The position numbers and the translations under genes are program-made. The notes below the pieces were generated by a model that was not told the DNA's origin, searched no databases, and saw nothing but the letters and a program-made list of their open reading frames with translations. From positions 136,736 to 200,735 of the forward strand of contig SUUJ01000001.1 in the NCBI GenBank assembly GCA_015062585.1: 64,000 bases of DNA, written 5' to 3'. Position 1 is the stretch's first letter; every line of letters starts with the position of its first letter. The stretch comes from Alphaproteobacteria bacterium. GTDB taxonomy: Bacteria; Pseudomonadota; Alphaproteobacteria; RF32; CAG-239. Below are positions 1 to 64,000 of the stretch, in pieces.

Positions 1-1084
1 TTGTAACAGATTTTTGCGCTCTTATATCATTTATGATTTTGCCCCAGTGAAATATCGGCATAATTGTTTCGATACTGTTGGAATACATATTAAAATCTTT
101 ATTGAAAATAGGCGAAAGAGTAGAGTTCTGATATCCTAAAAATGCTTCCAGCGAAAGAGCCGGCAACAGATTGCTGATTTTGTTACCGATTAGGGCGTTT
201 TGTGCAACAAGTTGTTGTTCCGAGGCCGTTACATCAGGACGGTTCCTGATAATATTTACCGGCAAATCATATAAAGCAGCCTTATCAAAAGAAAAGCTTT
301 TATTTAAAATGTCCGATTTTTCATCTTTTATATCAGAAGCCAATTCTCCGGTCAGAACGCTCAAAACATTTAAGTATTTGTTTTCATTCATTAAGAATTG
401 CGGTAACTGTTGCTTGGTCGATTTTAACAAACTTTCAGCCTGATTATAAACCAAAGTATCAACCAGTCCGGCATTATACTTATTTTTGATAGTATCAAAA
501 ATATGTTCCTGATTGGCAATATTTATAAGCGTTTCTTTTGCTAATTGCTGATATAATCGCCAGTTAAGATAAGCAATTGATATCTCGCTGATTAAAACTG
601 TCTTAACATTGTCAAAATCGGCACTGACCGAATCAAGCATGGCCATAGCACTTTCGCTCAAACGCCGTTTTCCGCCCCATATATCAATTTCCCACGAGGC
701 ATCAAGTCCCAATTGGTAATAATCTTGCTTTGTTGCCAAATCAGAAAATTTTGACGGATTTGATTTTACATATTCGCCATTTATATCAAAGCTTGGCAAT
801 AAATCGGCATTTGTCATATACAGATTATAGCGAGCCTGTTTCAATTTTTCTTTGGCAATATTGATGTTCGGGCTGTTTTTCAGCGCATTTTTAATCAATC
901 TGTCAAGTTTTTCATCTTCCAAAAACTTAAACCAATCAGCCGGAACGATTTTACCTGTTGAATTTGTAATTTTAAGATTTTGGGCAATTTGCTCATCGCT
1001 AAAGAACTCGTTTCGCTTATAATTCGGTCCTATTGCACAAGCGCTACAAAAAAGTATCAGTAAAAAGGGAAATAATTTATTCAT
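1..1084 (-). CDS. RND efflux outer membrane channel, NodT/TolC family lipoprotein (3' end cut by window edge)
   Basis: Absent from the ORF track because its stop lies beyond base 1, but the frame is open from the ATG at 1084 down to the edge (about 361 codons). The N-terminus is a short signal with a lipobox-like cysteine (LFCSAC) followed by AIGPNYKR, the usual beginning of NodT-type outer membrane factors (C-x-GP-x-Y-x-R). Further on there are the long helical stretches and the [11 protein letters not shown] motif typical of the family. It should form the outer membrane duct of the tripartite pump encoded by the two upstream genes. Its ATG overlaps the end of the RND permease gene by 8 bases, so the three genes form one operon. 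The substrate cannot be read from the sequence. Confidence 0.93.
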
Positions 1085-4000
1085 TTGCCTCATCCTTTTT
1101 GTTTTTGCCTTCTTTTAAGTGTTCAAACAGTGCAAAAAGAGCCGGAATAAAGACAATTCCCACGATTGTAGCACTAATCATACCAAAAAACACCGAAGAA
1201 CCGATAGCTATTTGACTTTGTGCGCCGGCGCCTGAGGCGACAATCATCGGAAACACTCCAAGTATAAAGGTCAGAGCAGTCATTAACACCGCTCGGAAGC
1301 GCTCATTTGCTCCCATAATGGCCGCATCAAAGATTGAGTAACCTTTTTCACGATATTCTTTATTAAACTCGACAATCAAGATTGCATTTTTCGCCGCCAA
1401 ACCGATAAGCATAATAAGCCCCAACTGAGCGTAGATACTTAACGGTTGCCCCATAAAGTGAAGTCCGACCAATGCACCCAAAATAGCAAAAACTACCGAA
1501 AACATAACGGCAAAAGCCAACATCCAACTTTCATACAATGCCACCAAAAACAGGTAGCAAAAAATCAAAGCCAGAGCGATAAGAATAACAGCCAAACCTT
1601 GCGCTTCTACTTCTTGCAAAGTAAGTCCGGTCCAAGCGGTCTTAAAAGTTTTTGGCAATACTTTATCCGATATTTCGACGATACTTTCAATTGCCGTTCC
1701 GCTACTTTTATTTTCGGCCACACCGCCGGTAACAGAGGCGGAAGAATAGGTGTTATAGCGATACAAAATCTTGGGTGATACTTCAATTCGATAATCGGCA
1801 ATATTTTTTACTCTGATCATATCGCCATTATTTGATTTAACATAAAGATTCATCACACTTTCAATGTTTTTTCGGCTGTTAAAATCAGCCTGAGCAATAA
1901 CTTTGTTAATTTGCCCGTCTAAAGTAATATTGTTGATATAGCTTGAGCCGAAATTATTGTTCAAAGCACTAAAAAGCGAAGAAACAGGAACATTAAGGCT
2001 TTCGGTTTTGGTGCGGTTAATATCCAAAAATATATGCGGAGTATCGGCGCGATATGTTGAAAAAGCATAAGCAATATTAGGATTTTCATTCAAAGCTTTG
2101 ATAAACAGGTTCAAGTTTTCAAACAATTGCTCTCCCGAGATATTGCCGTCCAACGCCAACAATTCAAAAGACAAGCCGTCAGAATTTCCCACTCCCGGAA
2201 TTGCCGGCGGAGCAAAAAAATCGATTTGAGCCGAATTGTCAGCCCCCAGCATTTTCATCAATTTTTGCGTGATTGCACCCGATGACAAAGACTTTTTCTT
2301 TCTTTTGCTCCAATTTTCAAGTCCGACCACACCCAAAGCCACATTTTCCCCGCCGCCACCGAGTATGGAATATCCGGCTACTCCGATAAAATATTTTACG
2401 CCCTCGGTTTTAAGCACCTTATCGGCAATATTGCTCAAAACATCGTTAGTTTTATTGATTGTGGCAATATTATCCAGTTGCACATTGGCAAAAATAATAC
2501 CTTGGTCTTCTTCGGGCAAAAATGAGGTCGGAGTAATATTAAACCCGATAACGCTTAGGACAATAGCGCCAATAACAACAATCGCGGTAAGTTTTATATT
2601 AGCGACAAAGATTTTCACAAATTCTAAATATTTTGCCTTAGCCTTATCAAGTAAAGCATTAAAGTTTTCAAAAAATTTGTGAGTTTTCGGCGCTTTATTA
2701 TCATTTAAGAAAATAGCGCAAAGTGACGGGCTTAAGGTTAGGGCGTTTACAGCCGAAAAAAACACCGAAGTAGCAATGGTCACGGCAAATTGCTGATATA
2801 TTTTTCCGGTAATACCGGCCATCAGGGCAACGGGAATAAATATTGCAAACAACACAAAGGTTGTAGCGATAATAGCCCCTGAAATATCTTTCATAGCCTT
2901 AATTGAGGCTGATTTAGCGTCGATTTTTTCTTCTTGGATAACATATTCGACGCGTTCGACCACAATAATTGCATCATCCACCACCAGTCCGATAGCCAAA
3001 ACAAGCGCAAACAAAGTCAAAATATTGATATCAAAGCCCAAAGCATATATAACGGCAAAAGTAGCAATCAGCGATACCGGAATGGTAATCAACGGAATGA
3101 GGGTAGTTTTTACTTTTTGCAAAAAAACATACACCACCAACACCACCAAAGAGAAAGTAATAATCAAAGTTTCGATAATTCCGGCGATTGAGGCTCTGAC
3201 AAAATCGGTCGAATCATAAGCCACTTCAAACAGCATATCGGCAGGAAAAGTTTTGCTCAGCTCGGCTATTTGTTTTTTGACATCATCCATAATATCCAAA
3301 GCGTTAGAGTTTGGCGTAGGGCTGAGCCCGATAATAACTGCCGGCGAATTATCAAAATGAGCACTCATATTATAAGTATCGGCACCCAGTTCGATACGCG
3401 CCACATCTTTCAACCGGACAATTCCGCCGTCATCAGCGGTAGTAATGATAATATTTTCAAACTCTTCGACCGAATCAAGCAATCCTTTGGCGGTCAAAGA
3501 AATCACCACCGGATTATTTTTCGGACTTGGGCTTGCGCCTATTGAACCGACCGAAGCTTCTATATTTTGGCTTTTGATAGCATTTACGATATCGGCCGAG
3601 CTCAAATTCAAAGCCGATATAGTCTCAGGTTTTAGCCAAATTCGCATAGAATTTTGCGGTCCGTAAATATCCACGCTTCCCATACCGGCAATTCTAAGCA
3701 AGGGATTTTTAATATTGTTATAAGCAAAGTTTGACAGATACAAACTGTCATAAGAGTTGTTAGGCGAGCGTAAAACGAGCATAGCCAACATATTTGCCGA
3801 CTGGCTCGAAATGTCGATACCCTCGCGTGTCACAATTTCCGGAAGTTGTGAATTAACCTGTTGCAAGCGGTTTTGTACCTTAACACGCGCCATATCGGGA
3901 TCGGTACCGACATTAAAAGTGATAGTCAGCTTGTAACTACCGTTATCATCGCTTGAAGACGACATATAAAGCATATCTTCGACGCCGTTTACCACATTTT

Positions 4001-4199
4001 CAATCGGTATAGCTACCGTATCGACCAAAACTTTAGCCGAAGCGCCGGGATAGGTTGCTTTTACAACAATTTGCGGAGGTGTAATATTCGGATACTGTGA
4101 AATCGGCAACACTGCGATTGCCAGCAAACCCAACAACACCAAAACAATTGAAACCACACCGGCAAAACGGGGCCTGTCAATAAAAATCTGAGAAAACAT
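1077..4199 (-). CDS. RND efflux permease, AcrB/HAE-1 family
   Basis: The 1040-residue product has the family's usual length and layout: an N-terminal membrane segment, two large periplasmic loops and two blocks of transmembrane helices. The paired aspartates of TM4 ([10 protein letters not shown]408-D409) and the lysine of TM10 (GLAAKNAIL, about K937) match the proton relay of AcrB (D407, D408, K940). It is an inner membrane drug/proton antiporter working with the adaptor gene just upstream and the outer membrane channel just downstream. Its start lies one base after the adaptor stop, and its end overlaps the channel start by 8 bases. No tetR- or marR-type regulator is visible in the window. 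Substrate range unknown. Confidence 0.97.
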
Positions 4200-4200
4200 C

Positions 4201-5331
4201 TCACCTAGCCTCCGTCTTACTATCGATAATCTTGATTTTCAGTTTAGTTCCTGCGGTTATATTATCGACATTACCGACCACCAAAAAGTCATTTTTAGCA
4301 AAATCATTATCTGTTACATAATCATTATTATAATATCCGAGAATCTTAAGCTTTTCTTTTCGCAAGCTGTTATTTTTTATGACATAAACAAAAGCGCCGT
4401 CGTCAGCAAGCCTGACATATTTTCGATCAATTACAAAAACATCGGTCAGCTTTTTAGACACCGCGACCGTAACATACGAATTGGCCAACAGCACATTATC
4501 CGGATTTTCAAAATCGACAAATACGGCCAAAGAACTGGTCAATTTATTGATTTTGTTATCAAAATAGGCAAATTTTCCTTTGTTTTGATACCAAGAGTTG
4601 TCAGCCAGCTTTAATTTTATTTCATATTTGTCAGAATCCTGTGTCAAATTTGCAAAATTATTCAAAATATCTTTATCCGGTATGGCAAATTCCACTCGAA
4701 TGGGCGAGGTTTGAATAACATCAAAAAGTTTGGTTTGTCCGGCGCTGATAAAATCGCCTTTGGTTAGTCCGACAGCACCAACCAAGCCGTTAATCGAAGA
4801 TTGCAAAACGGTATAATCCAGAATAACTCTGGCTTTTTCCACTTCGGCCTTAGCTTGTTTCATTTTGGCCTCAGCAGATAAAAAAGAAGCTTTTGCATTA
4901 TCGATATCCGAGGCGGAAACGGCGTTTTTTCCGGCTTTTATAATGCGGTTATAATAGTTTTTTGCATTAAAATATTCGGCTTCGGCCATTTTAAGCGAAG
5001 CATTTGCCGCCTCAAAATCGGCCTTGTATTGTTTTTGGTCAATAAGGAGCAGATTGTCACCTTCATTAACTTTGTCGCCGCCTTTGACAAATATTTCATC
5101 AATATATCCCGAAACATTAGCCATAACTTCAAGCGAATTTATCGGAATTACATAACCGACATATTCATTACTTAAGTTTATATTTTGTTTAATCAGCGAC
5201 ATCACATCGACGCTAAGCGTTGGCGTGTCTTCGATTTTTGACAAAGCCTCCGGTTTGATAAAAAAACAAAAGAATAGGGCAAAGACAAGTATTAAAGCCA
5301 ATTTGTATTTTAATTTTATTGATTTAAGCAT
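4201..5331 (-). CDS. RND efflux periplasmic adaptor (membrane fusion protein, AcrA/HlyD type)
   Basis: The product bridges the RND permease and the outer membrane channel. An N-terminal hydrophobic anchor ([15 protein letters not shown]) is followed by a lipoyl-like half-motif ([20 protein letters not shown]), an alpha-helical hairpin rich in Ala, Lys and Glu, the second lipoyl half and a beta-barrel region ([11 protein letters not shown]). The ORF track opens at 5433, but the ATG at 5331 is preferred: it begins directly before the membrane anchor and has GAGG about 9 bases upstream. The track start would add 34 residues that look like untranslated DNA. Length from this start is 376 residues, normal for the family. 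First gene of the efflux operon. Confidence 0.93.
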
Positions 5332-5431
5332 AAATATCAGCCTCATATAAAAAATGATACAAATTATTAAATAGTAGTGATATTTAAAATTTAAATGACC
5401 GCGAACGGCACAAAAACAACAATTTGATTGC

Positions 5432-5464
5432 AAAAAAACACCCCTGAAAAATTCAGGGGTGTTT
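5432..5464 (-). terminator. Rho-independent terminator of the secreted-protein operon
   Basis: A perfect inverted repeat AACACCCCTGAA / TTCAGGGGTGTT is followed on the minus strand by a run of seven T. It lies just after the stop of the 5479-6498 gene and separates that operon from the efflux operon. Confidence 0.9.
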
Positions 5465-5478
5465 GGTAATATACAAGC

Positions 5479-6498
5479 TTAGCTATTGGTTTCAAGACCT
5501 AGTTCTCGGCAGGCCCCTTTTATTGCTTCATACTCAACAGCAGCGCTTAAATCTGTACAGGCACCCAAACGACTTGTAGTACTGCAAACAGTACAAAGGT
5601 CATTAAATCCGCCGCCACCTCCTGATCCGTTAGAACCTGATCCGCTAGAACCTGATCCGCTGGAACCTGATCCGCTGGAACCTGATCCGACAGTAGTTGT
5701 TATACCATTATCACCGGTTATATTCTTCAATTCACATCGCAAACCATCAGCAGAAAGTTCAAATTCTCCCAAACAACTGTCACAGTTGTCTCCTGTTCTT
5801 CCTCCCGTACATACGCATTTATTAAGCATCGAAAAATATATTTTCCCATCACCGCAATTGCACAATCCTCCTTCGCCGCGTGTCGCACCGTCAGGACATT
5901 TAGGCTGACAGGCACCGCTAACTAACTCCGTTCCTTCTGGACATTTTTCAGGCTCTCTTATTGCAGAATTTTCAGGCTTTGAACAGAAGTAATAATTGCT
6001 ATCAAAAGGACAAGGCAAAGCAATTCGTCCTTCACATTTCTCAAGATCATCTACTGTGAAACCCAATTTTACACAATCGGTTGAAGTAGTATCACAATCG
6101 AAAGGAGTAGACACGATGTCATCTGCTTCATCATTTTCATCACCACTGTCATCAGCTGTAGTAGTAGGTGTGTCTTCTTCTGGTGTTTCACCGGTATCTT
6201 CGGTTGTTTCGGTACCACCGGTATCATCTGTTTCACCTGTATCACCTGTTTCACCGGTATCGCCGGTGTCTCCGGTATCACCGGAACCGTTAGTAACACC
6301 AAAATAACAATCTTCTACAGTAGGATCACAAGCATCCCCGGCATCTTTTTGTTCAGTTTCTACCAAATTAAAATCTCCAGTGCCATATCCGGATTCACCG
6401 GTTTGCGTAGGTCCAGGAATATTCAACTCCACGGAGTAAGCCGGTTGAACATATAAGCCAAACAAAGCTATTGTTGTAATTAAAAGTATCTTTTTCAT
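5479..6498 (-). CDS. Secreted cysteine-rich protein with Gly-Asp-Thr and Gly-Ser repeats
   Basis: Family not recognised. The 339-residue product has a clear signal peptide (MKKILLITTIALFGLYVQPAYS). Then follow an acidic low-complexity stretch of GDT/GET repeats (about residues 73-100) leading into Thr/Glu/Asp-rich sequence, a cysteine-rich middle with EGF-like spacing (CNCGDGKIYF, CVCTGGRTGDNCDSC), a tract of SGSGS repeats (about 272-290) and a C-terminal segment with four cysteines. The motif CPFDSNYYFC resembles CPYDDKKVFC in the large neighbouring gene, which links the two proteins. An extracytoplasmic, disulfide-bonded location is inferred from the signal peptide and the cysteines. The gene starts 12 bases after the large gene, with its own AGGAG, so they are co-transcribed. 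Both repeat tracts have many near-identical codons and may vary in length between strains. Confidence 0.8.
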   Translation of the reverse strand: MKKILLITTIALFGLYVQPAYSVELNIPGPTQTGESGYGTGDFNLVETEQKDAGDACDPTVEDCYFGVTNGSGDTGDTGDTGETGDTGETDDTGGTETTEDTGETPEEDTPTTTADDSGDENDEADDIVSTPFDCDTTSTDCVKLGFTVDDLEKCEGRIALPCPFDSNYYFCSKPENSAIREPEKCPEGTELVSGACQPKCPDGATRGEGGLCNCGDGKIYFSMLNKCVCTGGRTGDNCDSCLGEFELSADGLRCELKNITGDNGITTTVGSGSSGSGSSGSGSSGSGSNGSGGGGGFNDLCTVCSTTSRLGACTDLSAAVEYEAIKGACRELGLETNS

Positions 6499-6510
6499 CG
6501 CCTTTCTCCT

Positions 6511-9500
6511 TTATTTATTTAAAACCGGTGCTTGACAAAACGAACTGTTAATGCAAGTCGAATATATATCAAAAGCATCTCCATCTTCATCAAGACACTC
6601 GGAAAGGATTGCACGAGCATCTTCGTCTTCCGCTGTGTAATGTCTGAAGGTATCAAGAGATATAACTGTACCATCAACATATATACCATCGTCTATAAAT
6701 ATACATTTAGCATCAGCAAATTCATTGGCTATGATAGACGCTTGTGTGCTATCGGGAAGAGCTAAAAAGAGATTATTCGCATCACATGTTGCCTTGGCAT
6801 TGTAATAACTCTGTAACGGAATATCATTATTTCTCGGTTCATACATGCTGGAGCTTGTTATAACATTACTAGGACACTTGCTACTATCAGTATCAACAAC
6901 AAAATATTCATTCTCATAATCAGTACAAGTCATTGTTAAACCATCGTAATATTGTCCTGTTTGACAATTCCAACCATCATAACAAACATTATTCATGTAT
7001 GTTTGTCCTTCGGAACAAACTGCAAGAGAGTGTGTATTATATATAACTGCTCTTACCTTCATCATATCGTTAGTTCCTGATTCATTAGATATGCAACGTT
7101 CAAAGTTAACAGTTTGCCCTGTTACTCCTCCTGTAGGATTAGCTGCACTAACATCAGAGTTTGAATAATTGCCCACAACCATTGCTGTACCAACCAGTAA
7201 ACCATCTTGTGCATAGTGACATGTATTGTACTTATTTTTAATCTTTTTATTCACAAAATCATATTCATTCAGGTTTAATGCTTTTGTTTTAACATTTGAA
7301 GCCAAACCGCTTATAGCATTACCTAATGTTGTTCCTATAGATGTACTAGGTGTTTGATTCAAATCAACAAGTTTTAATTTCATTGAACCCTGCTTAATGT
7401 CAGAAACAGACAATACAAAATAGTCTTGTTGATCTGTTGTACAGTACTGACTTTCGCCATCATAGTACATTCCGGCAGCACAAATCGGCTCGCAACTATA
7501 ACAACTTAAGTTTGTTCCTGTTGGAGTTACAACATCACAGCTCTTTTGTGCTAATGGTTTAGTGGTATGGTAATTTAAAGTTTCACAAGTTACTTTTTTA
7601 CAGTTATTATAACAGTGTAAACCATCTACTTCCACAGGATCACACTGATATCCGTCAGACTGTACGGTATAATAACCATAATCACCACAAGTCGATTGGT
7701 GACAGTTTGTGAAGCAGTTCACACCTTCAACGGTTTGCACAGTATCACAAGTTTGTCCGGCCGGAGTTGAAGATTCCCAACCTTTGGCAGTACAAGCATC
7801 ATTAGCATAGATTTGTGCCGGGAAGGTCTTTTTACAAATTATACCTTTATCACTGGTTCCAGTACTATTAGATGAACCTCCAATTGTAAGAAAAACACCA
7901 TCCGCAGCAAGCCAATCTACTTCGGCGCTCGAGCCTGCAAAGTTCGGATCATGATCCAACGGGTAAGTGCCAAATTTATTATAAACCATTTCCAAATGAC
8001 TTATAGACAACAAGTCGTGATCAAATCCGCTTGCTTCACACTTTTCACGAGCTGTGGCTTGCATTTCAGCATGACTCTTACATGTTACCGGAACATTAGA
8101 TCCGTCACTGCATTCACTTCCTTTTAATACAAAGCCTTTTTGATCCCATACAGCTGTTTCCAGAATCTTACCATGAGCAGTACTATGAACACCAACTACA
8201 TAGTATCCACCAGAACCTTCTATTTTGCTACATTTGTTTTGGACGTCATTGTAAAAGTCGCCAACTTCACAATCATCGGGCACATCATATATTGAACAAA
8301 ATACTTTTTTGTCGTCATATGGGCAACGAATGAATTCAAAACCATAGTATTGGCAAGCTGATTCTGTCATCCTATAACCCAATTCTTCACATGTCGGCAA
8401 AGAAATACAAGGAACATCATCAGCAACAGGATTAGAACTGTTTCTCCAATTACCCCATGCTGTGTTTTTGTCACATATAGGAGTTCCATTCGTAGGTATT
8501 ATGCAACCGACTTTTTTGCGACAAGTCAAATAATCGTAACATGTATCTCCCGAAGGACAACCGTTTTCGCCATCGCCATCAGTCATAAGCGTCATAACAG
8601 ATGAAACCTCGTATATATATCTGCTATCAGCACCCGCAACTCTGTGAGTATCATATATATCAGTGTAGAGTCCATTCTCATTAGGTCCGTCATGGTACAC
8701 TTCATAGCCGTCTGCACAGCCGGACACCTTGATTGCTCTCACATCTTCACTCTTGTCAGTAACACCAGAGTGCTTAAATGCAGAAAGTTGATTGGTATCA
8801 CCATATAACATAGGATCTAAACAATAGTTGCCTTTACTGTCACGGCGTCCATGTACAAATGATAAAACATACGGACAGCTATAATGTATTTTGACATTAT
8901 TTTCATCATCAAAACCATTCCCTCTATCCGTACCGGTTAACATACAATCGGTGTTATCACCGGAATCATAACATCTGTCATCATCATCTTTACATGTACC
9001 ATTGAAATAGTAGTAGTTAAACGATTGAAAACGTTCAGCTTTCTTTGATTCATAATTTGCACAAACACTGGAAGGCTGAGATGTTTTTATGGCATTACCA
9101 TAAACAACCCTCTTACCGGTGGCATCATACATAAAACCTGTGAGGCCAGCATCAGAAACACATCCTAAAAGATTACTTTTGTTCTTAAAACTACCAAAAT
9201 TTTTCAAACCGGCAAAAGCCCAGTTAAAGTATACTTTGTACGAAATCGGATCGTTTTTGAAGAACACAGAATGCTGATAACTTGAACTATTTGAAGTTGC
9301 AATAACCTTTGATATATCATCAGAATTTAGTGTATAATGTGATGCACGACATTTCAACTTATCAAGGGCGTAACAAGTTTTAGATTTTCCAACACCATTC
9401 AAAACATTAACAGTTCCTTCTCCTGACGCATCAAAAATTAATGTTACCGCGCCCATATCAGTAGCATTATCAGGATTACATTCGATATCGGAGACATAGA

Positions 9501-9936
9501 TAGTATTATCCTTAGGATCCTTACACGTCTTAGCACCATCAGCAACTTTGAAGTAAGAATTAGCATTTACATCAGCTTCTTTATAAGGGAATTTGGAAGT
9601 ATCACATATACAATCATAATAACAATTAGCTTTGGCGGTACCCTCGGAAGTAGTTTCATTACCATCACCATCAATTTCTTTAGTTTTGATAGTAACGGTT
9701 TGAGACTTACAAGAAAGATTAGGATCAGGTTTCACTCTAAACCAATCATCACCTTGCGATTTACAAATAGCGTCAGCGTCTTTGTTATAGAGGTTGTCTT
9801 CACTATCACCATCACGACGAGAGCCAAAGAGCAAAGAGTAAGCAATATCGTTAAGTCCGGTAATGGCAGCAAAAGCAGGAGAGACACAAGAAAAGAAGAA
9901 TGAAACGAAGAAGAAGGAAAGTAAATATTTTTTCAT
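6511..9936 (-). CDS. Large secreted cysteine-rich repeat protein
   Basis: Family not recognised. The start at 9936 is preferred over the track start (9975) because AGGAGA lies 5 bases upstream and it begins the signal peptide (MKKYLLSFFFVSFFFSCVSPAFA); this gives 1141 residues. In track numbering, three copies of C-x2-G-x-[FY]Y-[DN]-[GD]-x5-C followed by a Y[FY]V strand occur near residues 569, 832 and 1004. A roughly 35-residue Cys repeat (GYYTVQSDGYQCDP, then CYNNC) occurs three times in tandem at about 728-828. Segments around 630-720 and 1030-1140 have the A-x-C-x-G-x2-L-x-S/P pattern that could be a C-type-lectin-like or related fold, but this is a guess. Dozens of cysteines imply an oxidised, exported protein; surface adhesin or matrix roles are possible. 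First gene of a two-gene operon with the smaller Cys-rich protein. Confidence 0.82.
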   Translation of the reverse strand: MKKYLLSFFFVSFFFSCVSPAFAAITGLNDIAYSLLFGSRRDGDSEDNLYNKDADAICKSQGDDWFRVKPDPNLSCKSQTVTIKTKEIDGDGNETTSEGTAKANCYYDCICDTSKFPYKEADVNANSYFKVADGAKTCKDPKDNTIYVSDIECNPDNATDMGAVTLIFDASGEGTVNVLNGVGKSKTCYALDKLKCRASHYTLNSDDISKVIATSNSSSYQHSVFFKNDPISYKVYFNWAFAGLKNFGSFKNKSNLLGCVSDAGLTGFMYDATGKRVVYGNAIKTSQPSSVCANYESKKAERFQSFNYYYFNGTCKDDDDRCYDSGDNTDCMLTGTDRGNGFDDENNVKIHYSCPYVLSFVHGRRDSKGNYCLDPMLYGDTNQLSAFKHSGVTDKSEDVRAIKVSGCADGYEVYHDGPNENGLYTDIYDTHRVAGADSRYIYEVSSVMTLMTDGDGENGCPSGDTCYDYLTCRKKVGCIIPTNGTPICDKNTAWGNWRNSSNPVADDVPCISLPTCEELGYRMTESACQYYGFEFIRCPYDDKKVFCSIYDVPDDCEVGDFYNDVQNKCSKIEGSGGYYVVGVHSTAHGKILETAVWDQKGFVLKGSECSDGSNVPVTCKSHAEMQATAREKCEASGFDHDLLSISHLEMVYNKFGTYPLDHDPNFAGSSAEVDWLAADGVFLTIGGSSNSTGTSDKGIICKKTFPAQIYANDACTAKGWESSTPAGQTCDTVQTVEGVNCFTNCHQSTCGDYGYYTVQSDGYQCDPVEVDGLHCYNNCKKVTCETLNYHTTKPLAQKSCDVVTPTGTNLSCYSCEPICAAGMYYDGESQYCTTDQQDYFVLSVSDIKQGSMKLKLVDLNQTPSTSIGTTLGNAISGLASNVKTKALNLNEYDFVNKKIKNKYNTCHYAQDGLLVGTAMVVGNYSNSDVSAANPTGGVTGQTVNFERCISNESGTNDMMKVRAVIYNTHSLAVCSEGQTYMNNVCYDGWNCQTGQYYDGLTMTCTDYENEYFVVDTDSSKCPSNVITSSSMYEPRNNDIPLQSYYNAKATCDANNLFLALPDSTQASIIANEFADAKCIFIDDGIYVDGTVISLDTFRHYTAEDEDARAILSECLDEDGDAFDIYSTCINSSFCQAPVLNK

Positions 9937-10013
9937 GACTGTTCTCCTAAAAAAGAGTAAAAACCTGTGATACAAAGCAGTTTACCACGCAGGCAAACTA
10001 CTAATTTTATTTT

Positions 10014-10042
10014 ATTTTAACACAATTTTAAAATAAAAGCAA
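10014..10042 (-). promoter_or_regulatory. Sigma-70-like promoter of the secreted Cys-rich operon
   Basis: On the minus strand TTGCTT and TAAAAT are separated by exactly 17 bases, about 80 bases before the ATG at 9936. Predicted by eye only. Confidence 0.6.
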
Positions 10043-10056
10043 TAACTCCAACCTCG

Positions 10057-10084
10057 TTATACAACGCAAAAACGCGTTGTATAA
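10057..10084. promoter_or_regulatory. Perfect 11-bp palindrome upstream of the Cys-rich operon promoter (possible operator)
   Basis: TTATACAACGC and GCGTTGTATAA flank a 6-base AAAAAC spacer. The element ends 14 bases upstream of the predicted -35 box, where an activator or other regulator would bind. It has no T-tract, so it is not an obvious terminator. The protein that would bind is unknown. Confidence 0.5.
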
Positions 10085-10110
10085 TACATTGATTTTACAT
10101 AATATTTTTA

Positions 10111-10134
10111 TTGTAACAAAAATTGTAACAAAAA
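10111..10134 (+). repeat. Tandem 12-bp direct repeat
   Basis: TTGTAACAAAAA occurs twice head to tail, upstream of the palindrome and promoter of the Cys-rich operon. It could be part of the same control region or a chance AT-rich duplication. Confidence 0.5.
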
Positions 10135-10173
10135 GTTAGCAATTATTAACAAGAAAAATAAGAAGCAAAACAA

Positions 10174-10222
10174 AGAAGATTCCTAGACGCACGGACGCAA
10201 ATGCGCCGAGCGAGGAATGACA
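10174..10222 (+). repeat. Dispersed palindromic repeat, copy 1
   Basis: The unit begins GAAGATTCCTAGACG and ends CGAGCGAGGAATGACA, so its outer ends (GATTCC and GGAATG) are inverted copies of each other. A near-identical copy lies at 54033-54079 and divergent ones follow in this intergenic region. No ORF or terminator explains it. The 18-base block AATGACATTATGTATTCA right after it recurs after copy 4. Confidence 0.8.
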
Positions 10223-10276
10223 TTATGTATTCACTAAAAGGCGATGACACTTTTAAATTAAAGAAACAAGAACAAA

Positions 10277-10320
10277 GTCATCCCTCGATTGCGTTGAGCA
10301 ATCGTCTAGGGATCTTCCTT
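10277..10320 (-). repeat. Dispersed palindromic repeat, copy 2 (inverted)
   Basis: Read on the minus strand it starts GAAGATCCCTAGACG and ends CGAGGGATGAC, matching copy 1 at both ends. Its centre is a perfect hairpin, CGATTGC / GCAATCG, that differs from the centre of copy 1. Conserved ends with a variable stem are characteristic of mobile palindromic repeats. Confidence 0.75.
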
Positions 10321-10337
10321 GTTTTTAAGAATAATTT

Positions 10338-10384
10338 GAAGATGCCAAGTCTCGCTACACTAAAGTTTCGCTCAAGGCATGACA
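10338..10384 (+). repeat. Dispersed palindromic repeat, copy 3 (divergent)
   Basis: It has the same frame of ends, GAAGATGCCAAG at the left and CAAGGCATGACA at the right, around a different core. Both ends carry the compensating change T/A to G/C (GATTCC to GATGCC, GGAATG to GGCATG), which preserves pairing and suggests the folded form matters. Confidence 0.65.
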
Positions 10385-10390
10385 TATTTT

Positions 10391-10440
10391 TTACGCTAAA
10401 GCGCCGAGTAAGGAATGACATTATGTATTCACTCAAGCGA
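10391..10440 (+). repeat. Dispersed palindromic repeat, partial copy 4 with flanking block
   Basis: The right half GCGCCGAGTAAGGAATGACA matches copy 1. It is followed by the same AATGACATTATGTATTCACT block that follows copy 1. A shorter relative (GTTATTCACTAAAAGGCGATGACA) occurs again at about 10530-10552. Confidence 0.6.
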
Positions 10441-10500
10441 TGACTTATTTATTTAAACTCATCTGGATTTTTAAGCAACTGAAGTTGCAAAAAATCCTAT

Positions 10501-10522
10501 CTTCCCTTAAAATTAAGGGAAG
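10501..10522. other. Perfect 22-bp palindrome in the intergenic region
   Basis: CTTCCCTTAA and TTAAGGGAAG are separated by two bases (AA). There is no following T-tract and no gene on either side within 200 bases, so it is not clearly a terminator. It could be a hairpin belonging to the repeat cluster or a protein-binding site. Apart from the repeats, this palindrome, a short GCGGTAA/TTACCGC hairpin at 10656-10673 and the promoters, nothing else was seen in 9937-10783. Confidence 0.5.
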
Positions 10523-10708
10523 AGAAAATGTTATTCACTAAAAGGCGATGACATAATTATATAAGAAATAACAATTGTTTTATAATATTAAAAAAATTTT
10601 TATTTCTCAAAAATCAAAAATATTCAAATATCACACAAAATCAATATATTAGCGCGCGGTAAGATGTTACCGCTTAATAACATATTGAAAAATAATGATA
10701 TTTTTTTG

Positions 10709-10736
10709 TTGACAACAGTTTTTATTTATATATATT
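10709..10736 (+). promoter_or_regulatory. Promoter of rplM-rpsI
   Basis: TTGACA and TATATT are separated by 16 bases, about 47 bases upstream of the rplM ATG. This is the best sigma-70 match in the region, as expected for a ribosomal protein operon. Confidence 0.7.
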
Positions 10737-10783
10737 AACCCCGAAGTTTAATTTATATTTTAATATAAAAAGAGAGAAAACAC

Positions 10784-11248
10784 ATGAACACATATGCTAC
10801 AAAAGCCTCTGACATTGAGAGAAAATGGTATGTAGTTGATGCCGAAGGTGTTGTTTTGGGTCGTATGGCTGCCGAAATCGCTAAAATCTTGCGCGGTAAA
10901 CACAAAGCCAATTTCGTTCCAAACATTGACTGCGGTGACTATGTCGTTGTTATCAATGCAGACAAAGTAAAATTAACAGGCAACAAATTAGCTGCTAAAA
11001 AATATTTCAAACACACCGGTTGGATCGGTGGAATCAAAGAAACTACCGCCGGTAAAGTATTGGCCGGTCGTTTCCCTGAAAGAGTTATCATCAAAGCTGT
11101 TGAACGCATGATTTCTCGTAACCCGATGGGCCGTCAACAAATGACTAAGTTAAAAGTATATGCCGGTTCTGAACATCCTCACACAGCTCAAAACCCTGTT
11201 GTTTTGGATATCGCCGGTAAAAACCCGAAGAATAAAAGGAGCATCTAA
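10784..11248 (+). CDS. rplM: Large ribosomal subunit protein L13 (uL13)
   Basis: A structural protein of the 50S subunit. The 154-residue product has family hallmarks, including the N-terminal [15 protein letters not shown], the [17 protein letters not shown] block and the [20 protein letters not shown] motif near residues 105-122. Length and composition are normal for bacterial L13. Start supported by the purine-rich AGAGAGAAAA upstream and alignment of the N-terminus. It is followed two bases later by rpsI, the usual arrangement in bacteria. Confidence 0.99.
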
Positions 11249-11250
11249 TT

Positions 11251-11730
11251 ATGGCTGAAAAAATCGAATCTTTGCAAGATATTAAAAATGCAGCCAAATC
11301 AGAAGCTGCTGAAACTGTTGTTCGTAAGGCTAAAAAAGACAAATTCGGTCGCTCTTACGCCACAGGTAAAAGAAAAGACGCCGTTGCCCGCGTATGGATT
11401 AAGGCCGGTAAAGGCAATATCACAATTAACGACAAATCTATTGATCAATATTTCGCACGTCCGGTGTTGAAAATGATCATCAACCAACCTTTCGAAGTTG
11501 CTAACCGCGTTAATGAATTTGATGTTGTTTGCACAGTAAAAGGTGGTGGTTTGTCAGGTCAAGCCGGTGCTATTAAACACGGTATTTCAAAAGCTTTGAA
11601 CGAGTTCGAACCCGAATTGCGCGATTGCTTGAAAAAAGCCGGTTTCTTAACCCGTGATGACAGAACCGTTGAACGTAAAAAATATGGTAAGGCCAAAGCT
11701 CGTCGTTCTTACCAATTCTCTAAGCGTTAA
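11251..11730 (+). CDS. rpsI: Small ribosomal subunit protein S9 (uS9)
   Basis: A structural protein of the 30S subunit whose C-terminal tail reaches the P-site tRNA. The conserved region starts around residue 33 ([19 protein letters not shown]) and the protein ends [11 protein letters not shown], the basic tail characteristic of S9. The N-terminal 30 residues are an extension common in alphaproteobacterial S9. The gene follows rplM with a two-base gap, sharing its promoter and the terminator downstream. Confidence 0.99.
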
Positions 11731-11753
11731 TTTTTTACGGCGTTTTACATATC

Positions 11754-11789
11754 AAAAAAGCTTGGGTTATTTGCCCAAGCTTTTTTTTT
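11754..11789 (+). terminator. Rho-independent terminator after rpsI (works in both directions)
   Basis: A long stem AAAAAAGCTTGGG / CCCAAGCTTTTTT with a 7-base loop is followed by more T on the plus strand and by a T-run on the minus strand. It lies between the convergent rpsI and the 11815-12327 gene. Confidence 0.9.
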
Positions 11790-11814
11790 GATAAATTTTT
11801 GAAACAAAAAAAGG

Positions 11815-12327
11815 TTATTCCAATACCCCTAAGTAACGGATACGAGCTTTTTCTTGGTCACCGTAATAGTCTGACCCCATAAATTTTTCTCCTTTTCGAT
11901 AAGAGATAATCCAGTTGAGATCAGAGTTACCGTAAGCCGTGGTCGCAAAATAGAATCCTTCAATGACAGGTTTGTTCAGATCTGCCAAATCTTTGTTCAA
12001 TTTTTCGCGATAATTCGCTAAGTCTTGCCAAAAGCTCAACGAAGGTATTCTTTGCTCATCAGCACCGCGGCGATAGGTTTCTTCGGTCTCGTCACTTTCC
12101 AAATAGACATTAAGCTGCTTAAATGGAAAAATTCCCAAAACTTTGAGCTCTTTGCCTTCTTGGTAAGAAACGCGTTTCTTTTCGCCATTGATTTCAACTA
12201 ACAAGTCGAAATGCTCATTTACCGGTTTAACCTTTTTTCCTTGATTCAGCTCTTTAGCCAAATCCTCCAATGAAATGCCGTGCAAATTCATTAGCCCGAC
12301 GATTCGTTTGATAATCTTTTGATTCAT
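11815..12327 (-). CDS. Unknown protein, paralogue of the 12745-13437 product
   Basis: Family not recognised. The 170-residue product has no signal peptide or membrane segment, so it is probably cytoplasmic. Residues about 40-165 align with residues about 92-218 of the product of 12745-13437: both have FDLL, a basic strand, then KV-[LI]-GIFPF followed by a Y-L-E strand, an aromatic helix (FWQDL / MWEDI), a P-[VI]-[IL]-EG-[FL]-YFA strand and a final A-[RK]-[IV]-RY motif. The N-terminal 35 residues are helical and not shared. No Shine-Dalgarno sequence precedes the ATG. It has its own promoter and ends at the terminator shared with rpsI. Confidence 0.8.
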   Translation of the reverse strand: MNQKIIKRIVGLMNLHGISLEDLAKELNQGKKVKPVNEHFDLLVEINGEKKRVSYQEGKELKVLGIFPFKQLNVYLESDETEETYRRGADEQRIPSLSFWQDLANYREKLNKDLADLNKPVIEGFYFATTAYGNSDLNWIISYRKGEKFMGSDYYGDQEKARIRYLGVLE

Positions 12328-12396
12328 AAAATTTATTATTTATTTGTTTACAATTGTAGTCATATTTTTAGTCATATTTTTAAGATTTGAGCCCGC

Positions 12397-12424
12397 ATTA
12401 TATCTTTTAAATATTTTTTTGCAA
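12397..12424 (-). promoter_or_regulatory. Promoter of the 11815-12327 gene
   Basis: On the minus strand TTGCAA and TATAAT are 16 bases apart. The -35 box lies directly beyond the T-run of the preceding terminator, leaving a leader of about 60 bases. Confidence 0.65.
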
Positions 12425-12425
12425 C

Positions 12426-12457
12426 AAAAAAAGGAGCGCTTTTCTTTAAAGCACTCC
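12426..12457 (-). terminator. Rho-independent terminator after the 12466-12732 gene
   Basis: The stem GGAGTGCTTT / AAAGCGCTCC (one G-T pair) with a 5-base loop is followed by seven T on the minus strand. Confidence 0.88.
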
Positions 12458-12465
12458 GTTCCATT

Positions 12466-12732
12466 TTAGTTTTTGTTAACATGGTAATTGATTCGGTTAA
12501 AAAATCCGCCGACAAAACCAATTACACCGCCGATCTGCCAAACTTCCAAATTGATTCCCAAGCTTCCGAAAAAACTTAAAATCGGGTTGGCAATAAAGTC
12601 AAAAAGACCGACCAAGGCTCCGGTTAACATACCAATCATCGTTGCCACTATCGGCGCAACGAGAAAAGAAATAAATAAACTGCCCAAAGTTACAAATAAG
12701 AACTTTAACAGATTTTGTAATGAAGTTTTCAT
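12466..12732 (-). CDS. Small membrane protein of unknown function
   Basis: The 88-residue product is mostly hydrophobic, with about three membrane segments: residues 10-35 (FLFVTLGSLFISFLVAP), 33-55 and 63-80 (WQIGGVIGFVGGFF). The middle segments carry small-residue spacing (GMLTGALVG, GFVGG) that allows tight helix packing. No family is recognised. Its ATG lies 12 bases after the stop of the 12745-13437 gene, so the two are probably one transcript ending at the terminator downstream. No Shine-Dalgarno is visible (TTATTATC precedes the ATG). The opposite-strand ORF at 12488-12775 is a shadow. Confidence 0.65.
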   Translation of the reverse strand: MKTSLQNLLKFLFVTLGSLFISFLVAPIVATMIGMLTGALVGLFDFIANPILSFFGSLGINLEVWQIGGVIGFVGGFFNRINYHVNKN

Positions 12733-12744
12733 GATAATAATTTT

Positions 12745-13437
12745 TTACATTAAACTCAAAATTTCTTTACTTTGATGGATTTTAAAATAACGCACTTTTG
12801 CAGGTTCTTCAGAAGAAAACAACCCGAATTTCAGCTGTTTTTCATCTTGGTCAATTTTGATAATAAGATTATCATTATTTGACGAATTAGCCTGCTTGGC
12901 AAAATACAATCCCTCCAAAATCGGCAATTGCAAAAGTTTCAGATGTTCGTTGATAGTAAAAATCATTCTGAAAATATCTTCCCACATATAAATCGGGGGA
13001 ATATAATCATTGTCAACTTTGCAACGCTGAGTCATTTTGCTTTCTTCCACCTCCAAATATAAGGAAGAATTGATGAAAGGAAATATTCCTATAACCTTTT
13101 TGTCTTTTCCTTTTTGAAATGACATTCTGACTTTCTTATTGTCTACCAAGCACAATAAATCAAATTCCGTAGCCATGAGAAATTTGAGTGTAGCGGCATC
13201 CTCTATATTTTGATGCGCAAGATCAACACTTTGTTGTATCAAAGCATTACGTCGGGTCTTACCACCCTTGATATTTTTCATATCTTTGATGAGTTTCCGA
13301 GCTGCATTTCTTTGTGAAGTAAGCATCTCTAAACATCTATCATATGAGATAATGTTTGACATTTTCTTTGACAGCCTGTCTATCAGAGTTTCTGAAATAC
13401 AGGCATAATCTTCCAATAAGTTTATTCTTTTTTCCAT
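12745..13437 (-). CDS. Unknown protein, paralogue of the 11815-12327 product
   Basis: Family not recognised. In this 230-residue product, residues 92-218 repeat the layout of the 11815-12327 protein (FDLLCLVDNKK, KVIGIFPF, MWEDIF, LPILEGLYFAK, AKVRYFKI). The N-terminal 90 residues are predicted helical with many Lys and Arg and are not shared. No signal peptide. The paralogues are separated only by the small membrane protein gene, which points to local duplication and divergence. No Shine-Dalgarno precedes the ATG; the same TTATTATC leader occurs before this gene and the next one. A promoter lies about 40 bases upstream. Confidence 0.8.
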   Translation of the reverse strand: MEKRINLLEDYACISETLIDRLSKKMSNIISYDRCLEMLTSQRNAARKLIKDMKNIKGGKTRRNALIQQSVDLAHQNIEDAATLKFLMATEFDLLCLVDNKKVRMSFQKGKDKKVIGIFPFINSSLYLEVEESKMTQRCKVDNDYIPPIYMWEDIFRMIFTINEHLKLLQLPILEGLYFAKQANSSNNDNLIIKIDQDEKQLKFGLFSSEEPAKVRYFKIHQSKEILSLM

Positions 13438-13473
13438 GATAATAAAAAGTTAATAGTTAATAAATTTGTTATT

Positions 13474-13502
13474 TTTATAATATGTTTTTATATTTATTGC
13501 AA
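13474..13502 (-). promoter_or_regulatory. Promoter of the 12745-13437 and 12466-12732 genes
   Basis: On the minus strand TTGCAA and TATAAA are separated by 17 bases, directly after the terminator of the 13560-14849 gene. The arrangement copies that of the 12397-12424 promoter. Confidence 0.65.
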
Positions 13503-13503
13503 C

Positions 13504-13530
13504 AAAAAAAGAGCCCCTTTACAGGAGCTC
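13504..13530 (-). terminator. Rho-independent terminator after the 13560-14849 gene
   Basis: The stem GAGCTCC / GGGGCTC (one G-T pair) with a 6-base loop is followed by seven T on the minus strand. Confidence 0.85.
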
Positions 13531-13559
13531 CTTTTCTGTTAGTTTTTAATTTACTTGGC

Positions 13560-14849
13560 TTAATCGATAGGGTAGTAGAAGTCTACATAGGCCGCAACTT
13601 GTTCGTCGGTACCATAATCAATAAGGTGTCGCAATTGATGAGGTTTCAATATATGTCTTACAATATAATAGATAACCAAATCAGGCTTTTCCTGCATCAA
13701 TGTATCAAAACACATTAGCTCTCGACGATCAATGTAGGTCGTTATTTCATTATCCTTACCTCGAAGAATAAGACATAATTGAGCTATGTTACCCAAAGTC
13801 TGAGTTCCGCACAATGCCAGTATCTCAGCCTCGTACCCGCGATTGATGATATCAGTTTGAACACTGTCTAAAACCTTTTGGGTTTCAATCATTGCGATAA
13901 TTTCTTGCGAAACCCCGCGTTTGACGATCAGGTTTTGAGCTTCGGTATCCAGATGATTGTTTTTGATAACTTTCATTATCTCATCAGTGTATCCGTCGTT
14001 AATGATTTTGATTTGATGCTTATTATCCAAATCATAGCGCTCGATATAAGCACTTCTTACTACTGACACCGTTTCCAGAACTTCGTCTACATGCAAAGTC
14101 AAATTATCTTTAGTTTTGATAATCTCTGCAACAAGATCGTACATTCCGCGTCTTAGAAGCGGCGCTACCACTTCATTTGCCCTTTTGAAACCGAATTTTT
14201 GCCAATAGCTTTGAATAACTTGCTCATCAGCGTACTTGATCAGACGGTATTCGTCATCAGCTGTCAACTGCTTGCTGACTACAATATCTATTACTTCTTG
14301 ATACTTAAATGTAGTGAACAGTTCGTTGAATGCATCTCCGCCCAAAAATCTTTTTGACACATAGAATGCCAACATTTTAGGGAGCTGCAACAAAATGCGC
14401 TCAGCTGATGGGCTGAAGTGATGCTCCAATATATAGCTTTCTATCACTTCAACCGATTTACTCTTTAATAAAAGAGTTTCTGAAGCGGAAGACAGTCCAT
14501 GGTGCTTGAAATAACGATACAACAATTCGTTATCAGCCTGTCGGATAAGTGTTGCCTGCATTTCTTCCGAAAGAGGTTGCTTTCTGCTTAACAACAGTTT
14601 CTTAATCTCTTTAGTGCTGTTATTAAGAATCCTTCGTTGCGCGTCTTCCGATAAGATATTGCCGCTTTCCAGTAAGCGACGAATTGCACGCTCATTTCCG
14701 GATGAAATGATTGCATCACTAACCTTAGGGTCAAGTTGGTAATCGGATATACAATCCAATGCACCGTTTTTTAAGACCATGTTTGTCAAAGCTAAATTTG
14801 TAGCCTCATTAGTTCTAGCGATTTCGCTAAGCCTTTGTCTTTTGTCCAT
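13560..14849 (-). CDS. Alpha-helical repeat protein of unknown function
   Basis: The 429-residue product looks helical throughout. It consists of degenerate units of roughly 22-35 residues of the form L-x3-[AV]-[EQ]-x2-[IL]-[IL]-x-[RK]-G-x3-[EA]-[IV], for example LDTEAQNLIVKRGVSQEIIAMI followed by LDSVQTDIINRGYEAEILAL. Such arrays form solenoids like HEAT or related repeats and usually bind proteins. No signal peptide or catalytic motif was seen. Similar repeats of the type RGNHEE-IMAYI are, from memory, common in gut Bacteroidetes proteins, so transfer from such a donor is possible but unproven. The ATG lacks a Shine-Dalgarno, like the rest of this cluster. Confidence 0.78.
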   Translation of the reverse strand: MDKRQRLSEIARTNEATNLALTNMVLKNGALDCISDYQLDPKVSDAIISSGNERAIRRLLESGNILSEDAQRRILNNSTKEIKKLLLSRKQPLSEEMQATLIRQADNELLYRYFKHHGLSSASETLLLKSKSVEVIESYILEHHFSPSAERILLQLPKMLAFYVSKRFLGGDAFNELFTTFKYQEVIDIVVSKQLTADDEYRLIKYADEQVIQSYWQKFGFKRANEVVAPLLRRGMYDLVAEIIKTKDNLTLHVDEVLETVSVVRSAYIERYDLDNKHQIKIINDGYTDEIMKVIKNNHLDTEAQNLIVKRGVSQEIIAMIETQKVLDSVQTDIINRGYEAEILALCGTQTLGNIAQLCLILRGKDNEITTYIDRRELMCFDTLMQEKPDLVIYYIVRHILKPHQLRHLIDYGTDEQVAAYVDFYYPID

Positions 14850-14897
14850 AATGGTAAAATATTAATAGTTTATAAAATATGATTATTTATGCGGCAT

Positions 14898-14926
14898 AAT
14901 TTAACACAAATTTTGTCTAATGTAAA
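14898..14926 (-). promoter_or_regulatory. Possible promoter of the 13560-14849 gene
   Basis: On the minus strand TTTACA and TAAATT are 17 bases apart, about 50 bases before the ATG. Moderate match in very AT-rich DNA. Confidence 0.45.
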
Positions 14927-14974
14927 TATTAAAATTTCTTTCTTATTAGAATTTTTTATTATGTATTTTTCAAA

Positions 14975-14991
14975 TTGGCACAATAATTGCA
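14975..14991 (+). promoter_or_regulatory. Sigma-54 (RpoN) promoter of the flagellar operon
   Basis: TTGGCAC followed by five bases and TTGCA matches the -24/-12 consensus TGGCAC-N5-TTGC at every conserved position. The predicted start near 15002 leaves a leader of about 35 bases before flgI. RpoN control of hook and basal body genes is well known in alphaproteobacteria such as Caulobacter. An enhancer-binding activator would be required; none is encoded in the window. Confidence 0.85.
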
Positions 14992-15036
14992 TATCACATA
15001 GAAGAAGAACCGCACAATTTATTGGGAAAATGTGAT

Positions 15037-16167
15037 ATGAAATTTAATAATGTATTGAAAAACTTAGCTTTTGTGGCAATTTTAAGCGCATCAATTTTCA
15101 AAACAGATGCTTGTTTTGCCGTATCCAGAATAAAAGATATTGCCGATTTTGAAGGTGTCAGAGATAACCAACTTATCGGATACGGACTTATTGTTGGCTT
15201 AAACGGTACCGGCGATAACATCAAGTCGGTAGATTTTGCCAAAGAAAGCTTGATTTCAATGCTCGATGCCGTAGGTGTTAATGCTCGTGATGGTCAGATC
15301 AAAGCCAAAAATGTTGCCGCAGTTATGGTAACAGCCAATCTTCCGGCATTTTCTCGTCAAGGTTCTCGTATAGATGTTACCGTCTCAGCTTTAGGTGATG
15401 CTAAGAACTTGCTCGGCGGTACATTGATTGCCACCCCCTTAAAAGGTGCTGATGGCGAAGTATATGCCGTTGCCCAAGGAACGGTTGCAACCGGTGCAGT
15501 TGCCGCAGGATCTCAAGAAGAGGGCTCTTCGGTATTAAAAGGTGTTCCCACTTCAGGAAGAATTGCCAGCGGTGCCATTATCGAAAGAGAAATTCCTTTC
15601 AAATTAGATTCTCTTGAAACAATGAATATCGCACTCAGAAATCCCGATTTTACAACATCTCGCCGTATTGCTGACGCCATTAACGCCATGATGGGTACTC
15701 CGATTGCCAAATCAATCGATCCGGGTACCGTTGCAATGAACATTCCGGAAAACTATCAGGATAACATTGTAGACTTAATGACCAAGGTTGAACAACTTCA
15801 AATTCAGCCTGATACCGTGGCAAAAGTTGTAATAGATGAGTCAACAGGCATTGTAGTTATCGGTAAAGATGTAAAAATAAATCGTCTTGCTATTGCTCAG
15901 GGCAACCTGACCATCAAAATTACAGATGTTCCTTTTGTTTCGCAACCTGAACCGTTTACTCTCGGTGAGCCTATTATAGTTGATACATCGCTTATTGATA
16001 TACAAGAAGATACCGAAGCTAAAATGAAAGTTTTGGATACAGGTATAAATTTACAAGAATTGGTTGACGGTCTTAATGCCTTGGGTGTAACTCCGCGTGA
16101 TTTGATAAGCATTTTACAAGCTATCAAGGTCAGTGGTGCTCTTCAGGCCGAGATAGAAGTTATCTAA
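15037..16167 (+). CDS. flgI: Flagellar P-ring protein FlgI
   Basis: FlgI forms the periplasmic ring around the flagellar rod. The track opens at a TTG (15022); the ATG at 15037 is preferred because it starts the signal peptide (MKFNNVLKNLAFVAILSASIFKTDACFA) and gives the normal length of 376 residues. The mature part begins SRIKDIADFEGVRDNQLIGYGLIVGLNGTGD, the signature of the family, and the middle has the conserved PTSGRIASGAIIEREIPF. It is first in a five-gene flagellar run and sits 35 bases after the predicted sigma-54 start point. Confidence 0.97.
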   Translation: MKFNNVLKNLAFVAILSASIFKTDACFAVSRIKDIADFEGVRDNQLIGYGLIVGLNGTGDNIKSVDFAKESLISMLDAVGVNARDGQIKAKNVAAVMVTANLPAFSRQGSRIDVTVSALGDAKNLLGGTLIATPLKGADGEVYAVAQGTVATGAVAAGSQEEGSSVLKGVPTSGRIASGAIIEREIPFKLDSLETMNIALRNPDFTTSRRIADAINAMMGTPIAKSIDPGTVAMNIPENYQDNIVDLMTKVEQLQIQPDTVAKVVIDESTGIVVIGKDVKINRLAIAQGNLTIKITDVPFVSQPEPFTLGEPIIVDTSLIDIQEDTEAKMKVLDTGINLQELVDGLNALGVTPRDLISILQAIKVSGALQAEIEVI

Positions 16168-16182
16168 GGGGAGGGAATAGTT

Positions 16183-16503
16183 ATGGAAAGTCTTATTACA
16201 AACAATATCGCCCCGATGATAAATTCCAAACAGCCGGTTTTGGATATGAACAAGGCTAAAGAAAGTGCCGAAAGTTTCGAAGCATTTTTCTTAACTCGTA
16301 TGATGGAAAGTATGTTTGAGGGTGTTTCAACCGAAGGAATGTTCGGCGGAGGTCATGCCGAAAAAATATATCGCTCACTTCTTTTGGATGAATATGGCAA
16401 AGAAATGGCCAAACTCGGAACAGTCGGCGTAAAAGACTATGTAATGCAGGCTATTTTGCAGATGCAGGAATCAGCATCTCAGGAAAAAACACTAAGTATA
16501 TAG
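16183..16503 (+). CDS. flgJ: Flagellar rod-binding protein (FlgJ N-terminal domain only)
   Basis: At 106 residues it covers only the rod-binding domain of FlgJ; the peptidoglycan hydrolase domain found in enterobacteria is missing, as is usual in alphaproteobacteria, where the protein is sometimes called CheL. The conserved stretch is AKESAESFEAFFLTRMMESMFEGV through the C-terminal GKEMAKLGTVGVKDYVMQAI. It is expected to help rod assembly in the periplasm. GGGGAGGG upstream is a strong ribosome binding site, and it is 15 bases after flgI. Confidence 0.9.
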   Translation: MESLITNNIAPMINSKQPVLDMNKAKESAESFEAFFLTRMMESMFEGVSTEGMFGGGHAEKIYRSLLLDEYGKEMAKLGTVGVKDYVMQAILQMQESASQEKTLSI

Positions 16504-16513
16504 GAGGTGTACT

Positions 16514-16966
16514 ATGGAAGAAAATCAAGTAATTGAGATTTTATCAAAGATTGACACGATGAAACAAATCGTAACCGGTTTTATCGATGTTATATCAAAA
16601 GAAAATAGCGCATTAAAAATCAACGATGTCAAAACCGTAAAGGCTTTATATGAGCAAAAATTAAAGACCATTGCGGCATATCGTTCAATGAGTGCTTTTT
16701 TTATCAAGAACAGCGAAATGATATCTTCATTTGAAGATCCGGCAAAAGAAGAGCTGAAAGAATTGTCCAAAGAACTGGATAATTGCTTAAAAGTTAATGA
16801 GCTTTTGCTCAAAACTCGTATGGAAGCCGGCAAAAAAGTAATGGACAGCTTTATCAATATTGCCAAAGTTGCCAACAACTCTTTTGCTACCTCTTACGGT
16901 GCTCAGGGCCGATATACACCGCTTGACAATAATCATAACGCTTTGGCGTTTAATAGAACATTATAA
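16514..16966 (+). CDS. FlgN-like flagellar chaperone
   Basis: The 150-residue product is predicted to be helical (long amphipathic helices over residues 1-125) with a flexible C-terminal tail ending YGAQGRYTPLDNNHNALAFNRTL. Its position directly before flgK and flgL and the helical pattern fit a FlgN-family chaperone, which holds the hook-filament junction proteins before export. Sequence similarity to enterobacterial FlgN is weak, so the call rests partly on context. AGGAGG precedes the ATG; the gene is 10 bases after flgJ. Confidence 0.75.
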   Translation: MEENQVIEILSKIDTMKQIVTGFIDVISKENSALKINDVKTVKALYEQKLKTIAAYRSMSAFFIKNSEMISSFEDPAKEELKELSKELDNCLKVNELLLKTRMEAGKKVMDSFINIAKVANNSFATSYGAQGRYTPLDNNHNALAFNRTL

Positions 16967-16977
16967 GGAGAAGTGTT

Positions 16978-19146
16978 ATGGCTTTAATATCAAGTTTATC
17001 AAGTTCTCTTACCGGAATGAAAGTTGCTCAAGCTCAGCTCGAGATAATCAGCAACAATATTGCCAATGTCGATACTCCCGGATATACCAGAAAAACAGCA
17101 GCTCAATCAGCGTTGGTTTCTTCAGGTCAGACCATGGGTGTTACAATCGGTAATACCGGAAGAGTAGTTGATGAATCATTACTCAAAAACTTTTTAGCTT
17201 CAAACTCGACTACCTCATCATTATCCACGCAATACAATTATATGAGCCGTTTGGATAATATTATGGGTACGACAGAACAAGGTAACTCACTGGCTGCCAA
17301 TGTCGGCAATTTGCAAAGTGCCTTTGAAACATTTTCAACTACGGTTTCTTCGCCGGCTTCACGCTATCAACTTTTGACCAATGCTCAGGCTTTGACCTCT
17401 AAATTAAACTATTTGTCTGAAAATGTTCAAACCTTGCGCGGTGATGCCGATATGCAGGTCAAAGACGATGTTGCAAAAGCAAACTCTTTGTTAGAAAGTA
17501 TAAATGAGCTAAACACCGAGATTGTTAAATATACGGTTATGAAAAGAGACGGCGTGGCCAATCTTCAAGATCAGCGAGACAGTGCTTTACGCGAACTCAG
17601 TTCCATTATGGATATTACATATTATACCAGAGATACCGGAGCGGTGGTAGTCCAAACTCCATCAGGCGTTTTGTTGCTTGATAACGAAGTGCACGAATTA
17701 TCACATTCCGCTTTGGCAAAAGTTTCTGCCGCAAACTCTTATGACAGCGGCAATGTTCAAGGCATTTTTGTTGACGGTAAAGATATCACCAAAAAAATTA
17801 GCGGTGGTTCTATGGGTGGTGCAATAGAAATCAGAGATAACACCTTAACATCGTTGCAAAGCCAATTAGATGAAATGTCCAAAGTTTTGATAAATGAAAT
17901 AAATGCCGTTCACAACCAAGGTACAGCATACCCTAATATGCCTTATCAAATGACCGGTACATCAACATTTATCGCTGACAAAAACGGCAATTATACTCAA
18001 AATATCAGTATCGACAGCGGTGATGTCAGATTCATTATCTTTGACGAAAACGGCAATCAGGTGGAAAGCGGCGCCCTCAAAGGAACTATGGGATTTAGCG
18101 AAGGCTCGCTTGATGAAATGACCAAAGCTATCGAAACTTGGATGAAACAAAGCGTCAATTTATCTGATGCCGTTGTGAAAATAAATGATAACGGCAAATT
18201 AGAAATTTCTACCGGCGACAGCAGATACACTTTGTCAATTGTAGATGAGGCCACATCAAATGCCGGATCAGGTCAACAAGATGCAGTATTGAGTTTTGAT
18301 GTAAACGGTGATGGCAATTATGATCAAACAGTTCAAGGATTTGCTTCATTTTTCGGACTTAATGATTTCTTTGTAACAGATAAAAACGACTTTATCTATG
18401 ATTCAAAAGTATTGAGCGACAAAGTTGCAGTAGGAGTTACAACAACCTTGAGTTTTTCCGATAATGTTAACGGATTTAATTATGGATCAGTTGAAATAAG
18501 CAAGTCCATGACTATTCAAGATGTTGCTAACTTGATCAATCAAAACGAAAATTTAAATACTCATATAAAAGCTTCATTGATAGCCAATGGTGACGGCTAT
18601 ATGCTCAGAATTGAAAGTATGGAAGGAGCTCAGCTGGAACTGTCAGAAAATATCGAAAACGGTATTATTAAAAAGTTGGAAATAGCTCCGTCAAGCTGCG
18701 GTGATGCCTCAGCCATTAAAGTTAGAGAAAATATTACAATGAACGCCAACTTGATTGCATGCGGAAGTCCTGATTTTGATGTAACCAAAGGCAAGTTTAC
18801 CATCAATGCCGCCACTAATAATATCGCAAATAAATTGGCTCAAGTGTTTACCAATTCGCAAGTGTTTAATCAAGCCGGTGATATGGCAAAAACTACAACC
18901 ACCATTGCCAACTATTCATCAACCTTCGTCGGCAATGTAGCAAGTTTAACCGCCACCTCACAGTCAAGCTTTGAATATCAAAATGCTTTGACCGAAGCAA
19001 TTTCATATAAAGAAGCTCAGGTTTCCGGTATTGATTTAGATGAAGAATTATCGCAAATGATTATATTCCAGCAATCTTATGCTGCTTGTGCGCAAGTGTT
19101 TACCGCATCAAGAGAAATATTAGATATATTGCTTGGATTAGTATAG
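16978..19146 (+). CDS. flgK: Flagellar hook-associated protein 1 FlgK
   Basis: FlgK forms the first layer of the hook-filament junction and is exported by the flagellar type III apparatus. The 722-residue product has the FlgK/FlgE/FlgB-type N-terminus (SSSLTGMKVAQAQLEIISNNIANVDTPGYTRK), the paired N-terminal coiled coil with NLQDQRDSALRELSSIMDI around 195-213, and the C-terminal helix LDEELSQMIIFQQSYAACAQVF that packs against it. It is longer than the E. coli protein (about 550) because of the central domain, residues roughly 300-620, which is the variable exposed part. AAGGAG precedes the ATG. Confidence 0.96.
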   Translation: MALISSLSSSLTGMKVAQAQLEIISNNIANVDTPGYTRKTAAQSALVSSGQTMGVTIGNTGRVVDESLLKNFLASNSTTSSLSTQYNYMSRLDNIMGTTEQGNSLAANVGNLQSAFETFSTTVSSPASRYQLLTNAQALTSKLNYLSENVQTLRGDADMQVKDDVAKANSLLESINELNTEIVKYTVMKRDGVANLQDQRDSALRELSSIMDITYYTRDTGAVVVQTPSGVLLLDNEVHELSHSALAKVSAANSYDSGNVQGIFVDGKDITKKISGGSMGGAIEIRDNTLTSLQSQLDEMSKVLINEINAVHNQGTAYPNMPYQMTGTSTFIADKNGNYTQNISIDSGDVRFIIFDENGNQVESGALKGTMGFSEGSLDEMTKAIETWMKQSVNLSDAVVKINDNGKLEISTGDSRYTLSIVDEATSNAGSGQQDAVLSFDVNGDGNYDQTVQGFASFFGLNDFFVTDKNDFIYDSKVLSDKVAVGVTTTLSFSDNVNGFNYGSVEISKSMTIQDVANLINQNENLNTHIKASLIANGDGYMLRIESMEGAQLELSENIENGIIKKLEIAPSSCGDASAIKVRENITMNANLIACGSPDFDVTKGKFTINAATNNIANKLAQVFTNSQVFNQAGDMAKTTTTIANYSSTFVGNVASLTATSQSSFEYQNALTEAISYKEAQVSGIDLDEELSQMIIFQQSYAACAQVFTASREILDILLGLV

Positions 19147-19156
19147 GAGAAGTAAA

Positions 19157-20764
19157 ATGGTACGTGTTCCTACTTATGCAAATTACAACCGTTTGTTAAT
19201 GCAAACAATGAATATCAAAAACAAGACTGATTTGTTAAGCTATCAGGCAACAACCGGTGTCAAATATGCCAACTACGGCGGTTATGGAATGAGCGCTTCA
19301 AATATTGTAAATATGGAGGCTTCGCTATCGGTTACACAAAATTTTTACGATAATAACAATGTGTTGACGACCTCGGTCACCGCCATGTCAAAAGTTATGG
19401 ATAACATTGAAAATCAGGCATATTCATTCAAGAGCCAACTTAACAATTCTCTATCAGGTTTTGCCGGCCTTGAAAACGAAGCTCCTGCAAGCGAAACAGT
19501 TATCGCATCATTAAATGAACTTCAGATGTCCGCTTATGCCGGTTTGTCGTTTATTTCCGATGCTTTGAATACATCGGTTGGCGGCAAATATATATTCGGT
19601 GCCGGATCTTCTTCTGCACCGACCCAATTCAAATTTAACAGCCTTGCAGAATTTCAGGAGTATTTTGACGGTGTAAATGTAAGTTATCCCACAACACCGA
19701 ATGCAAATCTGTCAAGTCGTAGTGCAAATTGGGAAACTTCCGGTGCTCTGAGCATTGAAAAATATACCAATCCGGATCCGGCGCTACAAAAAGACAATGA
19801 GTTTATATTGTCGTCAACAAATGGTTTTTTAAGCACTATGGTTGTCAGTGGAACAGAAACAACCGGTGATATGACATTATCATCTGTGCATAATACTTTG
19901 AGTGCCGAAAATTATGGTGCATTTAATTCAATTTCTGCCGGCGATACTTTGGTTCTGAGTGACGGGGTAGGGCAAAAAGCCTATATTGTCGAATCTGTAA
20001 CATCAGATGGTAAAACTATTACTTTTTCTCAAAGCACACCGGTTGAAAATGATGAAACTTTTGACGCTGACGGCGGTGCATCCGTAACATTAAGCACTTC
20101 GTTTGCTCAAGGAACCGTCCTTAATTTCAGCGACATTAAAAATACCGATGTTCCGCCGATGCAAGTTGTCGGAATTACCGATGACGGCAATTTGATTGTT
20201 ACGGCTGACAAAGAAAAAATGATGATAGGTGATTTTGGCATATCATCTAAATGGAGCCTGACATCCGAAAGCTATTATCAAGGAGGATCCGCAACCGAAA
20301 CATTCCGCATTTCAGACAATCAAAAAATTACTTTTGATGTAAGTGCAAATGACAGTGTTTTTGACCGATTGTTCAGGGCTATGGGAATGATTGCTCAAGG
20401 CAATTTGATACAAACAAATGCCGATGGTAATGTTACAAATGCCGACGAGGTTAAAAGTATTGTTAATGAGGCTATGGATATTTTACAATCAGCTTTTGAT
20501 AATAACGGTAAATCAACAGCCGGCAAAAATGAAACATTATCATTGGTAATTGCCAAAGTATCATCAAACTATGTAACACTAAACAATGTACAAGGAACAT
20601 TAGAGTCTGTTCAAAGTAATTTGGAAGAAAGTATATATGAAATAAAAAATGTTGATCAAACCGAAGCAACCGTCAAATTATTGCAAGCCCAAGCTTCATT
20701 AGAGGCTTCATACAATGTTATTAGCAATGTCTTGAATAATTCATTGTTGAATTATTTGAAGTAA
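19157..20764 (+). CDS. flgL: Flagellar hook-associated protein 3 FlgL
   Basis: The second junction protein, between FlgK and the filament. In the 535-residue product the flagellin-like N-terminal helices (MVRVPTYANYNRLLMQTMNIKNK) and C-terminal helices (about 440-535, ending IKNVDQTEATVKLLQAQASLEASYNVISNVLNNSLLNYL) frame a variable central domain (about 170-400). The flagellin-type C-terminal motif with T-x-[AV]-x-K-L-x-[QA]-x-Q is clear. FlgK is 10 bases upstream and AGGAG supports the start. Confidence 0.94.
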   Translation: MVRVPTYANYNRLLMQTMNIKNKTDLLSYQATTGVKYANYGGYGMSASNIVNMEASLSVTQNFYDNNNVLTTSVTAMSKVMDNIENQAYSFKSQLNNSLSGFAGLENEAPASETVIASLNELQMSAYAGLSFISDALNTSVGGKYIFGAGSSSAPTQFKFNSLAEFQEYFDGVNVSYPTTPNANLSSRSANWETSGALSIEKYTNPDPALQKDNEFILSSTNGFLSTMVVSGTETTGDMTLSSVHNTLSAENYGAFNSISAGDTLVLSDGVGQKAYIVESVTSDGKTITFSQSTPVENDETFDADGGASVTLSTSFAQGTVLNFSDIKNTDVPPMQVVGITDDGNLIVTADKEKMMIGDFGISSKWSLTSESYYQGGSATETFRISDNQKITFDVSANDSVFDRLFRAMGMIAQGNLIQTNADGNVTNADEVKSIVNEAMDILQSAFDNNGKSTAGKNETLSLVIAKVSSNYVTLNNVQGTLESVQSNLEESIYEIKNVDQTEATVKLLQAQASLEASYNVISNVLNNSLLNYLK

Positions 20765-20778
20765 TTTAAGGATTAACC

Positions 20779-22410
20779 ATGCGATATGAAGATTTTATCA
20801 TAAATCAGGCAATAGGTGTCATTCTGCCGAATGATATAGTGATTGACGGTAAAATTTTCCGTAAGGGTCACAAACTTACTCAAGAAGATAAATTGCTTTT
20901 AAAAAAACACGAAATAACCGGTATTTATGGTGCGGTTGCAGAAGATGGCGATATCGATTTTAAGACTGCACAAAATCAAATATCAGCCCAAATAAGCGGC
21001 AAGGGTCTGGGTTATACCACTCAAAACGACGGTATATGCAAAATATTGGCAACCTGTGATGGTTTGTTTATGGCTGACGAACAAAGAATCAACAAGTTTA
21101 ATCAGTTTAATGAAAACATTATATTAAATACCATCAAGCCGTATACTTTGGTAAAAAAAGACGATGTTGTAGCGGTATTGGATGTTGTTCCGCCATTTAT
21201 CAGCGACGCTGAAGTAGATGACATAATTTTCAGACTGTCCGGAAATTTCAGCTTATTATCCGTTTGTGATACTAATGAGAAAAAAACAGCATTTATATAT
21301 CCGCACATACTGAATAATAATGACGAAAATGTGTACTTTACCTCGGTGGTTATGAAATTGTTGACTACCTTTGACAATATGGAATTGAAACATAATACGG
21401 AGGTAAATACCAAATACGATATAGATTCTATATCAGACGCATTGTTTGGCGCAAAAAACAGTGATATAATTTTTGTACTAAGTCCGGTAAAATGTTCGTC
21501 GTATAATGATGTTGTAATGCAGGCTGTAAAAAAATATGCTGACCGAATTATAACCTATCGTTATCCCAATGTATATGCTTCTGACTTTGTTATTGCTCAA
21601 AAGGGCAAAACCAAATTATTTGTAATACCGCATTCATACGATATTGTCGAAACAACCGAAATTGACAATATGATAAAATATGTAATTTTTAGCGAATATC
21701 TTGACGATAATGTCTTCAATAACAAAATACCGAGCCGTATAAAAAATCCCAATGAGTTTGTTAATGAAAAAAATGCTAAAATTATATCGCCAAATATCAA
21801 AAACAACTCAGCAGATAAAGCTTCGGTAGGAATTGTTGTTTTGGCTGCCGGTTCCGGACGCAGATGCGGTGCAAACAAATTGCTGGTAGAAGATAATAAT
21901 GGCGAGCCGATATTTATGAAAGCCGTCAAAACAGCTATTGCCTCTGATGCTAAGCCGGTGTTTGTTGTTACCGGTTGCAATCATGAAGAAGTCGAAGAAC
22001 ATTTGAAAAAATATGATGTTAATATTGTGTACAATCGTGCCTATGAAACCGGAGTTCAATCATCCATAGATATTGGCATAAAATCGGTGCCGACCTCCTG
22101 TGACGGAGCTATTTTATTTCCGGCAGATATGCCCAATATTACCTCATCGGATATCAACAGGCTTATCGCCAAATTTGACAAGACAAGCGAAAAAGCAATT
22201 TGCACCATAATTCACAAAGGAGTAAAAAACAATCCTATTTTGTGGAGCAAATCATTATATCACAAAGCGCAAATAATTCCCGAAAATGCCAATATGCGCC
22301 CCGTTTTGATAGAACATAACGATTATATAAAAACCGTAGAAATCAGAGATTCTAAAAAAGTGTTGGATATAAATTATCCAAGCCAGCTAAAAGAATATTG
22401 TGGCGAATAA
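20779..22410 (+). CDS. Fusion of a MoeA/MogA-like molybdopterin-binding region and a MobA/MocA-like nucleotidyltransferase
   Basis: The 543-residue product has two parts. Residues about 1-340 resemble the molybdopterin-binding module (IGVILPNDIVIDGKIFRKGHKL near the start; DIIFVLSPVKC in the middle). Residues about 350-540 form a GT-A nucleotidyltransferase with the signature VVLAAGSGRRCGANKLLVE (about 352-370) and the metal site FPADMPN (about 446-452), as in MobA/MocA enzymes that add a nucleotide to molybdopterin. The likely role is in finishing a molybdenum cofactor, but no other cofactor gene is present nearby. The N-terminal part is weakly conserved and could have lost binding. Last gene of the flagellar run, 14 bases after flgL, probably on the same transcript by location only. 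Confidence 0.82.
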   Translation: MRYEDFIINQAIGVILPNDIVIDGKIFRKGHKLTQEDKLLLKKHEITGIYGAVAEDGDIDFKTAQNQISAQISGKGLGYTTQNDGICKILATCDGLFMADEQRINKFNQFNENIILNTIKPYTLVKKDDVVAVLDVVPPFISDAEVDDIIFRLSGNFSLLSVCDTNEKKTAFIYPHILNNNDENVYFTSVVMKLLTTFDNMELKHNTEVNTKYDIDSISDALFGAKNSDIIFVLSPVKCSSYNDVVMQAVKKYADRIITYRYPNVYASDFVIAQKGKTKLFVIPHSYDIVETTEIDNMIKYVIFSEYLDDNVFNNKIPSRIKNPNEFVNEKNAKIISPNIKNNSADKASVGIVVLAAGSGRRCGANKLLVEDNNGEPIFMKAVKTAIASDAKPVFVVTGCNHEEVEEHLKKYDVNIVYNRAYETGVQSSIDIGIKSVPTSCDGAILFPADMPNITSSDINRLIAKFDKTSEKAICTIIHKGVKNNPILWSKSLYHKAQIIPENANMRPVLIEHNDYIKTVEIRDSKKVLDINYPSQLKEYCGE

Positions 22411-22411
22411 T

Positions 22412-22441
22412 AAAAAGCCCCTGATGAATAAGGGGCTTTTT
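22412..22441. terminator. Bidirectional Rho-independent terminator between the flagellar operon and mrp
   Basis: AAAAAGCCCC and GGGGCTTTTT flank a 10-base loop, giving T-runs on either strand. The flanking genes converge. Confidence 0.92.
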
Positions 22442-22447
22442 GTTAGG

Positions 22448-23431
22448 TTATATCAATTTTTGAGCAATATCTATATAGGCTTTTGCATATTCGCTGTCAG
22501 GATCGGCAAAAACAATCGGCTTGCCGGCATCGGCATGTGAGCGAATTGTATAATTGAGCGGTATTTCACCCAAGAATTTTACCCCCAAGCGTTGAGATGT
22601 TTCTCTGGCACCGGCGTGTCCGAAAATATCGTCACGATTACCGCATTTCGGACAGATATAATAGCTCATATTTTCGACAATTCCCAAAATCGGCACATTT
22701 ACTTTTGCAAACATATTAACACCTTTAACCGCGTCAATAAGTGCAATATCTTGCGGAGTAGATACAATTATTGCCCCATCAAGTTTTAATCTTTGCGAAA
22801 TAGTGATTTGAATATCACCGGTTCCCGGAGGCATATCAAGAATCATAATATCAATTTCGCCCCAGTTTACTTCGGTTAATAGTTGTTCAATTGCACCACA
22901 AGCTTTAGAACCGCGCCAAATAAGCGGAGTATCGCGGTCAATCAAAGTTCCGATAGACATAGATTGCAAACCATATGCTTCAAAAGGTTCAAAAGTTTTG
23001 CCGTCTTTTGAAGTCGCCGGTTGGTTCTCATATCCTAACATTGTTGGAATTGAAGGGCCATAAATATCGGCATCAAACAAGGCAACTTTTTTACCTAATT
23101 TAGCCAAAGCCAAAGCCAAATTTACCGAAGTGGTAGATTTTCCGACCCCGCCTTTACCGGAAGCAACGGCGATAATTTTTTTAACATTCTTTACTTTCCA
23201 CATATCAGGAGCGTCTTGCAGCGTTGGTTGGGATTTGGTGGCAGTATAAATGATATTTACTTTTTTTATGCCTTCAAAATTTGAAAGTTCAGCTTTAAGT
23301 TTATCAGCTACTTCTTTGTTTTCTTGTTCGTTTTGAATGGTGATGATAACTCTTGAATTAGCAAAATTTATCGAAGCTATCGAGCCTTCCTGATAATATT
23401 TTAGGGCTGTTTTTTTTATTAAGTCTTCCAT
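22448..23431 (-). CDS. mrp: Iron-sulfur cluster carrier ATPase, Mrp/NBP35 (ApbC) family
   Basis: A cytoplasmic P-loop ATPase that delivers Fe-S clusters to target proteins. The 327-residue product has an N-terminal MIP18-type domain (about 1-75), the deviant Walker A motif ASGKGGVGKSTT (about 90-101), the DADIYGPSIPTMLG motif and the cluster-binding CPKC pair near residue 255. Length and domain order are normal for bacterial Mrp. GGGGAAG upstream supports the ATG at 23431. It is divergent from hflK and stands alone. Confidence 0.95.
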   Translation of the reverse strand: MEDLIKKTALKYYQEGSIASINFANSRVIITIQNEQENKEVADKLKAELSNFEGIKKVNIIYTATKSQPTLQDAPDMWKVKNVKKIIAVASGKGGVGKSTTSVNLALALAKLGKKVALFDADIYGPSIPTMLGYENQPATSKDGKTFEPFEAYGLQSMSIGTLIDRDTPLIWRGSKACGAIEQLLTEVNWGEIDIMILDMPPGTGDIQITISQRLKLDGAIIVSTPQDIALIDAVKGVNMFAKVNVPILGIVENMSYYICPKCGNRDDIFGHAGARETSQRLGVKFLGEIPLNYTIRSHADAGKPIVFADPDSEYAKAYIDIAQKLI

Positions 23432-23461
23432 AATCTTCCCCTGTTGATAGATGTATGATTA

Positions 23462-23492
23462 TTGTTTTCTTGGACTATTTATATTATATAAT
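23462..23492 (+). promoter_or_regulatory. Possible promoter of hflK-hflC-degP-holC
   Basis: TTGTTT is followed 17 bases later by TATATA, or 19 bases later by TATAAT. The -10 is good, the -35 weak. Confidence 0.45.
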
Positions 23493-23530
23493 CCAAATGT
23501 TGCAACTAAAAAAGTGGAGAAATTTAAATT

Positions 23531-24557
23531 ATGGCAAAAATTCCTAGTCCGTGGGACGATAATGATGATAAAGGACCTTGGGCCGATAATGATATAATTA
23601 CCCCAAAGGTCAAACAATTCAAACCCAAAAAACCGGTCGAAATAGAGATTAAATGGTGGTGGGGAGTAATCATAGTATTAGTGATCTGGTTAGGCTCCGG
23701 ATTCTATCAGGTTCAACCTAATGAAGAGGCTGTGGTATTGCGTTTTGGTGCATATAACGACACTACAACCCCGGGACTTCACTATCATCTTCCACCCGAT
23801 AGAAACCATTAAAAAGGTAAATATTACTCAAGAACGCAGTATCAATTTGGGCGGACAAGAAACCCGCGAAATAGGAACAAACACTTTTACCGAAACTCAT
23901 ATGCTTACCGGTGATGAAAATATCGTTGATATTAACTTAACAATTGTATGGCGTGTTGAAAATGCCAAAGACTATGTATTTAATATGCAATCCCCGGATC
24001 AAACAGTAAGGGTAGCCGCTCAATCAGTATTGCGCGAGATTGTCGGACAATCACAAATGTTGCCGATTATTTCAGGCGATCGCGGTAAAGTTGAAGACGA
24101 AACTAAAGAAGAGTTGCAAAAAGTTTTAGACGAGTTTGGTGCCGGTATCAAAGTCGTTCGTATCAAGTTACAAAAAGCCGACCCTCCGAAACAAGTGGTA
24201 GATGCGTTTAACGAAGTTCAACGCGCCAAGGCAGATATGGAGCGTTTCAAAAACGAGGCCGAAGCTTATCGTAACGAAATTTTGCCGAAATCACGAGGCG
24301 AGGCTGCTCAACGCCTTCAAAATGCCGAAGCTTATAAGCAAGCCGTAGTCAGCAAAGCAAAAGGTGAAGCTGAAAGATTCCTGTCGGTTTATGACGCCTA
24401 TAAAAACGGTAAAGAAGTTACCACTAAAAGACTATATCTCGAAACAATGGAAAATGTCCTAGGTAATTCCGATAAAGTCATTATCGATTCTTCAGCAAAG
24501 GGTAATAATGTAATTCCTTATTTACCGCTTGATAAACTTAATAAAGGAGCAAACTAA
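23531..24557 (+). CDS. hflK: HflK, membrane protease regulator, with an apparent frameshift
   Basis: HflK is an SPFH-domain protein anchored in the inner membrane that forms the HflKC complex around FtsH. The gene is split over two frames. The first (23531-23812) encodes the Pro/Asp-rich N-terminus, the membrane helix (WWWGVIIVLVIWLGSGFY, about 43-60) and the start of the SPFH domain up to LHYHLP. The second carries the remainder from PIETIKKVNITQERS to the stop at 24557. The switch is near 23795, in TCTTCCACCCGATAG; related proteins usually read HLP-aromatic-PIET, so two bases seem lost. The methionine listed for the second ORF (23721) is not a start. Either a true inactivating mutation or a sequence error; the otherwise intact operon favours the latter. 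The stop overlaps the hflC start (TAATG). Confidence 0.88.
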
Positions 24558-25438
24558 TGTCAGATAAATTAAAATTGATTATTGGCGGAGTTGTTTTAGC
24601 CGTTGTCGTTATTTTGTTCGAAACAATGTTTATCATCAATCAAACCGAGCAAGCCATTGTTTTGCAATTTGGTGAACCGATAAGAGAAATCAAGCAAGCC
24701 GGACTTAAATTCAAAATCCCGTTCATTCAAAAGGTTGTTATTTATGACAATCGTTTGCTAAACCTTGAACCTCCGGCTCAAGAAGTCGTGTTGAATGATA
24801 AAAAGCGTCTTGATGTAGATAACTTCACTCGTTATCGCATTGTCGATCCTCTAAAGTTTTATCAAACCGTTCGCAATGAATACCAAGCTCGCTCAAAACT
24901 GGAAGAAATCGTAAATTCTTCCGTTCGTAAAGTTTTGGGCCGTATTACCTTGCAAGAGTTATTGTCCAGCAAGCGTACACAAATTATGGCCGATATTTCA
25001 AAGGCTGTAAAAGTAGACGCCGAACAAATCGGTGTCAGCGTAGCCGATGTTCGTATTCGCCGTGCTGATTTGCCGATAGAAGTTTTGCAAGCAATCAATG
25101 CTCGTATGAAAACCGAACGCGAACGCGAAGCCAAAGAATTTAGAGCAACCGGTCAGCAAGAAGCCCAAAAAATTCGCGCGACAGCCGAAAAAGAACAAGC
25201 CGTTATTATTGCCGATGCCGAAAAACAAGCTCAAATAATTCGAGGCGAGGGCGATAAACAAGCTATCGAAATTTGGAACAATGCCGCCGGTGTTGATGCT
25301 GATTTCTTTGCCTTTTATCGTTCATTAGAGGCTTATAAAAAATCGATGTCAGGCGAAGGAAATACTTCTTTAGTGCTTTCTCCTGATACCGAATTTTTTG
25401 ATTATTTCAAAAAAACAATCAAAAAAACAGGACGTTAA
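24557..25438 (+). CDS. hflC: HflC, partner of HflK in the HflKC complex
   Basis: The 293-residue product has an N-terminal membrane segment (LIIGGVVLAVVVILFETMFI), the SPFH entry motif NQTEQAIVLQFGEPIREIKQAGLKFKIPF (about 30-60), the conserved RLLNLEPPAQEV block and an Ala/Glu/Lys/Gln-rich coiled coil (about 190-245). It modulates the FtsH protease at the inner membrane together with HflK. Intact, unlike the upstream gene, with translational coupling through a TAATG overlap. Length agrees with the family (about 300). Confidence 0.97.
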   Translation: MSDKLKLIIGGVVLAVVVILFETMFIINQTEQAIVLQFGEPIREIKQAGLKFKIPFIQKVVIYDNRLLNLEPPAQEVVLNDKKRLDVDNFTRYRIVDPLKFYQTVRNEYQARSKLEEIVNSSVRKVLGRITLQELLSSKRTQIMADISKAVKVDAEQIGVSVADVRIRRADLPIEVLQAINARMKTEREREAKEFRATGQQEAQKIRATAEKEQAVIIADAEKQAQIIRGEGDKQAIEIWNNAAGVDADFFAFYRSLEAYKKSMSGEGNTSLVLSPDTEFFDYFKKTIKKTGR

Positions 25439-25442
25439 TTAA

Positions 25443-26804
25443 ATGAAAAAAATCATAGCGCTGATATTATTTATAGTTTTGTGTTCGTCAAATGCTTTTG
25501 CTCAGACAGAGAGCGGATATGGAATATCTTTTGCCCCGTTGGTTGAAAAACTCATTGATGGCGTGGTAAATATTTCAACTGTTCACGCTTCTGAGAACAA
25601 TGACATCAAACCTGAAATCATCAGCGCTAATGAATTTATTAACGAATATTTTGTGCAAGACGAGGGAGGGCATACCTCTCTCGGCTCAGGTTTTTTAATT
25701 GATCCGCAAGGTTATATCATTACTAATAATCATGTAATAGACGGAGCCGATGAGATTATTGTAAAAACTGTCGATGATACACAATACAATGCCAAAATAA
25801 TCGGTTATGACAAAATGACGGATTTAGCTTTGATAAAAATAGATTCAGATAAACCGTTTCCTTTTGTAAAAATCGGCGATTCCGATAAATTGAAAGTCGG
25901 CGATTGGATTTTGGCTATCGGTAATCCGTTTGGTCTGGGTAATAGCGTTTCAGCCGGAATTGTCAGCGCAAAATCTCGCGATATAGATGCCGGTTCATAC
26001 GACAATTTTATCCAAACCGACGCCTCCATAAATCAAGGTTCATCCGGTGGCCCGATGTTTAATATGGCTGGCGAAGTTGTAGGCATAAACACAGCTCTAT
26101 ATTCGACTAACGGTACCAGTATGGGAATTGGTTTTGCCACTCCGATAAATTTGAGCAAATTTGTGGTCGAACAACTAAAAAGCAAAGGCAAAGTAGAAAG
26201 AGGTTGGTTAGGCTTAAAAGTTATGGACAACACTCAAGCCATAGAAATAAGCGATAATCAAAACTTTACCGACGGAGTAACCGTTAGCAGTATTCTAGAT
26301 GATTCTCCTGCTTCAAAATCTGACATTCAGGTCGGTGATGTACTTATCTCAATAAATGGCAAAAACATCAAAAATGCCAAAAGCTTTTCTCGGACAATTG
26401 CCGAAAGCAAAATCGGTTCAGAAATTATTTTGCGCATTTGGCAAAACTCACAAACCAAAGATATCAGCATTACAATAGCATCAATGCCGGAAGTAAAAAC
26501 TAAGACAAAAGAGAAAGTCGACAACAAGTTTCCCAAAGGTTATGTTCCGGAATTTAATCTGGTATTAAAAAGTGAAGATAACAAGGTAATAATCGAAGAA
26601 ATATTGGGTGATTCCGATATATCGGTAAAAGGCATAAAAACAGATGATGTTATTGTAAAAATAAATGATAGAACCGTTAGTTCGGTTGATGATGTTCGCG
26701 CCTATATATCATATGCCCAAAAAGATGATAACGCTATGATAAAAGTAGAAACCTTATCCGATGGACTTCCTAAAATTTTAAATGTGAGCCTTAAAAATGA
26801 CTAG
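25443..26804 (+). CDS. Periplasmic serine protease/chaperone, DegP/DegQ (HtrA) family
   Basis: It degrades or refolds damaged envelope proteins. The 453-residue product has a signal peptide (cleavage after SSNAFA, about residue 20) and a trypsin-like domain with catalytic His97 (TNNHVID), Asp127 (MTDLALIK) and Ser201 (NQGSSGGPMFN). Two PDZ domains follow, about 245-340 (GWLGLKVMD) and 365-450. In most HtrA proteins the residue before the catalytic serine is Asn (GNSGG); here it is Ser (GSSGG). The gene begins 4 bases after hflC; the hflK-hflC-degP order is common in alphaproteobacteria and fits a membrane quality-control operon. Whether it is DegP or DegQ cannot be told. Confidence 0.95.
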   Translation: MKKIIALILFIVLCSSNAFAQTESGYGISFAPLVEKLIDGVVNISTVHASENNDIKPEIISANEFINEYFVQDEGGHTSLGSGFLIDPQGYIITNNHVIDGADEIIVKTVDDTQYNAKIIGYDKMTDLALIKIDSDKPFPFVKIGDSDKLKVGDWILAIGNPFGLGNSVSAGIVSAKSRDIDAGSYDNFIQTDASINQGSSGGPMFNMAGEVVGINTALYSTNGTSMGIGFATPINLSKFVVEQLKSKGKVERGWLGLKVMDNTQAIEISDNQNFTDGVTVSSILDDSPASKSDIQVGDVLISINGKNIKNAKSFSRTIAESKIGSEIILRIWQNSQTKDISITIASMPEVKTKTKEKVDNKFPKGYVPEFNLVLKSEDNKVIIEEILGDSDISVKGIKTDDVIVKINDRTVSSVDDVRAYISYAQKDDNAMIKVETLSDGLPKILNVSLKND

Positions 26805-27252
26805 AGTAGATTTTTATCATTTACAAAAAAGCGATATAGAAACCACTTTGCCAAAGCTGTTGGATAAGGCCTATGCTACGGGTAAAAAAATAGTGCTTAA
26901 AGTCGGTAATGAAGAAAGAGTAGAGTTCTTAAACACTCATCTTTGGACCTATGATGAACAATCATTTTTACCTCACGGCTCTAAAAAAGATGGCAATGCA
27001 GAATCACAGCCTATATGGTTAACATCTCAAGACGATAACCCTAATAGTGCCACAATATTATTTTTGGTTGATGGCGCAAGATACGAAGCCGATAAAATTT
27101 CGTCATTTGAAAGAGTGCTAAACATCTTTGATGATAATGATAAGGAAGCACTTAATTGGTCGCGCGAATTTTGGAAACAACTTAAAGCACAAGATAACGA
27201 ATGTTATTATTGGCAACAAGATGAAAAAGGTTCATGGCAACAAAAAGCCTGA
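26797..27252 (+). CDS. holC: DNA polymerase III chi subunit
   Basis: Chi links the clamp loader to single-strand binding protein. The 151-residue product begins TRVDFYHLQKSDIETTLPKLLDKAYATGKK, the standard start of the family, and contains HLWTYDEQSFLPHG (about 47-60), the conserved W-Y-F-PHG motif, and a further strand FLVDGARY (about 88-95). The start overlaps the end of the protease gene by 8 bases (ATGACTAG). Normal length. Confidence 0.94.
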   Translation: MTRVDFYHLQKSDIETTLPKLLDKAYATGKKIVLKVGNEERVEFLNTHLWTYDEQSFLPHGSKKDGNAESQPIWLTSQDDNPNSATILFLVDGARYEADKISSFERVLNIFDDNDKEALNWSREFWKQLKAQDNECYYWQQDEKGSWQQKA

Positions 27253-27257
27253 TATTA

Positions 27258-28625
27258 TTAGCGCTTTGCAATATTTTTTATTCTATGTGTCAAATCATCG
27301 ATTTTTAGCTTTAACTGAGCATTAGGTTTGTATTTTTTTGCTGTTTCAAGCTGTCTTTTTGCCACATCAATATTACCGATTCTAAATGAATATTCTGCGG
27401 AAGCATAGGTTGCCTTGGCCATATTTCCTACCATTCCATATGCTTTGGCCAGTAACATCCACGATGATGAACTTTGATCATAAATAAGCGCCTTTTCCAA
27501 AAGATTGATAGCTGATTTTACCTCATTTTGCGGAGAATTGTCTTCTAAAATAGCATGAGCATAATTTATCTGCATTAAATGAGATGTTGGCAACAATTGA
27601 TAAGCTTTGGCAAAGTTTTGCTTAGCTTGTTTTATTTTTCCGGTTTCTAAATATATTTGTCCTTTAAGCTCATAAAAAAACGGATTAGCTTCATCATTTT
27701 GAATCAGCGTATCAATTTTTGATAAAGCATTTTTAAAATCAAGTTGTTTCATATAAGCGATTGCCTGGGCATACAAAGCCGGTATATCATTCCTTGAAAG
27801 CGGATATTCTCTGAAAGTTTGTTCCGGTTTTTGCAAATATGCTTTTATTTTAGCTTTTACGCGTGCAAAATAATTATCGTCTTTAGTTAGTTCATAAGGA
27901 CTATTTGTCAGAGCATTTTCAAAAAAGGCAATTCTTTCATTGGTAACCGGATGCGTTCTGAAATAGGGACTTTCTTCGCGTCCGCTTAAAAGATTATCTT
28001 GTTTAATTTTTTTCATAAAATTAAGGATTCCCAAAGGTGATTGCTTGGTGGCGTTCAGTAATTTTATGGCTGCTTCATCTGCCGAGCGTTCTTCTTCGGT
28101 CCTGTAATGAGTAAAATGATTGATTAAGGACGATTGACCGCCGAGCATTACCGCCATCGCCGCATCACCGCTTCCGCTAACTGCAGCAGCTGCACCGGCC
28201 AAAATAGCCGATATCATCGAAACCTGATACATATCTTGAGCTTTGAGTTTTTGTCGTATTATATGCCCACCCATAATATGTCCAGTTTCATGGGCTAATA
28301 CACCGCTTAATTCTTCAACCGTATCCGATTTTACAATTGTTCCCGTATGTACAAACATTCTGTTGCCGTCAGAAACAAACGCATTTAGAGAATTGTCTTC
28401 AACAATGAATATATTGTTCCGATAAAAAGGAATTCCGGCAGCTTTATATAACGGAGTAATAATCTCTGCCAAAAATTGTTCGGTTTCTTCATCGGATATA
28501 AGCTTTATCTCACGACCAAAGGCATTATATGGTAAAAAGGCCGATAGCAGAAATATTCCGCTGATCAGCCCTTTAACAAAAACATAAAAGATAGAAACTA
28601 ACCTTTGATAAGTTTTTTCCACCAA
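27258..28625 (-). CDS. Periplasmic M48 metallopeptidase with TPR repeats, BepA-like
   Basis: BepA-type proteins monitor assembly of outer membrane proteins such as LptD. The 455-residue product has a signal/anchor segment (about 15-36), the zinc site HETGH (His112, Glu113, His116), a downstream third-ligand motif (RTEEERSADEAA, about 178-189) and tetratricopeptide repeats in the C-terminal half (about 280-440). No ATG is available: the frame opens with TTG then GTG, with AAGGA 8 bases before the TTG, so a non-ATG start is likely. The start lies 28 bases inside the 3' end of rne on the same strand, so they are translated from one message. Confidence 0.9.
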   Translation of the reverse strand: MVEKTYQRLVSIFYVFVKGLISGIFLLSAFLPYNAFGREIKLISDEETEQFLAEIITPLYKAAGIPFYRNNIFIVEDNSLNAFVSDGNRMFVHTGTIVKSDTVEELSGVLAHETGHIMGGHIIRQKLKAQDMYQVSMISAILAGAAAAVSGSGDAAMAVMLGGQSSLINHFTHYRTEEERSADEAAIKLLNATKQSPLGILNFMKKIKQDNLLSGREESPYFRTHPVTNERIAFFENALTNSPYELTKDDNYFARVKAKIKAYLQKPEQTFREYPLSRNDIPALYAQAIAYMKQLDFKNALSKIDTLIQNDEANPFFYELKGQIYLETGKIKQAKQNFAKAYQLLPTSHLMQINYAHAILEDNSPQNEVKSAINLLEKALIYDQSSSSWMLLAKAYGMVGNMAKATYASAEYSFRIGNIDVAKRQLETAKKYKPNAQLKLKIDDLTHRIKNIAKR

Positions 28626-31144
28626 TTGGATTTTCCTTTCTTTGTATCCTTATCATCCGAGTTTGTGCTATCATTTTGCTCGCCGTGGCTATCATACAAA
28701 ATGACGGCTTCTTGTTTTTCTTCTTTTACCTCTTCTTGAGCAAAGTCACTATTTTTTTGATAACGATTTCTGCGTCTGTCAAAACGACCTCTGCGATTGC
28801 GACGATTTTTGAAGTCTTTATCATTTTTTGTTCCTTTTTCTTCGCCGCTTTCTTCATTAGTCACATCTTGTTGAGAAAGATTATCAGAAGCTTCTTCTGT
28901 ATTTTTATCCGGCTCAACTTTTTGTTCGGTAACTTTTACTTCTTCTTTTTTAGGTTCTTCAACAGTCGGTTTTTCTTCCTTGGTCACAGATTTTACTCTG
29001 TCAATTCTGTAATCGGAAACACATTTGATTGAGTTATCAGCACAAATAGCAATTTCCATTTTGTATTTATTTTCCAAATCGACCAAAGTTTTACGCTTTT
29101 GATTAAGCAGATAAACCGCAATATCAGTAGGTAAGAATATAGTTATTTTCGACGAACGGTTTTTGCAACCTTCTTCTTCAATATTGCGCAAAATATATGT
29201 ACCGGCAGATTCTAATGTACGAGTAATACCTTTACCGTGGCAATAAGGACAAACTTGGTAATTGCTTTCCCAAAATGCCGAATGCATGCGTTGACGCGAA
29301 AGTTCCAATAGGCCGAATATACTCATTTTGCCGACCTGAATGCGCGAACGGTCTTTTTTCAAAGCTTCTTTCATGCGTTTTTCAACGGCATGATTATTAG
29401 CCGGTTCATCCATATCGATAAAATCAATAACCACAAGACCGGCTAAGTTACGCAAACGAAGTTGACGAGCAATTTCGTCACAAGCTTCTAAGTTGGTCTT
29501 CAAAGCTGTTTCTTCCAAATCTTTTTCTTTAGTTGCGCGACCCGAGTTTACATCGATGGAAACCAAAGCTTCTGTCGGGTTAATAACCAAATATCCGCCT
29601 GATTCCAATTGTGCATTTGAATCATGCAATTTATCCAATTGTCCTTCAACCTGAAAGCGTTGGAACAAAGGCATATCATTATTGCGATAGCTTTTAATTT
29701 TTTTCAAGTTATGCGGTGACAATATTTTGAAGAAATCTTTAGCCAATTTATACGCATCATCACCGGCGACCAGAATTTCAGATATTTCTTTGGTATAAAT
29801 ATCACGCAAGGCTCTTTTAATCAGGTTGCCTTCTTCATAAATCATTTTAGGTGCTTTATTTTTCAAAGAATCTAATCTTATCTTATTCCAAGATCTGATA
29901 AGATAGTTATAGTCACGAACAATTTCACCTTTAGTTTTTTCTTCACCGGCAGTTCTGACAATGATAGACATATCAGGATTCAAAGGAAGCTCTTTGACAA
30001 TACCTTTCAAACGATTTCTATCAGAAGCGTTCGTAATCTTACGAGAAACTCCGCCGCTTTTAATACGATTCGGCATCAAGACACAATATCTTCCGGCCAA
30101 GGACAGATAAGTAGTCAAAGCAGCACCTTTGTTACCGCGTTCTTCTTTAACCACTTGAACTAATACGGTTTGACCTTCCTTGATAACATCTTGAATTTTG
30201 TGACGGTGATAAAGTTTGCGTGATTTTATAAGCTTTCTTTGCAGTTCAAAATCAAGGTTGTCTTCATCGTCATCATCATCGTCCAAAGCTTCGTCATTAT
30301 CATTATATTTATCTTGTGCTTCATCTTCATCATCATCGTCATGTTCATTTTGCAATGATTCTGCTTCAGCTTCGCTGTTTTCTGAAACTTCTTGTGATAT
30401 TTTTTCTTCTTCAAGGCCTGAATCTTCAGCTAATACTTTAACTTCATCGGTTTGTTCTTTGTTTTCTTCTGAAGAATATTTTTTGCGGAATTTCTTTTTC
30501 AAAACTCTGCGCTTTGTTTTTCTTTTGCCGCTTTCTTCTTCTTTTGCTTCTTCCTCAGCAATAAACTCTTCCTCGCTGATTGTAGCAACTTCCTCTACTG
30601 TTTCAGCTTCTTTTACTTCTTCAGTATTGGCTGTTTCGCATGCTGGCTCTTGAACAGTTGCTTCGGTAACAGTTTTTTCAACGGTCTCTTCGCTGTTTTC
30701 ATTTTGATTTTCAGCATTGTTCTGAGCTTCTTCAAGTGCTTTTGCTTCAGCTTCAGCCTTTGCTTTTAAAGCCTCTTCTCGTGCTTTGGCTTTTTCCAAT
30801 GCGCGACGCTCACGCTCAAGTTCGCGTTCCTTAATAATGCGTTTTTTGTTTTCGATAATTTCATCGACTTCTTTTTCAATTTCGGCTACAACTTCATCCG
30901 TAACATTGTAATAATCCGGATGAATTTCACCAAAAGCCATAAAACCGTGCTTGTTTCCGCCATAATCAACAAAGCAAGCTTGTAAAGACGGTTCAACACG
31001 CATAATTTTGCCGAGATATATATTTCCTTTTATTTGTTTTCTGTTAGAACTTTCAAATTCAACATCTTCAAGTTTGTTTCCGTTAACCACAACAACGCGG
31101 GTTTCTTCCGGTTGAGTGTCATCAATAAGCATTCTTTTTGTCAT
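28598..31144 (-). CDS. rne: Ribonuclease E/G with a long acidic insert in the S1 domain
   Basis: The main endonuclease of mRNA decay and rRNA processing. The start at 31144 is chosen because GGAG lies 6 bases upstream and MTKRMLIDDTQPEETRVVVV is the family start; the track start adds 30 unlikely residues. From there 848 residues: the S1 domain (about 37-350) is interrupted by an insert at about 85-300, very rich in Glu, Asp, Ala and Lys, including DDDDDDED, as known for alphaproteobacterial RNase E. The DNase I-like catalytic part has IDVNSGR (about 530) and VVIDFIDM (about 571), followed by the zinc-link CPYC (632-635) that joins dimers. The C-terminal tail (about 700-848) is basic and acidic low-complexity, suited for RNA and partner binding. 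It overlaps the protease gene downstream. Confidence 0.96.
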   Translation of the reverse strand: MTKRMLIDDTQPEETRVVVVNGNKLEDVEFESSNRKQIKGNIYLGKIMRVEPSLQACFVDYGGNKHGFMAFGEIHPDYYNVTDEVVAEIEKEVDEIIENKKRIIKERELERERRALEKAKAREEALKAKAEAEAKALEEAQNNAENQNENSEETVEKTVTEATVQEPACETANTEEVKEAETVEEVATISEEEFIAEEEAKEEESGKRKTKRRVLKKKFRKKYSSEENKEQTDEVKVLAEDSGLEEEKISQEVSENSEAEAESLQNEHDDDDEDEAQDKYNDNDEALDDDDDDEDNLDFELQRKLIKSRKLYHRHKIQDVIKEGQTVLVQVVKEERGNKGAALTTYLSLAGRYCVLMPNRIKSGGVSRKITNASDRNRLKGIVKELPLNPDMSIIVRTAGEEKTKGEIVRDYNYLIRSWNKIRLDSLKNKAPKMIYEEGNLIKRALRDIYTKEISEILVAGDDAYKLAKDFFKILSPHNLKKIKSYRNNDMPLFQRFQVEGQLDKLHDSNAQLESGGYLVINPTEALVSIDVNSGRATKEKDLEETALKTNLEACDEIARQLRLRNLAGLVVIDFIDMDEPANNHAVEKRMKEALKKDRSRIQVGKMSIFGLLELSRQRMHSAFWESNYQVCPYCHGKGITRTLESAGTYILRNIEEEGCKNRSSKITIFLPTDIAVYLLNQKRKTLVDLENKYKMEIAICADNSIKCVSDYRIDRVKSVTKEEKPTVEEPKKEEVKVTEQKVEPDKNTEEASDNLSQQDVTNEESGEEKGTKNDKDFKNRRNRRGRFDRRRNRYQKNSDFAQEEVKEEKQEAVILYDSHGEQNDSTNSDDKDTKKGKSNWWKKLIKG

Positions 31145-31648
31145 AAAAATCTCCATCAAAGCATAGTGTCCGGAAAGACACATTATTTCACTACGCGGGA
31201 GGTTTAAAAAGATAGAAATAACCAAATAACACAAAGCAGGGATTCTGCCTTATTTGATTTATATATCGACCTGATACGACTTACTTTCAATTTAAATTTG
31301 CGTTTGGTCGAAAAAATAAACAAACCTGTTAGTTATTGTTGTTGATTGGCGGTTCGTCTATAAGTAAAACTTTTTAAAAACCTCTCGGTAAAAATACATT
31401 TTTTACAGCCTATAAAGTGCAACATCAGATCATTATGAAAAGACGGCGGTATCAAAAGCAGATTAAAAATCCTCAGTTACTAAAAAAAATAAACCTGTTC
31501 CAATACTAAAAATCTTTACAGACTAAAAATAGCATATACTCATTTATTTAAAACACAACAACATTTTTTCATAATTTCATTATTTTTTTTAACATATTGT
31601 AAACCAACTCTTTGCTATACTAAACAAAATGGGTTATTAGGAGCGAAA
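31145..31648. other. Intergenic leader of rne and divergent amidase promoter region
   Basis: About 500 bases without an ORF of note. It contains the long 5' leader of rne (minus strand), where RNase E genes in other bacteria carry structures for self-regulation. A TATACT box at about 31615 precedes the amidase gene but lacks a good -35. No clear promoter for rne and no terminator hairpin were found by eye. Confidence 0.4.
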
Positions 31649-32875
31649 ATGCAAAAAGTTTGGCAATACATAACAGCATATACGCGGGCGATATTTATTG
31701 CAATGCTTTGCTGTGTGTATTGCACAAATGCTCATGCCGGAAAGATAACCAACTTAAGAATAGGTCAGGGCGTCGGTAATGTTCGTATAGTTTTTGAAGC
31801 CGATTCTGATTTTGATTACAAAGTGTTTACCCTAAGCGAACCTAATCGTCTGGTAATTGATGTAAAGGGCGTTGATGTATCTTCATCAGTAAGTAAAAAT
31901 AAAGATGATAATGTTTTTGTAAAAAATGTCAGAGTTGGATCAACCGGTGTCGATGGCGTAAGAATAGCTTTTGACCTAAAGCAACCTGTTTTGATAAAAA
32001 AAGCCTTCGTTTTACCGCCGCAAAGCGGGTTTAACTGGCGCTTTGCCATTGATTTAGAGGCCGGCTCTGAAAGAGACTTTATGCTAAAACTCGGTAGTTC
32101 TAACGCCTTTAGCAGTGACAGCTTTTCTCAAAACGAGATAATTCCGCAAAACAGCCCCGTGCAAAAAAACAAAGCTCAGCCACAACAAAGCAAACGCAAA
32201 ATAATTGTTATTGATGCCGGACATGGCGGCGTTGATCCCGGGGCAATCGGTTATAAAGGTACCTATGAAAAGAAAATAACTTTGGCTATGGCTAAGGAAC
32301 TAAAAGATGTATTGAGTGATAATTCAAAATACAAAATTTACTTAACCAGAACCAAAGATGTGTTCATCCCTCTTCGTGAAAGGGTTAAGATTGCTCGTAA
32401 ATATGATGCTGATTTGTTTATTTCCATTCACGCAGATTCGGCCAGAAATCGCAAAGCAAAAGGTTTGTCAGTATACACATTATCGGAAACCGCATCGGAT
32501 AAAGAAGCAGCAGCTTTGGCTGAAAAAGAAAATAAAGCTGATATTGTTGCCGGCCTGAATTTTGCCGATCATACCAAGGAAGTAAGCGATATTTTGTTAA
32601 GTCTTGCTCAAAGAGAAACTAACAATTCATCATCGGAATTTGCCAATTTCTTAAGTTCCGAAATGTCAAAAGTTGTACGAACAGTCAGCAATACCCACCG
32701 TTTTGCCGGATTTGCAGTGCTAAAGGCTCCTGATGTTCCTTCGGTTTTGCTTGAATTGGGCTATTTATCAAATCCCGACGAAGAGAAACTGTTGCGCCAA
32801 AAAAATTATCGCAAAAAATTAGCTAAAGCTACCTTAAAAGCAGTAAATAAGTTTTTCCAAGACCCCAAGCATTAG
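31649..32875 (+). CDS. N-acetylmuramoyl-L-alanine amidase, AMIN + Amidase_3 (AmiC type)
   Basis: A zinc amidase that cuts the peptide from peptidoglycan during cell separation. The 408-residue product has a signal peptide (to about CTNAHA, residue 30), an AMIN domain (about 33-135) that targets peptidoglycan or the septum, a linker rich in Gln/Lys/Pro, and the catalytic domain (about 183-405). Zinc ligands are His192 (VIDAGHGG), Glu207 (TYEKKI) and the histidine of LFISIHADS; the catalytic glutamate is in VLLELGYLSN. AGGAG precedes the ATG. The next gene encodes PBP1A, so the neighbourhood is wall synthesis. Confidence 0.95.
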   Translation: MQKVWQYITAYTRAIFIAMLCCVYCTNAHAGKITNLRIGQGVGNVRIVFEADSDFDYKVFTLSEPNRLVIDVKGVDVSSSVSKNKDDNVFVKNVRVGSTGVDGVRIAFDLKQPVLIKKAFVLPPQSGFNWRFAIDLEAGSERDFMLKLGSSNAFSSDSFSQNEIIPQNSPVQKNKAQPQQSKRKIIVIDAGHGGVDPGAIGYKGTYEKKITLAMAKELKDVLSDNSKYKIYLTRTKDVFIPLRERVKIARKYDADLFISIHADSARNRKAKGLSVYTLSETASDKEAAALAEKENKADIVAGLNFADHTKEVSDILLSLAQRETNNSSSEFANFLSSEMSKVVRTVSNTHRFAGFAVLKAPDVPSVLLELGYLSNPDEEKLLRQKNYRKKLAKATLKAVNKFFQDPKH

Positions 32876-32878
32876 TAT

Positions 32879-32907
32879 TTGACAGTAAGATATTTTTTTA
32901 TTAAAAC
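32879..32907 (+). promoter_or_regulatory. Promoter of mrcA
   Basis: TTGACA and TAAAAC are separated by 17 bases, about 40 bases before the mrcA start. Perfect -35, fair -10. Confidence 0.6.
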
Positions 32908-32948
32908 AATAAACTGAAAAATAAAATATTTTCTTTCGGTTAAAGGCT

Positions 32949-35423
32949 ATGTTAAAAACAATTTCATCATTTTTAAGCACATGCTTCTTTTTTGCGGTTA
33001 TAGCGCTTATTTTAGTTATTACTTCGGTATGGCAAATTTCTCAAGAATTGCCTGAATATCGCCAGCTTGAAAGATATGAGCCGAAAGTAACTACCAGACT
33101 ATATGCCGGTGATGGCCAGCTTATGTCGGAATATGCAGCTGAAAAGCGCCTTTTCGTGCCGGAAGAAAAAATACCTGATTTGGTTAAACAAGCCTTTATA
33201 TCAGCCGAAGACAAAACTTTTTATTCCCATTTCGGAATAGATTTTATGGGTATTGCCCGAGCAGTAATGGTAAATATCAAAAATTTTGGTAGCGGTCGCA
33301 GACCGACAGGTGCTTCAACGATTACTCAGCAAGTGGCCAAAAACTTTTTACTGTCATCCGAACTTTCATATAAGCGCAAAATTAAAGAAGCTTTGTTAGC
33401 TGTCAGAATAGAACAGGCCTTTAGTAAAAAGCATATATTAGAGCTTTATTTGAATGAAATATATTTGGGTAATCGTGCTTATGGTGTTGCCGCCGCCGCC
33501 ATAAACTATTTCAATAAATCACTTGATGAGCTTACTTTGGAAGAAATAGCATATTTAGCAGCACTTCCCAAAGGACCCAACAACTATAATCCCAAAACCA
33601 AATATGACGCGGCAATAGCTCGACGCAACTGGGTTATTGATAGAATGGTGGAAGACGGATATGTTACAGCTGACGCAGGCGAACAGGCAAAAGCAAAACC
33701 TTTGGTTGTTACTTCCAACAAAGGCGAGTTGGTAAGATATTCTCAATATTTCAGTGAAGATGTACGCCGTCAGGTGAAAAAAGAATTTGGCGAAGATGCA
33801 TTATATGAAGGCGGTTTGCTAATCAGAACAACCCTTAATCCCAAATTGCAAGAAATTGCTACAAAATCATTTACCAAAGAGATTGAAAATTATGACAAGC
33901 GCCACGGTTGGCGTGGTGCCTTGCAAAATATAACTATTGATGACAATTTGCAAGAAACTCTGAAAACAATAGAAAAACCGGGCGGAACAAAAGATAATTG
34001 GCAATTAGCCGTTGTAAAAACAGTAACCGATGATAAGGCCGACATAGAGTTAAAGGGCGGTGAAAAAGGTGAAATTCCGCTTAGTGTCTTAGCTTGGGCC
34101 AGAAAAACATTAAAAAATCAATCCGTTGCGGGTAAGCCGAAAAAGGTAAGTGAAGTATTGGCCGTAGGTGATGTTATTTTGGTTGAGCAAATTGACGAAA
34201 AAGACACCACAGCCAGAAAAATGCCTAAAAACAGCTATTACTTGCGCCAGTTGCCCAATGTTGAGGGAGCTTTGATTGCCATGAATCCTCACACCGGAAA
34301 AATTGAGGCCATGGTCGGAGGTTATTCTTTTCAAAAATCACAGTACAATCGTGCAACTCAAGCCAAGCGTCAAACCGGTTCTTCATTCAAACCAATAGTG
34401 TATTTGACAGCCTTGGAAAACGGATATGAACCGACAGACTTAATTCTTGATGCGCCGTTTGTTTTAGATCAGGGTTTTGGACAACCATTATGGAAGCCGG
34501 TAAACTATTCCAAGAAATTTTATGGTTTGATGACGCTTCGCCAAGGTATTGAAAAATCGCGTAACCTGATGACTGTGCGTTTGGCACAAGATGTCGGCAT
34601 GGATAAAGTTGCCGATATGGCCAAAAAAATGGGGGTAAACAACGATTTGCCTCAGTTGTTGTCAATGTCGCTTGGTGCCGGCGAAACCAAACTGATAAAT
34701 ATGGCATCGGCATATTCAATGATGGTTAACGGTGGTAAAAAAGTCGAACCGTATCTTATTGAAAGAATACAAAACCGCAAAGGACTTACTTTGTATAAGC
34801 ACGATGTCAGAGAATGTCCTAATTGTTCGGTAGAAAAATGGGAAAATCAAGAAGTTCCGCAACTTTCTGATAACAGAGAACAAATTATTGACCCGTTAAG
34901 TGCTTATCAAATGGTTTCTATCTTAGAAGGAGTTGTTCAACAAGGAACAGGTGCCCGTTTACGCTCACTGGGTAAACATTTGGCAGGTAAAACAGGTACT
35001 ACCAACAAAAACCAAGACGCATGGTTTGTCGGATTTTCTCCTGACTTGGTCGTAGCAGTTTATGTCGGATTTGACAATCCTAAAACTTTGGGCAAATTTG
35101 AAACTGGTGCTGCTGCAGCTTTGCCGATATTCTACGATTTTATGTACAAAGCTTTGCAAGAATATGCTGATGTACCGTTCAGAATTCCAAGCGGTATAAA
35201 ACTGGTCAGAATAAATCACAAAACCGGAAAACCGGCGACCCCAAATGATGATGTTGTTATCTGGGAGGCCTTAAAACCGGAAATGGCATTGCGTAAAGCC
35301 AAGCAAAAAGTTATCGGTCAAGAAAATGCAACTACTGTTGATACCAAAACAAAAGAAAATGTATCACCGATAGCCTATGAAGATACAAGTGAAGACGAAA
35401 TTCAACTTGGTGGCGAATATTAA
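32949..35423 (+). CDS. mrcA: Penicillin-binding protein 1A, bifunctional glycosyltransferase/transpeptidase
   Basis: It polymerises and crosslinks peptidoglycan from the inner membrane. The 824-residue product has one N-terminal membrane segment (about 8-30). The GT51 domain carries the catalytic Glu87 (SAEDKTFYSHFG) and GASTITQQVAKN (about 121-132). An OB-like insert follows, then the transpeptidase with S478-x2-K481 (GSSFKP), SRN (537-539) and KTGT (681-684). A CPNC pair near residue 624, just after the SRN region, is a possible disulfide. Normal length for class A PBPs of this group. The prfB gene follows after 12 bases. Confidence 0.96.
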   Translation: MLKTISSFLSTCFFFAVIALILVITSVWQISQELPEYRQLERYEPKVTTRLYAGDGQLMSEYAAEKRLFVPEEKIPDLVKQAFISAEDKTFYSHFGIDFMGIARAVMVNIKNFGSGRRPTGASTITQQVAKNFLLSSELSYKRKIKEALLAVRIEQAFSKKHILELYLNEIYLGNRAYGVAAAAINYFNKSLDELTLEEIAYLAALPKGPNNYNPKTKYDAAIARRNWVIDRMVEDGYVTADAGEQAKAKPLVVTSNKGELVRYSQYFSEDVRRQVKKEFGEDALYEGGLLIRTTLNPKLQEIATKSFTKEIENYDKRHGWRGALQNITIDDNLQETLKTIEKPGGTKDNWQLAVVKTVTDDKADIELKGGEKGEIPLSVLAWARKTLKNQSVAGKPKKVSEVLAVGDVILVEQIDEKDTTARKMPKNSYYLRQLPNVEGALIAMNPHTGKIEAMVGGYSFQKSQYNRATQAKRQTGSSFKPIVYLTALENGYEPTDLILDAPFVLDQGFGQPLWKPVNYSKKFYGLMTLRQGIEKSRNLMTVRLAQDVGMDKVADMAKKMGVNNDLPQLLSMSLGAGETKLINMASAYSMMVNGGKKVEPYLIERIQNRKGLTLYKHDVRECPNCSVEKWENQEVPQLSDNREQIIDPLSAYQMVSILEGVVQQGTGARLRSLGKHLAGKTGTTNKNQDAWFVGFSPDLVVAVYVGFDNPKTLGKFETGAAAALPIFYDFMYKALQEYADVPFRIPSGIKLVRINHKTGKPATPNDDVVIWEALKPEMALRKAKQKVIGQENATTVDTKTKENVSPIAYEDTSEDEIQLGGEY

Positions 35424-35435
35424 GGAATAAGAAGT

Positions 35436-36546
35436 ATGCGTTCGGATATATATGACAAATTGCAACAAATTGAGCAATCATTGGAATTGCTGAGGAGGTC
35501 TCTTTGACTATGATAATGCTTGTTTGCGCTTATCAGAGCTTGAGAGTCTGACCGCAGACGCTAATTTGTGGTCAAATCCGGAAAAAGCACAAAAACTTAC
35601 CAAAGAAAAAAACAATTTGGAAGATGCTATAAACAAATACAAAACATCCCTGCAAACTAAAAACGATTTAAATGAGTTGGCTGAATTAGCCGAAGCTGAT
35701 AATGATGAAGCAACCTTAGATGAAATATTATCTCAATTAACGGATTTACAATCCGAAGTGAAACATGCCGAATTAGAGGCCTTATTATCCGGCGAAGTAG
35801 ATGGAAACGATACTTTCTTGGAAGTTCACTCCGGATCAGGTGGCACCGAAGCGCAAGATTGGGCTGAGATGTTACTTCGAATGTATACTCGTTGGGCCGA
35901 AGCTCATAAATACAAAGTAGAATATGTTGAAGAAACCGAAGGCGATGTTGCCGGTATCAAATCGGCTACCATCAAAATTTGCGGGCACAATGCGTACGGT
36001 TGGTTAAAATCAGAAAGCGGCGTTCACAGATTGGTCAGAATTTCACCATTCGACAGCAATGCTCGTCGCCACACCAGTTTTGCCTCGGTGGGAATATATC
36101 CGGTGATTGATGACAATATTGAAATAACCATAAACGAAGCTGATTGTCGTGTTGATACTTATCGAGCTTCCGGCGCCGGTGGCCAACATATTAACAAAAC
36201 CGATTCAGCCGTAAGAATTACTCACCAACCCACAGGTATAGTTGTTCAATGCCAAAACCAACGCTCACAATTTCAAAACCGTGAAGCAGCTTGGAAGATG
36301 TTAAAAGCCCGTCTATATGAAATTGAGTTGAAAAAAAGAGAGGCCAAGGCTGAAGAACAACGCGACAATCAAGGTGATAACGGTTGGGGCTATCAAATTC
36401 GTTCCTATGTATTACAACCGTATAAAATGGTAAAAGATTTGCGTACCGAAGTTGAAACCTCAGATACCAAAGCCGTATTGGATGGTGATATAGATTTATT
36501 CTTATCCGCAGCATTGGCTGACAAATTAGGAGAAACCAATGCTTAA
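35436..36546 (+). CDS. prfB: Peptide chain release factor 2, made by programmed +1 frameshift
   Basis: RF2 reads UGA and UAA stops. Translation starts at ATG 35436 and runs 23 codons ([14 protein letters not shown]...) to an in-frame TGA at 35505. Shifting forward one base inside CTT-TGA-C continues in the frame to 36546, giving 369 residues, the usual length. The track shows only the second part, with an internal start. The stop-recognition motif SPF (ISPFDSN) and the catalytic GGQ ([14 protein letters not shown]) are both present. The site works as self-regulation: scarce RF2 lets the ribosome pause at TGA and shift. It lies between mrcA and a hydrolase gene it overlaps by 8 bases. Confidence 0.97.
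35493..35508 (+). promoter_or_regulatory. prfB recoding signal
   Basis: AGGAGG, a strong internal Shine-Dalgarno, is followed three bases later by CTTTGAC. This is the conserved prfB arrangement: slippery CTT, stop TGA, then C. Confidence 0.95.
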
Positions 36547-37375
36547 AAAAATCGCCAAAAGATTGTTGCTGATAATTGTAGTTGCTTATGTTGTATTTTG
36601 TGCAAGTGTATATTATTTTCCGGAAATATATTTTTATAATCCGTCAAACAAGAAAGCCGATTTGACTAATGCCATATCCAATGATTTTTCGGCTCAAGAA
36701 GTAAAATACAATTCTTATGATAATGCAGAATTATATGGTTGGTTTATACCGCCGAAAAACAATAAAATAATTGTATTTTACCATGGTAATTCTCACAATA
36801 TCGAAAGCTTTTACCATAAATTGACACCTTTAGTCGAAGCCGGTTATGGTGCATTTATCGGAGAATACCGAGGATTTGGAGCAATAAAAGGTGAGATAAA
36901 TGAAAAGAATTTGGGCGAAGACGCAATATCTGCCGTAAAGTATTTAAACTCACTCGGCTATAAAAACAGTGATATGATATTATACGGAATGTCATTGGGA
37001 AGCTATACTTCAACTCATACGGCATATACCTTAGGTCAGCAAGAATCCTTTGCCGGACTTATTTTGGAAGTTCCGTTTGATAGTATATTAAATGTGGTAA
37101 AACAAAGAATACCTGATTTCTTTTTCTTTTCATATATAATAAAAGATAAATATGACAATACCGCAAAAATATCAAAATTAAATATTCCTGTTTTGGTAAT
37201 GGGCGCATCAGATGACAAAGTTGTTCCGATTGCCAGAGCCGAAGAGCTGTATAAACACATAAACGAACCTAAAAAAATGATAATATATAAGGGTGCTTAT
37301 CATTCCGGATTATATAATTATCGCAATTGGCAAGATATATTAAATTGGCTGAATACAAATGAAAAAGATAAGTAA
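36539..37375 (+). CDS. Membrane-anchored alpha/beta hydrolase
   Basis: The 278-residue product has an N-terminal anchor ([19 protein letters not shown], about 8-28) and an alpha/beta hydrolase fold of the BEM46/ABHD13 type. The nucleophile elbow is GMSLGSY (Ser near residue 150), the acid is in GASDDKVVP (about 221-229) and the histidine in GAYHSGLY (about 252-259). The oxyanion strand YHGNSHN precedes it. Substrate unknown: it could act on lipids or peptides at the membrane. It overlaps prfB by 8 bases and the next gene by 17 bases. Confidence 0.9.
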
Positions 37376-40300
37376 CCGAAATTATGCAATTAGAAAAATA
37401 GCAGATTTTGCCGGTGTTATAATACTGGTAGGGTTGTTGTTGTTTATATGGCAATTATACCGCGGTTCAATCGCAATTCCGTTCCTAAAGCCATATATAA
37501 TCAAAGCCTTAAATCATGATGATACCGATTATCAGGTTACTATTGACGGGGTATATTTGGAATTGGTTCGTTCGGTTCAGCCTTTACGAATTATCGCCGG
37601 TAATGTTGTATACAAAAAAGAAAACGCCATAACCATCAATGCTCCAAAAGTTGCATTATCGTTCAGTATAAAAGCTTTGTTACGAGGTATAATCGCGCCA
37701 AGCAGAATAGACATAGATCAGCCGAAAATTTATATTTACAATAAATACGGTTTGCAAAAAGAAAGCGAAACTAAGGATGAAATAAATCAAAAGAAACTTG
37801 AATATTACTACGATGTGGCAGCGCTGTTTTGGGAGCGTTTTAATTCCGAAGATAATATATACCCGGAAAGCTATATCAACGATATTAACATTACTAATGC
37901 CGATGTTGAATTATTAGAAGTAGATTTTGGCAAAAAATGGCAGTTTAGCGATGTTAATTATCATTTTAATCGTGGAATGACCAAGTTAAAAACCGAAATA
38001 AATGCTCTAATGCCGTTTTCGCAATCAACTTCTTCTTTGGGCTTGAATGTAGAGTATAATTACAAAACTTCGCAAGCCGAACTCGGTTTTTATTTTTCCG
38101 ATTTAATACCAGCCGAGTTATTAAACATCATAACCCCGAACGAAGCTTCAAAAGAATTTAACAATATAAACATTCCGTTACATGGCAATATTAAGACAAC
38201 TTTCAATTTTAATGATTTGTCACAATATAAGAGCAATATTATTGAAAACAGCTCAAAAATTATTGATAAGATTATTTTTGAGCTAAATGGCGAAAAGGGA
38301 ACTATCAAATTTGCCAATGATGAAAATTATGCTTATGATATCTCAGGGCTTATCTTAAAAGGTGAGCTCAACGGTGATTTGGAACATATCAAAATCACTG
38401 ATGCAAGCTTAAATTTAGATAATCAAACAGCAACTTTAGGACTTAATATTGATGGACTGAAAGATTGGTTGGTAAACAGCAATAAAGAAAAACTGAAAAT
38501 AAGCCTGACAGCCAAAGTTCCGGAATTGGAAACAGACAAACTGAGCCGTTTTTGGCCAAAATATTTCGGTGAAAAAGCTTGGACATGGTGTAAAGAAAGC
38601 CTTTTTGGCGGTATGATAAAAAATGGTGATTTTGAATTTAATTTTGCTTATGACAAAAACAGCAAAGCACTTGCTTTTGACAATTTGAAAGGAATTGCTG
38701 ATATTGAAGACGGTAATATTATCTATATAAATACAATGCCGAAAGTCAGCAATATATATGGCAAAGCTCATTTTAGCGAAAGAAATATCCGAATTGATTT
38801 AAATAAGGCAAAATCTGATGATGTGGTGTTAAATCACGGTTATGTTGATTTATATGACCTAAACAAAGAAGACAATTTTATAAAACTTGAACTAAATGCA
38901 ACCGGAACAATTTCCGATATCCTGAAATTGATAGATCACGAACCATTAAAATATACCAGTGATTTAGGTATCAATCCCGAGATTATAAAGGGAAGCGCTA
39001 CGGCAGACTTAATGTTGGCTTTTGAACTAAGACAAGATTTAGACCCCAAAAACATTGAAGTCGGTGTCAATGCTCAATTAAATGATGTCATTATTAAAGA
39101 TGTGATTAAGGGCAAATCATTTGAAGCTAAAACTATCGGTTTTAATCTAAATAATGAAGAAATGAACATATCCGGTGTTGCCAATATTGACGGATTGCCG
39201 CTTAACTTGGTATGGAACGAAAAGTTTGAGGCCAAAAATTATCAGCGCCGTTATCAAATAAGCTTCAGCTTTGATGAAGAATTGAAGCAAAAGCTTGGCT
39301 TAGATACGGCAATATTGTCGCAACCATATATAAAGGGTTCAATTCCGACAAAAGCCATTATCACCGTATATCCTGACAACAAAACAATTATTGATGTGCA
39401 TGGCAATTTAACCGATACTGAAATTGACTATGGCTTCCTTGGTTTTGAGAAAAAATCCAAAACAAAAGGTGAGATTACAGCTCAAATCAATGTCAATGGT
39501 TCGCAAATTTCTTCAATTCCGTCATTTACTCTATCAAAACCGGAGTTTAAATTAAACGGCGAGGTAACATTTGATAACCAAGGTAATATAAATGTTATCG
39601 ATATCAAAAATATCAAAGGTCCAAAAACAAATGCTAAGGCCAAAATAGATTTTACCAATCAAAAGAATGATGCAATAAAGATTATCGTTTCAGGTTCAAC
39701 CTATGATTTGTCAGACTTTTTTGCACGCGATGAAGATGATGTCGAAGAAAATCGTAAGCGTCGTGCCGAAATGAAAGAAAAAGGATATAAAGACGACGAA
39801 GATGAAAATATTTGGGAAAATACTCCAAATACAAATATCAATATTGCGGTAGACAAGCTTTGGACTAATGATAAGGTTTCCATTCGCAATTTTGCCGGTT
39901 CGGCCAAGATACTAAACAAAATTGGTGTTGATGAAATGCACTTAGTCGGTGATTTTAAGCCAAACAAAAAAACTCCAGATAAAAAGCTGTATCTCAAGTT
40001 AGATTATACACCGCGTCCAAACGGCGAATATCTGTTAAATGTAGAAAGTAATGATGCCGGCAAAACCTTAAGATTTTTGCGTGTTTACGATTATGTTCGC
40101 GGCGGTAACTTGAGTATCAACGGTAAGCGCCGTGCTGACAAAAAATTTATAGGTCATGCCAAAGTAAGAGATTTTAATGTCGTAAAAACTAATGTTTTTG
40201 CAAAATTGTTGACTTTAGCTTCATTTACCGGAATTGTTGATATGCTTTCCGGTGATGGCATCGCATTCACGCATTTGGATGCCCCCTTTGAATATAAGAA

Positions 40301-40622
40301 CTCAAAGTTTATATTAAAAGAAGCAAAGGCTTTTGGTAATGTTATAGGAATTTCCTTAAACGGCGCATATAATGCAAAATATCAGGAATTTGATATCAGA
40401 GGACTGGTTGCTCCGGCATACGGCTTAAATACATTTTTAGGCAAAATTCCATTAGTCGGAACTCTGCTTAGCGGTAAGGATGGAACAATTTTTGCGGTAA
40501 ACTATCAAATAGCAGGCAATATTGATGAACCTGTCATAGATATCAACCCCTTATCATTATTAAGTCCAAATTCGGTTAAGGATTTATGGGAAGAAAACTT
40601 TGGAGAAGGGCATGACAAATAA
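37359..40622 (+). CDS. AsmA/YhdP-like envelope protein
   Basis: The 1087-residue product has one N-terminal membrane segment (ADFAGVIILVGLLLFIWQLY, about 17-36) and a long, beta-rich periplasmic part. Typical AsmA-like repeats such as IDIDQPKIYIYN and LRIIAGNV lie near the start, and the C-terminal part has the AsmA_2-like FNVVKTNVFAKLLTLASFTGIVDMLSGDGIAF and LVGTLLSGKDG motifs. YhdP and relatives form bridges that move phospholipids between inner and outer membranes. Length is near that of YhdP (about 1266) but shorter. The start overlaps the hydrolase gene by 17 bases. Confidence 0.87.
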   Translation: MKKISNRNYAIRKIADFAGVIILVGLLLFIWQLYRGSIAIPFLKPYIIKALNHDDTDYQVTIDGVYLELVRSVQPLRIIAGNVVYKKENAITINAPKVALSFSIKALLRGIIAPSRIDIDQPKIYIYNKYGLQKESETKDEINQKKLEYYYDVAALFWERFNSEDNIYPESYINDINITNADVELLEVDFGKKWQFSDVNYHFNRGMTKLKTEINALMPFSQSTSSLGLNVEYNYKTSQAELGFYFSDLIPAELLNIITPNEASKEFNNINIPLHGNIKTTFNFNDLSQYKSNIIENSSKIIDKIIFELNGEKGTIKFANDENYAYDISGLILKGELNGDLEHIKITDASLNLDNQTATLGLNIDGLKDWLVNSNKEKLKISLTAKVPELETDKLSRFWPKYFGEKAWTWCKESLFGGMIKNGDFEFNFAYDKNSKALAFDNLKGIADIEDGNIIYINTMPKVSNIYGKAHFSERNIRIDLNKAKSDDVVLNHGYVDLYDLNKEDNFIKLELNATGTISDILKLIDHEPLKYTSDLGINPEIIKGSATADLMLAFELRQDLDPKNIEVGVNAQLNDVIIKDVIKGKSFEAKTIGFNLNNEEMNISGVANIDGLPLNLVWNEKFEAKNYQRRYQISFSFDEELKQKLGLDTAILSQPYIKGSIPTKAIITVYPDNKTIIDVHGNLTDTEIDYGFLGFEKKSKTKGEITAQINVNGSQISSIPSFTLSKPEFKLNGEVTFDNQGNINVIDIKNIKGPKTNAKAKIDFTNQKNDAIKIIVSGSTYDLSDFFARDEDDVEENRKRRAEMKEKGYKDDEDENIWENTPNTNINIAVDKLWTNDKVSIRNFAGSAKILNKIGVDEMHLVGDFKPNKKTPDKKLYLKLDYTPRPNGEYLLNVESNDAGKTLRFLRVYDYVRGGNLSINGKRRADKKFIGHAKVRDFNVVKTNVFAKLLTLASFTGIVDMLSGDGIAFTHLDAPFEYKNSKFILKEAKAFGNVIGISLNGAYNAKYQEFDIRGLVAPAYGLNTFLGKIPLVGTLLSGKDGTIFAVNYQIAGNIDEPVIDINPLSLLSPNSVKDLWEENFGEGHDK

Positions 40623-41088
40623 TCATAAGCTGAAAATAGGCTTAGATTATCACGGATTGATAGATATCAATGCAATATATTTCTCAAATTTTTGTTCAGA
40701 AGCCAAATTAAGAGGTCATCTTGTTTATATAATAACAGGAGGTCCCAAAGTGTTGGTAGAAAATCTTTTGTCTCAAAACAATATTGGGCATGATTTTGTG
40801 TATGCCATATCAGATTATTATCAGGCCTTAGGAATTGTCGAGCAAACACCAAATGGCAACATTTGTATTCCGACATCACTGTGGAATAGGGCAAAAGCAA
40901 AATTTTGTCGTGAGAATGATATCAGCATACATATAGATGATGATAAGCAATATTTACAATGGTTCTCAACCTTATATGCTCATTATGATAAAGCTGAAAA
41001 TATTGCAGTTATGCCAACGGGAATTAAATTTGACTTTAATGATGATCCGAAAACAGTCTTAGCCAAAATGGAACAATTATTCAATTAA
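40612..41088 (+). CDS. HAD-like protein of unknown function
   Basis: The product (158 residues from the ATG at 40612) resembles small HAD-fold proteins. The start is preferred over the track TTG because GGAGAAGGG lies immediately before it. The first strand reads KIGLDYHGLID, where a normal HAD has D-x-D; the second Asp is replaced by His. Motif II may be YIITGG, and IHIDDDKQY (about 107-115) could be the acidic motif IV. The change suggests a non-phosphatase or inactive member, but this is an inference. The start overlaps the end of the YhdP-like gene by 11 bases. Converges on cheR. Confidence 0.72.
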   Translation: MTNNHKLKIGLDYHGLIDINAIYFSNFCSEAKLRGHLVYIITGGPKVLVENLLSQNNIGHDFVYAISDYYQALGIVEQTPNGNICIPTSLWNRAKAKFCRENDISIHIDDDKQYLQWFSTLYAHYDKAENIAVMPTGIKFDFNDDPKTVLAKMEQLFN

Positions 41089-41091
41089 AAA

Positions 41092-41988
41092 CTATAATCC
41101 TTTAGGCTTAACAAAAGACGGTATAGCGTCAGCATCAGCGGATGTTACGGACAAATTTCCGGCATCTGAAGATGGTTTTGAGCTTCCGATAGCAACATAG
41201 GCACCGCTATTGTCCATTTTGTAATAATATTTTTCAATTGCCGGAATGTTTTCACCTTTGCCCAAATACAAATATCCTCCTTGCGGTTGTTTTTCACTAA
41301 TGCGCTTTAATAACTCATCTTGTAAATCACTTGTAAAGTGGCGCAATACATTTCGGCAAAATACAACTTCAAATTTAGATTTTACAATGGCTTCTTCAAG
41401 CATATTATACTTTCTGAATTCAACCATTTTTTTAATTTTTTCATTCACCAGCCAATTGTCGTTAGCTAAGGTAAAGTATTGTAAAATAGTTTGAGCATTA
41501 AGACCTGTCTGAATTTCAAAATTAGAATACATCCCGTGTTGAGCTTTGCTGATGGCCAATGAAGACAAATCCGAAGCCAAGATGTTAATATCCCAATCGG
41601 CAAACATATTGTTACTTCTGTCAATAGACATGGCAATAGAATAGGCTTCTTGTCCGGTAGAACAGCCCAAACTCCATACATTGAGTTTTTTAGAAGCTCG
41701 GCATTTTTCTTTTAGTTTGGGTAACAATACTGTTTCAAATAACTTAAAAACATCATAATCTCTGAAAAAAGCCGTATCCGAAAAAGCCAAAGCTTCAACA
41801 ACCTGAGAAATAAGTTGTTTATTATCCATCTTTAGCTCGTCTATCAAATCTTCAACTGAATTATAATTTTTTTCTCTGATGAAATTACTTATTTTTTTAT
41901 CAATGATAAAATATTGGGTTTCGTTAAATTCCCATCCCGCGTTGTTTTTCAGCAAATTTAATAAAAAGTCAAAGTCTTGCCTACGCAT
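41092..41988 (-). CDS. cheR: Chemotaxis protein methyltransferase CheR
   Basis: CheR methylates glutamates of chemoreceptors using S-adenosylmethionine. The 298-residue product has the N-terminal helical domain, FFRDYDVFKLF (about 73-83), the SAM-binding WSLGCSTGQEAYSIAM (about 103-118) and the VFCRNVLRHF motif (about 209-218). The last 40 residues (SSKPSSDAGNLSVTSAD) are an unrelated flexible tail. The upstream neighbours are a single-domain response regulator and a ChpT-like protein in the same direction with 0-5 base gaps. Confidence 0.94.
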   Translation of the reverse strand: MRRQDFDFLLNLLKNNAGWEFNETQYFIIDKKISNFIREKNYNSVEDLIDELKMDNKQLISQVVEALAFSDTAFFRDYDVFKLFETVLLPKLKEKCRASKKLNVWSLGCSTGQEAYSIAMSIDRSNNMFADWDINILASDLSSLAISKAQHGMYSNFEIQTGLNAQTILQYFTLANDNWLVNEKIKKMVEFRKYNMLEEAIVKSKFEVVFCRNVLRHFTSDLQDELLKRISEKQPQGGYLYLGKGENIPAIEKYYYKMDNSGAYVAIGSSKPSSDAGNLSVTSADADAIPSFVKPKGL

Positions 41989-41992
41989 CTTA

Positions 41993-42364
41993 TCATTCCT
42001 TTGTTACTTTTATAATTTTAAGTTTTGAAGCAATAATATCTTCATCAAACGGTCTCATAATAAAATCATCGGCTCCCGCATCCAGAGCTTGTCTTATAAT
42101 ATCGGTATCTTTGATATAAGAGCAAAATATAAAAGCCGGCTGTTTAATTTTTTTATCTGATCTTATTTTTAATAAAACATCAATACCGTCGATTAAGGGA
42201 ATTTGCCAATCACAAATAATCAAATCAGGCATTTGATGGGCACATAATTCCAGTAATTCATCACCATTTTCAGCTTCGGTAACATTATATCCGAAATTAT
42301 TCATAATCTTGGATAAGAGCATTCTCATAATTTTAGAGTCATCGGCAATGATACAGCTGGCCAT
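41993..42364 (-). CDS. CheY-like single-domain response regulator
   Basis: The 123-residue product is a bare receiver domain. It has the acidic pair (ADDS, Asp8-Asp9) and the phosphoacceptor Asp52 (IICDWQIP). The final conserved lysine of receivers (KPF, Lys109 in E. coli CheY) is arginine here (MRPF). The C-terminus DDFIMRPFDEDIIASKLK otherwise fits. It lies directly between the ChpT-like gene (TAGATG junction) and cheR, so it could take phosphate from the former or serve chemotaxis. Called CheY-like, not CheY, because the context is mixed. Confidence 0.93.
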   Translation of the reverse strand: MASCIIADDSKIMRMLLSKIMNNFGYNVTEAENGDELLELCAHQMPDLIICDWQIPLIDGIDVLLKIRSDKKIKQPAFIFCSYIKDTDIIRQALDAGADDFIMRPFDEDIIASKLKIIKVTKE

Positions 42365-42970
42365 CTATATTTTCTCCAAGGTTAACATGACAGAAGAATT
42401 ATCTTGCGATAGTTTTATCTTGCAATCTTTATTATAATCGCACAGAGCAACAATGTGAGCTGATGTCGCATCGCCATTTTCATATCCATCGGCTAAAACC
42501 GAACTGAATTTATCTAATTTATCCGCTGATATTTTCATATCTTTGTCGATTTTTGCAACAAGCTTATTATCAGTATCACAAATTGATATATTTCCGCCTC
42601 TGATTAAAACATCGCCCAGTATCATAATCATCAACAAAGAATTGCGGTAACTATCAATGTTTTTTACATTAAATTCTAAAGTTATCGGATAATCTTTATT
42701 ACCCAAAGTCGAAAGATAGTCTTGCGCGGTTTGGCAAACAACATCTTTGTTTTCTAAATTAGAATTATTAAGCCCGAAAGCCATTCTGAAAAATTTCATT
42801 CTGTAAGACAAAGTGCGGGAGCTGGTACTTAAGATAGATTTTATATCATCAATAAAATCCATATCACCTTCTTCCAACAATTCAACAGCATTAGAAACAG
42901 CGCCGATATTTCCGACAATATCATGGCTTATACGCGTACAAATCAATTCATTTACAAGATGATTATTCAT
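42365..42970 (-). CDS. Histidine phosphotransferase, ChpT-like
   Basis: ChpT relays phosphate from the CckA kinase to CtrA and CpdR in alphaproteobacteria. The 201-residue product begins NELICTRISHDIVGNIGAVSNAVELLEEGD, matching the family signature, with the phosphohistidine at residue 16 (SHDIVG). It is followed by a degenerate HATPase-like region with conserved I-x-L strands and no nucleotide-binding motifs, as in ChpT. Whether it is the cell-cycle protein or a chemotaxis-linked relative cannot be decided. It is the first gene of the chpT-like/cheY-like/cheR operon. Confidence 0.88.
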   Translation of the reverse strand: MNNHLVNELICTRISHDIVGNIGAVSNAVELLEEGDMDFIDDIKSILSTSSRTLSYRMKFFRMAFGLNNSNLENKDVVCQTAQDYLSTLGNKDYPITLEFNVKNIDSYRNSLLMIMILGDVLIRGGNISICDTDNKLVAKIDKDMKISADKLDKFSSVLADGYENGDATSAHIVALCDYNKDCKIKLSQDNSSVMLTLEKI

Positions 42971-42985
42971 TTTTTTCTTTTATCC

Positions 42986-44179
42986 TTAAAAATTATAATA
43001 ATCGCTATGAATATAGCGCTTGTCTTCACGCGACATTCTTGTATAGTCCATTTCTCTGAACATCGGGTCATCCAACAACAAATAACCGGTTGCAGCTTTC
43101 AAGAAAGGCTTGTTTCCGCCCAACCCCCAGGTGACATTCTTTTTATTATCCGGATCACCGAATTTTTGATTTATTTTCTTCCAAAAATCATAAATTTTTA
43201 AATTGCGGATATATACAGCCTTCGGAGAATTTCCGGTAATTGCCGCAATTCGGGACCTGTATTCAATTTTGTGAACTTTGTTTTCGGTAAAGTTACTTGT
43301 TAAATATACATCAATTTCTTCTTTTGAATCAAACTTTGCATATTTAATGTGAAAAATGTATTCATGTCCGGCTTTTTTAGCCAAAGTTTTCACACATGAC
43401 TGCATACGCTCATATCCGGTAATACCTTGAATACGACAATCTTCTTCATTGCGCCATTTTATAAAGTTTGGTATAGTGTATTCTGCATTGATTTTTTGAA
43501 AACCACGATTGGCCATTGTGCGCTCAACCTGATTCAAATTCATTTTAAGCATAACTCCTGATATATCAAATACCGAAGCATTTGATTTGCCGTCTTTGTT
43601 TTTGGCACGAGAATTTTTTACCAATTGCGTCAAATCATCATCGTCATCCGATTCTTCTTGAGTTTTTGTTGAAGCCGAACCCAAAGCCGTCAAAGGATTT
43701 ATTGATGTAAGTTTTTCGACCCATGTTCCTTCGATAAAGTTTGCTTTTTCATTTTTTTTGAGATTATCGGTTAAACTCTGGTTGGCAGAAATAACCGGCG
43801 GTTCATTTTTTACATCATCAGATTGATTAGGCTTTGTTTGGAATATAGGTTCTGGTTCTTCCGATTCTATAGGTTCAGCATCGTTGTTTGGAGCAGCAAC
43901 ATCTTCTGTTAGGGGAATATTGATACTCTCTTCAGCAACGGGTTCGTCCTGAATCGATGAGGGAGGAGGTGGCGGAGTTTCTTCCTCGATGTTCATAGGT
44001 GTAACCGGTGTGGCTGTTTCAACCTCTAATGGCGGAAAATCTTCCAATGGCGGCAATTCAGGCAGGTCGGAAATGTAAAAATCATCGGGAAACGGCGATG
44101 GTGAATCTTCACTTGCCAAGGCAAGCGGGCAAAAGCACAATACAGATGCTATCAAAACCAAATAACCGTTAAACTTCAT
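42986..44179 (-). CDS. Periplasmic protein of unknown function with Pro/Glu-rich linker
   Basis: Family not recognised. The 397-residue product has a signal peptide (about 1-22, ending PLALASE), then a long disordered stretch rich in Pro, Glu and Asp (about 25-200, including PPPPPSS and DDDDDL), and a folded C-terminal region (about 205-397). This part has paired cysteines (EEDCRIQG, MQSCVKTL) and ends in basic sequence. The long linker could reach through the periplasm, as in TonB- or Pal-associated proteins, but no such domain was identified. It precedes the chpT-like operon by 15 bases and probably shares its promoter. Confidence 0.75.
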   Translation of the reverse strand: MKFNGYLVLIASVLCFCPLALASEDSPSPFPDDFYISDLPELPPLEDFPPLEVETATPVTPMNIEEETPPPPPSSIQDEPVAEESINIPLTEDVAAPNNDAEPIESEEPEPIFQTKPNQSDDVKNEPPVISANQSLTDNLKKNEKANFIEGTWVEKLTSINPLTALGSASTKTQEESDDDDDLTQLVKNSRAKNKDGKSNASVFDISGVMLKMNLNQVERTMANRGFQKINAEYTIPNFIKWRNEEDCRIQGITGYERMQSCVKTLAKKAGHEYIFHIKYAKFDSKEEIDVYLTSNFTENKVHKIEYRSRIAAITGNSPKAVYIRNLKIYDFWKKINQKFGDPDNKKNVTWGLGGNKPFLKAATGYLLLDDPMFREMDYTRMSREDKRYIHSDYYNF

Positions 44180-44213
44180 AAATATTACAATTCCTCAATT
44201 AAACAATAGCGGT

Positions 44214-44242
44214 ATTATAATTTTTTTTATTTAGCTTGGCAA
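44214..44242 (-). promoter_or_regulatory. Promoter of the 42986-44179 gene and following chemotaxis genes
   Basis: On the minus strand TTGCCA and TATAAT are 17 bases apart, with a leader of about 30 bases. A good sigma-70 match. On the other strand a separate TATAAT at 44244-44249 may serve trmFO. Confidence 0.7.
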
Positions 44243-44313
44243 ATATAATACGCAACTTATTAAACGAAGTTTTTATTTACTTTTTGTATAAATATGTTTA
44301 TAAAACAGGCATT

Positions 44314-45672
44314 ATGACTGATAATAACAAAATTCATATCATCGGGGCCGGCTTGGCAGGTTCGGAAGCTGCTTGGCAATTAGCACAAAACGGGATAAAA
44401 GTAATAATCCATGAAATGCGCCCCCTAAAGACATCTCCGGCACACAAAACATCTAAGTCAGCAGAGCTTGTATGTTCCAATTCGTTGCGCAGTGATGATT
44501 ATACCAATAGTGCCATAGGCTTGCTTCATCAGGAAATGCGAATGCTCGGATCATTGATAATGGAAGCTGCCGACAAAACTAAAGTTCCTGCCGGCGGCGC
44601 TTTGGCTGTTGATAGAGAAAGTTTTTCCGAATATGTTGATTCCAAACTCAAAAATCATCCGAATATTGAGTTTGTAAATGAAGAGGTTTGCTCGCTTCCT
44701 GACAATCAACAAACTATTATTGCATCCGGACCTTTGACATCTCCCGATCTTGTTGATGCTATATTAAAAGAAATAAAAGGCGAGGGCTTAAATTTCTTTG
44801 ACGCCATTGCTCCGGTCATATACAAAGACAGTATCGATTTTTCAAAAGCCTGGTATCAATCACGCTATGACAAAGGCGATAAGTTCGATTACATCAATTG
44901 TCCCTTAACCGAAGAGCAATATTATGACTTTGTTGACGAGCTGTTAAAGGCTGAAAAAGTAGAATTTCACGATTTTGAAAAAGCTTCGTATTTTGATGGC
45001 TGTTTACCGATAGAAGTAATGGCCGAAAGGGGAAAAGACACGCTTTTGTTCGGGCCTATGAAACCGGTAGGGTTAACTAATTCAAACAACCCTGACGACA
45101 AACCTTATGCCGTAGTTCAGTTGCGCCAAGATAACAAAGAAGACACATTGCGCAACATGGTCGGTTTTCAAACTAAGATGAAATATGGCGAGCAAGAGCG
45201 AATTTTTAGAAAGATTCCGGGGCTTGAAAAAGCTTCTTTTGCCCGTTTAGGCGGAATACACAAAAATACTTTTATCAAATCGCCAATTCTTCTTGATGAT
45301 AATTTACGCCTGAAAACTATGCCAAATATCAGCTTTGCCGGACAAATCACCGGATGTGAGGGTTATGTCGAAAGTGCGGCAACCGGCTTGCTTGCGGGGT
45401 ATTTCAAAACTTGCGAGTTGCAAAACAAACAAATATATTTTCCTCCCGAAACTACGGCAATAGGCTCGGTTTATAAACATTTGCGCGATGATACCAATAT
45501 TGATGATTACCAACCGATGAATGTCAATTTCGGACTTTTCCCCTTAATATCCGGCGAAATAACGCCAAACGGAAAGTTTAGAAAAATAAAAGGGATGGAT
45601 AGAAAAATTTTATATTGCAAAAGAGCCTTAGTTGACATAAAATCATGGATTGAAAAAATAAGGACTGCCTGA
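44314..45672 (+). CDS. trmFO: Methylenetetrahydrofolate-tRNA-(uracil-5-)-methyltransferase TrmFO
   Basis: It makes ribothymidine 54 in tRNA using FAD and methylenetetrahydrofolate. The ATG at 44314 is chosen over the track start (44236) because it begins MTDNNKIHIIGAGLAGSEAA, the FAD-binding start of the family, giving 452 residues. Later signatures are HEMRPLKTSPAHKT, ELVCSNSLRSDD and GCEGYVESAATGLLAG. The hpnC start follows directly after the stop, so the squalene genes may be read from the same transcript. Confidence 0.97.
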   Translation: MTDNNKIHIIGAGLAGSEAAWQLAQNGIKVIIHEMRPLKTSPAHKTSKSAELVCSNSLRSDDYTNSAIGLLHQEMRMLGSLIMEAADKTKVPAGGALAVDRESFSEYVDSKLKNHPNIEFVNEEVCSLPDNQQTIIASGPLTSPDLVDAILKEIKGEGLNFFDAIAPVIYKDSIDFSKAWYQSRYDKGDKFDYINCPLTEEQYYDFVDELLKAEKVEFHDFEKASYFDGCLPIEVMAERGKDTLLFGPMKPVGLTNSNNPDDKPYAVVQLRQDNKEDTLRNMVGFQTKMKYGEQERIFRKIPGLEKASFARLGGIHKNTFIKSPILLDDNLRLKTMPNISFAGQITGCEGYVESAATGLLAGYFKTCELQNKQIYFPPETTAIGSVYKHLRDDTNIDDYQPMNVNFGLFPLISGEITPNGKFRKIKGMDRKILYCKRALVDIKSWIEKIRTA

Positions 45673-45673
45673 A

Positions 45674-46519
45674 ATGAGCGATGATTTTACTTATCATAAT
45701 GAAAATTTTCCAATCGGCTTGATGGTTTCTTCAAAGTTGAAACCTATGGTCGAATTATATTATCATGCCGCCAGGTTTGCTGATGATATAGCCGATTCCA
45801 ATGTTCTTACCAAAGAGCAAAAACTAACCAGACTTGATGATATTGCCAAAGCATTTCTAAATCCGGAAACCGGAAACAACCTTACTTTGATACGCAGTTT
45901 CGGTAAAATGTTTGTAAAAGAAAGATTAGATGCGTCATTATATATGGATCTGCTCAAAGCGTTTGAAAAAGATGCTTCCGGTCTAAACATTCAAATTTGG
46001 GAAGAGCTGATTGATTATTGTCGCTATTCTGCAGCTCCGGTTGGGCGTTTTATGTTAGCCATATCCAATGAAAATCCGTCAACATATTTACCTGCAGAAC
46101 ATTTGTGTGTATTACTGCAAATAGTTGATCATTTAAGCGATATAAAAGAAGATTTAAGCAAGCTCGGACGCGTATATATACCTCAAGAAATTATGCAAAA
46201 ACACAATGTCAGAACAAGCGATTTGGGATTATCATATACCAAACCCGAAGTAAAAGAGATGCTTAAAGAAATTATAAAACGCATGGAAAAAATGCAAGAT
46301 GACACTTTGGTCCTACCCAAGTTGATTAAAAGTTTCGGTTTGAGAGTAGAGGTCTATATTATTCTTTCTTTAACTAATTCTATGATAAAAAAATATAAAA
46401 AGACCGATATTTTACAAAAAGCACCAAAGCTATCGATGATTGATTGGTCCGTAGCAATTATAAAAGGTTTGTTTAAGGCTGTTTTTTGTAAAAAAATACA
46501 TCAAGGACGCGCTCTATGA
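45674..46519 (+). CDS. hpnC: Squalene biosynthesis protein HpnC (squalene synthase family)
   Basis: HpnC converts presqualene diphosphate to hydroxysqualene. The 281-residue product has the first aspartate-rich motif DDIAD (about 37-41) and a second near DHLSDIKED (about 155-163), spaced as in trans-prenyltransferase-like enzymes. It lies next to hpnD and hpnE in the standard three-gene order, which is the strongest evidence for HpnC specifically. The stop overlaps the hpnD start by 4 bases. Confidence 0.93.
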   Translation: MSDDFTYHNENFPIGLMVSSKLKPMVELYYHAARFADDIADSNVLTKEQKLTRLDDIAKAFLNPETGNNLTLIRSFGKMFVKERLDASLYMDLLKAFEKDASGLNIQIWEELIDYCRYSAAPVGRFMLAISNENPSTYLPAEHLCVLLQIVDHLSDIKEDLSKLGRVYIPQEIMQKHNVRTSDLGLSYTKPEVKEMLKEIIKRMEKMQDDTLVLPKLIKSFGLRVEVYIILSLTNSMIKKYKKTDILQKAPKLSMIDWSVAIIKGLFKAVFCKKIHQGRAL

Positions 46520-47352
46520 ACAAAATCATAAAAAAGATTGTTAAAAAGTCAGGCTCATCATTCTTTTGGGGAATGCATATGCTTCCCACCAAAGAACGCC
46601 GAGCAATCTATACTTTATATGCTTTTTGTCGCCATATAGATGATATTGTTGACGGTAACGAAGCTATGTCACACAAAATAGAGCTTATCAATGCTTGGAA
46701 AAAAGAAATTGATAACATCTATGATAAAAAAGTTCCGGCATCCTGTATCGGTCGCAATATTTATAAAAATTGTATGCGCTTCAATATTCCGAAATCAGAT
46801 TTAACTTCATTATTAAGCAGTATATCTATGGATTTGCCAAACCCTGTACAAGCTCCGAGTATGGATGATTTTTATAAATATTGTCAGGGTGTGGCTTGCG
46901 CACCGGGAAGTATGTCGTTGCGAGTATTGGGTTGCAAAGATGAGCAACTTATCAAAGATCTTTCGACTTCACTTGGGGTTGCCATGCAGGTTACTAATAT
47001 CTTGCGCGATGTCAGAGAAGACGCCATGGTTGACAGACTGTATATTCCTAAAGAATTTTTGCTCAAAGCCGGTATTGAAAGTGTTGATCCCAAAGAAGTA
47101 ATAATCGACAAGAACTTATCTGTTGCCAGAGAAGAATTGGCAAAATTGGCATTCAAGCAATATGAAAAGTCTTTTGATTTGATATCAAAGCTCGATAAAA
47201 AAATATCACGCAGCATAAAAGCATTAGCATATGTATATAAGCGCTATTTTGATATTATGCAAAATAGAGGATGGGAAGTAATATCTCCTAAGCCGTCAAT
47301 CAGTCATTTTCTTAAGTTGTTATTGGTCTTAAAGGCTTATACAGGGAGATAA
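46516..47352 (+). CDS. hpnD: Presqualene diphosphate synthase HpnD
   Basis: HpnD joins two farnesyl diphosphates into presqualene diphosphate. In the 278-residue product the aspartate-rich motifs are RHIDDIVDG (42-46) and NILRDVREDA (about 161-170), which bind the magnesium-diphosphate. The sequence GMHMLPTKERRAIYTLYAFCR (about 19-39) is characteristic of the phytoene/squalene synthase family. It overlaps hpnC (ATGA) and precedes hpnE by 3 bases. Confidence 0.94.
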   Translation: MNKIIKKIVKKSGSSFFWGMHMLPTKERRAIYTLYAFCRHIDDIVDGNEAMSHKIELINAWKKEIDNIYDKKVPASCIGRNIYKNCMRFNIPKSDLTSLLSSISMDLPNPVQAPSMDDFYKYCQGVACAPGSMSLRVLGCKDEQLIKDLSTSLGVAMQVTNILRDVREDAMVDRLYIPKEFLLKAGIESVDPKEVIIDKNLSVAREELAKLAFKQYEKSFDLISKLDKKISRSIKALAYVYKRYFDIMQNRGWEVISPKPSISHFLKLLLVLKAYTGR

Positions 47353-47355
47353 TAT

Positions 47356-48429
47356 TTGAAAAAGTCAGCAGTAACATATCATATTATCGGTGGCGGCGTG
47401 TCAGGCCTTGCTTGTGCATGGTTTTTAAAAGATAAAAATGCTGATGTTATTGTTTATGAGGCCAAATCAAAACTTGGCGGACGAGCATATTCATATGATG
47501 ATGAAAAAACAGGAAAAAGACTTGATAATGCGGTTCATGTTATTATCGGTGCCAACAAATTTATGTCATCATTTGTAAACAAAGACGAATGGGAATATAC
47601 CAAATATTTTGTAGATACCGAATACTATACGCTTGATACATCACTTGTTAAAAATAAAGATATTTTATATAAAGCATTTTGCAATATGTCGCCTGACAAT
47701 ATTGATAGAAAAATCAAAAGAACAATAGCAAAATTATTATTCCCATATACCAAATCACAAAGAAAAATTTGGTTTTCAAAACAAGATATTTCACAACGCA
47801 TTATAAATGTTTTGGCGTGCAAGGCGGACGCAATAAAATTAAATTCAAAGCTAAAAAAAATAAAGAGTAAAGATAATAAAGCTATCTCTTTAGAATTTGA
47901 TGATTATGAGGTTGACTTAGGTCATAATGATAAAGTAATACTGGCTTTAGATAATAATTCTTGTACAGAATTTGTATCGGTAAACCCACTTCAGCATTCA
48001 CCGATAGTAAATATAACTTATTTCACTTCGCAAACGATATTTTTACCCAAAGGTGCCTCATTTGTTGCTCAAAAGACCGGCTTGGCAGATTTTGTATTTG
48101 TCAACGACGGAATGATAACTGCGGTAATATCCGATTATCAGGCAGATGGCAAAAATTTGAACGATTTAGCTATTAAAATATGGAAAGAAATAGATGCAAT
48201 AAGAGGTGTTGATTCTGCATTTATGCCGGAATATAAAATTTCTTATCATCCGAAAGCAACCATAAGACAAGATACTATAAGCAATTTGTTACGTCCTAAA
48301 AACGCTAAGACAGAATATTCAAATGTGTTTATTGCCGGCGATTGGACTATGCAAAATTATCCATGTTGTATGGAAGTCGCTGTAAAATCAGCTCAAAGAG
48401 CCGTAAAGACAGCTCTAAAATCAAAATAA
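47356..48429 (+). CDS. hpnE: Hydroxysqualene dehydroxylase HpnE
   Basis: HpnE reduces hydroxysqualene to squalene. The 357-residue product opens with a FAD-binding motif IIGGGVSGLACAWFL and closes with IAGDWTMQNYPCCMEVAVKSAQRAV, both typical of the amine oxidase/carotenoid desaturase fold. It is shorter than the roughly 410-420 residues common for HpnE, mainly in the middle region; no frameshift is apparent. The start is TTG (47356), supported by AGGGAG upstream. With hpnC and hpnD it completes a route to squalene; no squalene-hopene cyclase gene is in the window. Confidence 0.88.
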   Translation: MKKSAVTYHIIGGGVSGLACAWFLKDKNADVIVYEAKSKLGGRAYSYDDEKTGKRLDNAVHVIIGANKFMSSFVNKDEWEYTKYFVDTEYYTLDTSLVKNKDILYKAFCNMSPDNIDRKIKRTIAKLLFPYTKSQRKIWFSKQDISQRIINVLACKADAIKLNSKLKKIKSKDNKAISLEFDDYEVDLGHNDKVILALDNNSCTEFVSVNPLQHSPIVNITYFTSQTIFLPKGASFVAQKTGLADFVFVNDGMITAVISDYQADGKNLNDLAIKIWKEIDAIRGVDSAFMPEYKISYHPKATIRQDTISNLLRPKNAKTEYSNVFIAGDWTMQNYPCCMEVAVKSAQRAVKTALKSK

Positions 48430-48446
48430 CACAAACAGGTGTAAAA

Positions 48447-49706
48447 ATGAATTTACAAAACACAACTCTACCAAACGGACTACGAATTGTTACTCAAGAA
48501 CGCCCACAGTTAGAAACTGTTTTGCTCGGTATATGGATAAAAACCGGCTCGGCTTATGAAAACAAGTCAAACAACGGCATATCTCATTTTTTGGAACATA
48601 TGTCATTTAAGGGTACAACAACCAGAACATCTTTGCAAATTTCTGAAGAAATAGAAGATGTCGGAGGACATTCAAATGCCTACACTTCGCGCGAATTTAC
48701 GGCATATTATGCAAAAGTGATGAAAGAAGATGCCGAATTGGCAATTGATGTCTTGACAGACTCTATCAAAAACTCAATCTTCCCCGAAGAAGAACTGGTC
48801 AAAGAGCGCGAGGTTGTAATTCAAGAAATTAAACAATCTTTTGATGATCCCGGTGATATTGTTTTTGATTATTTTCAAGAGACTGCTTTTCCCAATCAGG
48901 CTTTAGGACGCCCGATTTTAGGACCTGAAGCAATTGTCAAAGCGTTTACCAGAGAAAGCTTGCAACAGTATATTACATCAAATTATGCAGCCGAAAATAT
49001 GATTGTTTGTGCCGTCGGTAATATAAAGCACGAAAAATTTGTTGAAATGGTAAAGTCGAGAATGTCTGATTTTAGAGCCAAAACAAATTTTGTGACCGAA
49101 GAACAAAAATATGTCGGCGGATTTTTTAAGGAAGTACGCCCGATTGAACAAAACCATGTTATATTGGGATTCCAAGGCTATCCTCACAAGAGTGATAAAT
49201 ATTATGATATATCAATTTTATCTTCTGTTTTGGGCGGGGGAATGTCTTCTCGCCTGTTTCAAGAAATAAGAGAAAAAAGAGGTTTGGTCTATTCGGTATA
49301 TAGTTATTCATCTTCACATTCCGATGCTGGTATCTTTGCTATCTATGCCGGTACCGGCAAAAAAGAATTGCCGGTTTTGATGCCTGTTGTTATAGATGAA
49401 ATCAAGAAAATATCTAACGAACTGATAACCGATAAAGAACTTGAAAGAGCAAAAGTTCAGCTTAAAGCCAGTATCAAGATGGGGTTGGAAAGCCCGTCCG
49501 CAACAGCCGAAGTTATAGTTCGTAAAAATATGATATACGGCAAAAATCCCAATATCAAAGAGATGATAGAAAAAATAGACGCTGTTACCAAAGAAAGTAT
49601 CAGAGATGTGGCTATGGAAATATTTACTTCAAAGCCTACATATACATTATTGGGAGCAATAAAAAAACATATGGAATATGACGAGCTTCAAAAAGCTTTG
49701 GCATAA
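48447..49706 (+). CDS. M16 family zinc peptidase (mitochondrial processing peptidase-like)
   Basis: The 419-residue product starts at ATG 48447, preceded by AGGTG; the track start (48342) lies inside hpnE and adds a spurious extension. The inverted zinc motif is His47-x2-Glu50-His51 (HFLEH) with the downstream glutamate in EREVVIQE (about 120-127). The second half contains a C-terminal M16 domain (about 170-350), so this is a complete one-chain active subunit. Bacterial M16 proteins of this size act on small peptides; the exact substrate is unknown. It starts 17 bases after hpnE. Confidence 0.93.
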   Translation: MNLQNTTLPNGLRIVTQERPQLETVLLGIWIKTGSAYENKSNNGISHFLEHMSFKGTTTRTSLQISEEIEDVGGHSNAYTSREFTAYYAKVMKEDAELAIDVLTDSIKNSIFPEEELVKEREVVIQEIKQSFDDPGDIVFDYFQETAFPNQALGRPILGPEAIVKAFTRESLQQYITSNYAAENMIVCAVGNIKHEKFVEMVKSRMSDFRAKTNFVTEEQKYVGGFFKEVRPIEQNHVILGFQGYPHKSDKYYDISILSSVLGGGMSSRLFQEIREKRGLVYSVYSYSSSHSDAGIFAIYAGTGKKELPVLMPVVIDEIKKISNELITDKELERAKVQLKASIKMGLESPSATAEVIVRKNMIYGKNPNIKEMIEKIDAVTKESIRDVAMEIFTSKPTYTLLGAIKKHMEYDELQKALA

Positions 49707-49733
49707 ATAAATTATTAAAGATTATCAGGTTAA

Positions 49734-49766
49734 AATAGCGGCATATTAAAATGCCGTTATTTTTTA
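49734..49766 (+). terminator. Rho-independent terminator after the M16 peptidase gene
   Basis: AATAGCGGCAT and ATGCCGTTATT form an 11-bp stem (one G-T pair) with a 6-base loop, followed by a T-run on the plus strand. Confidence 0.88.
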
Positions 49767-49779
49767 TCGGAGATTTATA

Positions 49780-50847
49780 ATGTCACGAGCAGAAGATATT
49801 TTTCAAAAATTGGTATATTTTGGCGAAGATGCCATAGATGAATTTATAATTAACCGCCAAAGCGAAGAGTTATTTATCGACTTTAAGCAAGCCGCGTCAG
49901 ATGGCAAAAACTTTAACACTCTTCACAAAGATGACCGCAAAAACTTGTCAAAAGCTATATCCGGCTTCGGTAATTCGGAAGGTGGTGTGGTTATATGGGG
50001 TATCGAATGTTCGCGTGATATAGATGTCGGAGATGTGGCCAAAGCAAAAGTTAAGGTGCGCAATGTTCATCGATTTTTGAGCTGGCTGGAAAATGCCATT
50101 TCCGGATGTACTATTCCCAGTCATAACAAAGTACGCAATCATATCATCAGTGCCGATGAAAACGGTGATGGTTATATCGCAACCTATATTCCCAAAAGTG
50201 ATGTGGCACCGCTTATGACAGCAGGAAATTCAACCATATATGTTCGTTCCGGTTCCAACAATGTTCCGGCTCCTTATGCTGTAATTGCCGGTATGTTCGG
50301 TCGCCATCCGCAACCTAATTTGGAATTGAAAATTGCCAACAAAAATATTGAAGCATTGTTAAATCAAGACGAGGATATGCTATATCCCAACAGCATAGAT
50401 AACCCGCCTGAGCAATATGTAAAAGTATCCTTTGAAATACAGGGATTAAATCATTCAAATGTTATTGCTCGTGAGATGTTTATGTCGGCTGAAGTATTGT
50501 CTGACGGAAGTGAATATAACAAAGTTCGTTTTTCTAATTATAATCAAATGGAGGTAATTTCCGGTATTGAGGGGCAACTAAACATTATTACTCGACCTGA
50601 GTTACGCTTGCCGCCAAGAGGTGCTATAAAGTTCTGCAATGTAGAAATAGTACTTTCGCCGTTTGTTGACGATGATTTCAGACTGGAAGGGGTTATCGGT
50701 GCTAATAATGCTATGCCAAAAGATTTCAGAATCTTTATTCCAAAAAACAAGTTGCGCTCATTTGTAGCCAAAGTAATCCGCGGGGAAGAAGATTATAATA
50801 TGATTATGAACGAGTTCTTCAATGATTATTTCAGAGGAGAATTTTAA
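49780..50847 (+). CDS. AlbA_2 (Schlafen-type) domain protein
   Basis: Residues about 18-165 of this 355-residue product match the AlbA_2 domain: an E-x2-x-x-DFK start ([11 protein letters not shown]), [22 protein letters not shown] and a later [13 protein letters not shown]. These domains bind nucleic acid or nucleotides and are found in regulators and defence proteins; the bacterial examples often carry winged-helix C-termini. The C-terminal part (about 195-355) here is beta-rich and not recognised. It is coupled to rnhA by a one-base overlap (TAATG), suggesting a nucleic acid function. The regulatory or defensive role is undetermined. Confidence 0.82.
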
Positions 50848-51293
50848 TGCCTGATGTCGAGATTTATACCGATGGCGCGTGTTCAGGTAATCCCGGAGCA
50901 GGAGGGTGGGGTGCAATATTAAGATACGGCACGGTAGAAAAAGAATTATCCGGTGGCGAATCGGAAACCACCAACAATCGAATGGAGCTAACCGCAGTTA
51001 TCGAGGCTCTGAAAGCTCTGAAAAAGCCTTGTAACATAGTGTTATATACCGATTCTCGTTATGTTATGGATGGTGTAAATGAATGGATGCCCAACTGGAA
51101 AGTAAACGGCTGGCGCACTTCCAACAAAAAGACGCCGGTAAAAAATATCGATTTATGGCAAACACTCGAGTCGCTCCTTGAAAAGCACAAGATTAAATGG
51201 GTTTGGGTAAAAGGACACAACGGACATCCCGAAAATGAACGCGTCGACAAACTGGCGCGTGAGCAAGCAAAATCAAGAATTATCGAAAATTAA
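50847..51293 (+). CDS. rnhA: Ribonuclease HI
   Basis: RNase HI degrades RNA in RNA-DNA hybrids. The 148-residue product has the catalytic residues Asp9 ([12 protein letters not shown]), Glu47 ([11 protein letters not shown]), Asp69 (LYTDSRYV) and an Asp near 132 (NERVDKLAR), matching the E. coli set of 10, 48, 70 and 134. The basic protrusion [17 protein letters not shown] is present. Normal length; translation coupled to the upstream AlbA_2 gene. Confidence 0.98.
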
Positions 51294-51365
51294 CAAAAAA
51301 ACACTTGATTTAGACAAAAAAGCGTGTTAGTGTTAACTTGTCGTTAACAATTAAACGGTGCTTAA

Positions 51366-52040
51366 ATGCCAATAACCAAGCAAACTTCAGCCTTTTATGA
51401 AGTTAACAGTAATAAAGAAGATAATTTTTCATCTTTTGTTTTTGACACAAAAGAAGAGTACATTTCCCACCTCATCAAAACCAAAGAAATAAAAAAAGAC
51501 CCGTCACGTTACAATGACGGGCTTATTCATTTAATTGGTACCCTAAAAATTGACAATCGAGTGAAGAAAGGCCTCAATTGGAATGATGTTGTATCTACTA
51601 CTGCCATTGTAGAAAAGGGAATGATTAGCAGATATCAATACTTGCCCAGAACATTCAAAGGAATAAAGACCTCCTTAAATATACCGTCTTTAGCCCTTTA
51701 TATGTTTCACAACAATTTTGACGCGATTTGTTGTAATGACGAATATTCAGTTGACTTGCTTAGAATACCTGCCCACGCAAGTCACCTCGATTTCTCCAGC
51801 GTCAGTAGCAAACTGACGCTTTTTTATGGCAATCGTATTGCTTTGTCAAAGTTGCCCAAAGCCAATAATATATTGGGTTTGAGTCCAAAACATTTGGAAA
51901 TTGATTGCCCTGATGCATACCATATCGCCAAAAGTAAAGGTTGTGGAGCCGATGTATTAGAAGTGCTTCGTCCGCAAAATCCGATATTTGCTTATTTTGG
52001 TCGTCTGATAGGAGCAAACAAAAAACGCAATCCTTTCTAA
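51366..52040 (+). CDS. Unknown protein whose gene contains internal terminator-like hairpins
   Basis: The ORF is open for 224 codons with a composition like its neighbours, but no family is recognised, and no signal peptide or membrane segment is seen. A short hydrophobic patch LALYMFHNNFDAICC lies near residue 115. Two hairpins lie inside the reading frame, at 51491-51522 and 51798-51825, the second with a typical T-tract. Either could cut a transcript, and the gene may be a degenerate or acquired region. The stop lies in the loop of a third hairpin. The start has only a weak GGTG upstream. Confidence concerns whether it is a real gene. Confidence 0.55.
   Translation: MPITKQTSAFYEVNSNKEDNFSSFVFDTKEEYISHLIKTKEIKKDPSRYNDGLIHLIGTLKIDNRVKKGLNWNDVVSTTAIVEKGMISRYQYLPRTFKGIKTSLNIPSLALYMFHNNFDAICCNDEYSVDLLRIPAHASHLDFSSVSSKLTLFYGNRIALSKLPKANNILGLSPKHLEIDCPDAYHIAKSKGCGADVLEVLRPQNPIFAYFGRLIGANKKRNPF
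51491..51522 (-). terminator. Terminator-like hairpin inside the 51366-52040 ORF (minus orientation)
   Basis: CCCGTCA and TGACGGG with an 8-base loop; on the minus strand a run of seven T follows. No minus-strand gene ends here, so the role is unclear. Confidence 0.5.
51798..51825 (+). terminator. Terminator-like hairpin inside the 51366-52040 ORF (plus orientation)
   Basis: AGCGTCAGT and ACTGACGCT form a perfect 9-bp stem with a 5-base loop, followed by TTTTT. It has full terminator shape although it lies within the coding frame. Confidence 0.6.
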
Positions 52041-52053
52041 CAGATTGCGTTTT
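52022..52053. terminator. Bidirectional terminator between the 51366-52040 ORF and the alcohol dehydrogenase gene
   Basis: AAAACGCAATC and GATTGCGTTTT form an 11-bp stem with a 10-base loop that contains the stop codon of the plus-strand ORF. The T-run is best on the minus strand. Confidence 0.8.
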
Positions 52054-52068
52054 GAGTTAATTCCAAGC

Positions 52069-53232
52069 TTATTTGTAAGAGCTATTATATATAGCTACGC
52101 AATCCTCTACACTCAATTTTACGGGATCAAAATTAAACAATGCACCCATTGATGATTTTGCATTATTGGCCATTGTTTCAAATTCGTCTTTTGAAATATT
52201 ATAATCAGACATTCTTAAATTATCGACTTCGCAAGCTTTTTGTAAATTATCCAAAGCTGTTATAAAGTCATTAGGAGAGGTTGCATTACTCATACCTAAA
52301 AATTTTGCCATATCAACAAATCTTTGCGGACAAGCTCCGGCACTTATCATGTGTGAGTAATAAGCTTTTGATATCATAATAAGGCCGGCACCATGGGGCA
52401 ATTCCTGATGATAAGCTGATAAAGCGTGTTCCAAAGAGTGCTCACTGCTGCAAGTTCCCACACACATTACAAAACCCGACATTGAATTGGCAAAAGCCAT
52501 TCCTTCGCGTGCTTCAATATCTTCGGGATTGTTATAGGCGCGTTGCAAATATTTGCCCACATTTTCAATAGCCGCGCGAGCAAACATATCGCTCATTAAG
52601 TTTGTTGAATTGGCAATATAGGCTTCGGTACTGTGAAACAATGCGTCAAAACCTTGGTAAGCAGTTTGTTTTTGCGGAACCGAAATCATCAATTCGGGGT
52701 CGACTATTGAAAGAGCCGGAAAATCGCCGAAATAAGCGGTTTTTTCGTTTGTCTCGGGATTGGTAATAACCGCACCGGTATCAATTTCCGAGCCGGTTCC
52801 GGCAGTTGTAGAAATACAAACCAAGGGCAGAGGTTTATTTTTTTGTACTTTGGCTTTACCTGTTCCCCAGAGAATATAATCCCACAAATCGCCTTCATTA
52901 ACCGCCATACCGGCAATTGCTTTTGACGCATCCATAACACTTCCGCCACCCAAAGCAACCACAAAATCGCAATTATTTTCTTTTGCTGCTTTTGCTCCGA
53001 GCATAACTGAATCTTTCAAAGGATTTGGCTCGATTTTATCAAAAATAAAACTTTCTACACCGGCCATTTCCAACTGTTTTAATGTCCTATCCAAATATCC
53101 GTTGCTTCGAGCAGACTTTCCGTTCGAAATAACCACCAAAGCTTTTTTTCCGAAATTCAAATGTTTGTGCAGATTGTTTAATTCACCGCGTCCGAAAAAC
53201 AGATTTATCGGTACATTAAAATGAAAATTCAT
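52069..53232 (-). CDS. Iron-containing alcohol dehydrogenase
   Basis: The 387-residue product is a group III NAD(P)-dependent dehydrogenase. The nucleotide-binding ALGGGSVMDASKA (about 93-105), STTAGTGSE (about 140-148) and the metal-site histidines in EHSLEHALSAY (about 263-273) and LPHGAGL (about 276-282) are present. It probably reduces short aldehydes to alcohols or the reverse in fermentation, as YqhD and butanol dehydrogenases do; the exact substrate is unknown. A weak AAGGAA precedes the ATG. Transcribed alone toward a shared terminator. Confidence 0.93.
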   Translation of the reverse strand: MNFHFNVPINLFFGRGELNNLHKHLNFGKKALVVISNGKSARSNGYLDRTLKQLEMAGVESFIFDKIEPNPLKDSVMLGAKAAKENNCDFVVALGGGSVMDASKAIAGMAVNEGDLWDYILWGTGKAKVQKNKPLPLVCISTTAGTGSEIDTGAVITNPETNEKTAYFGDFPALSIVDPELMISVPQKQTAYQGFDALFHSTEAYIANSTNLMSDMFARAAIENVGKYLQRAYNNPEDIEAREGMAFANSMSGFVMCVGTCSSEHSLEHALSAYHQELPHGAGLIMISKAYYSHMISAGACPQRFVDMAKFLGMSNATSPNDFITALDNLQKACEVDNLRMSDYNISKDEFETMANNAKSSMGALFNFDPVKLSVEDCVAIYNSSYK

Positions 53233-53257
53233 GTTTTAATTTCCTTATTTTTACAAG

Positions 53258-53285
53258 TTGATAATATTGCTATTGCAAGTATAAT
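53258..53285 (+). promoter_or_regulatory. Promoter of the HAD phosphatase gene
   Basis: TTGATA and TATAAT are 16 bases apart, about 45 bases before the ATG. Good match. Confidence 0.65.
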
Positions 53286-53330
53286 AAAAGAATTATAGTA
53301 TTAGTAAAGAATTTTTCAAAGGGGTATAAC

Positions 53331-53996
53331 ATGAAAATAAAAAATATATTTTGGGATGTTGACGGAGTTTTGGCCAACTTAAACTATGCTTATTATAACT
53401 TTTTGACCAAACATCCGAAATATGCTCCTCAATATAAAGATATGAAATGGGAAGATTTGGACAAGGTTTTGCCGATAGTTCCCGAATATGGCGCATTGGA
53501 GTTAAAAACACATCCCACACAGGGCAAAGAGATGGATCTTGATTTTTGCCATTCTCTTGAATTTTTTACCAATCGTCCGCTATATCCCAATGTTATAGAG
53601 GTGTTAAAAGAGCTTCACGAAAAGGGCTATCGCCAATTTACCTTATCGGCTACTTTTGATGTCGAAACCAAGAAGAAATTTTTACACAAACTTCTTGCCG
53701 AAGTGACAGATTTTTTAACTATCGAATGCGTACAACACGGCAAATTTATGCATGATTCCGCCAAGGAAGATATGTTGAAACAATGCTTTGAAAAATATGG
53801 TATAAAGGCTGAAGAAACAGTATTGGTCGATGACCGTATTTATAATCAATATGCCACAATCAATGCCGGTGCTCATCCGGTGCGTATGCGTTGTGAATTT
53901 ACTACCGATTTGCCCGAAAATTTGGCTTGGATACCCGAGGTCAAAGATGTGGTCGAATTTAGGGATTGGCTATATAAAAACACCACATTTGAATAA
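53331..53996 (+). CDS. HAD-family phosphatase
   Basis: The 221-residue product has the four HAD motifs: Asp9-x-Asp11 (FWDVDGVLANL), the Thr/Ser motif (FTLSATFD, about 102-109), a Lys in the region DSAKEDM (about 143-149) and the acidic motif LVDDRIYNQ (about 165-173). A cap region lies between the first two. The enzyme should remove phosphate from a small molecule; the substrate is unknown. AAGGGG precedes the ATG. It stands alone, and a dispersed repeat copy follows. Confidence 0.88.
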   Translation: MKIKNIFWDVDGVLANLNYAYYNFLTKHPKYAPQYKDMKWEDLDKVLPIVPEYGALELKTHPTQGKEMDLDFCHSLEFFTNRPLYPNVIEVLKELHEKGYRQFTLSATFDVETKKKFLHKLLAEVTDFLTIECVQHGKFMHDSAKEDMLKQCFEKYGIKAEETVLVDDRIYNQYATINAGAHPVRMRCEFTTDLPENLAWIPEVKDVVEFRDWLYKNTTFE

Positions 53997-54032
53997 TAAA
54001 AAAAAAGTTCCAACAATATTCGAAGCAAATAT

Positions 54033-54079
54033 AAGATTCCTAAACGCACGGACGCAAAAGCGCCGAGCGAAGAATGAGA
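54033..54079 (+). repeat. Dispersed palindromic repeat, distant copy
   Basis: AAGATTCCTAAACGCACGGACGC then AAGCGCCGAGCGAAGAATGA is almost identical to copy 1 at 10174-10222, more than 43 kb away. Only a few substitutions separate them, so the family is likely spread through the genome. Confidence 0.8.
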
Positions 54080-54169
54080 TTTTTATTTTTTTGTCTAAAA
54101 ATATATTTACTTAATCTTAAAAATATGGTAGTATAAGTTATACATTAACGAAACTAAGGGTTTTAAGAT

Positions 54170-54301
54170 ATGTGTGAAATAATGCGTAATATCCAAGCAA
54201 AAGAAAGTGTGAAAGTGGCGGAAATCTACACACATACACACACACATTTAAACTCTGCTAAGCACAATATAAACGAGATGAACATACACCCAAAGGGATA
54301 A
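54170..54301 (+). CDS. Possible 43-residue small ORF ending in a terminator stem
   Basis: ATG 54170 is preceded by AAGGG at 9 bases and the frame runs 43 codons to TAA at 54299, inside the following hairpin. The peptide (MCEIMRNIQAKESVKVAEI, then THTHTH and further His and Asn) has seven histidines. It may be a small protein, a leader peptide for the downstream gene, or a spurious frame over an untranslated RNA. Too short for the ORF track. A TAGTAT or TATAAG box near 54130 could be its promoter. Nothing else is seen in the gap between 53997 and 54343 apart from the repeat. Confidence 0.4.
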   Translation: MCEIMRNIQAKESVKVAEIYTHTHTHLNSAKHNINEMNIHPKG

Positions 54302-54320
54302 TACCCCTTTGGGTGTCTTT
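54286..54320 (+). terminator. Strong hairpin upstream of the 54344-55825 gene
   Basis: ACACCCAAAGGG and CCCTTTGGGTGT form a perfect 12-bp stem with a 7-base loop, followed by CTTTGCTTTTG. It would end the transcript of the small ORF, or act as an attenuator for the following gene, whose start is 27 bases downstream. Confidence 0.75.
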
Positions 54321-54343
54321 GCTTTTGTACAAGGATAAAAGAG

Positions 54344-55825
54344 ATGACAGACTATAGAATAGACACTATGATTGCAAGACTAAAAGATATGAGTATAAAG
54401 ATATTCAGAGGAAAATTTGATTTTAGACACTCTGAAATATATTTACATATCGCAAGAGAGGTTCTGGAAGCTTATAACAAAGGTGAAAAAAAAGAATTTG
54501 AAGTTAGCAGTTTATCCTTGGATTATATAGTAAAGGAAAGGCCTGATTTAGCAGAAGAAATTGTAGGTGTAATTGATAAATGCGATTCGGTAGAAGACAA
54601 AAAAATATTAGCTAATTTCTGTGCTGTCGAAATTATTCAAGCAAACCCTAAGTTGGTAGATAAATTTACAGATTTGTATATTGATAAAAATGATGCAGAA
54701 GGTAAACATCTTGAAGTTTTTGAAAATATATTGTGTGTTGTTGATGATAAGAAAAATTTGATAACTTTTAATGTAAATGATCAGCTTTTAGACGGTATAT
54801 ATAATTGTACTGAAAAAATGTCAGCAGTTGCAAGGGCAATGGGTATGAATATTTCGGCAAGTTATAATGGTATAGAATTTCAAATGAATCCAAAAATGAC
54901 CGCTGATGAGGGGTATAAAGAGTGGGAAAGAGAAAAGCATAGAATAGTGGAGGAATATAGAAAATCTCCGGAATATAAAGCCGAAATGAAAAGAGAAGAA
55001 GAACAAAGATTAGCCGATAAGGCTAGAGTAATGGCTGATGATATTTTGATTAAGGATGAGGTTTTTGAAGTGAGTGACAGCCATAGTAGGTTCTATGAAG
55101 ATATTTTCAAAAAAAATAAAGGTAGCGGTATGATTAATTTTGCATTTCGCTGGGCTAAATTGATGCAGGCCGAAATGAAAAAACAAGGTTTGACAGAATT
55201 GAACAAAGAGTTAGTTGATGATACCGAGCGAAGGGCTAATACTAAATATAGCATGAGTGGAGCATCATTTTCTTGTGCTCGTAATTTTTTATTACATTCA
55301 TGGTCAAAAGGTACGGAATTGGCAGCGTTTCAAAATATAGATCATGAATATAATGAAATGTTGCATATTTTACATAGTGACAAAACAAGGGAATTGTTTG
55401 ATACATATAAGCCTGGAAAATATTGTGATCCCAGTGATGAAGAATATAAATTAAAAGAAGCTGCCGGTATTTTGGCTGATGTGTTTAAGTTTGATTGGGA
55501 ACAGATTGACAGTCTTGATGATATAAATAAACCTAAAAATGCTAATTTCCCGACTGTACTGAGAAAAAGTATATGGAAATATGTTGAAGATGAAACATCT
55601 GCTTCGGTATATGATTCTGAAGAATTAAAATCGCTAATTCCTATTATTGAGCTTCCGGATAATTATACTTCTACACTCGAAGATGTTTGCATGAGAGCTC
55701 AAAGTATACTTATTGCGGATAAATTCAGGGCTGCTAAGCGACTTAAAGAAAAACAATCAAAAGCTTCAGACAATGTTGCATTGCAAATGGCTGTGCAAAG
55801 TAAAAAACAAAATCCCAAATTATAG
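54344..55825 (+). CDS. Unknown cytoplasmic protein
   Basis: Family not recognised. The 493-residue product has no signal or membrane segment. It is predicted to be mostly helical, with a charged coiled-coil-like segment at about 200-235 (EWEREKHRIVEEYRKSPEYK, then EEEQRLADKA) and a Cys-containing region near 320 (SGASFSCARNFLLHSWSKG). Base composition is like that of neighbours. AAGGATAAAAGAG supports the start. A strong hairpin precedes it and another terminator follows, so it is transcribed alone or under attenuation. Confidence 0.78.
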   Translation: MTDYRIDTMIARLKDMSIKIFRGKFDFRHSEIYLHIAREVLEAYNKGEKKEFEVSSLSLDYIVKERPDLAEEIVGVIDKCDSVEDKKILANFCAVEIIQANPKLVDKFTDLYIDKNDAEGKHLEVFENILCVVDDKKNLITFNVNDQLLDGIYNCTEKMSAVARAMGMNISASYNGIEFQMNPKMTADEGYKEWEREKHRIVEEYRKSPEYKAEMKREEEQRLADKARVMADDILIKDEVFEVSDSHSRFYEDIFKKNKGSGMINFAFRWAKLMQAEMKKQGLTELNKELVDDTERRANTKYSMSGASFSCARNFLLHSWSKGTELAAFQNIDHEYNEMLHILHSDKTRELFDTYKPGKYCDPSDEEYKLKEAAGILADVFKFDWEQIDSLDDINKPKNANFPTVLRKSIWKYVEDETSASVYDSEELKSLIPIIELPDNYTSTLEDVCMRAQSILIADKFRAAKRLKEKQSKASDNVALQMAVQSKKQNPKL

Positions 55826-55841
55826 ATATTTTATCAAAACA

Positions 55842-55871
55842 AAAACCCCCATTTGAGAAAATGGGGGTTTT
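55842..55871. terminator. Bidirectional terminator between the 54344-55825 gene and kdsB
   Basis: AAAACCCCCAT and ATGGGGGTTTT flank an 8-base loop, with T-runs in both directions between convergent genes. Confidence 0.9.
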
Positions 55872-55884
55872 AATTTTCATTTTC

Positions 55885-56658
55885 TTACTTAATCCATTTC
55901 AAAGCTTCTTGATATTCTTCCGGTGTGTTAATATCAGCTGGAGCCTCGTCAATCAGCTTCATATTATCGACTACTTTGGCACGGATTGTCATGCCGTTTT
56001 CTAAGGCACGCAATTGTTCCAAAGATTCTTTTTCTTCCAAAACACCAACCGGTAAAGATACGATTTTTTTCAAAGAAGAAGCTTTGAAAACATAAATTCC
56101 GATATGGTGGTAATAGTCATGATTTTTGCATTTTTCCGGATTGCGGATAAACGGAGCGGGGGCTCGTGTAAAATACAAACATCTGCCCTGATTTTCGCCC
56201 TCGCGCAAGCCCATGCAAATTTTTACCATACTGGGGTCATTAACATCTTTTTCCGATTTAAACAACATACCGCAAGTAGCAATATCACAATCGGTTTCTT
56301 CAACCATTTTAATCAAATCAAGGTTGATTTTCGGGTCAACATTAAGTCCGTCGCCTTGAAAATCGACCACAATATCATATTTTGAACCGTCAGGATCAAT
56401 CTCGTTTAGCGCAGCGGCGATTCTATCGGTTCCGCTTGGAAGTTTAGGGTCAGTTAAAATAGCGGTTGCGCCGAATTTGTTAGCTTCATCAACCAAAACC
56501 TGATCGCCGGCAGCAATAATAATATCACCCGGAACGCAAGCCTTAACATTTTCATAAACTCTTTGCAAAATGCTTTTGCCGTTAACATCAAGCAAAGGTT
56601 TGTTGGGTAATCTGGTCGAAGCCATTCTGACCGGTATCATGGTAACAACTTTTGACAT
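55885..56658 (-). CDS. kdsB: CMP-KDO synthetase (3-deoxy-manno-octulosonate cytidylyltransferase)
   Basis: It activates KDO with CTP for the inner core of LPS. The 257-residue product begins VVTMIPVRMASTRLPNKPLLDVNGKSIL, the nucleotide-binding signature, and has PSGTDRIAAAL (about 94-104), VVDFQGDG and the YYHHIGIYVFKASSL block (about 188-202). Typical length is about 250. AAGGAAGG lies upstream of the ATG. Supports an LPS outer membrane. Confidence 0.96.
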   Translation of the reverse strand: MSKVVTMIPVRMASTRLPNKPLLDVNGKSILQRVYENVKACVPGDIIIAAGDQVLVDEANKFGATAILTDPKLPSGTDRIAAALNEIDPDGSKYDIVVDFQGDGLNVDPKINLDLIKMVEETDCDIATCGMLFKSEKDVNDPSMVKICMGLREGENQGRCLYFTRAPAPFIRNPEKCKNHDYYHHIGIYVFKASSLKKIVSLPVGVLEEKESLEQLRALENGMTIRAKVVDNMKLIDEAPADINTPEEYQEALKWIK

Positions 56659-56742
56659 AATTAAATCCTTCCTTTTTTTTATTTCTAATTTATTAGATAC
56701 CTACCATAATATATCAAAAAAATAAAGAGATTTGTTTATTTA

Positions 56743-56771
56743 TTGACTAATATTATTTGTAGCTCTAACCT
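56743..56771 (+). promoter_or_regulatory. Promoter of the 56791-57921 gene
   Basis: TTGACT and TAACCT are 17 bases apart, just upstream of the AAGGAG ribosome binding site. Start of the transcript would be close to the AAGGAG. Confidence 0.5.
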
Positions 56772-56790
56772 AATGAGATAAGGAGTATAT

Positions 56791-57921
56791 ATGATGAAAT
56801 GCTGTTTTGATTTTGATTATAATAAAAGTTTGGTCGCTTTGAGTAACTCGTTTTTAAAATTTTACGGGGTAAAAACATTTCACCCCTCATTACCCGAACT
56901 TGACGCCAAGCTCAATTCTAAAAAATATCAAAATATCGTTTTGTTGATATTGGACGGTATGGGTATAAATGTTATCAACGAACACTTAGACGACAACAGC
57001 TTGTTAAAATCGCATATTGCTCATCAGATTTATTCGGTTTTTCCACCGACCACCACAGCCGCCACCACGGCAATTCACAGCGGAATGAGTCCGCTTGAGC
57101 ATGGTTGGGTTGCTTGGATGACATATTACAAAGAATATGACCGTTGTATCGAAAACTTCTTAAATACCGATTATTACACCGGTGAACAACTGACCACACC
57201 GTTTCCCTGTAACGATATTTTGAAATATCGTGACATATATTCGCGCATTGTCGAACAAAATCCGGATCTTGAGTTTCACAAAATCAATCCACCGTTTGAT
57301 AGCGAAGACGGGGTAAAAAGTTTTAACCAAATGTGCAAAAAAATTGCCGAGCAAGTTACCGCAAACAATAAACACAAGTTTATTCGTGCGTATTGGAACG
57401 ATCCTGATCACACTATGCACCATTTTGGTGTTACAAGCAAAGAAGCCAAAGGTGTAATGAAAGATATTGAAAGAAACTTAAAACATTTGTATTCAAAATT
57501 AAAAGATACACTGATTGTTATTACCGCCGATCATGGTATGGTTGATACTCAAAATGTAACCTTAAACGATTATCCTGACATTTGCGATTGTTTTATCCGT
57601 CCGCCATCATTGGAATCAAGGGTTGTTACTTTTGCTATAAAAGACACTCATAAAGTTGAATTTGCTAAATTATTTAATAAATATTTTGGCAATGACTTTA
57701 AGCTATATACCAAGCAAGAATTTATGTCTTCAGGTTTACTGGGAAGCGGTACACCACACCCGAAAGTCGATGATTTTATCGCCGATTTTGTGGCTATATC
57801 AACATCAGTAAAATCTTTACATTATGTAATAGATTGCATGGATAAAACAAAACTTATCGGTGAGCATGCCGGAATAAGTGAACAAGAAATGAAGATACCA
57901 CTTATTTTTATAGAAAATTAA
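56791..57921 (+). CDS. Alkaline phosphatase superfamily protein (nucleotide pyrophosphatase/phosphodiesterase type)
   Basis: The 376-residue product has metal-site motifs of the superfamily: LLILDGMG (Asp near residue 54), the nucleophile region PPTTTAATTAIHSG (about 89-102), YWNDPDHTMHHFG (about 204-216), TADHGMVD (about 245-252) and a final H in GEHAGISE (about 358-365). It has no signal peptide, so it is probably cytoplasmic. Such enzymes act on phosphodiesters or are related to phosphoglycerate mutase and sulfatases; the substrate is unknown. AAGGAG supports the start; Met2 is an equally possible start. Confidence 0.85.
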   Translation: MMKCCFDFDYNKSLVALSNSFLKFYGVKTFHPSLPELDAKLNSKKYQNIVLLILDGMGINVINEHLDDNSLLKSHIAHQIYSVFPPTTTAATTAIHSGMSPLEHGWVAWMTYYKEYDRCIENFLNTDYYTGEQLTTPFPCNDILKYRDIYSRIVEQNPDLEFHKINPPFDSEDGVKSFNQMCKKIAEQVTANNKHKFIRAYWNDPDHTMHHFGVTSKEAKGVMKDIERNLKHLYSKLKDTLIVITADHGMVDTQNVTLNDYPDICDCFIRPPSLESRVVTFAIKDTHKVEFAKLFNKYFGNDFKLYTKQEFMSSGLLGSGTPHPKVDDFIADFVAISTSVKSLHYVIDCMDKTKLIGEHAGISEQEMKIPLIFIEN

Positions 57922-58001
57922 CAGGCTGTAAAACTTTCTTGTAAATAAAAAAAATAAGTGATTTAATATAGCCAACTAAGAATTACATTAGGAGAACGTA
58001 A

Positions 58002-58763
58002 ATGATAAAACTTATGAATCAAATGCTTATGCTTAGCGGTTTTTATTTTGTTATTGCATTTGTACTTAGCACATGGAAAAATAGCTTTACTTACTATGCT
58101 GCAATGACGGCATTTGTTTTGTTTGTTGTTCTTTTTATTATATTGTGTTTTAAAAAGAAATTCGGCTTTTTTGAAAAATTTGAAAACAAAAATCCAAAGG
58201 TTTCAAATTATGTTAAAGCTGTAGGATTACCGCAATATTACAACATATTATTCGGAATGATACCCGGATTTTTTGTTGATGGAAATGCCGATATTCCGGT
58301 ATATTTTAAATATGCCGCCATAGTTTATATCATTTTATTGTTCCTATCACTGATTTATGCTACATATGTTAACTTTTTTAAGGGTAGAGTTTGGGTTAAG
58401 AAAAAAGCCTCTAAAAATAAGCCGGTAGTAGAAACAGTCAAAGTTGAAAAAATAGACCCGATTGCTGATATCGTAACAGCCGAAGAAGTTGATCCGTTAG
58501 CTGATATTATAACAGTTGAAGAAACTGATCCGTTAGCTGATATCGTAACAGTCGAAGAAACTGACCCGCTGGCAGATATTGTAACAGCCGAAGAGGTTGA
58601 TCCTTTGGCAGGTGTTGTTGAAATCAAAGAGGTTGATAAGGTTGCAGAAACTGTTGAGGTTGAAGAAGTTAAACCGGAGCCTAAAAAGAAGCCGGCAACA
58701 AAGAAAACAACCACAAAAAAAACAACTGCAAAGAAGACTACAACTAAAAAAAATGAAAAATAA
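58002..58763 (+). CDS. Membrane protein with 12-residue acidic repeats and a lysine/threonine-rich tail
   Basis: Family not recognised. In this 253-residue product the first part has about three membrane helices (about 8-27, 32-50 and 105-127). The cytoplasmic or periplasmic C-terminal half has six 12-residue repeats of the form DPLADIVTVEET (residues about 152-223), then a tail rich in Lys and Thr (KKTTTKKTTAKKTTTKK) resembling histone H1-like or nucleic-acid-binding tails. The adjacent acidic and basic segments could pair or bind polyanions; this is inference. AGGAGAAC gives a clear start. A terminator follows. Confidence 0.7.
   Translation: MIKLMNQMLMLSGFYFVIAFVLSTWKNSFTYYAAMTAFVLFVVLFIILCFKKKFGFFEKFENKNPKVSNYVKAVGLPQYYNILFGMIPGFFVDGNADIPVYFKYAAIVYIILLFLSLIYATYVNFFKGRVWVKKKASKNKPVVETVKVEKIDPIADIVTAEEVDPLADIITVEETDPLADIVTVEETDPLADIVTAEEVDPLAGVVEIKEVDKVAETVEVEEVKPEPKKKPATKKTTTKKTTAKKTTTKKNEK
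58455..58670 (+). repeat. Six 36-bp in-frame tandem repeats
   Basis: Six units in succession inside the 58002-58763 gene. Units 2-4 differ at few positions and the last two are degenerate. Near-identical DNA units suggest a recently expanded array whose copy number may vary. Confidence 0.85.
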
Positions 58764-58780
58764 TTATATTTAAGGACTTA

Positions 58781-58818
58781 AAAAACACAGCCTGTAAAAA
58801 AAAGGCTGTGTTTTTTTT
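58781..58818 (+). terminator. Terminator after the 58002-58763 gene
   Basis: AAAAACACAGCC and GGCTGTGTTTTT flank an 11-base loop, followed by more T. Confidence 0.9.
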
Positions 58819-58905
58819 AATTAAATATTGTCACAAAAAAAATAAATGATTATTTTATAAATATAACTTCTTATTACTATAGCAATTAGTAAAAAATAAT
58901 CATAT

Positions 58906-59442
58906 ATGAAGCGTTTAATTGTTGCCATTGTTGTGTTCATATCATCATTTCTGGCAAGTCATACCTATGCTCAACTTCAAGAAGATGTTGTTGCTTGTGG
59001 TTTTAGTCTTGTGGGCAGAAGTCAAGCTATGGGCGGAGAATTTACATTCTATGCATCAGTTGTCGGTATCAGGTTTAATCTAAATTTGGGTTTCTGCGGA
59101 ATCTTCAATCCTAGCGGAAATGAAAAGACGTTTTGCTATGCGGAACCCTCGTTAGGATATAATTTTTATATACCTAATCGAGATGGCTTTTCTAATATTT
59201 ATGCTATGGTTGGATACAGATCTTTTCCAACTCTGATAAATAAGGAAGCTTATCTCAACCCAGATGTATTAAACACGATAACTGCACATATTGGTTATAT
59301 CAAATTTTTTAATGACCACATCGGTATAAATGCCGGAGTTGTTATAGAGACATATTCTATACATAGAAGTGATTTTATAAGAACTTACAGAAATTTTGCT
59401 GATGGTATAGTCGGGTCTTGCGGTATAACTTACAAGTTTTAA
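58906..59442 (+). CDS. Small secreted protein, possibly an outer membrane beta-barrel
   Basis: The 178-residue product has a signal peptide (MKRLIVAIVVFISSFLASHTYA, about 22). The rest alternates polar and aromatic strands (FTFYASVVGIRFNLNLGF, SLGYNFYI, AMVGYRSF) and ends in Phe (GITYKF), the pattern of small outer membrane beta-barrels. Cys at about 31, 64, 77 and 172 are distinctive. Family not recognised. The ATG has no Shine-Dalgarno. It is followed by a terminator overlapping the stop. Confidence 0.72.
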   Translation: MKRLIVAIVVFISSFLASHTYAQLQEDVVACGFSLVGRSQAMGGEFTFYASVVGIRFNLNLGFCGIFNPSGNEKTFCYAEPSLGYNFYIPNRDGFSNIYAMVGYRSFPTLINKEAYLNPDVLNTITAHIGYIKFFNDHIGINAGVVIETYSIHRSDFIRTYRNFADGIVGSCGITYKF

Positions 59443-59483
59443 AAACACCTTTTGCTTAAAATATATGCAAAAGGTGTTTTTTT
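59441..59483 (+). terminator. Terminator after the 58906-59442 gene
   Basis: A 15-bp perfect stem (AAAAACACCTTTTGC / GCAAAAGGTGTTTTT) with an 11-base loop, starting at the stop codon of the gene, followed by a T-run. It may also act on the minus strand. Confidence 0.9.
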
Positions 59484-59498
59484 AATCTAAAACTTTTA

Positions 59499-61253
59499 CT
59501 ATCTTGAATACGATTTTCTGAAATTTCGATTATTTTTGGATGATTTAGCTTCATCGGTTGAATTATTGCTTGGATTTATAGCATTCCATGAATTATCATT
59601 ACGAGGATTTTTTTGAACTATTTTTTTCCATTCTTCCGTTATGTTATAATCATTATCAACCAAATAATAAATGAATACATCGTGCACGGATGTATTATCA
59701 TCAAGTTGTTTCACCGCCATCCAAGGTTTTGGTTCTAGTTCATCTATTTTAGCTACTTTGCCATTCAGTCTATTATTAAATTGCAATATATCAGAGTTTT
59801 GGGCTAAAAATACTCCCATACCAACCTCTTCAGCCAGTTTTTTAGTATTTTCCAATTGATCAGGGTTACCGTGTACCGGTATGCAAATAATTTCGTTAGG
59901 ATTATTCTGAGCTTCTGCTATAATTGATAACAATTGCTTTGATTCCTTGCGATTAGCATGTCCGCTTGATTGGATTTTTGCAGTCGGGAATCCTTTCAAA
60001 GGCTTTTTTGCATCATTAACGAATACAACAGCACCTAAGGATGACGTTACATTGGCAGCCTTGCAAAGTTCGTCATAGTTAATAACGCCGCGTTGCCCAA
60101 AAATAAAAAGAGTTTTGTTATCAATTGTAAAGTAGGGGTGTCCGGTCTTTTTAATGTTTTTTTTCTTTTTCTTGTTTTTTTTATCGTTTGAAGGCACAAT
60201 TTTTTCTTGTTGAATCAACTTCATGAGCGTCGAATGTTCCTCGGCAAAAGCACCACTTCCGACAATATATCTATCTTTGTGATCATATTTTTTTAAATAC
60301 GCATTGGCATCGCCCCAAAATATAATATCATCATATTCGCGTATTCCGGCATCCTGCATAGCCTTAAAAGCAAGCTTAAGTCTATAACCGTCAATAAATA
60401 CTTTACGATTTGTTTTGCGTGCGGCGTCCAAATGAATTGCCAAATTTTGTATACTGCTGGATATTACAGTCGTAATAACTTGTTTTTCAGGATGTTGCTT
60501 AATAACATCAGTCAAATTTTTGACAGCTTCTTCATGCGTAACCGTATATTCATCACCTGAATCGGTAGATGTGGAATCTAGAAAGACAATATCAATAGGC
60601 TTTCGAGATGCCAAGTCCCTAAGGGCTGCTTCTTCAAATCCTTCGCCAACTCTAACCTTTCTTGTGTGATAATCGCCGGGATGAAAAATACCAGCTTCAA
60701 CTTTACCATCGATAGAGGTCAATATATGAAAACCCAATGGACCGACAGTTGTGTGTGACATATTAATGGCTTCAATTTCTACACCCTTAAAATTAATTGC
60801 TTCACGTGATTTTATTTCAATAAACAATTCTTTTTTATCGCCATTTTCATCTATATATTTCCACTCATCCTTATCTAAATCGACTCCGGCCAGTTTCAGA
60901 GATGATTTTAACAGCTCTAAGGTACCTTTGGATGCATATATCGGAGGAAAACTATAACCGGCACGAGCCAAGTGTACCATTCCACCGATGTGATCCTCAT
61001 GTGCGTGAGATAAAAGAAGTGCATCAATTTTCGGATAAGATTTACTTGTCCCCAAATATTCTCTAATGTCAGGGAATACTGCATCAACATCAGCACCTTT
61101 TGGGGCAAACAAAGCACCACAATCCAGCATAATACGGGTAGGGCGATCATACTTACTATGTCTGTGTAACAATACACCACAGTTTGCTCCGATATTATCG
61201 GGATTGTTACCGCCATATATGGTCCATGTTGTTCCCAGTTGTTTGTTTTCCAC
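59499..61253 (-). CDS. RNase J-like metallo-beta-lactamase/beta-CASP nuclease
   Basis: RNase J proteins process and degrade RNA with endo- and 5'-exonuclease activity. The 584-residue product has the metal motif SHAHEDHIGG (His83, His85, Asp87, His88), further ligands at about His166 (NMSHTT) and Asp226 (FLDSTST), and the late beta-CASP motifs SSGHANRKE (His432) and IPVHGNPDQ (His461), as in RNase J. Oddities are a poly-lysine insert (NDKKNKKKKKNIKK, about 356-369) and a basic tail rich in Asn, Ser and Arg. The start is GTG at 61253 with GGAG about 9 bases before. It coexists with RNase E in this window, as in some alphaproteobacteria. Could be a divergent relative rather than the housekeeping RNase J. 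Confidence 0.85.
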   Translation of the reverse strand: MENKQLGTTWTIYGGNNPDNIGANCGVLLHRHSKYDRPTRIMLDCGALFAPKGADVDAVFPDIREYLGTSKSYPKIDALLLSHAHEDHIGGMVHLARAGYSFPPIYASKGTLELLKSSLKLAGVDLDKDEWKYIDENGDKKELFIEIKSREAINFKGVEIEAINMSHTTVGPLGFHILTSIDGKVEAGIFHPGDYHTRKVRVGEGFEEAALRDLASRKPIDIVFLDSTSTDSGDEYTVTHEEAVKNLTDVIKQHPEKQVITTVISSSIQNLAIHLDAARKTNRKVFIDGYRLKLAFKAMQDAGIREYDDIIFWGDANAYLKKYDHKDRYIVGSGAFAEEHSTLMKLIQQEKIVPSNDKKNKKKKKNIKKTGHPYFTIDNKTLFIFGQRGVINYDELCKAANVTSSLGAVVFVNDAKKPLKGFPTAKIQSSGHANRKESKQLLSIIAEAQNNPNEIICIPVHGNPDQLENTKKLAEEVGMGVFLAQNSDILQFNNRLNGKVAKIDELEPKPWMAVKQLDDNTSVHDVFIYYLVDNDYNITEEWKKIVQKNPRNDNSWNAINPSNNSTDEAKSSKNNRNFRKSYSR

Positions 61254-61285
61254 GACAAATCTCCAAAAATTTTAAAAATTGACTT

Positions 61286-61314
61286 CTTATATCACATTTT
61301 AGACAAAAGGGCAA
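61286..61314 (-). promoter_or_regulatory. Promoter of the RNase J-like gene
   Basis: On the minus strand TTGCCC and TATAAG are 17 bases apart, about 33 bases before the GTG start. Confidence 0.6.
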
Positions 61315-61346
61315 TAGTTTTTTGTCATAAATTTTGTCGTAATTTA

Positions 61347-61384
61347 AAATAAAAGAACGACAGCTCAAAGGCTGCCGTTCTTTT
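61347..61384 (-). terminator. Terminator after the 61406-62167 gene
   Basis: AAAAGAACGgcAGC / GCTgtCGTTCTTTT forms a stem with one internal mismatch and a 6-base loop, followed by T-rich sequence on the minus strand. Confidence 0.82.
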
Positions 61385-61405
61385 ATTTTAAGAAATTGGA
61401 TGCTC

Positions 61406-62167
61406 TTAATACCCTGCAACAAGGAGAGAGTAATATTCAATTTCTTTTTTGATGCGTCTTTTTTGGAACCATTTTTGAATTAGGTTCCCTTTCAAGACAT
61501 TCGTTTTCTTGAAGAATTTCTTCCAATCAATCTTGGAATAATTCTCTGAAAGCCAACGGATGTGCTCCTTCCACATATCCTCTGTAACAAAATGCTCAAA
61601 CATTTCTTCCCAGGTCGCATATCTCGTTATAAGAGACAATGCTTTTTCCCGCATTTCTGTTGCTTTTACGGGAGTAATGCTCTCAGGAATTTTAAATCCT
61701 CCACGAGCAATACCGTCAGGAGAGATATGTTCAACGATACTGAATAATATCGCCAAGGCGTGTTTTTTTAACACGTCATTATTAGTGTTTAACGCACTTG
61801 TCATGGCACTACTTAAAAGAAAGTTTGCCACCGATAAGGATAATTCGGCATTTCGACGTGCTGCAGAAGAGTATTCTGCGTACTTATCCTCAATAGGAGG
61901 AAGATCAATACCGTCGTGAGGAATCGCGCCCTTTGAAACCCTCTGTAAACAAATTTTCAAGAGCGTTTCATAAAGAGGTAGGTTCTCACTTCTAATTTCC
62001 CAGCTATACATAGCCATGAAATTCAACAAATGTCCCTTAATTGGCTTAAAGCCTTTTCCAGCCATTTTAGGTAGAACAACGTTGTCGACAATTTCTTGCC
62101 AATTTTTAGCGTGCAGGCCTCTTGTATTAGTTTCCTTCTGAATGTAAGTAATAATACTTGTATCCAT
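61406..62167 (-). CDS. Unknown helical protein
   Basis: Family not recognised. The 253-residue product has no signal or membrane segment and appears mostly helical, with a charged C-terminal section (KNVLKGNLIQKWFQKRRIKKEIE, approximate) ending EYYSLLVAGY. Codon use looks similar to the neighbours. The ATG lacks a Shine-Dalgarno (AAAAACACAAC precedes it). No operon partner is apparent: promoter and terminator both separate it from the next genes. The upstream gap 62168-62391 holds only AT-rich sequence and the promoter of the next gene. Confidence 0.7.
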   Translation of the reverse strand: MDTSIITYIQKETNTRGLHAKNWQEIVDNVVLPKMAGKGFKPIKGHLLNFMAMYSWEIRSENLPLYETLLKICLQRVSKGAIPHDGIDLPPIEDKYAEYSSAARRNAELSLSVANFLLSSAMTSALNTNNDVLKKHALAILFSIVEHISPDGIARGGFKIPESITPVKATEMREKALSLITRYATWEEMFEHFVTEDMWKEHIRWLSENYSKIDWKKFFKKTNVLKGNLIQKWFQKRRIKKEIEYYSLLVAGY

Positions 62168-62330
62168 GTTGTGTTTTTTTTTGTGGCGCAGACGATAGAT
62201 AATAAATCCTCTGAGCCTGGTTAATATATAGTGAATTAATTTTTAGTGATTGTTCGAGTAACATATCACAATTTTTATCTTTGCGCAAGATATTTTTGTC
62301 AAAATTTTGGCTATGTAAGGTGTTTTTTTA

Positions 62331-62358
62331 TTGACATAATTGAAATAACTTGTAAGTT
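62331..62358 (+). promoter_or_regulatory. Possible promoter of the 62392-63000 gene
   Basis: TTGACA at 62331 followed 16 bases later by TAAGTT. Perfect -35, weak -10. Confidence 0.5.
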
Positions 62359-62391
62359 AACGCCATAAAATAGAATTAGAATAGATGAATT

Positions 62392-63000
62392 ATGGAAAAT
62401 CAACGAAAACGACAACTTGTTAATCAAGTTGGCAGAGTTTACAACTCTATCATTACAAGTGTCGACCAAAAATCAAAGGTCGACGATGTGTCACCAATAG
62501 TTAAAGAACTGAGCGAAAAGCTTGCATTTGGCATTATTATTCACTCCGGCCGCGGTTGTCCCGCGTCTTATATCGGCACTCACAAACAATGTACCAGTCT
62601 GAAAGACGCATTTCAAGGGCAGGTCGGTGCTTTGAGCAACAATTGGTATTGGGTTGGAATAGCAAGTTCTGACGATATCCGCAAAACTGTCAAAAACAAG
62701 CAAAAAAATCAGGTAATCAATGTTCTGGCCTCAGATGTTGCCGATGCAACCTTAAATATCGGTTTGGTCGCCTCGCTTGATATCAGATGCGCTGATGACT
62801 ATGGCAAACAAACCGCCTATGTCGGAAATTATAAAGTTTGTACCTTGTTGCGTCGCAAATATGGCGGAAAAATAGGCAGAATTTATAACAGCTGGCATTG
62901 GATAGGAGAAGCCTCATTGGATGAGATTGAACTGGTCTACAAAGACTATCAATCAAAATCCAAACGCTTTAAGCGTAAAAAAATCGTTCTAATGTTCTAA
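62392..63000 (+). CDS. Unknown protein with an internal duplication
   Basis: Family not recognised. In this 202-residue product two halves of about 50 residues align: residues 46-96 (CPASYIGTHKQCTSLKDAF... NNWYWVGIASSDDI) and 123-179 (CADDYGKQTAYVGNYKVCTLLRRKY... YNSWHWIGEASLDEI). Each has two cysteines and the aromatic motif [NS]-W-[YH]-W-[VI]-G. The spacing suggests a small zinc or disulfide fold present twice; neither was identified. The C-terminus is very basic (KSKRFKRKKIVLMF). No Shine-Dalgarno and no signal peptide. A promoter lies upstream, and a weak hairpin follows. Confidence 0.72.
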   Translation: MENQRKRQLVNQVGRVYNSIITSVDQKSKVDDVSPIVKELSEKLAFGIIIHSGRGCPASYIGTHKQCTSLKDAFQGQVGALSNNWYWVGIASSDDIRKTVKNKQKNQVINVLASDVADATLNIGLVASLDIRCADDYGKQTAYVGNYKVCTLLRRKYGGKIGRIYNSWHWIGEASLDEIELVYKDYQSKSKRFKRKKIVLMF

Positions 63001-63010
63001 AAAAATTTCG

Positions 63011-63045
63011 AGGACTTATTTGCAAATTACTTGTAAATAAGTCCT
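63011..63045 (+). terminator. Hairpin after the 62392-63000 gene
   Basis: AGGACTTATTTGCAA / TTGTAAATAAGTCCT forms a stem of about 15 bp (one G-T pair) with a 5-base loop. The T-tract is poor (TTCTGTTATTG), so termination is plausible but not certain. Confidence 0.55.
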
Positions 63046-63055
63046 TCTGTTATTG

Positions 63056-63082
63056 TTGACATTAAATACCAAAAAATATACT
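63056..63082 (+). promoter_or_regulatory. Promoter of the acyl carrier protein gene
   Basis: TTGACA followed by TATACT after 15 bases or TACTTT after 17. The -35 is perfect. Confidence 0.55.
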
Positions 63083-63131
63083 TTATACAGATATACAAAA
63101 CGATTATTTATAAACTAAACTATATACAATT

Positions 63132-63371
63132 ATGGCTAGAGATGATGTTTTTCGCAGGGTACAAGGTATTATCTGCGATAAGTTAAACAAATCAGTTAAT
63201 GATGTTAAAGAAACTTCCAACTTAGGTTACGACCTTGGCATGGATTCTTTAGATGTCATGGAATTAGGAATGGAAGTACAAGATGAATTCAAAATCGAGA
63301 TTACCGATGAAGAACTGGCCAAGTTCAAATCAGTAGGATCCGTTGTGGAAATCATTGTGAACAAGATATGA
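63132..63371 (+). CDS. Stand-alone acyl carrier protein
   Basis: A carrier of acyl chains on a phosphopantetheine arm. The 79-residue product has the attachment serine at residue 39 in GMDSLDVMEL, a four-helix layout and an acidic second half (EFKIEITDEELAKFKSVGSVVEIIV). The housekeeping acpP usually lies beside fabG and fabF; none is here, so this is an additional or relocated copy. It could serve lipid A, a special lipid or a secondary pathway. No Shine-Dalgarno precedes the ATG. Partner genes are not evident. Confidence 0.9.
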   Translation: MARDDVFRRVQGIICDKLNKSVNDVKETSNLGYDLGMDSLDVMELGMEVQDEFKIEITDEELAKFKSVGSVVEIIVNKI

Positions 63372-63380
63372 CATTCCTTA

Positions 63381-63423
63381 AAAAAAAAAGAGCCCTAAAA
63401 AAAACAAAAAGGGCTCTTTTTTT
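63381..63423. terminator. Bidirectional terminator between the acyl carrier protein and GNAT genes
   Basis: AAAAAAAGAGCCC and GGGCTCTTTTTTT form a strong stem across an A-rich loop, with T-runs on either strand between convergent genes. Confidence 0.9.
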
Positions 63424-63438
63424 ATATAACAAGATAGG

Positions 63439-64000
63439 TTATTTATCTAACACATAATTATAACGGCTGGTCAAAGGTACAAAACCCATTTTTTTATATG
63501 CTTCTCTTCCCATCTCGGACGAATTTAACAATATTGTCTTAATACCTCTGTCAAATTCATAATTTATAGCATAAGCAAATATGGCCTTGTACAGTCCTTG
63601 CCTTCTAAATTTTTCTCTAACTGCGCCCCAAGAGGCATAGGCAGCATTTTTGCCTTCTGAAAATTCTATCATACCGGCCGGCTCATCATTGATATAGCCG
63701 ACATATTTAAAGCAATTTTCCAAATTTGTTTCATTTGCAAAAGATTTAATCAATTCATCTTTATCTTTAGTCAAATCATATACTTCGGCAGCTATATCGC
63801 AAAATTGCTTCAAAGTTTCAAGGTCTGAAACTTTAACAATCTTAAACTGGCTGTTATTGATTATTTTTTCTTTTACATCCAATTTCATTAAATATGTGGC
63901 ATGACCTTTCTTTACATTGGCAAGATCTTCAACTATCTCATGGTTTGAAGCAATACATAAAAATGTATCGGGGATATTTTGTTTGATAATATCTAATTCT
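63439..64000 (-). CDS. GNAT-family N-acetyltransferase (5' end cut by window edge)
   Basis: The ORF track starts this at 63888, but the frame is open upstream to the window edge (DIIKQNIPDTFLCIASNHE... ATYLMKLDVKE), so the ATG at 63888 is internal and the gene continues past base 64000. The GNAT core includes the strand AGMIEFSEGKNAAYASWGAV, the acetyl-CoA loop REKFRRQGLYKAIFAYA, a conserved helix, and the C-terminal EMGREAYKKMGF. The N-terminal extension is another domain of unknown type. The acyl acceptor is unknown. The acyl carrier protein gene is convergent and separated by a strong terminator. Confidence 0.88.
   Translation of the reverse strand, partial: ELDIIKQNIPDTFLCIASNHEIVEDLANVKKGHATYLMKLDVKEKIINNSQFKIVKVSDLETLKQFCDIAAEVYDLTKDKDELIKSFANETNLENCFKYVGYINDEPAGMIEFSEGKNAAYASWGAVREKFRRQGLYKAIFAYAINYEFDRGIKTILLNSSEMGREAYKKMGFVPLTSRYNYVLDK

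Follow-up and report, generated by a model that had tools for sequence, protein, structure and literature searches.

What is the large, cysteine-rich protein encoded near one end of this 64,000-nucleotide window (the whole stretch of DNA that was analysed), and does it form a dedicated surface or matrix system with the product of the neighbouring gene, as a sequence-only reading had proposed? From the comparisons described below, we see the protein as one mosaic among the members of a family-restricted exported repertoire, a description that suits it better than that of one half of a dedicated two-gene system. Specifically, we give a probability of roughly 55% to its being a Sec-exported, disulphide-cross-linked, adhesin-like mosaic protein that is part of such a family-specific set. 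The genome that harbours it measures 1.5 Mb, is assembled in 20 contigs and is listed as 100% complete.

The open reading frame spans 6511-9936 on the minus strand (1141 aa), from an ATG at 9936 that is preceded by a TAGGAG Shine-Dalgarno sequence to a stop at 6511; the TTG at 9975 returned by mechanical start calling is the less likely start. The product can be divided as follows, from the N- to the C-terminus:

9868..9936, minus strand: Sec-type signal peptide, aa 1-23, MKKYLLSFFFVSFFFSCVSPAFA/AIT (...SPAFA/AIT), by sequence inspection
8422..9867, minus strand: N-terminal core, aa 24-505, comprising a short head (AITGLNDIAYSLLFGSRRDGD), a diverged B-type Cys unit and a Cys-rich core
8293..8415, minus strand: module A, aa 508-548, of the CISLPTCEELGYRMTESACQYYGFEFIRCPYDDKKVFC type, with 5 Cys (profile A1, E 1.4e-17, this module being one of the profile's 27 rows)
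7795..8271, minus strand: linker motif CEVGDFYNDVQNKC and domain D1, aa 556-714, by motif count
7483..7794, minus strand: three tandem B modules, aa 715-818 (profile E 2.3e-14, 1.1e-13 and 5.3e-7, the three units being rows of the module B profile)
6967..7482, minus strand: linker motif and domain D2, aa 819-990 (paralogue L162, E 1.8e-5; hhalign 62%)
6514..6966, minus strand: linker motif and domain D3, aa 991-1141 (paralogue L162, E 2.5e-5; hhalign 73%)

Several features read from the sequence alone were borne out. Inspection supported the claimed export signal, and no lipobox was seen (no Cys follows the likely cleavage site AFA/AIT); an anchor, a sorting signal or an outer-membrane domain was likewise not found in the large protein. 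The 'dozens' of cysteines amount to 60 (5.3%), 59 of them in the mature chain, against 0-2.5% in the other window reading frames of at least 150 aa, the partner excepted (6.2%). The absence of a recognised family holds for Pfam and NCBIfam, where neither the large protein nor its partner had a match above threshold, and, for the large protein only, for the sequences of the PDB, again at the level of matches above threshold.

The protein is also built from internal repeats, as had been claimed, with two motif types in three copies each, far beyond what shuffling yields. The linker motif recurs at residues 556 (CEVGDFYNDVQNKC), 819 (CAAGMYYDGESQYC) and 991 (CQTGQYYDGLTMTC), with four residues after the [GD] position and not five, as originally written. 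For the tandem Cys repeat (aa 715-818), the three copies stood while the first consensus turned out to be too loose; the unit reads C-x(3-5)-[WY]-x(6-10)-C-D-x-V-x(3-8)-C-[FY]-x(1-2)-C. Because both motifs were picked after the sequence had been seen, their frequencies in shuffled versions of the protein, a mean of 0.00005 per shuffle for the linker (maximum 1, 20,000 shuffles) and of 0.0001 for the tandem repeat, are descriptive only. Independent support for both comes from their recurrence in relatives.

The segments differ in how far they can be traced. In BLAST searches the N-terminal core matched a gene of the sister species (L152a in G017, E 8e-9, 23% identity) and a paralogue in the window's own genome (L162, G000:C11:114017, 1072 aa, 68 Cys; E 2e-6). 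A profile of this core (A11) gave long matches exclusively in these two genomes, two in each, and outside them a weak match over the first ~130 positions only. The window B modules matched relatives independently in BLAST, with E values down to 7.9e-11. The likeness of D2 and D3 to each other and to L162 is weak, and the body of D1 found no match by profile search or hhalign. AlphaFold2 (AF2) modelled module A as a short helix and two short strands, with a pLDDT of 86-91 over most of its length; a Foldseek search of this model against the PDB returned nothing significant, the best small-protein match being a heliomicin mutant at E 7.5. In models of aa 503-714 and 713-1141, inspected for a C-type-lectin-like fold, D1-D3 were mostly below a pLDDT of 50, and the latter model, with a mean of 33.6, was set aside. 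A common linker and helix spacing had raised the suspicion that D1-D3 are diverged Lcl_C domains; this was not upheld, since a home-made profile of 27 members scored like shuffles and hhalign matched the linker region only.

The downstream surroundings of the gene, all on the same strand, are the following:

5479-6498, minus strand: partner gene, 339 aa, with signal peptide, 21 Cys (6.2%), acidic (pI about 4.05)
6188..6284, minus strand: low-complexity acidic GDTGDTGET linker of the partner, with a 9/18 bp DNA tandem repeat
5983..6096, minus strand: module A of the partner (CVKLGF...CPFDSNYYFC), about aa 135-172 (profile A1, E 1.2e-7, this module lying outside the 27 rows of the profile)
5621..5689, minus strand: Gly-Ser linker of the partner, with a 15-bp DNA repeat in 4.6 copies
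4201-5331, minus strand: membrane-fusion protein, named by inspection
1077-4199, minus strand: RND pump, named by inspection
beginning at 1093, minus strand: NodT/TolC-like outer-membrane factor, named by inspection

Twelve nucleotides separate the large-protein gene from its partner, and the RND efflux operon follows 147 nt downstream of the latter if its first gene starts at 5331. Upstream of the pair, across a gap of roughly 840 bp, lies the divergent rplM-rpsI; REP-like dispersed repeats, e.g. gaggaatgacattatgtattcact, can be discerned by eye in this gap (window 10150-10560). The DNA repeat units within the partner gene are all multiples of three, and a change in copy number would vary linker length without a frameshift.

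If the two genes formed a dedicated system, close relatives should carry the pair, and on this point the picture was mixed. In the closest relative by membrane-fusion protein (G017, 61% identical), two Cys-rich genes occupy the gap between efflux operon and rplM, the first a homologue of the core (E 8e-9) and the second a module-A protein (E 5e-4), in the same place and with gene order kept, yet inverted as a unit. In five further species (G009, G030, G031, G008 and G006) the same gap is empty. Among the species compared, the pair is common to two sister species and rearranged between them, and is thus not genus-wide. We rejected an obligate operon with the acrAB-tolC-like downstream genes, because the pair faces the opposite way in G017, and likewise an invertible DNA segment behind the flip, given that flanking inverted repeats were absent from both the window and the G017 locus (L152).

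At full length, the large protein had no counterpart among 93 relatives, while pieces of it match many proteins. That this holds even inside the genus, together with the rapid divergence of the core from its sister gene, could be read as the mark of a decaying or newly assembled orphan lacking a selected function, left over from a family of paralogues that expanded elsewhere. However, 1141 codons have stayed open, with start, ribosome-binding site and signal peptide intact, the Cys spacing of the modules is kept, and both L162 and the G017 pair are intact too. We regard such an orphan as quite improbable.

Module A is where the locus connects to a wider set. Its core, C-x3-LGY-x6-C-x(7-9)-CPxD-x5-C, is present in both exported window proteins, in line with the motif that had been noticed in the two sequences (CPYDDKKVFC in the large protein, CPFDSNYYFC in the partner). 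The A1 profile found module A in 44 of 94 relatives, all of the same family except for one marginal match, with up to 28 copies per genome within the genus. A sample of 398 other Pseudomonadota genomes contained none. Besides, the string CPFDxxKVFC occurred at 40 places in 264 Gb of prokaryote genomes, every one of which encodes a relative; all 40 lie in genomes of uncultured Proteobacteria, most of which carry the label Alphaproteobacteria, while several come from deer gut. The named relatives are mostly animal-associated or environmental MAGs, several of them from deer gut. As far as these searches reach, module A appears restricted to one bacterial family. A phage origin was rejected, as a scan of viral contigs yielded no relative, and so was a diversity-generating retroelement, there being no RVT_1 (reverse transcriptase) match in the window genome. 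Among the module-A matches listed for the genus, 17 lie within 350 nt of the first base of their contig, all on the plus strand (genomes G019, G021, G018, G027, G013 and G022), which suggests that shared 5' DNA breaks assemblies. In limited searches of the open-licence literature we found no description of module A or module B, though they may have been described elsewhere.

In relatives, module A usually stands directly behind the signal peptide, single or doubled, unlike in the window proteins, where it is internal in both. What comes after it varies: an Lcl_C/DUF1566 domain (E 1.7e-8), a phage tail Collar domain (E 1.9e-22), BspA-type leucine-rich repeats (DUF285/LRR_5, E 5e-12) or other C-termini that are beta-rich or Cys-rich. 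In many of these proteins the linker between module A and the domain after it resembles the three-copy C-x2-G motif of the large protein, one example being CEIGDVYYSDGSC in G038 (see below). Module A stands alone in many unrelated contexts, and both window proteins belong to a far larger set of exported mosaics that spans the family. This is the evidence on which the idea of a dedicated two-gene system gave way.

The same observations bear on two further explanations. A structural matrix or surface coat, in which cross-links between the Cys-rich modules of different molecules build a sheath that is extracellular or associated with the outer membrane, would suit the 59 mature-chain cysteines (since this number is odd, one Cys would be free for an intermolecular bond), as well as the acidic, repeat-rich composition and the long multi-module chain. 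On the other hand, no more than two module-A genes exist in the window genome, and several congeners have nothing at the site, which argues against an essential conserved coat, and the unrelated binding-type domains after module A in relatives suit diverse display over one lattice. We consider a coat unlikely, if worth keeping in mind. Constant N-terminal parts followed by polymorphic C-termini are also typical of toxin families, and gene content differs between species here, as one would expect of a secreted toxin, bacteriocin-like protein or effector whose Cys-rich modules serve delivery and whose active part is C-terminal. Yet none of the members scanned matched a toxin or nuclease family, and the pair is followed by the RND efflux operon instead of a small immunity-like gene; we rate this explanation as very unlikely.

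Module B, the second recurrent unit, points to the same family. Its profile matched 28 of 94 relatives, all from one family, with 53 copies in a single genome (G044), and its hosts are typically Cys-rich proteins of about 400-1800 aa. In the large protein it is represented by the three tandem C-x3-GY-x8-C-x8-GLxCY-x2-C units (E 2.3e-14 to 5.3e-7). Two giant exported proteins, L163 (G026, 1802 aa) and L164 (G008, 1746 aa), have a B module close to the N-terminus; L163 contains several Lcl_C domains in addition.

How large such a repertoire can become is illustrated by G038, a 1.6-Mb genome from another genus of the family, in which 91 module-A matches fall into about 60 exported open reading frames, mostly of 350-430 aa and scattered among housekeeping genes (loci L200-L213). 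In an alignment of 31 members, the signal peptide and first module show a mean DNA identity of 0.76-0.82, which drops to about 0.4 towards the C-terminus. First-module classes, whose labels hang on a 90% cut-off, are paired with differing second-module classes and C-terminal types. Further downstream, identical 40-mers amounting to about 398 nt recur in two genes whose first modules belong to different classes. This mosaicism suggests recombination between paralogues, as judged from alignments, and makes the question of gene conversion in gut symbionts testable. In another genome (CALYAW/G025), L066 contains most of the sequence of L065, minus the signal peptide and the 3' part, and looks like a silent donor copy or pseudogene.

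Returning to the favoured reading, an adhesin-like member of this repertoire, we infer both a function and a surface location for the large protein. The small Cys-rich modules may fold with disulphides in the periplasm into a rigid rod, and module A would serve as a common docking or cap piece presenting whichever domain comes next. The D domains might then contact host, mucus or neighbour-cell surfaces, with release or display perhaps occurring via the type IVb-pilus secretin of the genome. The partner could accompany it as a smaller protein that combines a flexible acidic stalk with module A and another Cys-rich region. A binding role is suggested by association: the domains found after module A are of types that bind glycans or surfaces in other settings, and the namesake of PF07603, Lcl, binds glycosaminoglycans and is held at the surface via its N-terminus. 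Against it speak the lack of an Lcl profile match in D1-D3, the hhalign match confined to the linker and the poor AF2 models of that part.

More speculatively, module A could be a previously undescribed docking domain that displays or secretes a large, interchangeable set of binding proteins diversified by paralogue recombination, with the window pair as a mosaic end product drawn from the same pool of modules. We are doubtful of this extension as a whole; if true, gut symbionts would possess a counterpart to antigenic-variation repertoires. Alphaproteobacteria like this one, still uncultured, occur in animal guts, and little is known of how they encounter the host. Two Cys modules that lack a Pfam match mark an exported repertoire reaching about 60 genes in a 1.6-Mb genome, and could serve as handles for annotating and testing host interaction.

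Among known systems, the Legionella protein Lcl is secreted, binds sulphated glycosaminoglycans and is held at the surface by its N-terminus, its C-terminal domain being devoid of disulphides (PMC11162425). The window protein is likewise exported, and Lcl, with an N-terminal surface-holding part and a terminal binding domain, has its parallel in relatives that carry PF07603 domains after module A or alongside module B. By contrast, Pfam detected no PF07603 (Lcl_C/DUF1566) in either the large protein or its partner, and the former has no collagen repeat and is Cys-rich. TcpF and CofJ are Sec-exported, soluble colonisation factors whose release is helped by type IVb pili (PMC9565799). The window genome possesses a PilN-type locus of this sort (L224, G000:C6:144000-163500) with a PilN secretin over the cut-off, PilO, T2SSE, T2SSF, a PilP-like protein and a pilin candidate, although the window pair is not encoded beside it and a link between the two would be conjectural. 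The tandem small Cys modules are reminiscent of the eukaryote-like Ephrin_rec_like (PF07699) and cEGF (PF12662) repeats; Pfam matched neither in the window protein, while a congener's Cys-rich protein with a B unit contains Ephrin_rec_like repeats (E 2.4e-10). Finally, Msp2 of Anaplasma exemplifies a modular surface-protein repertoire shuffled by recombination. No expression site or switching was seen here, and the window genome has its two module-A genes only, but the G038 paralogues resemble such a repertoire in their constant part with variable ends, their small genome and their mosaic sharing.
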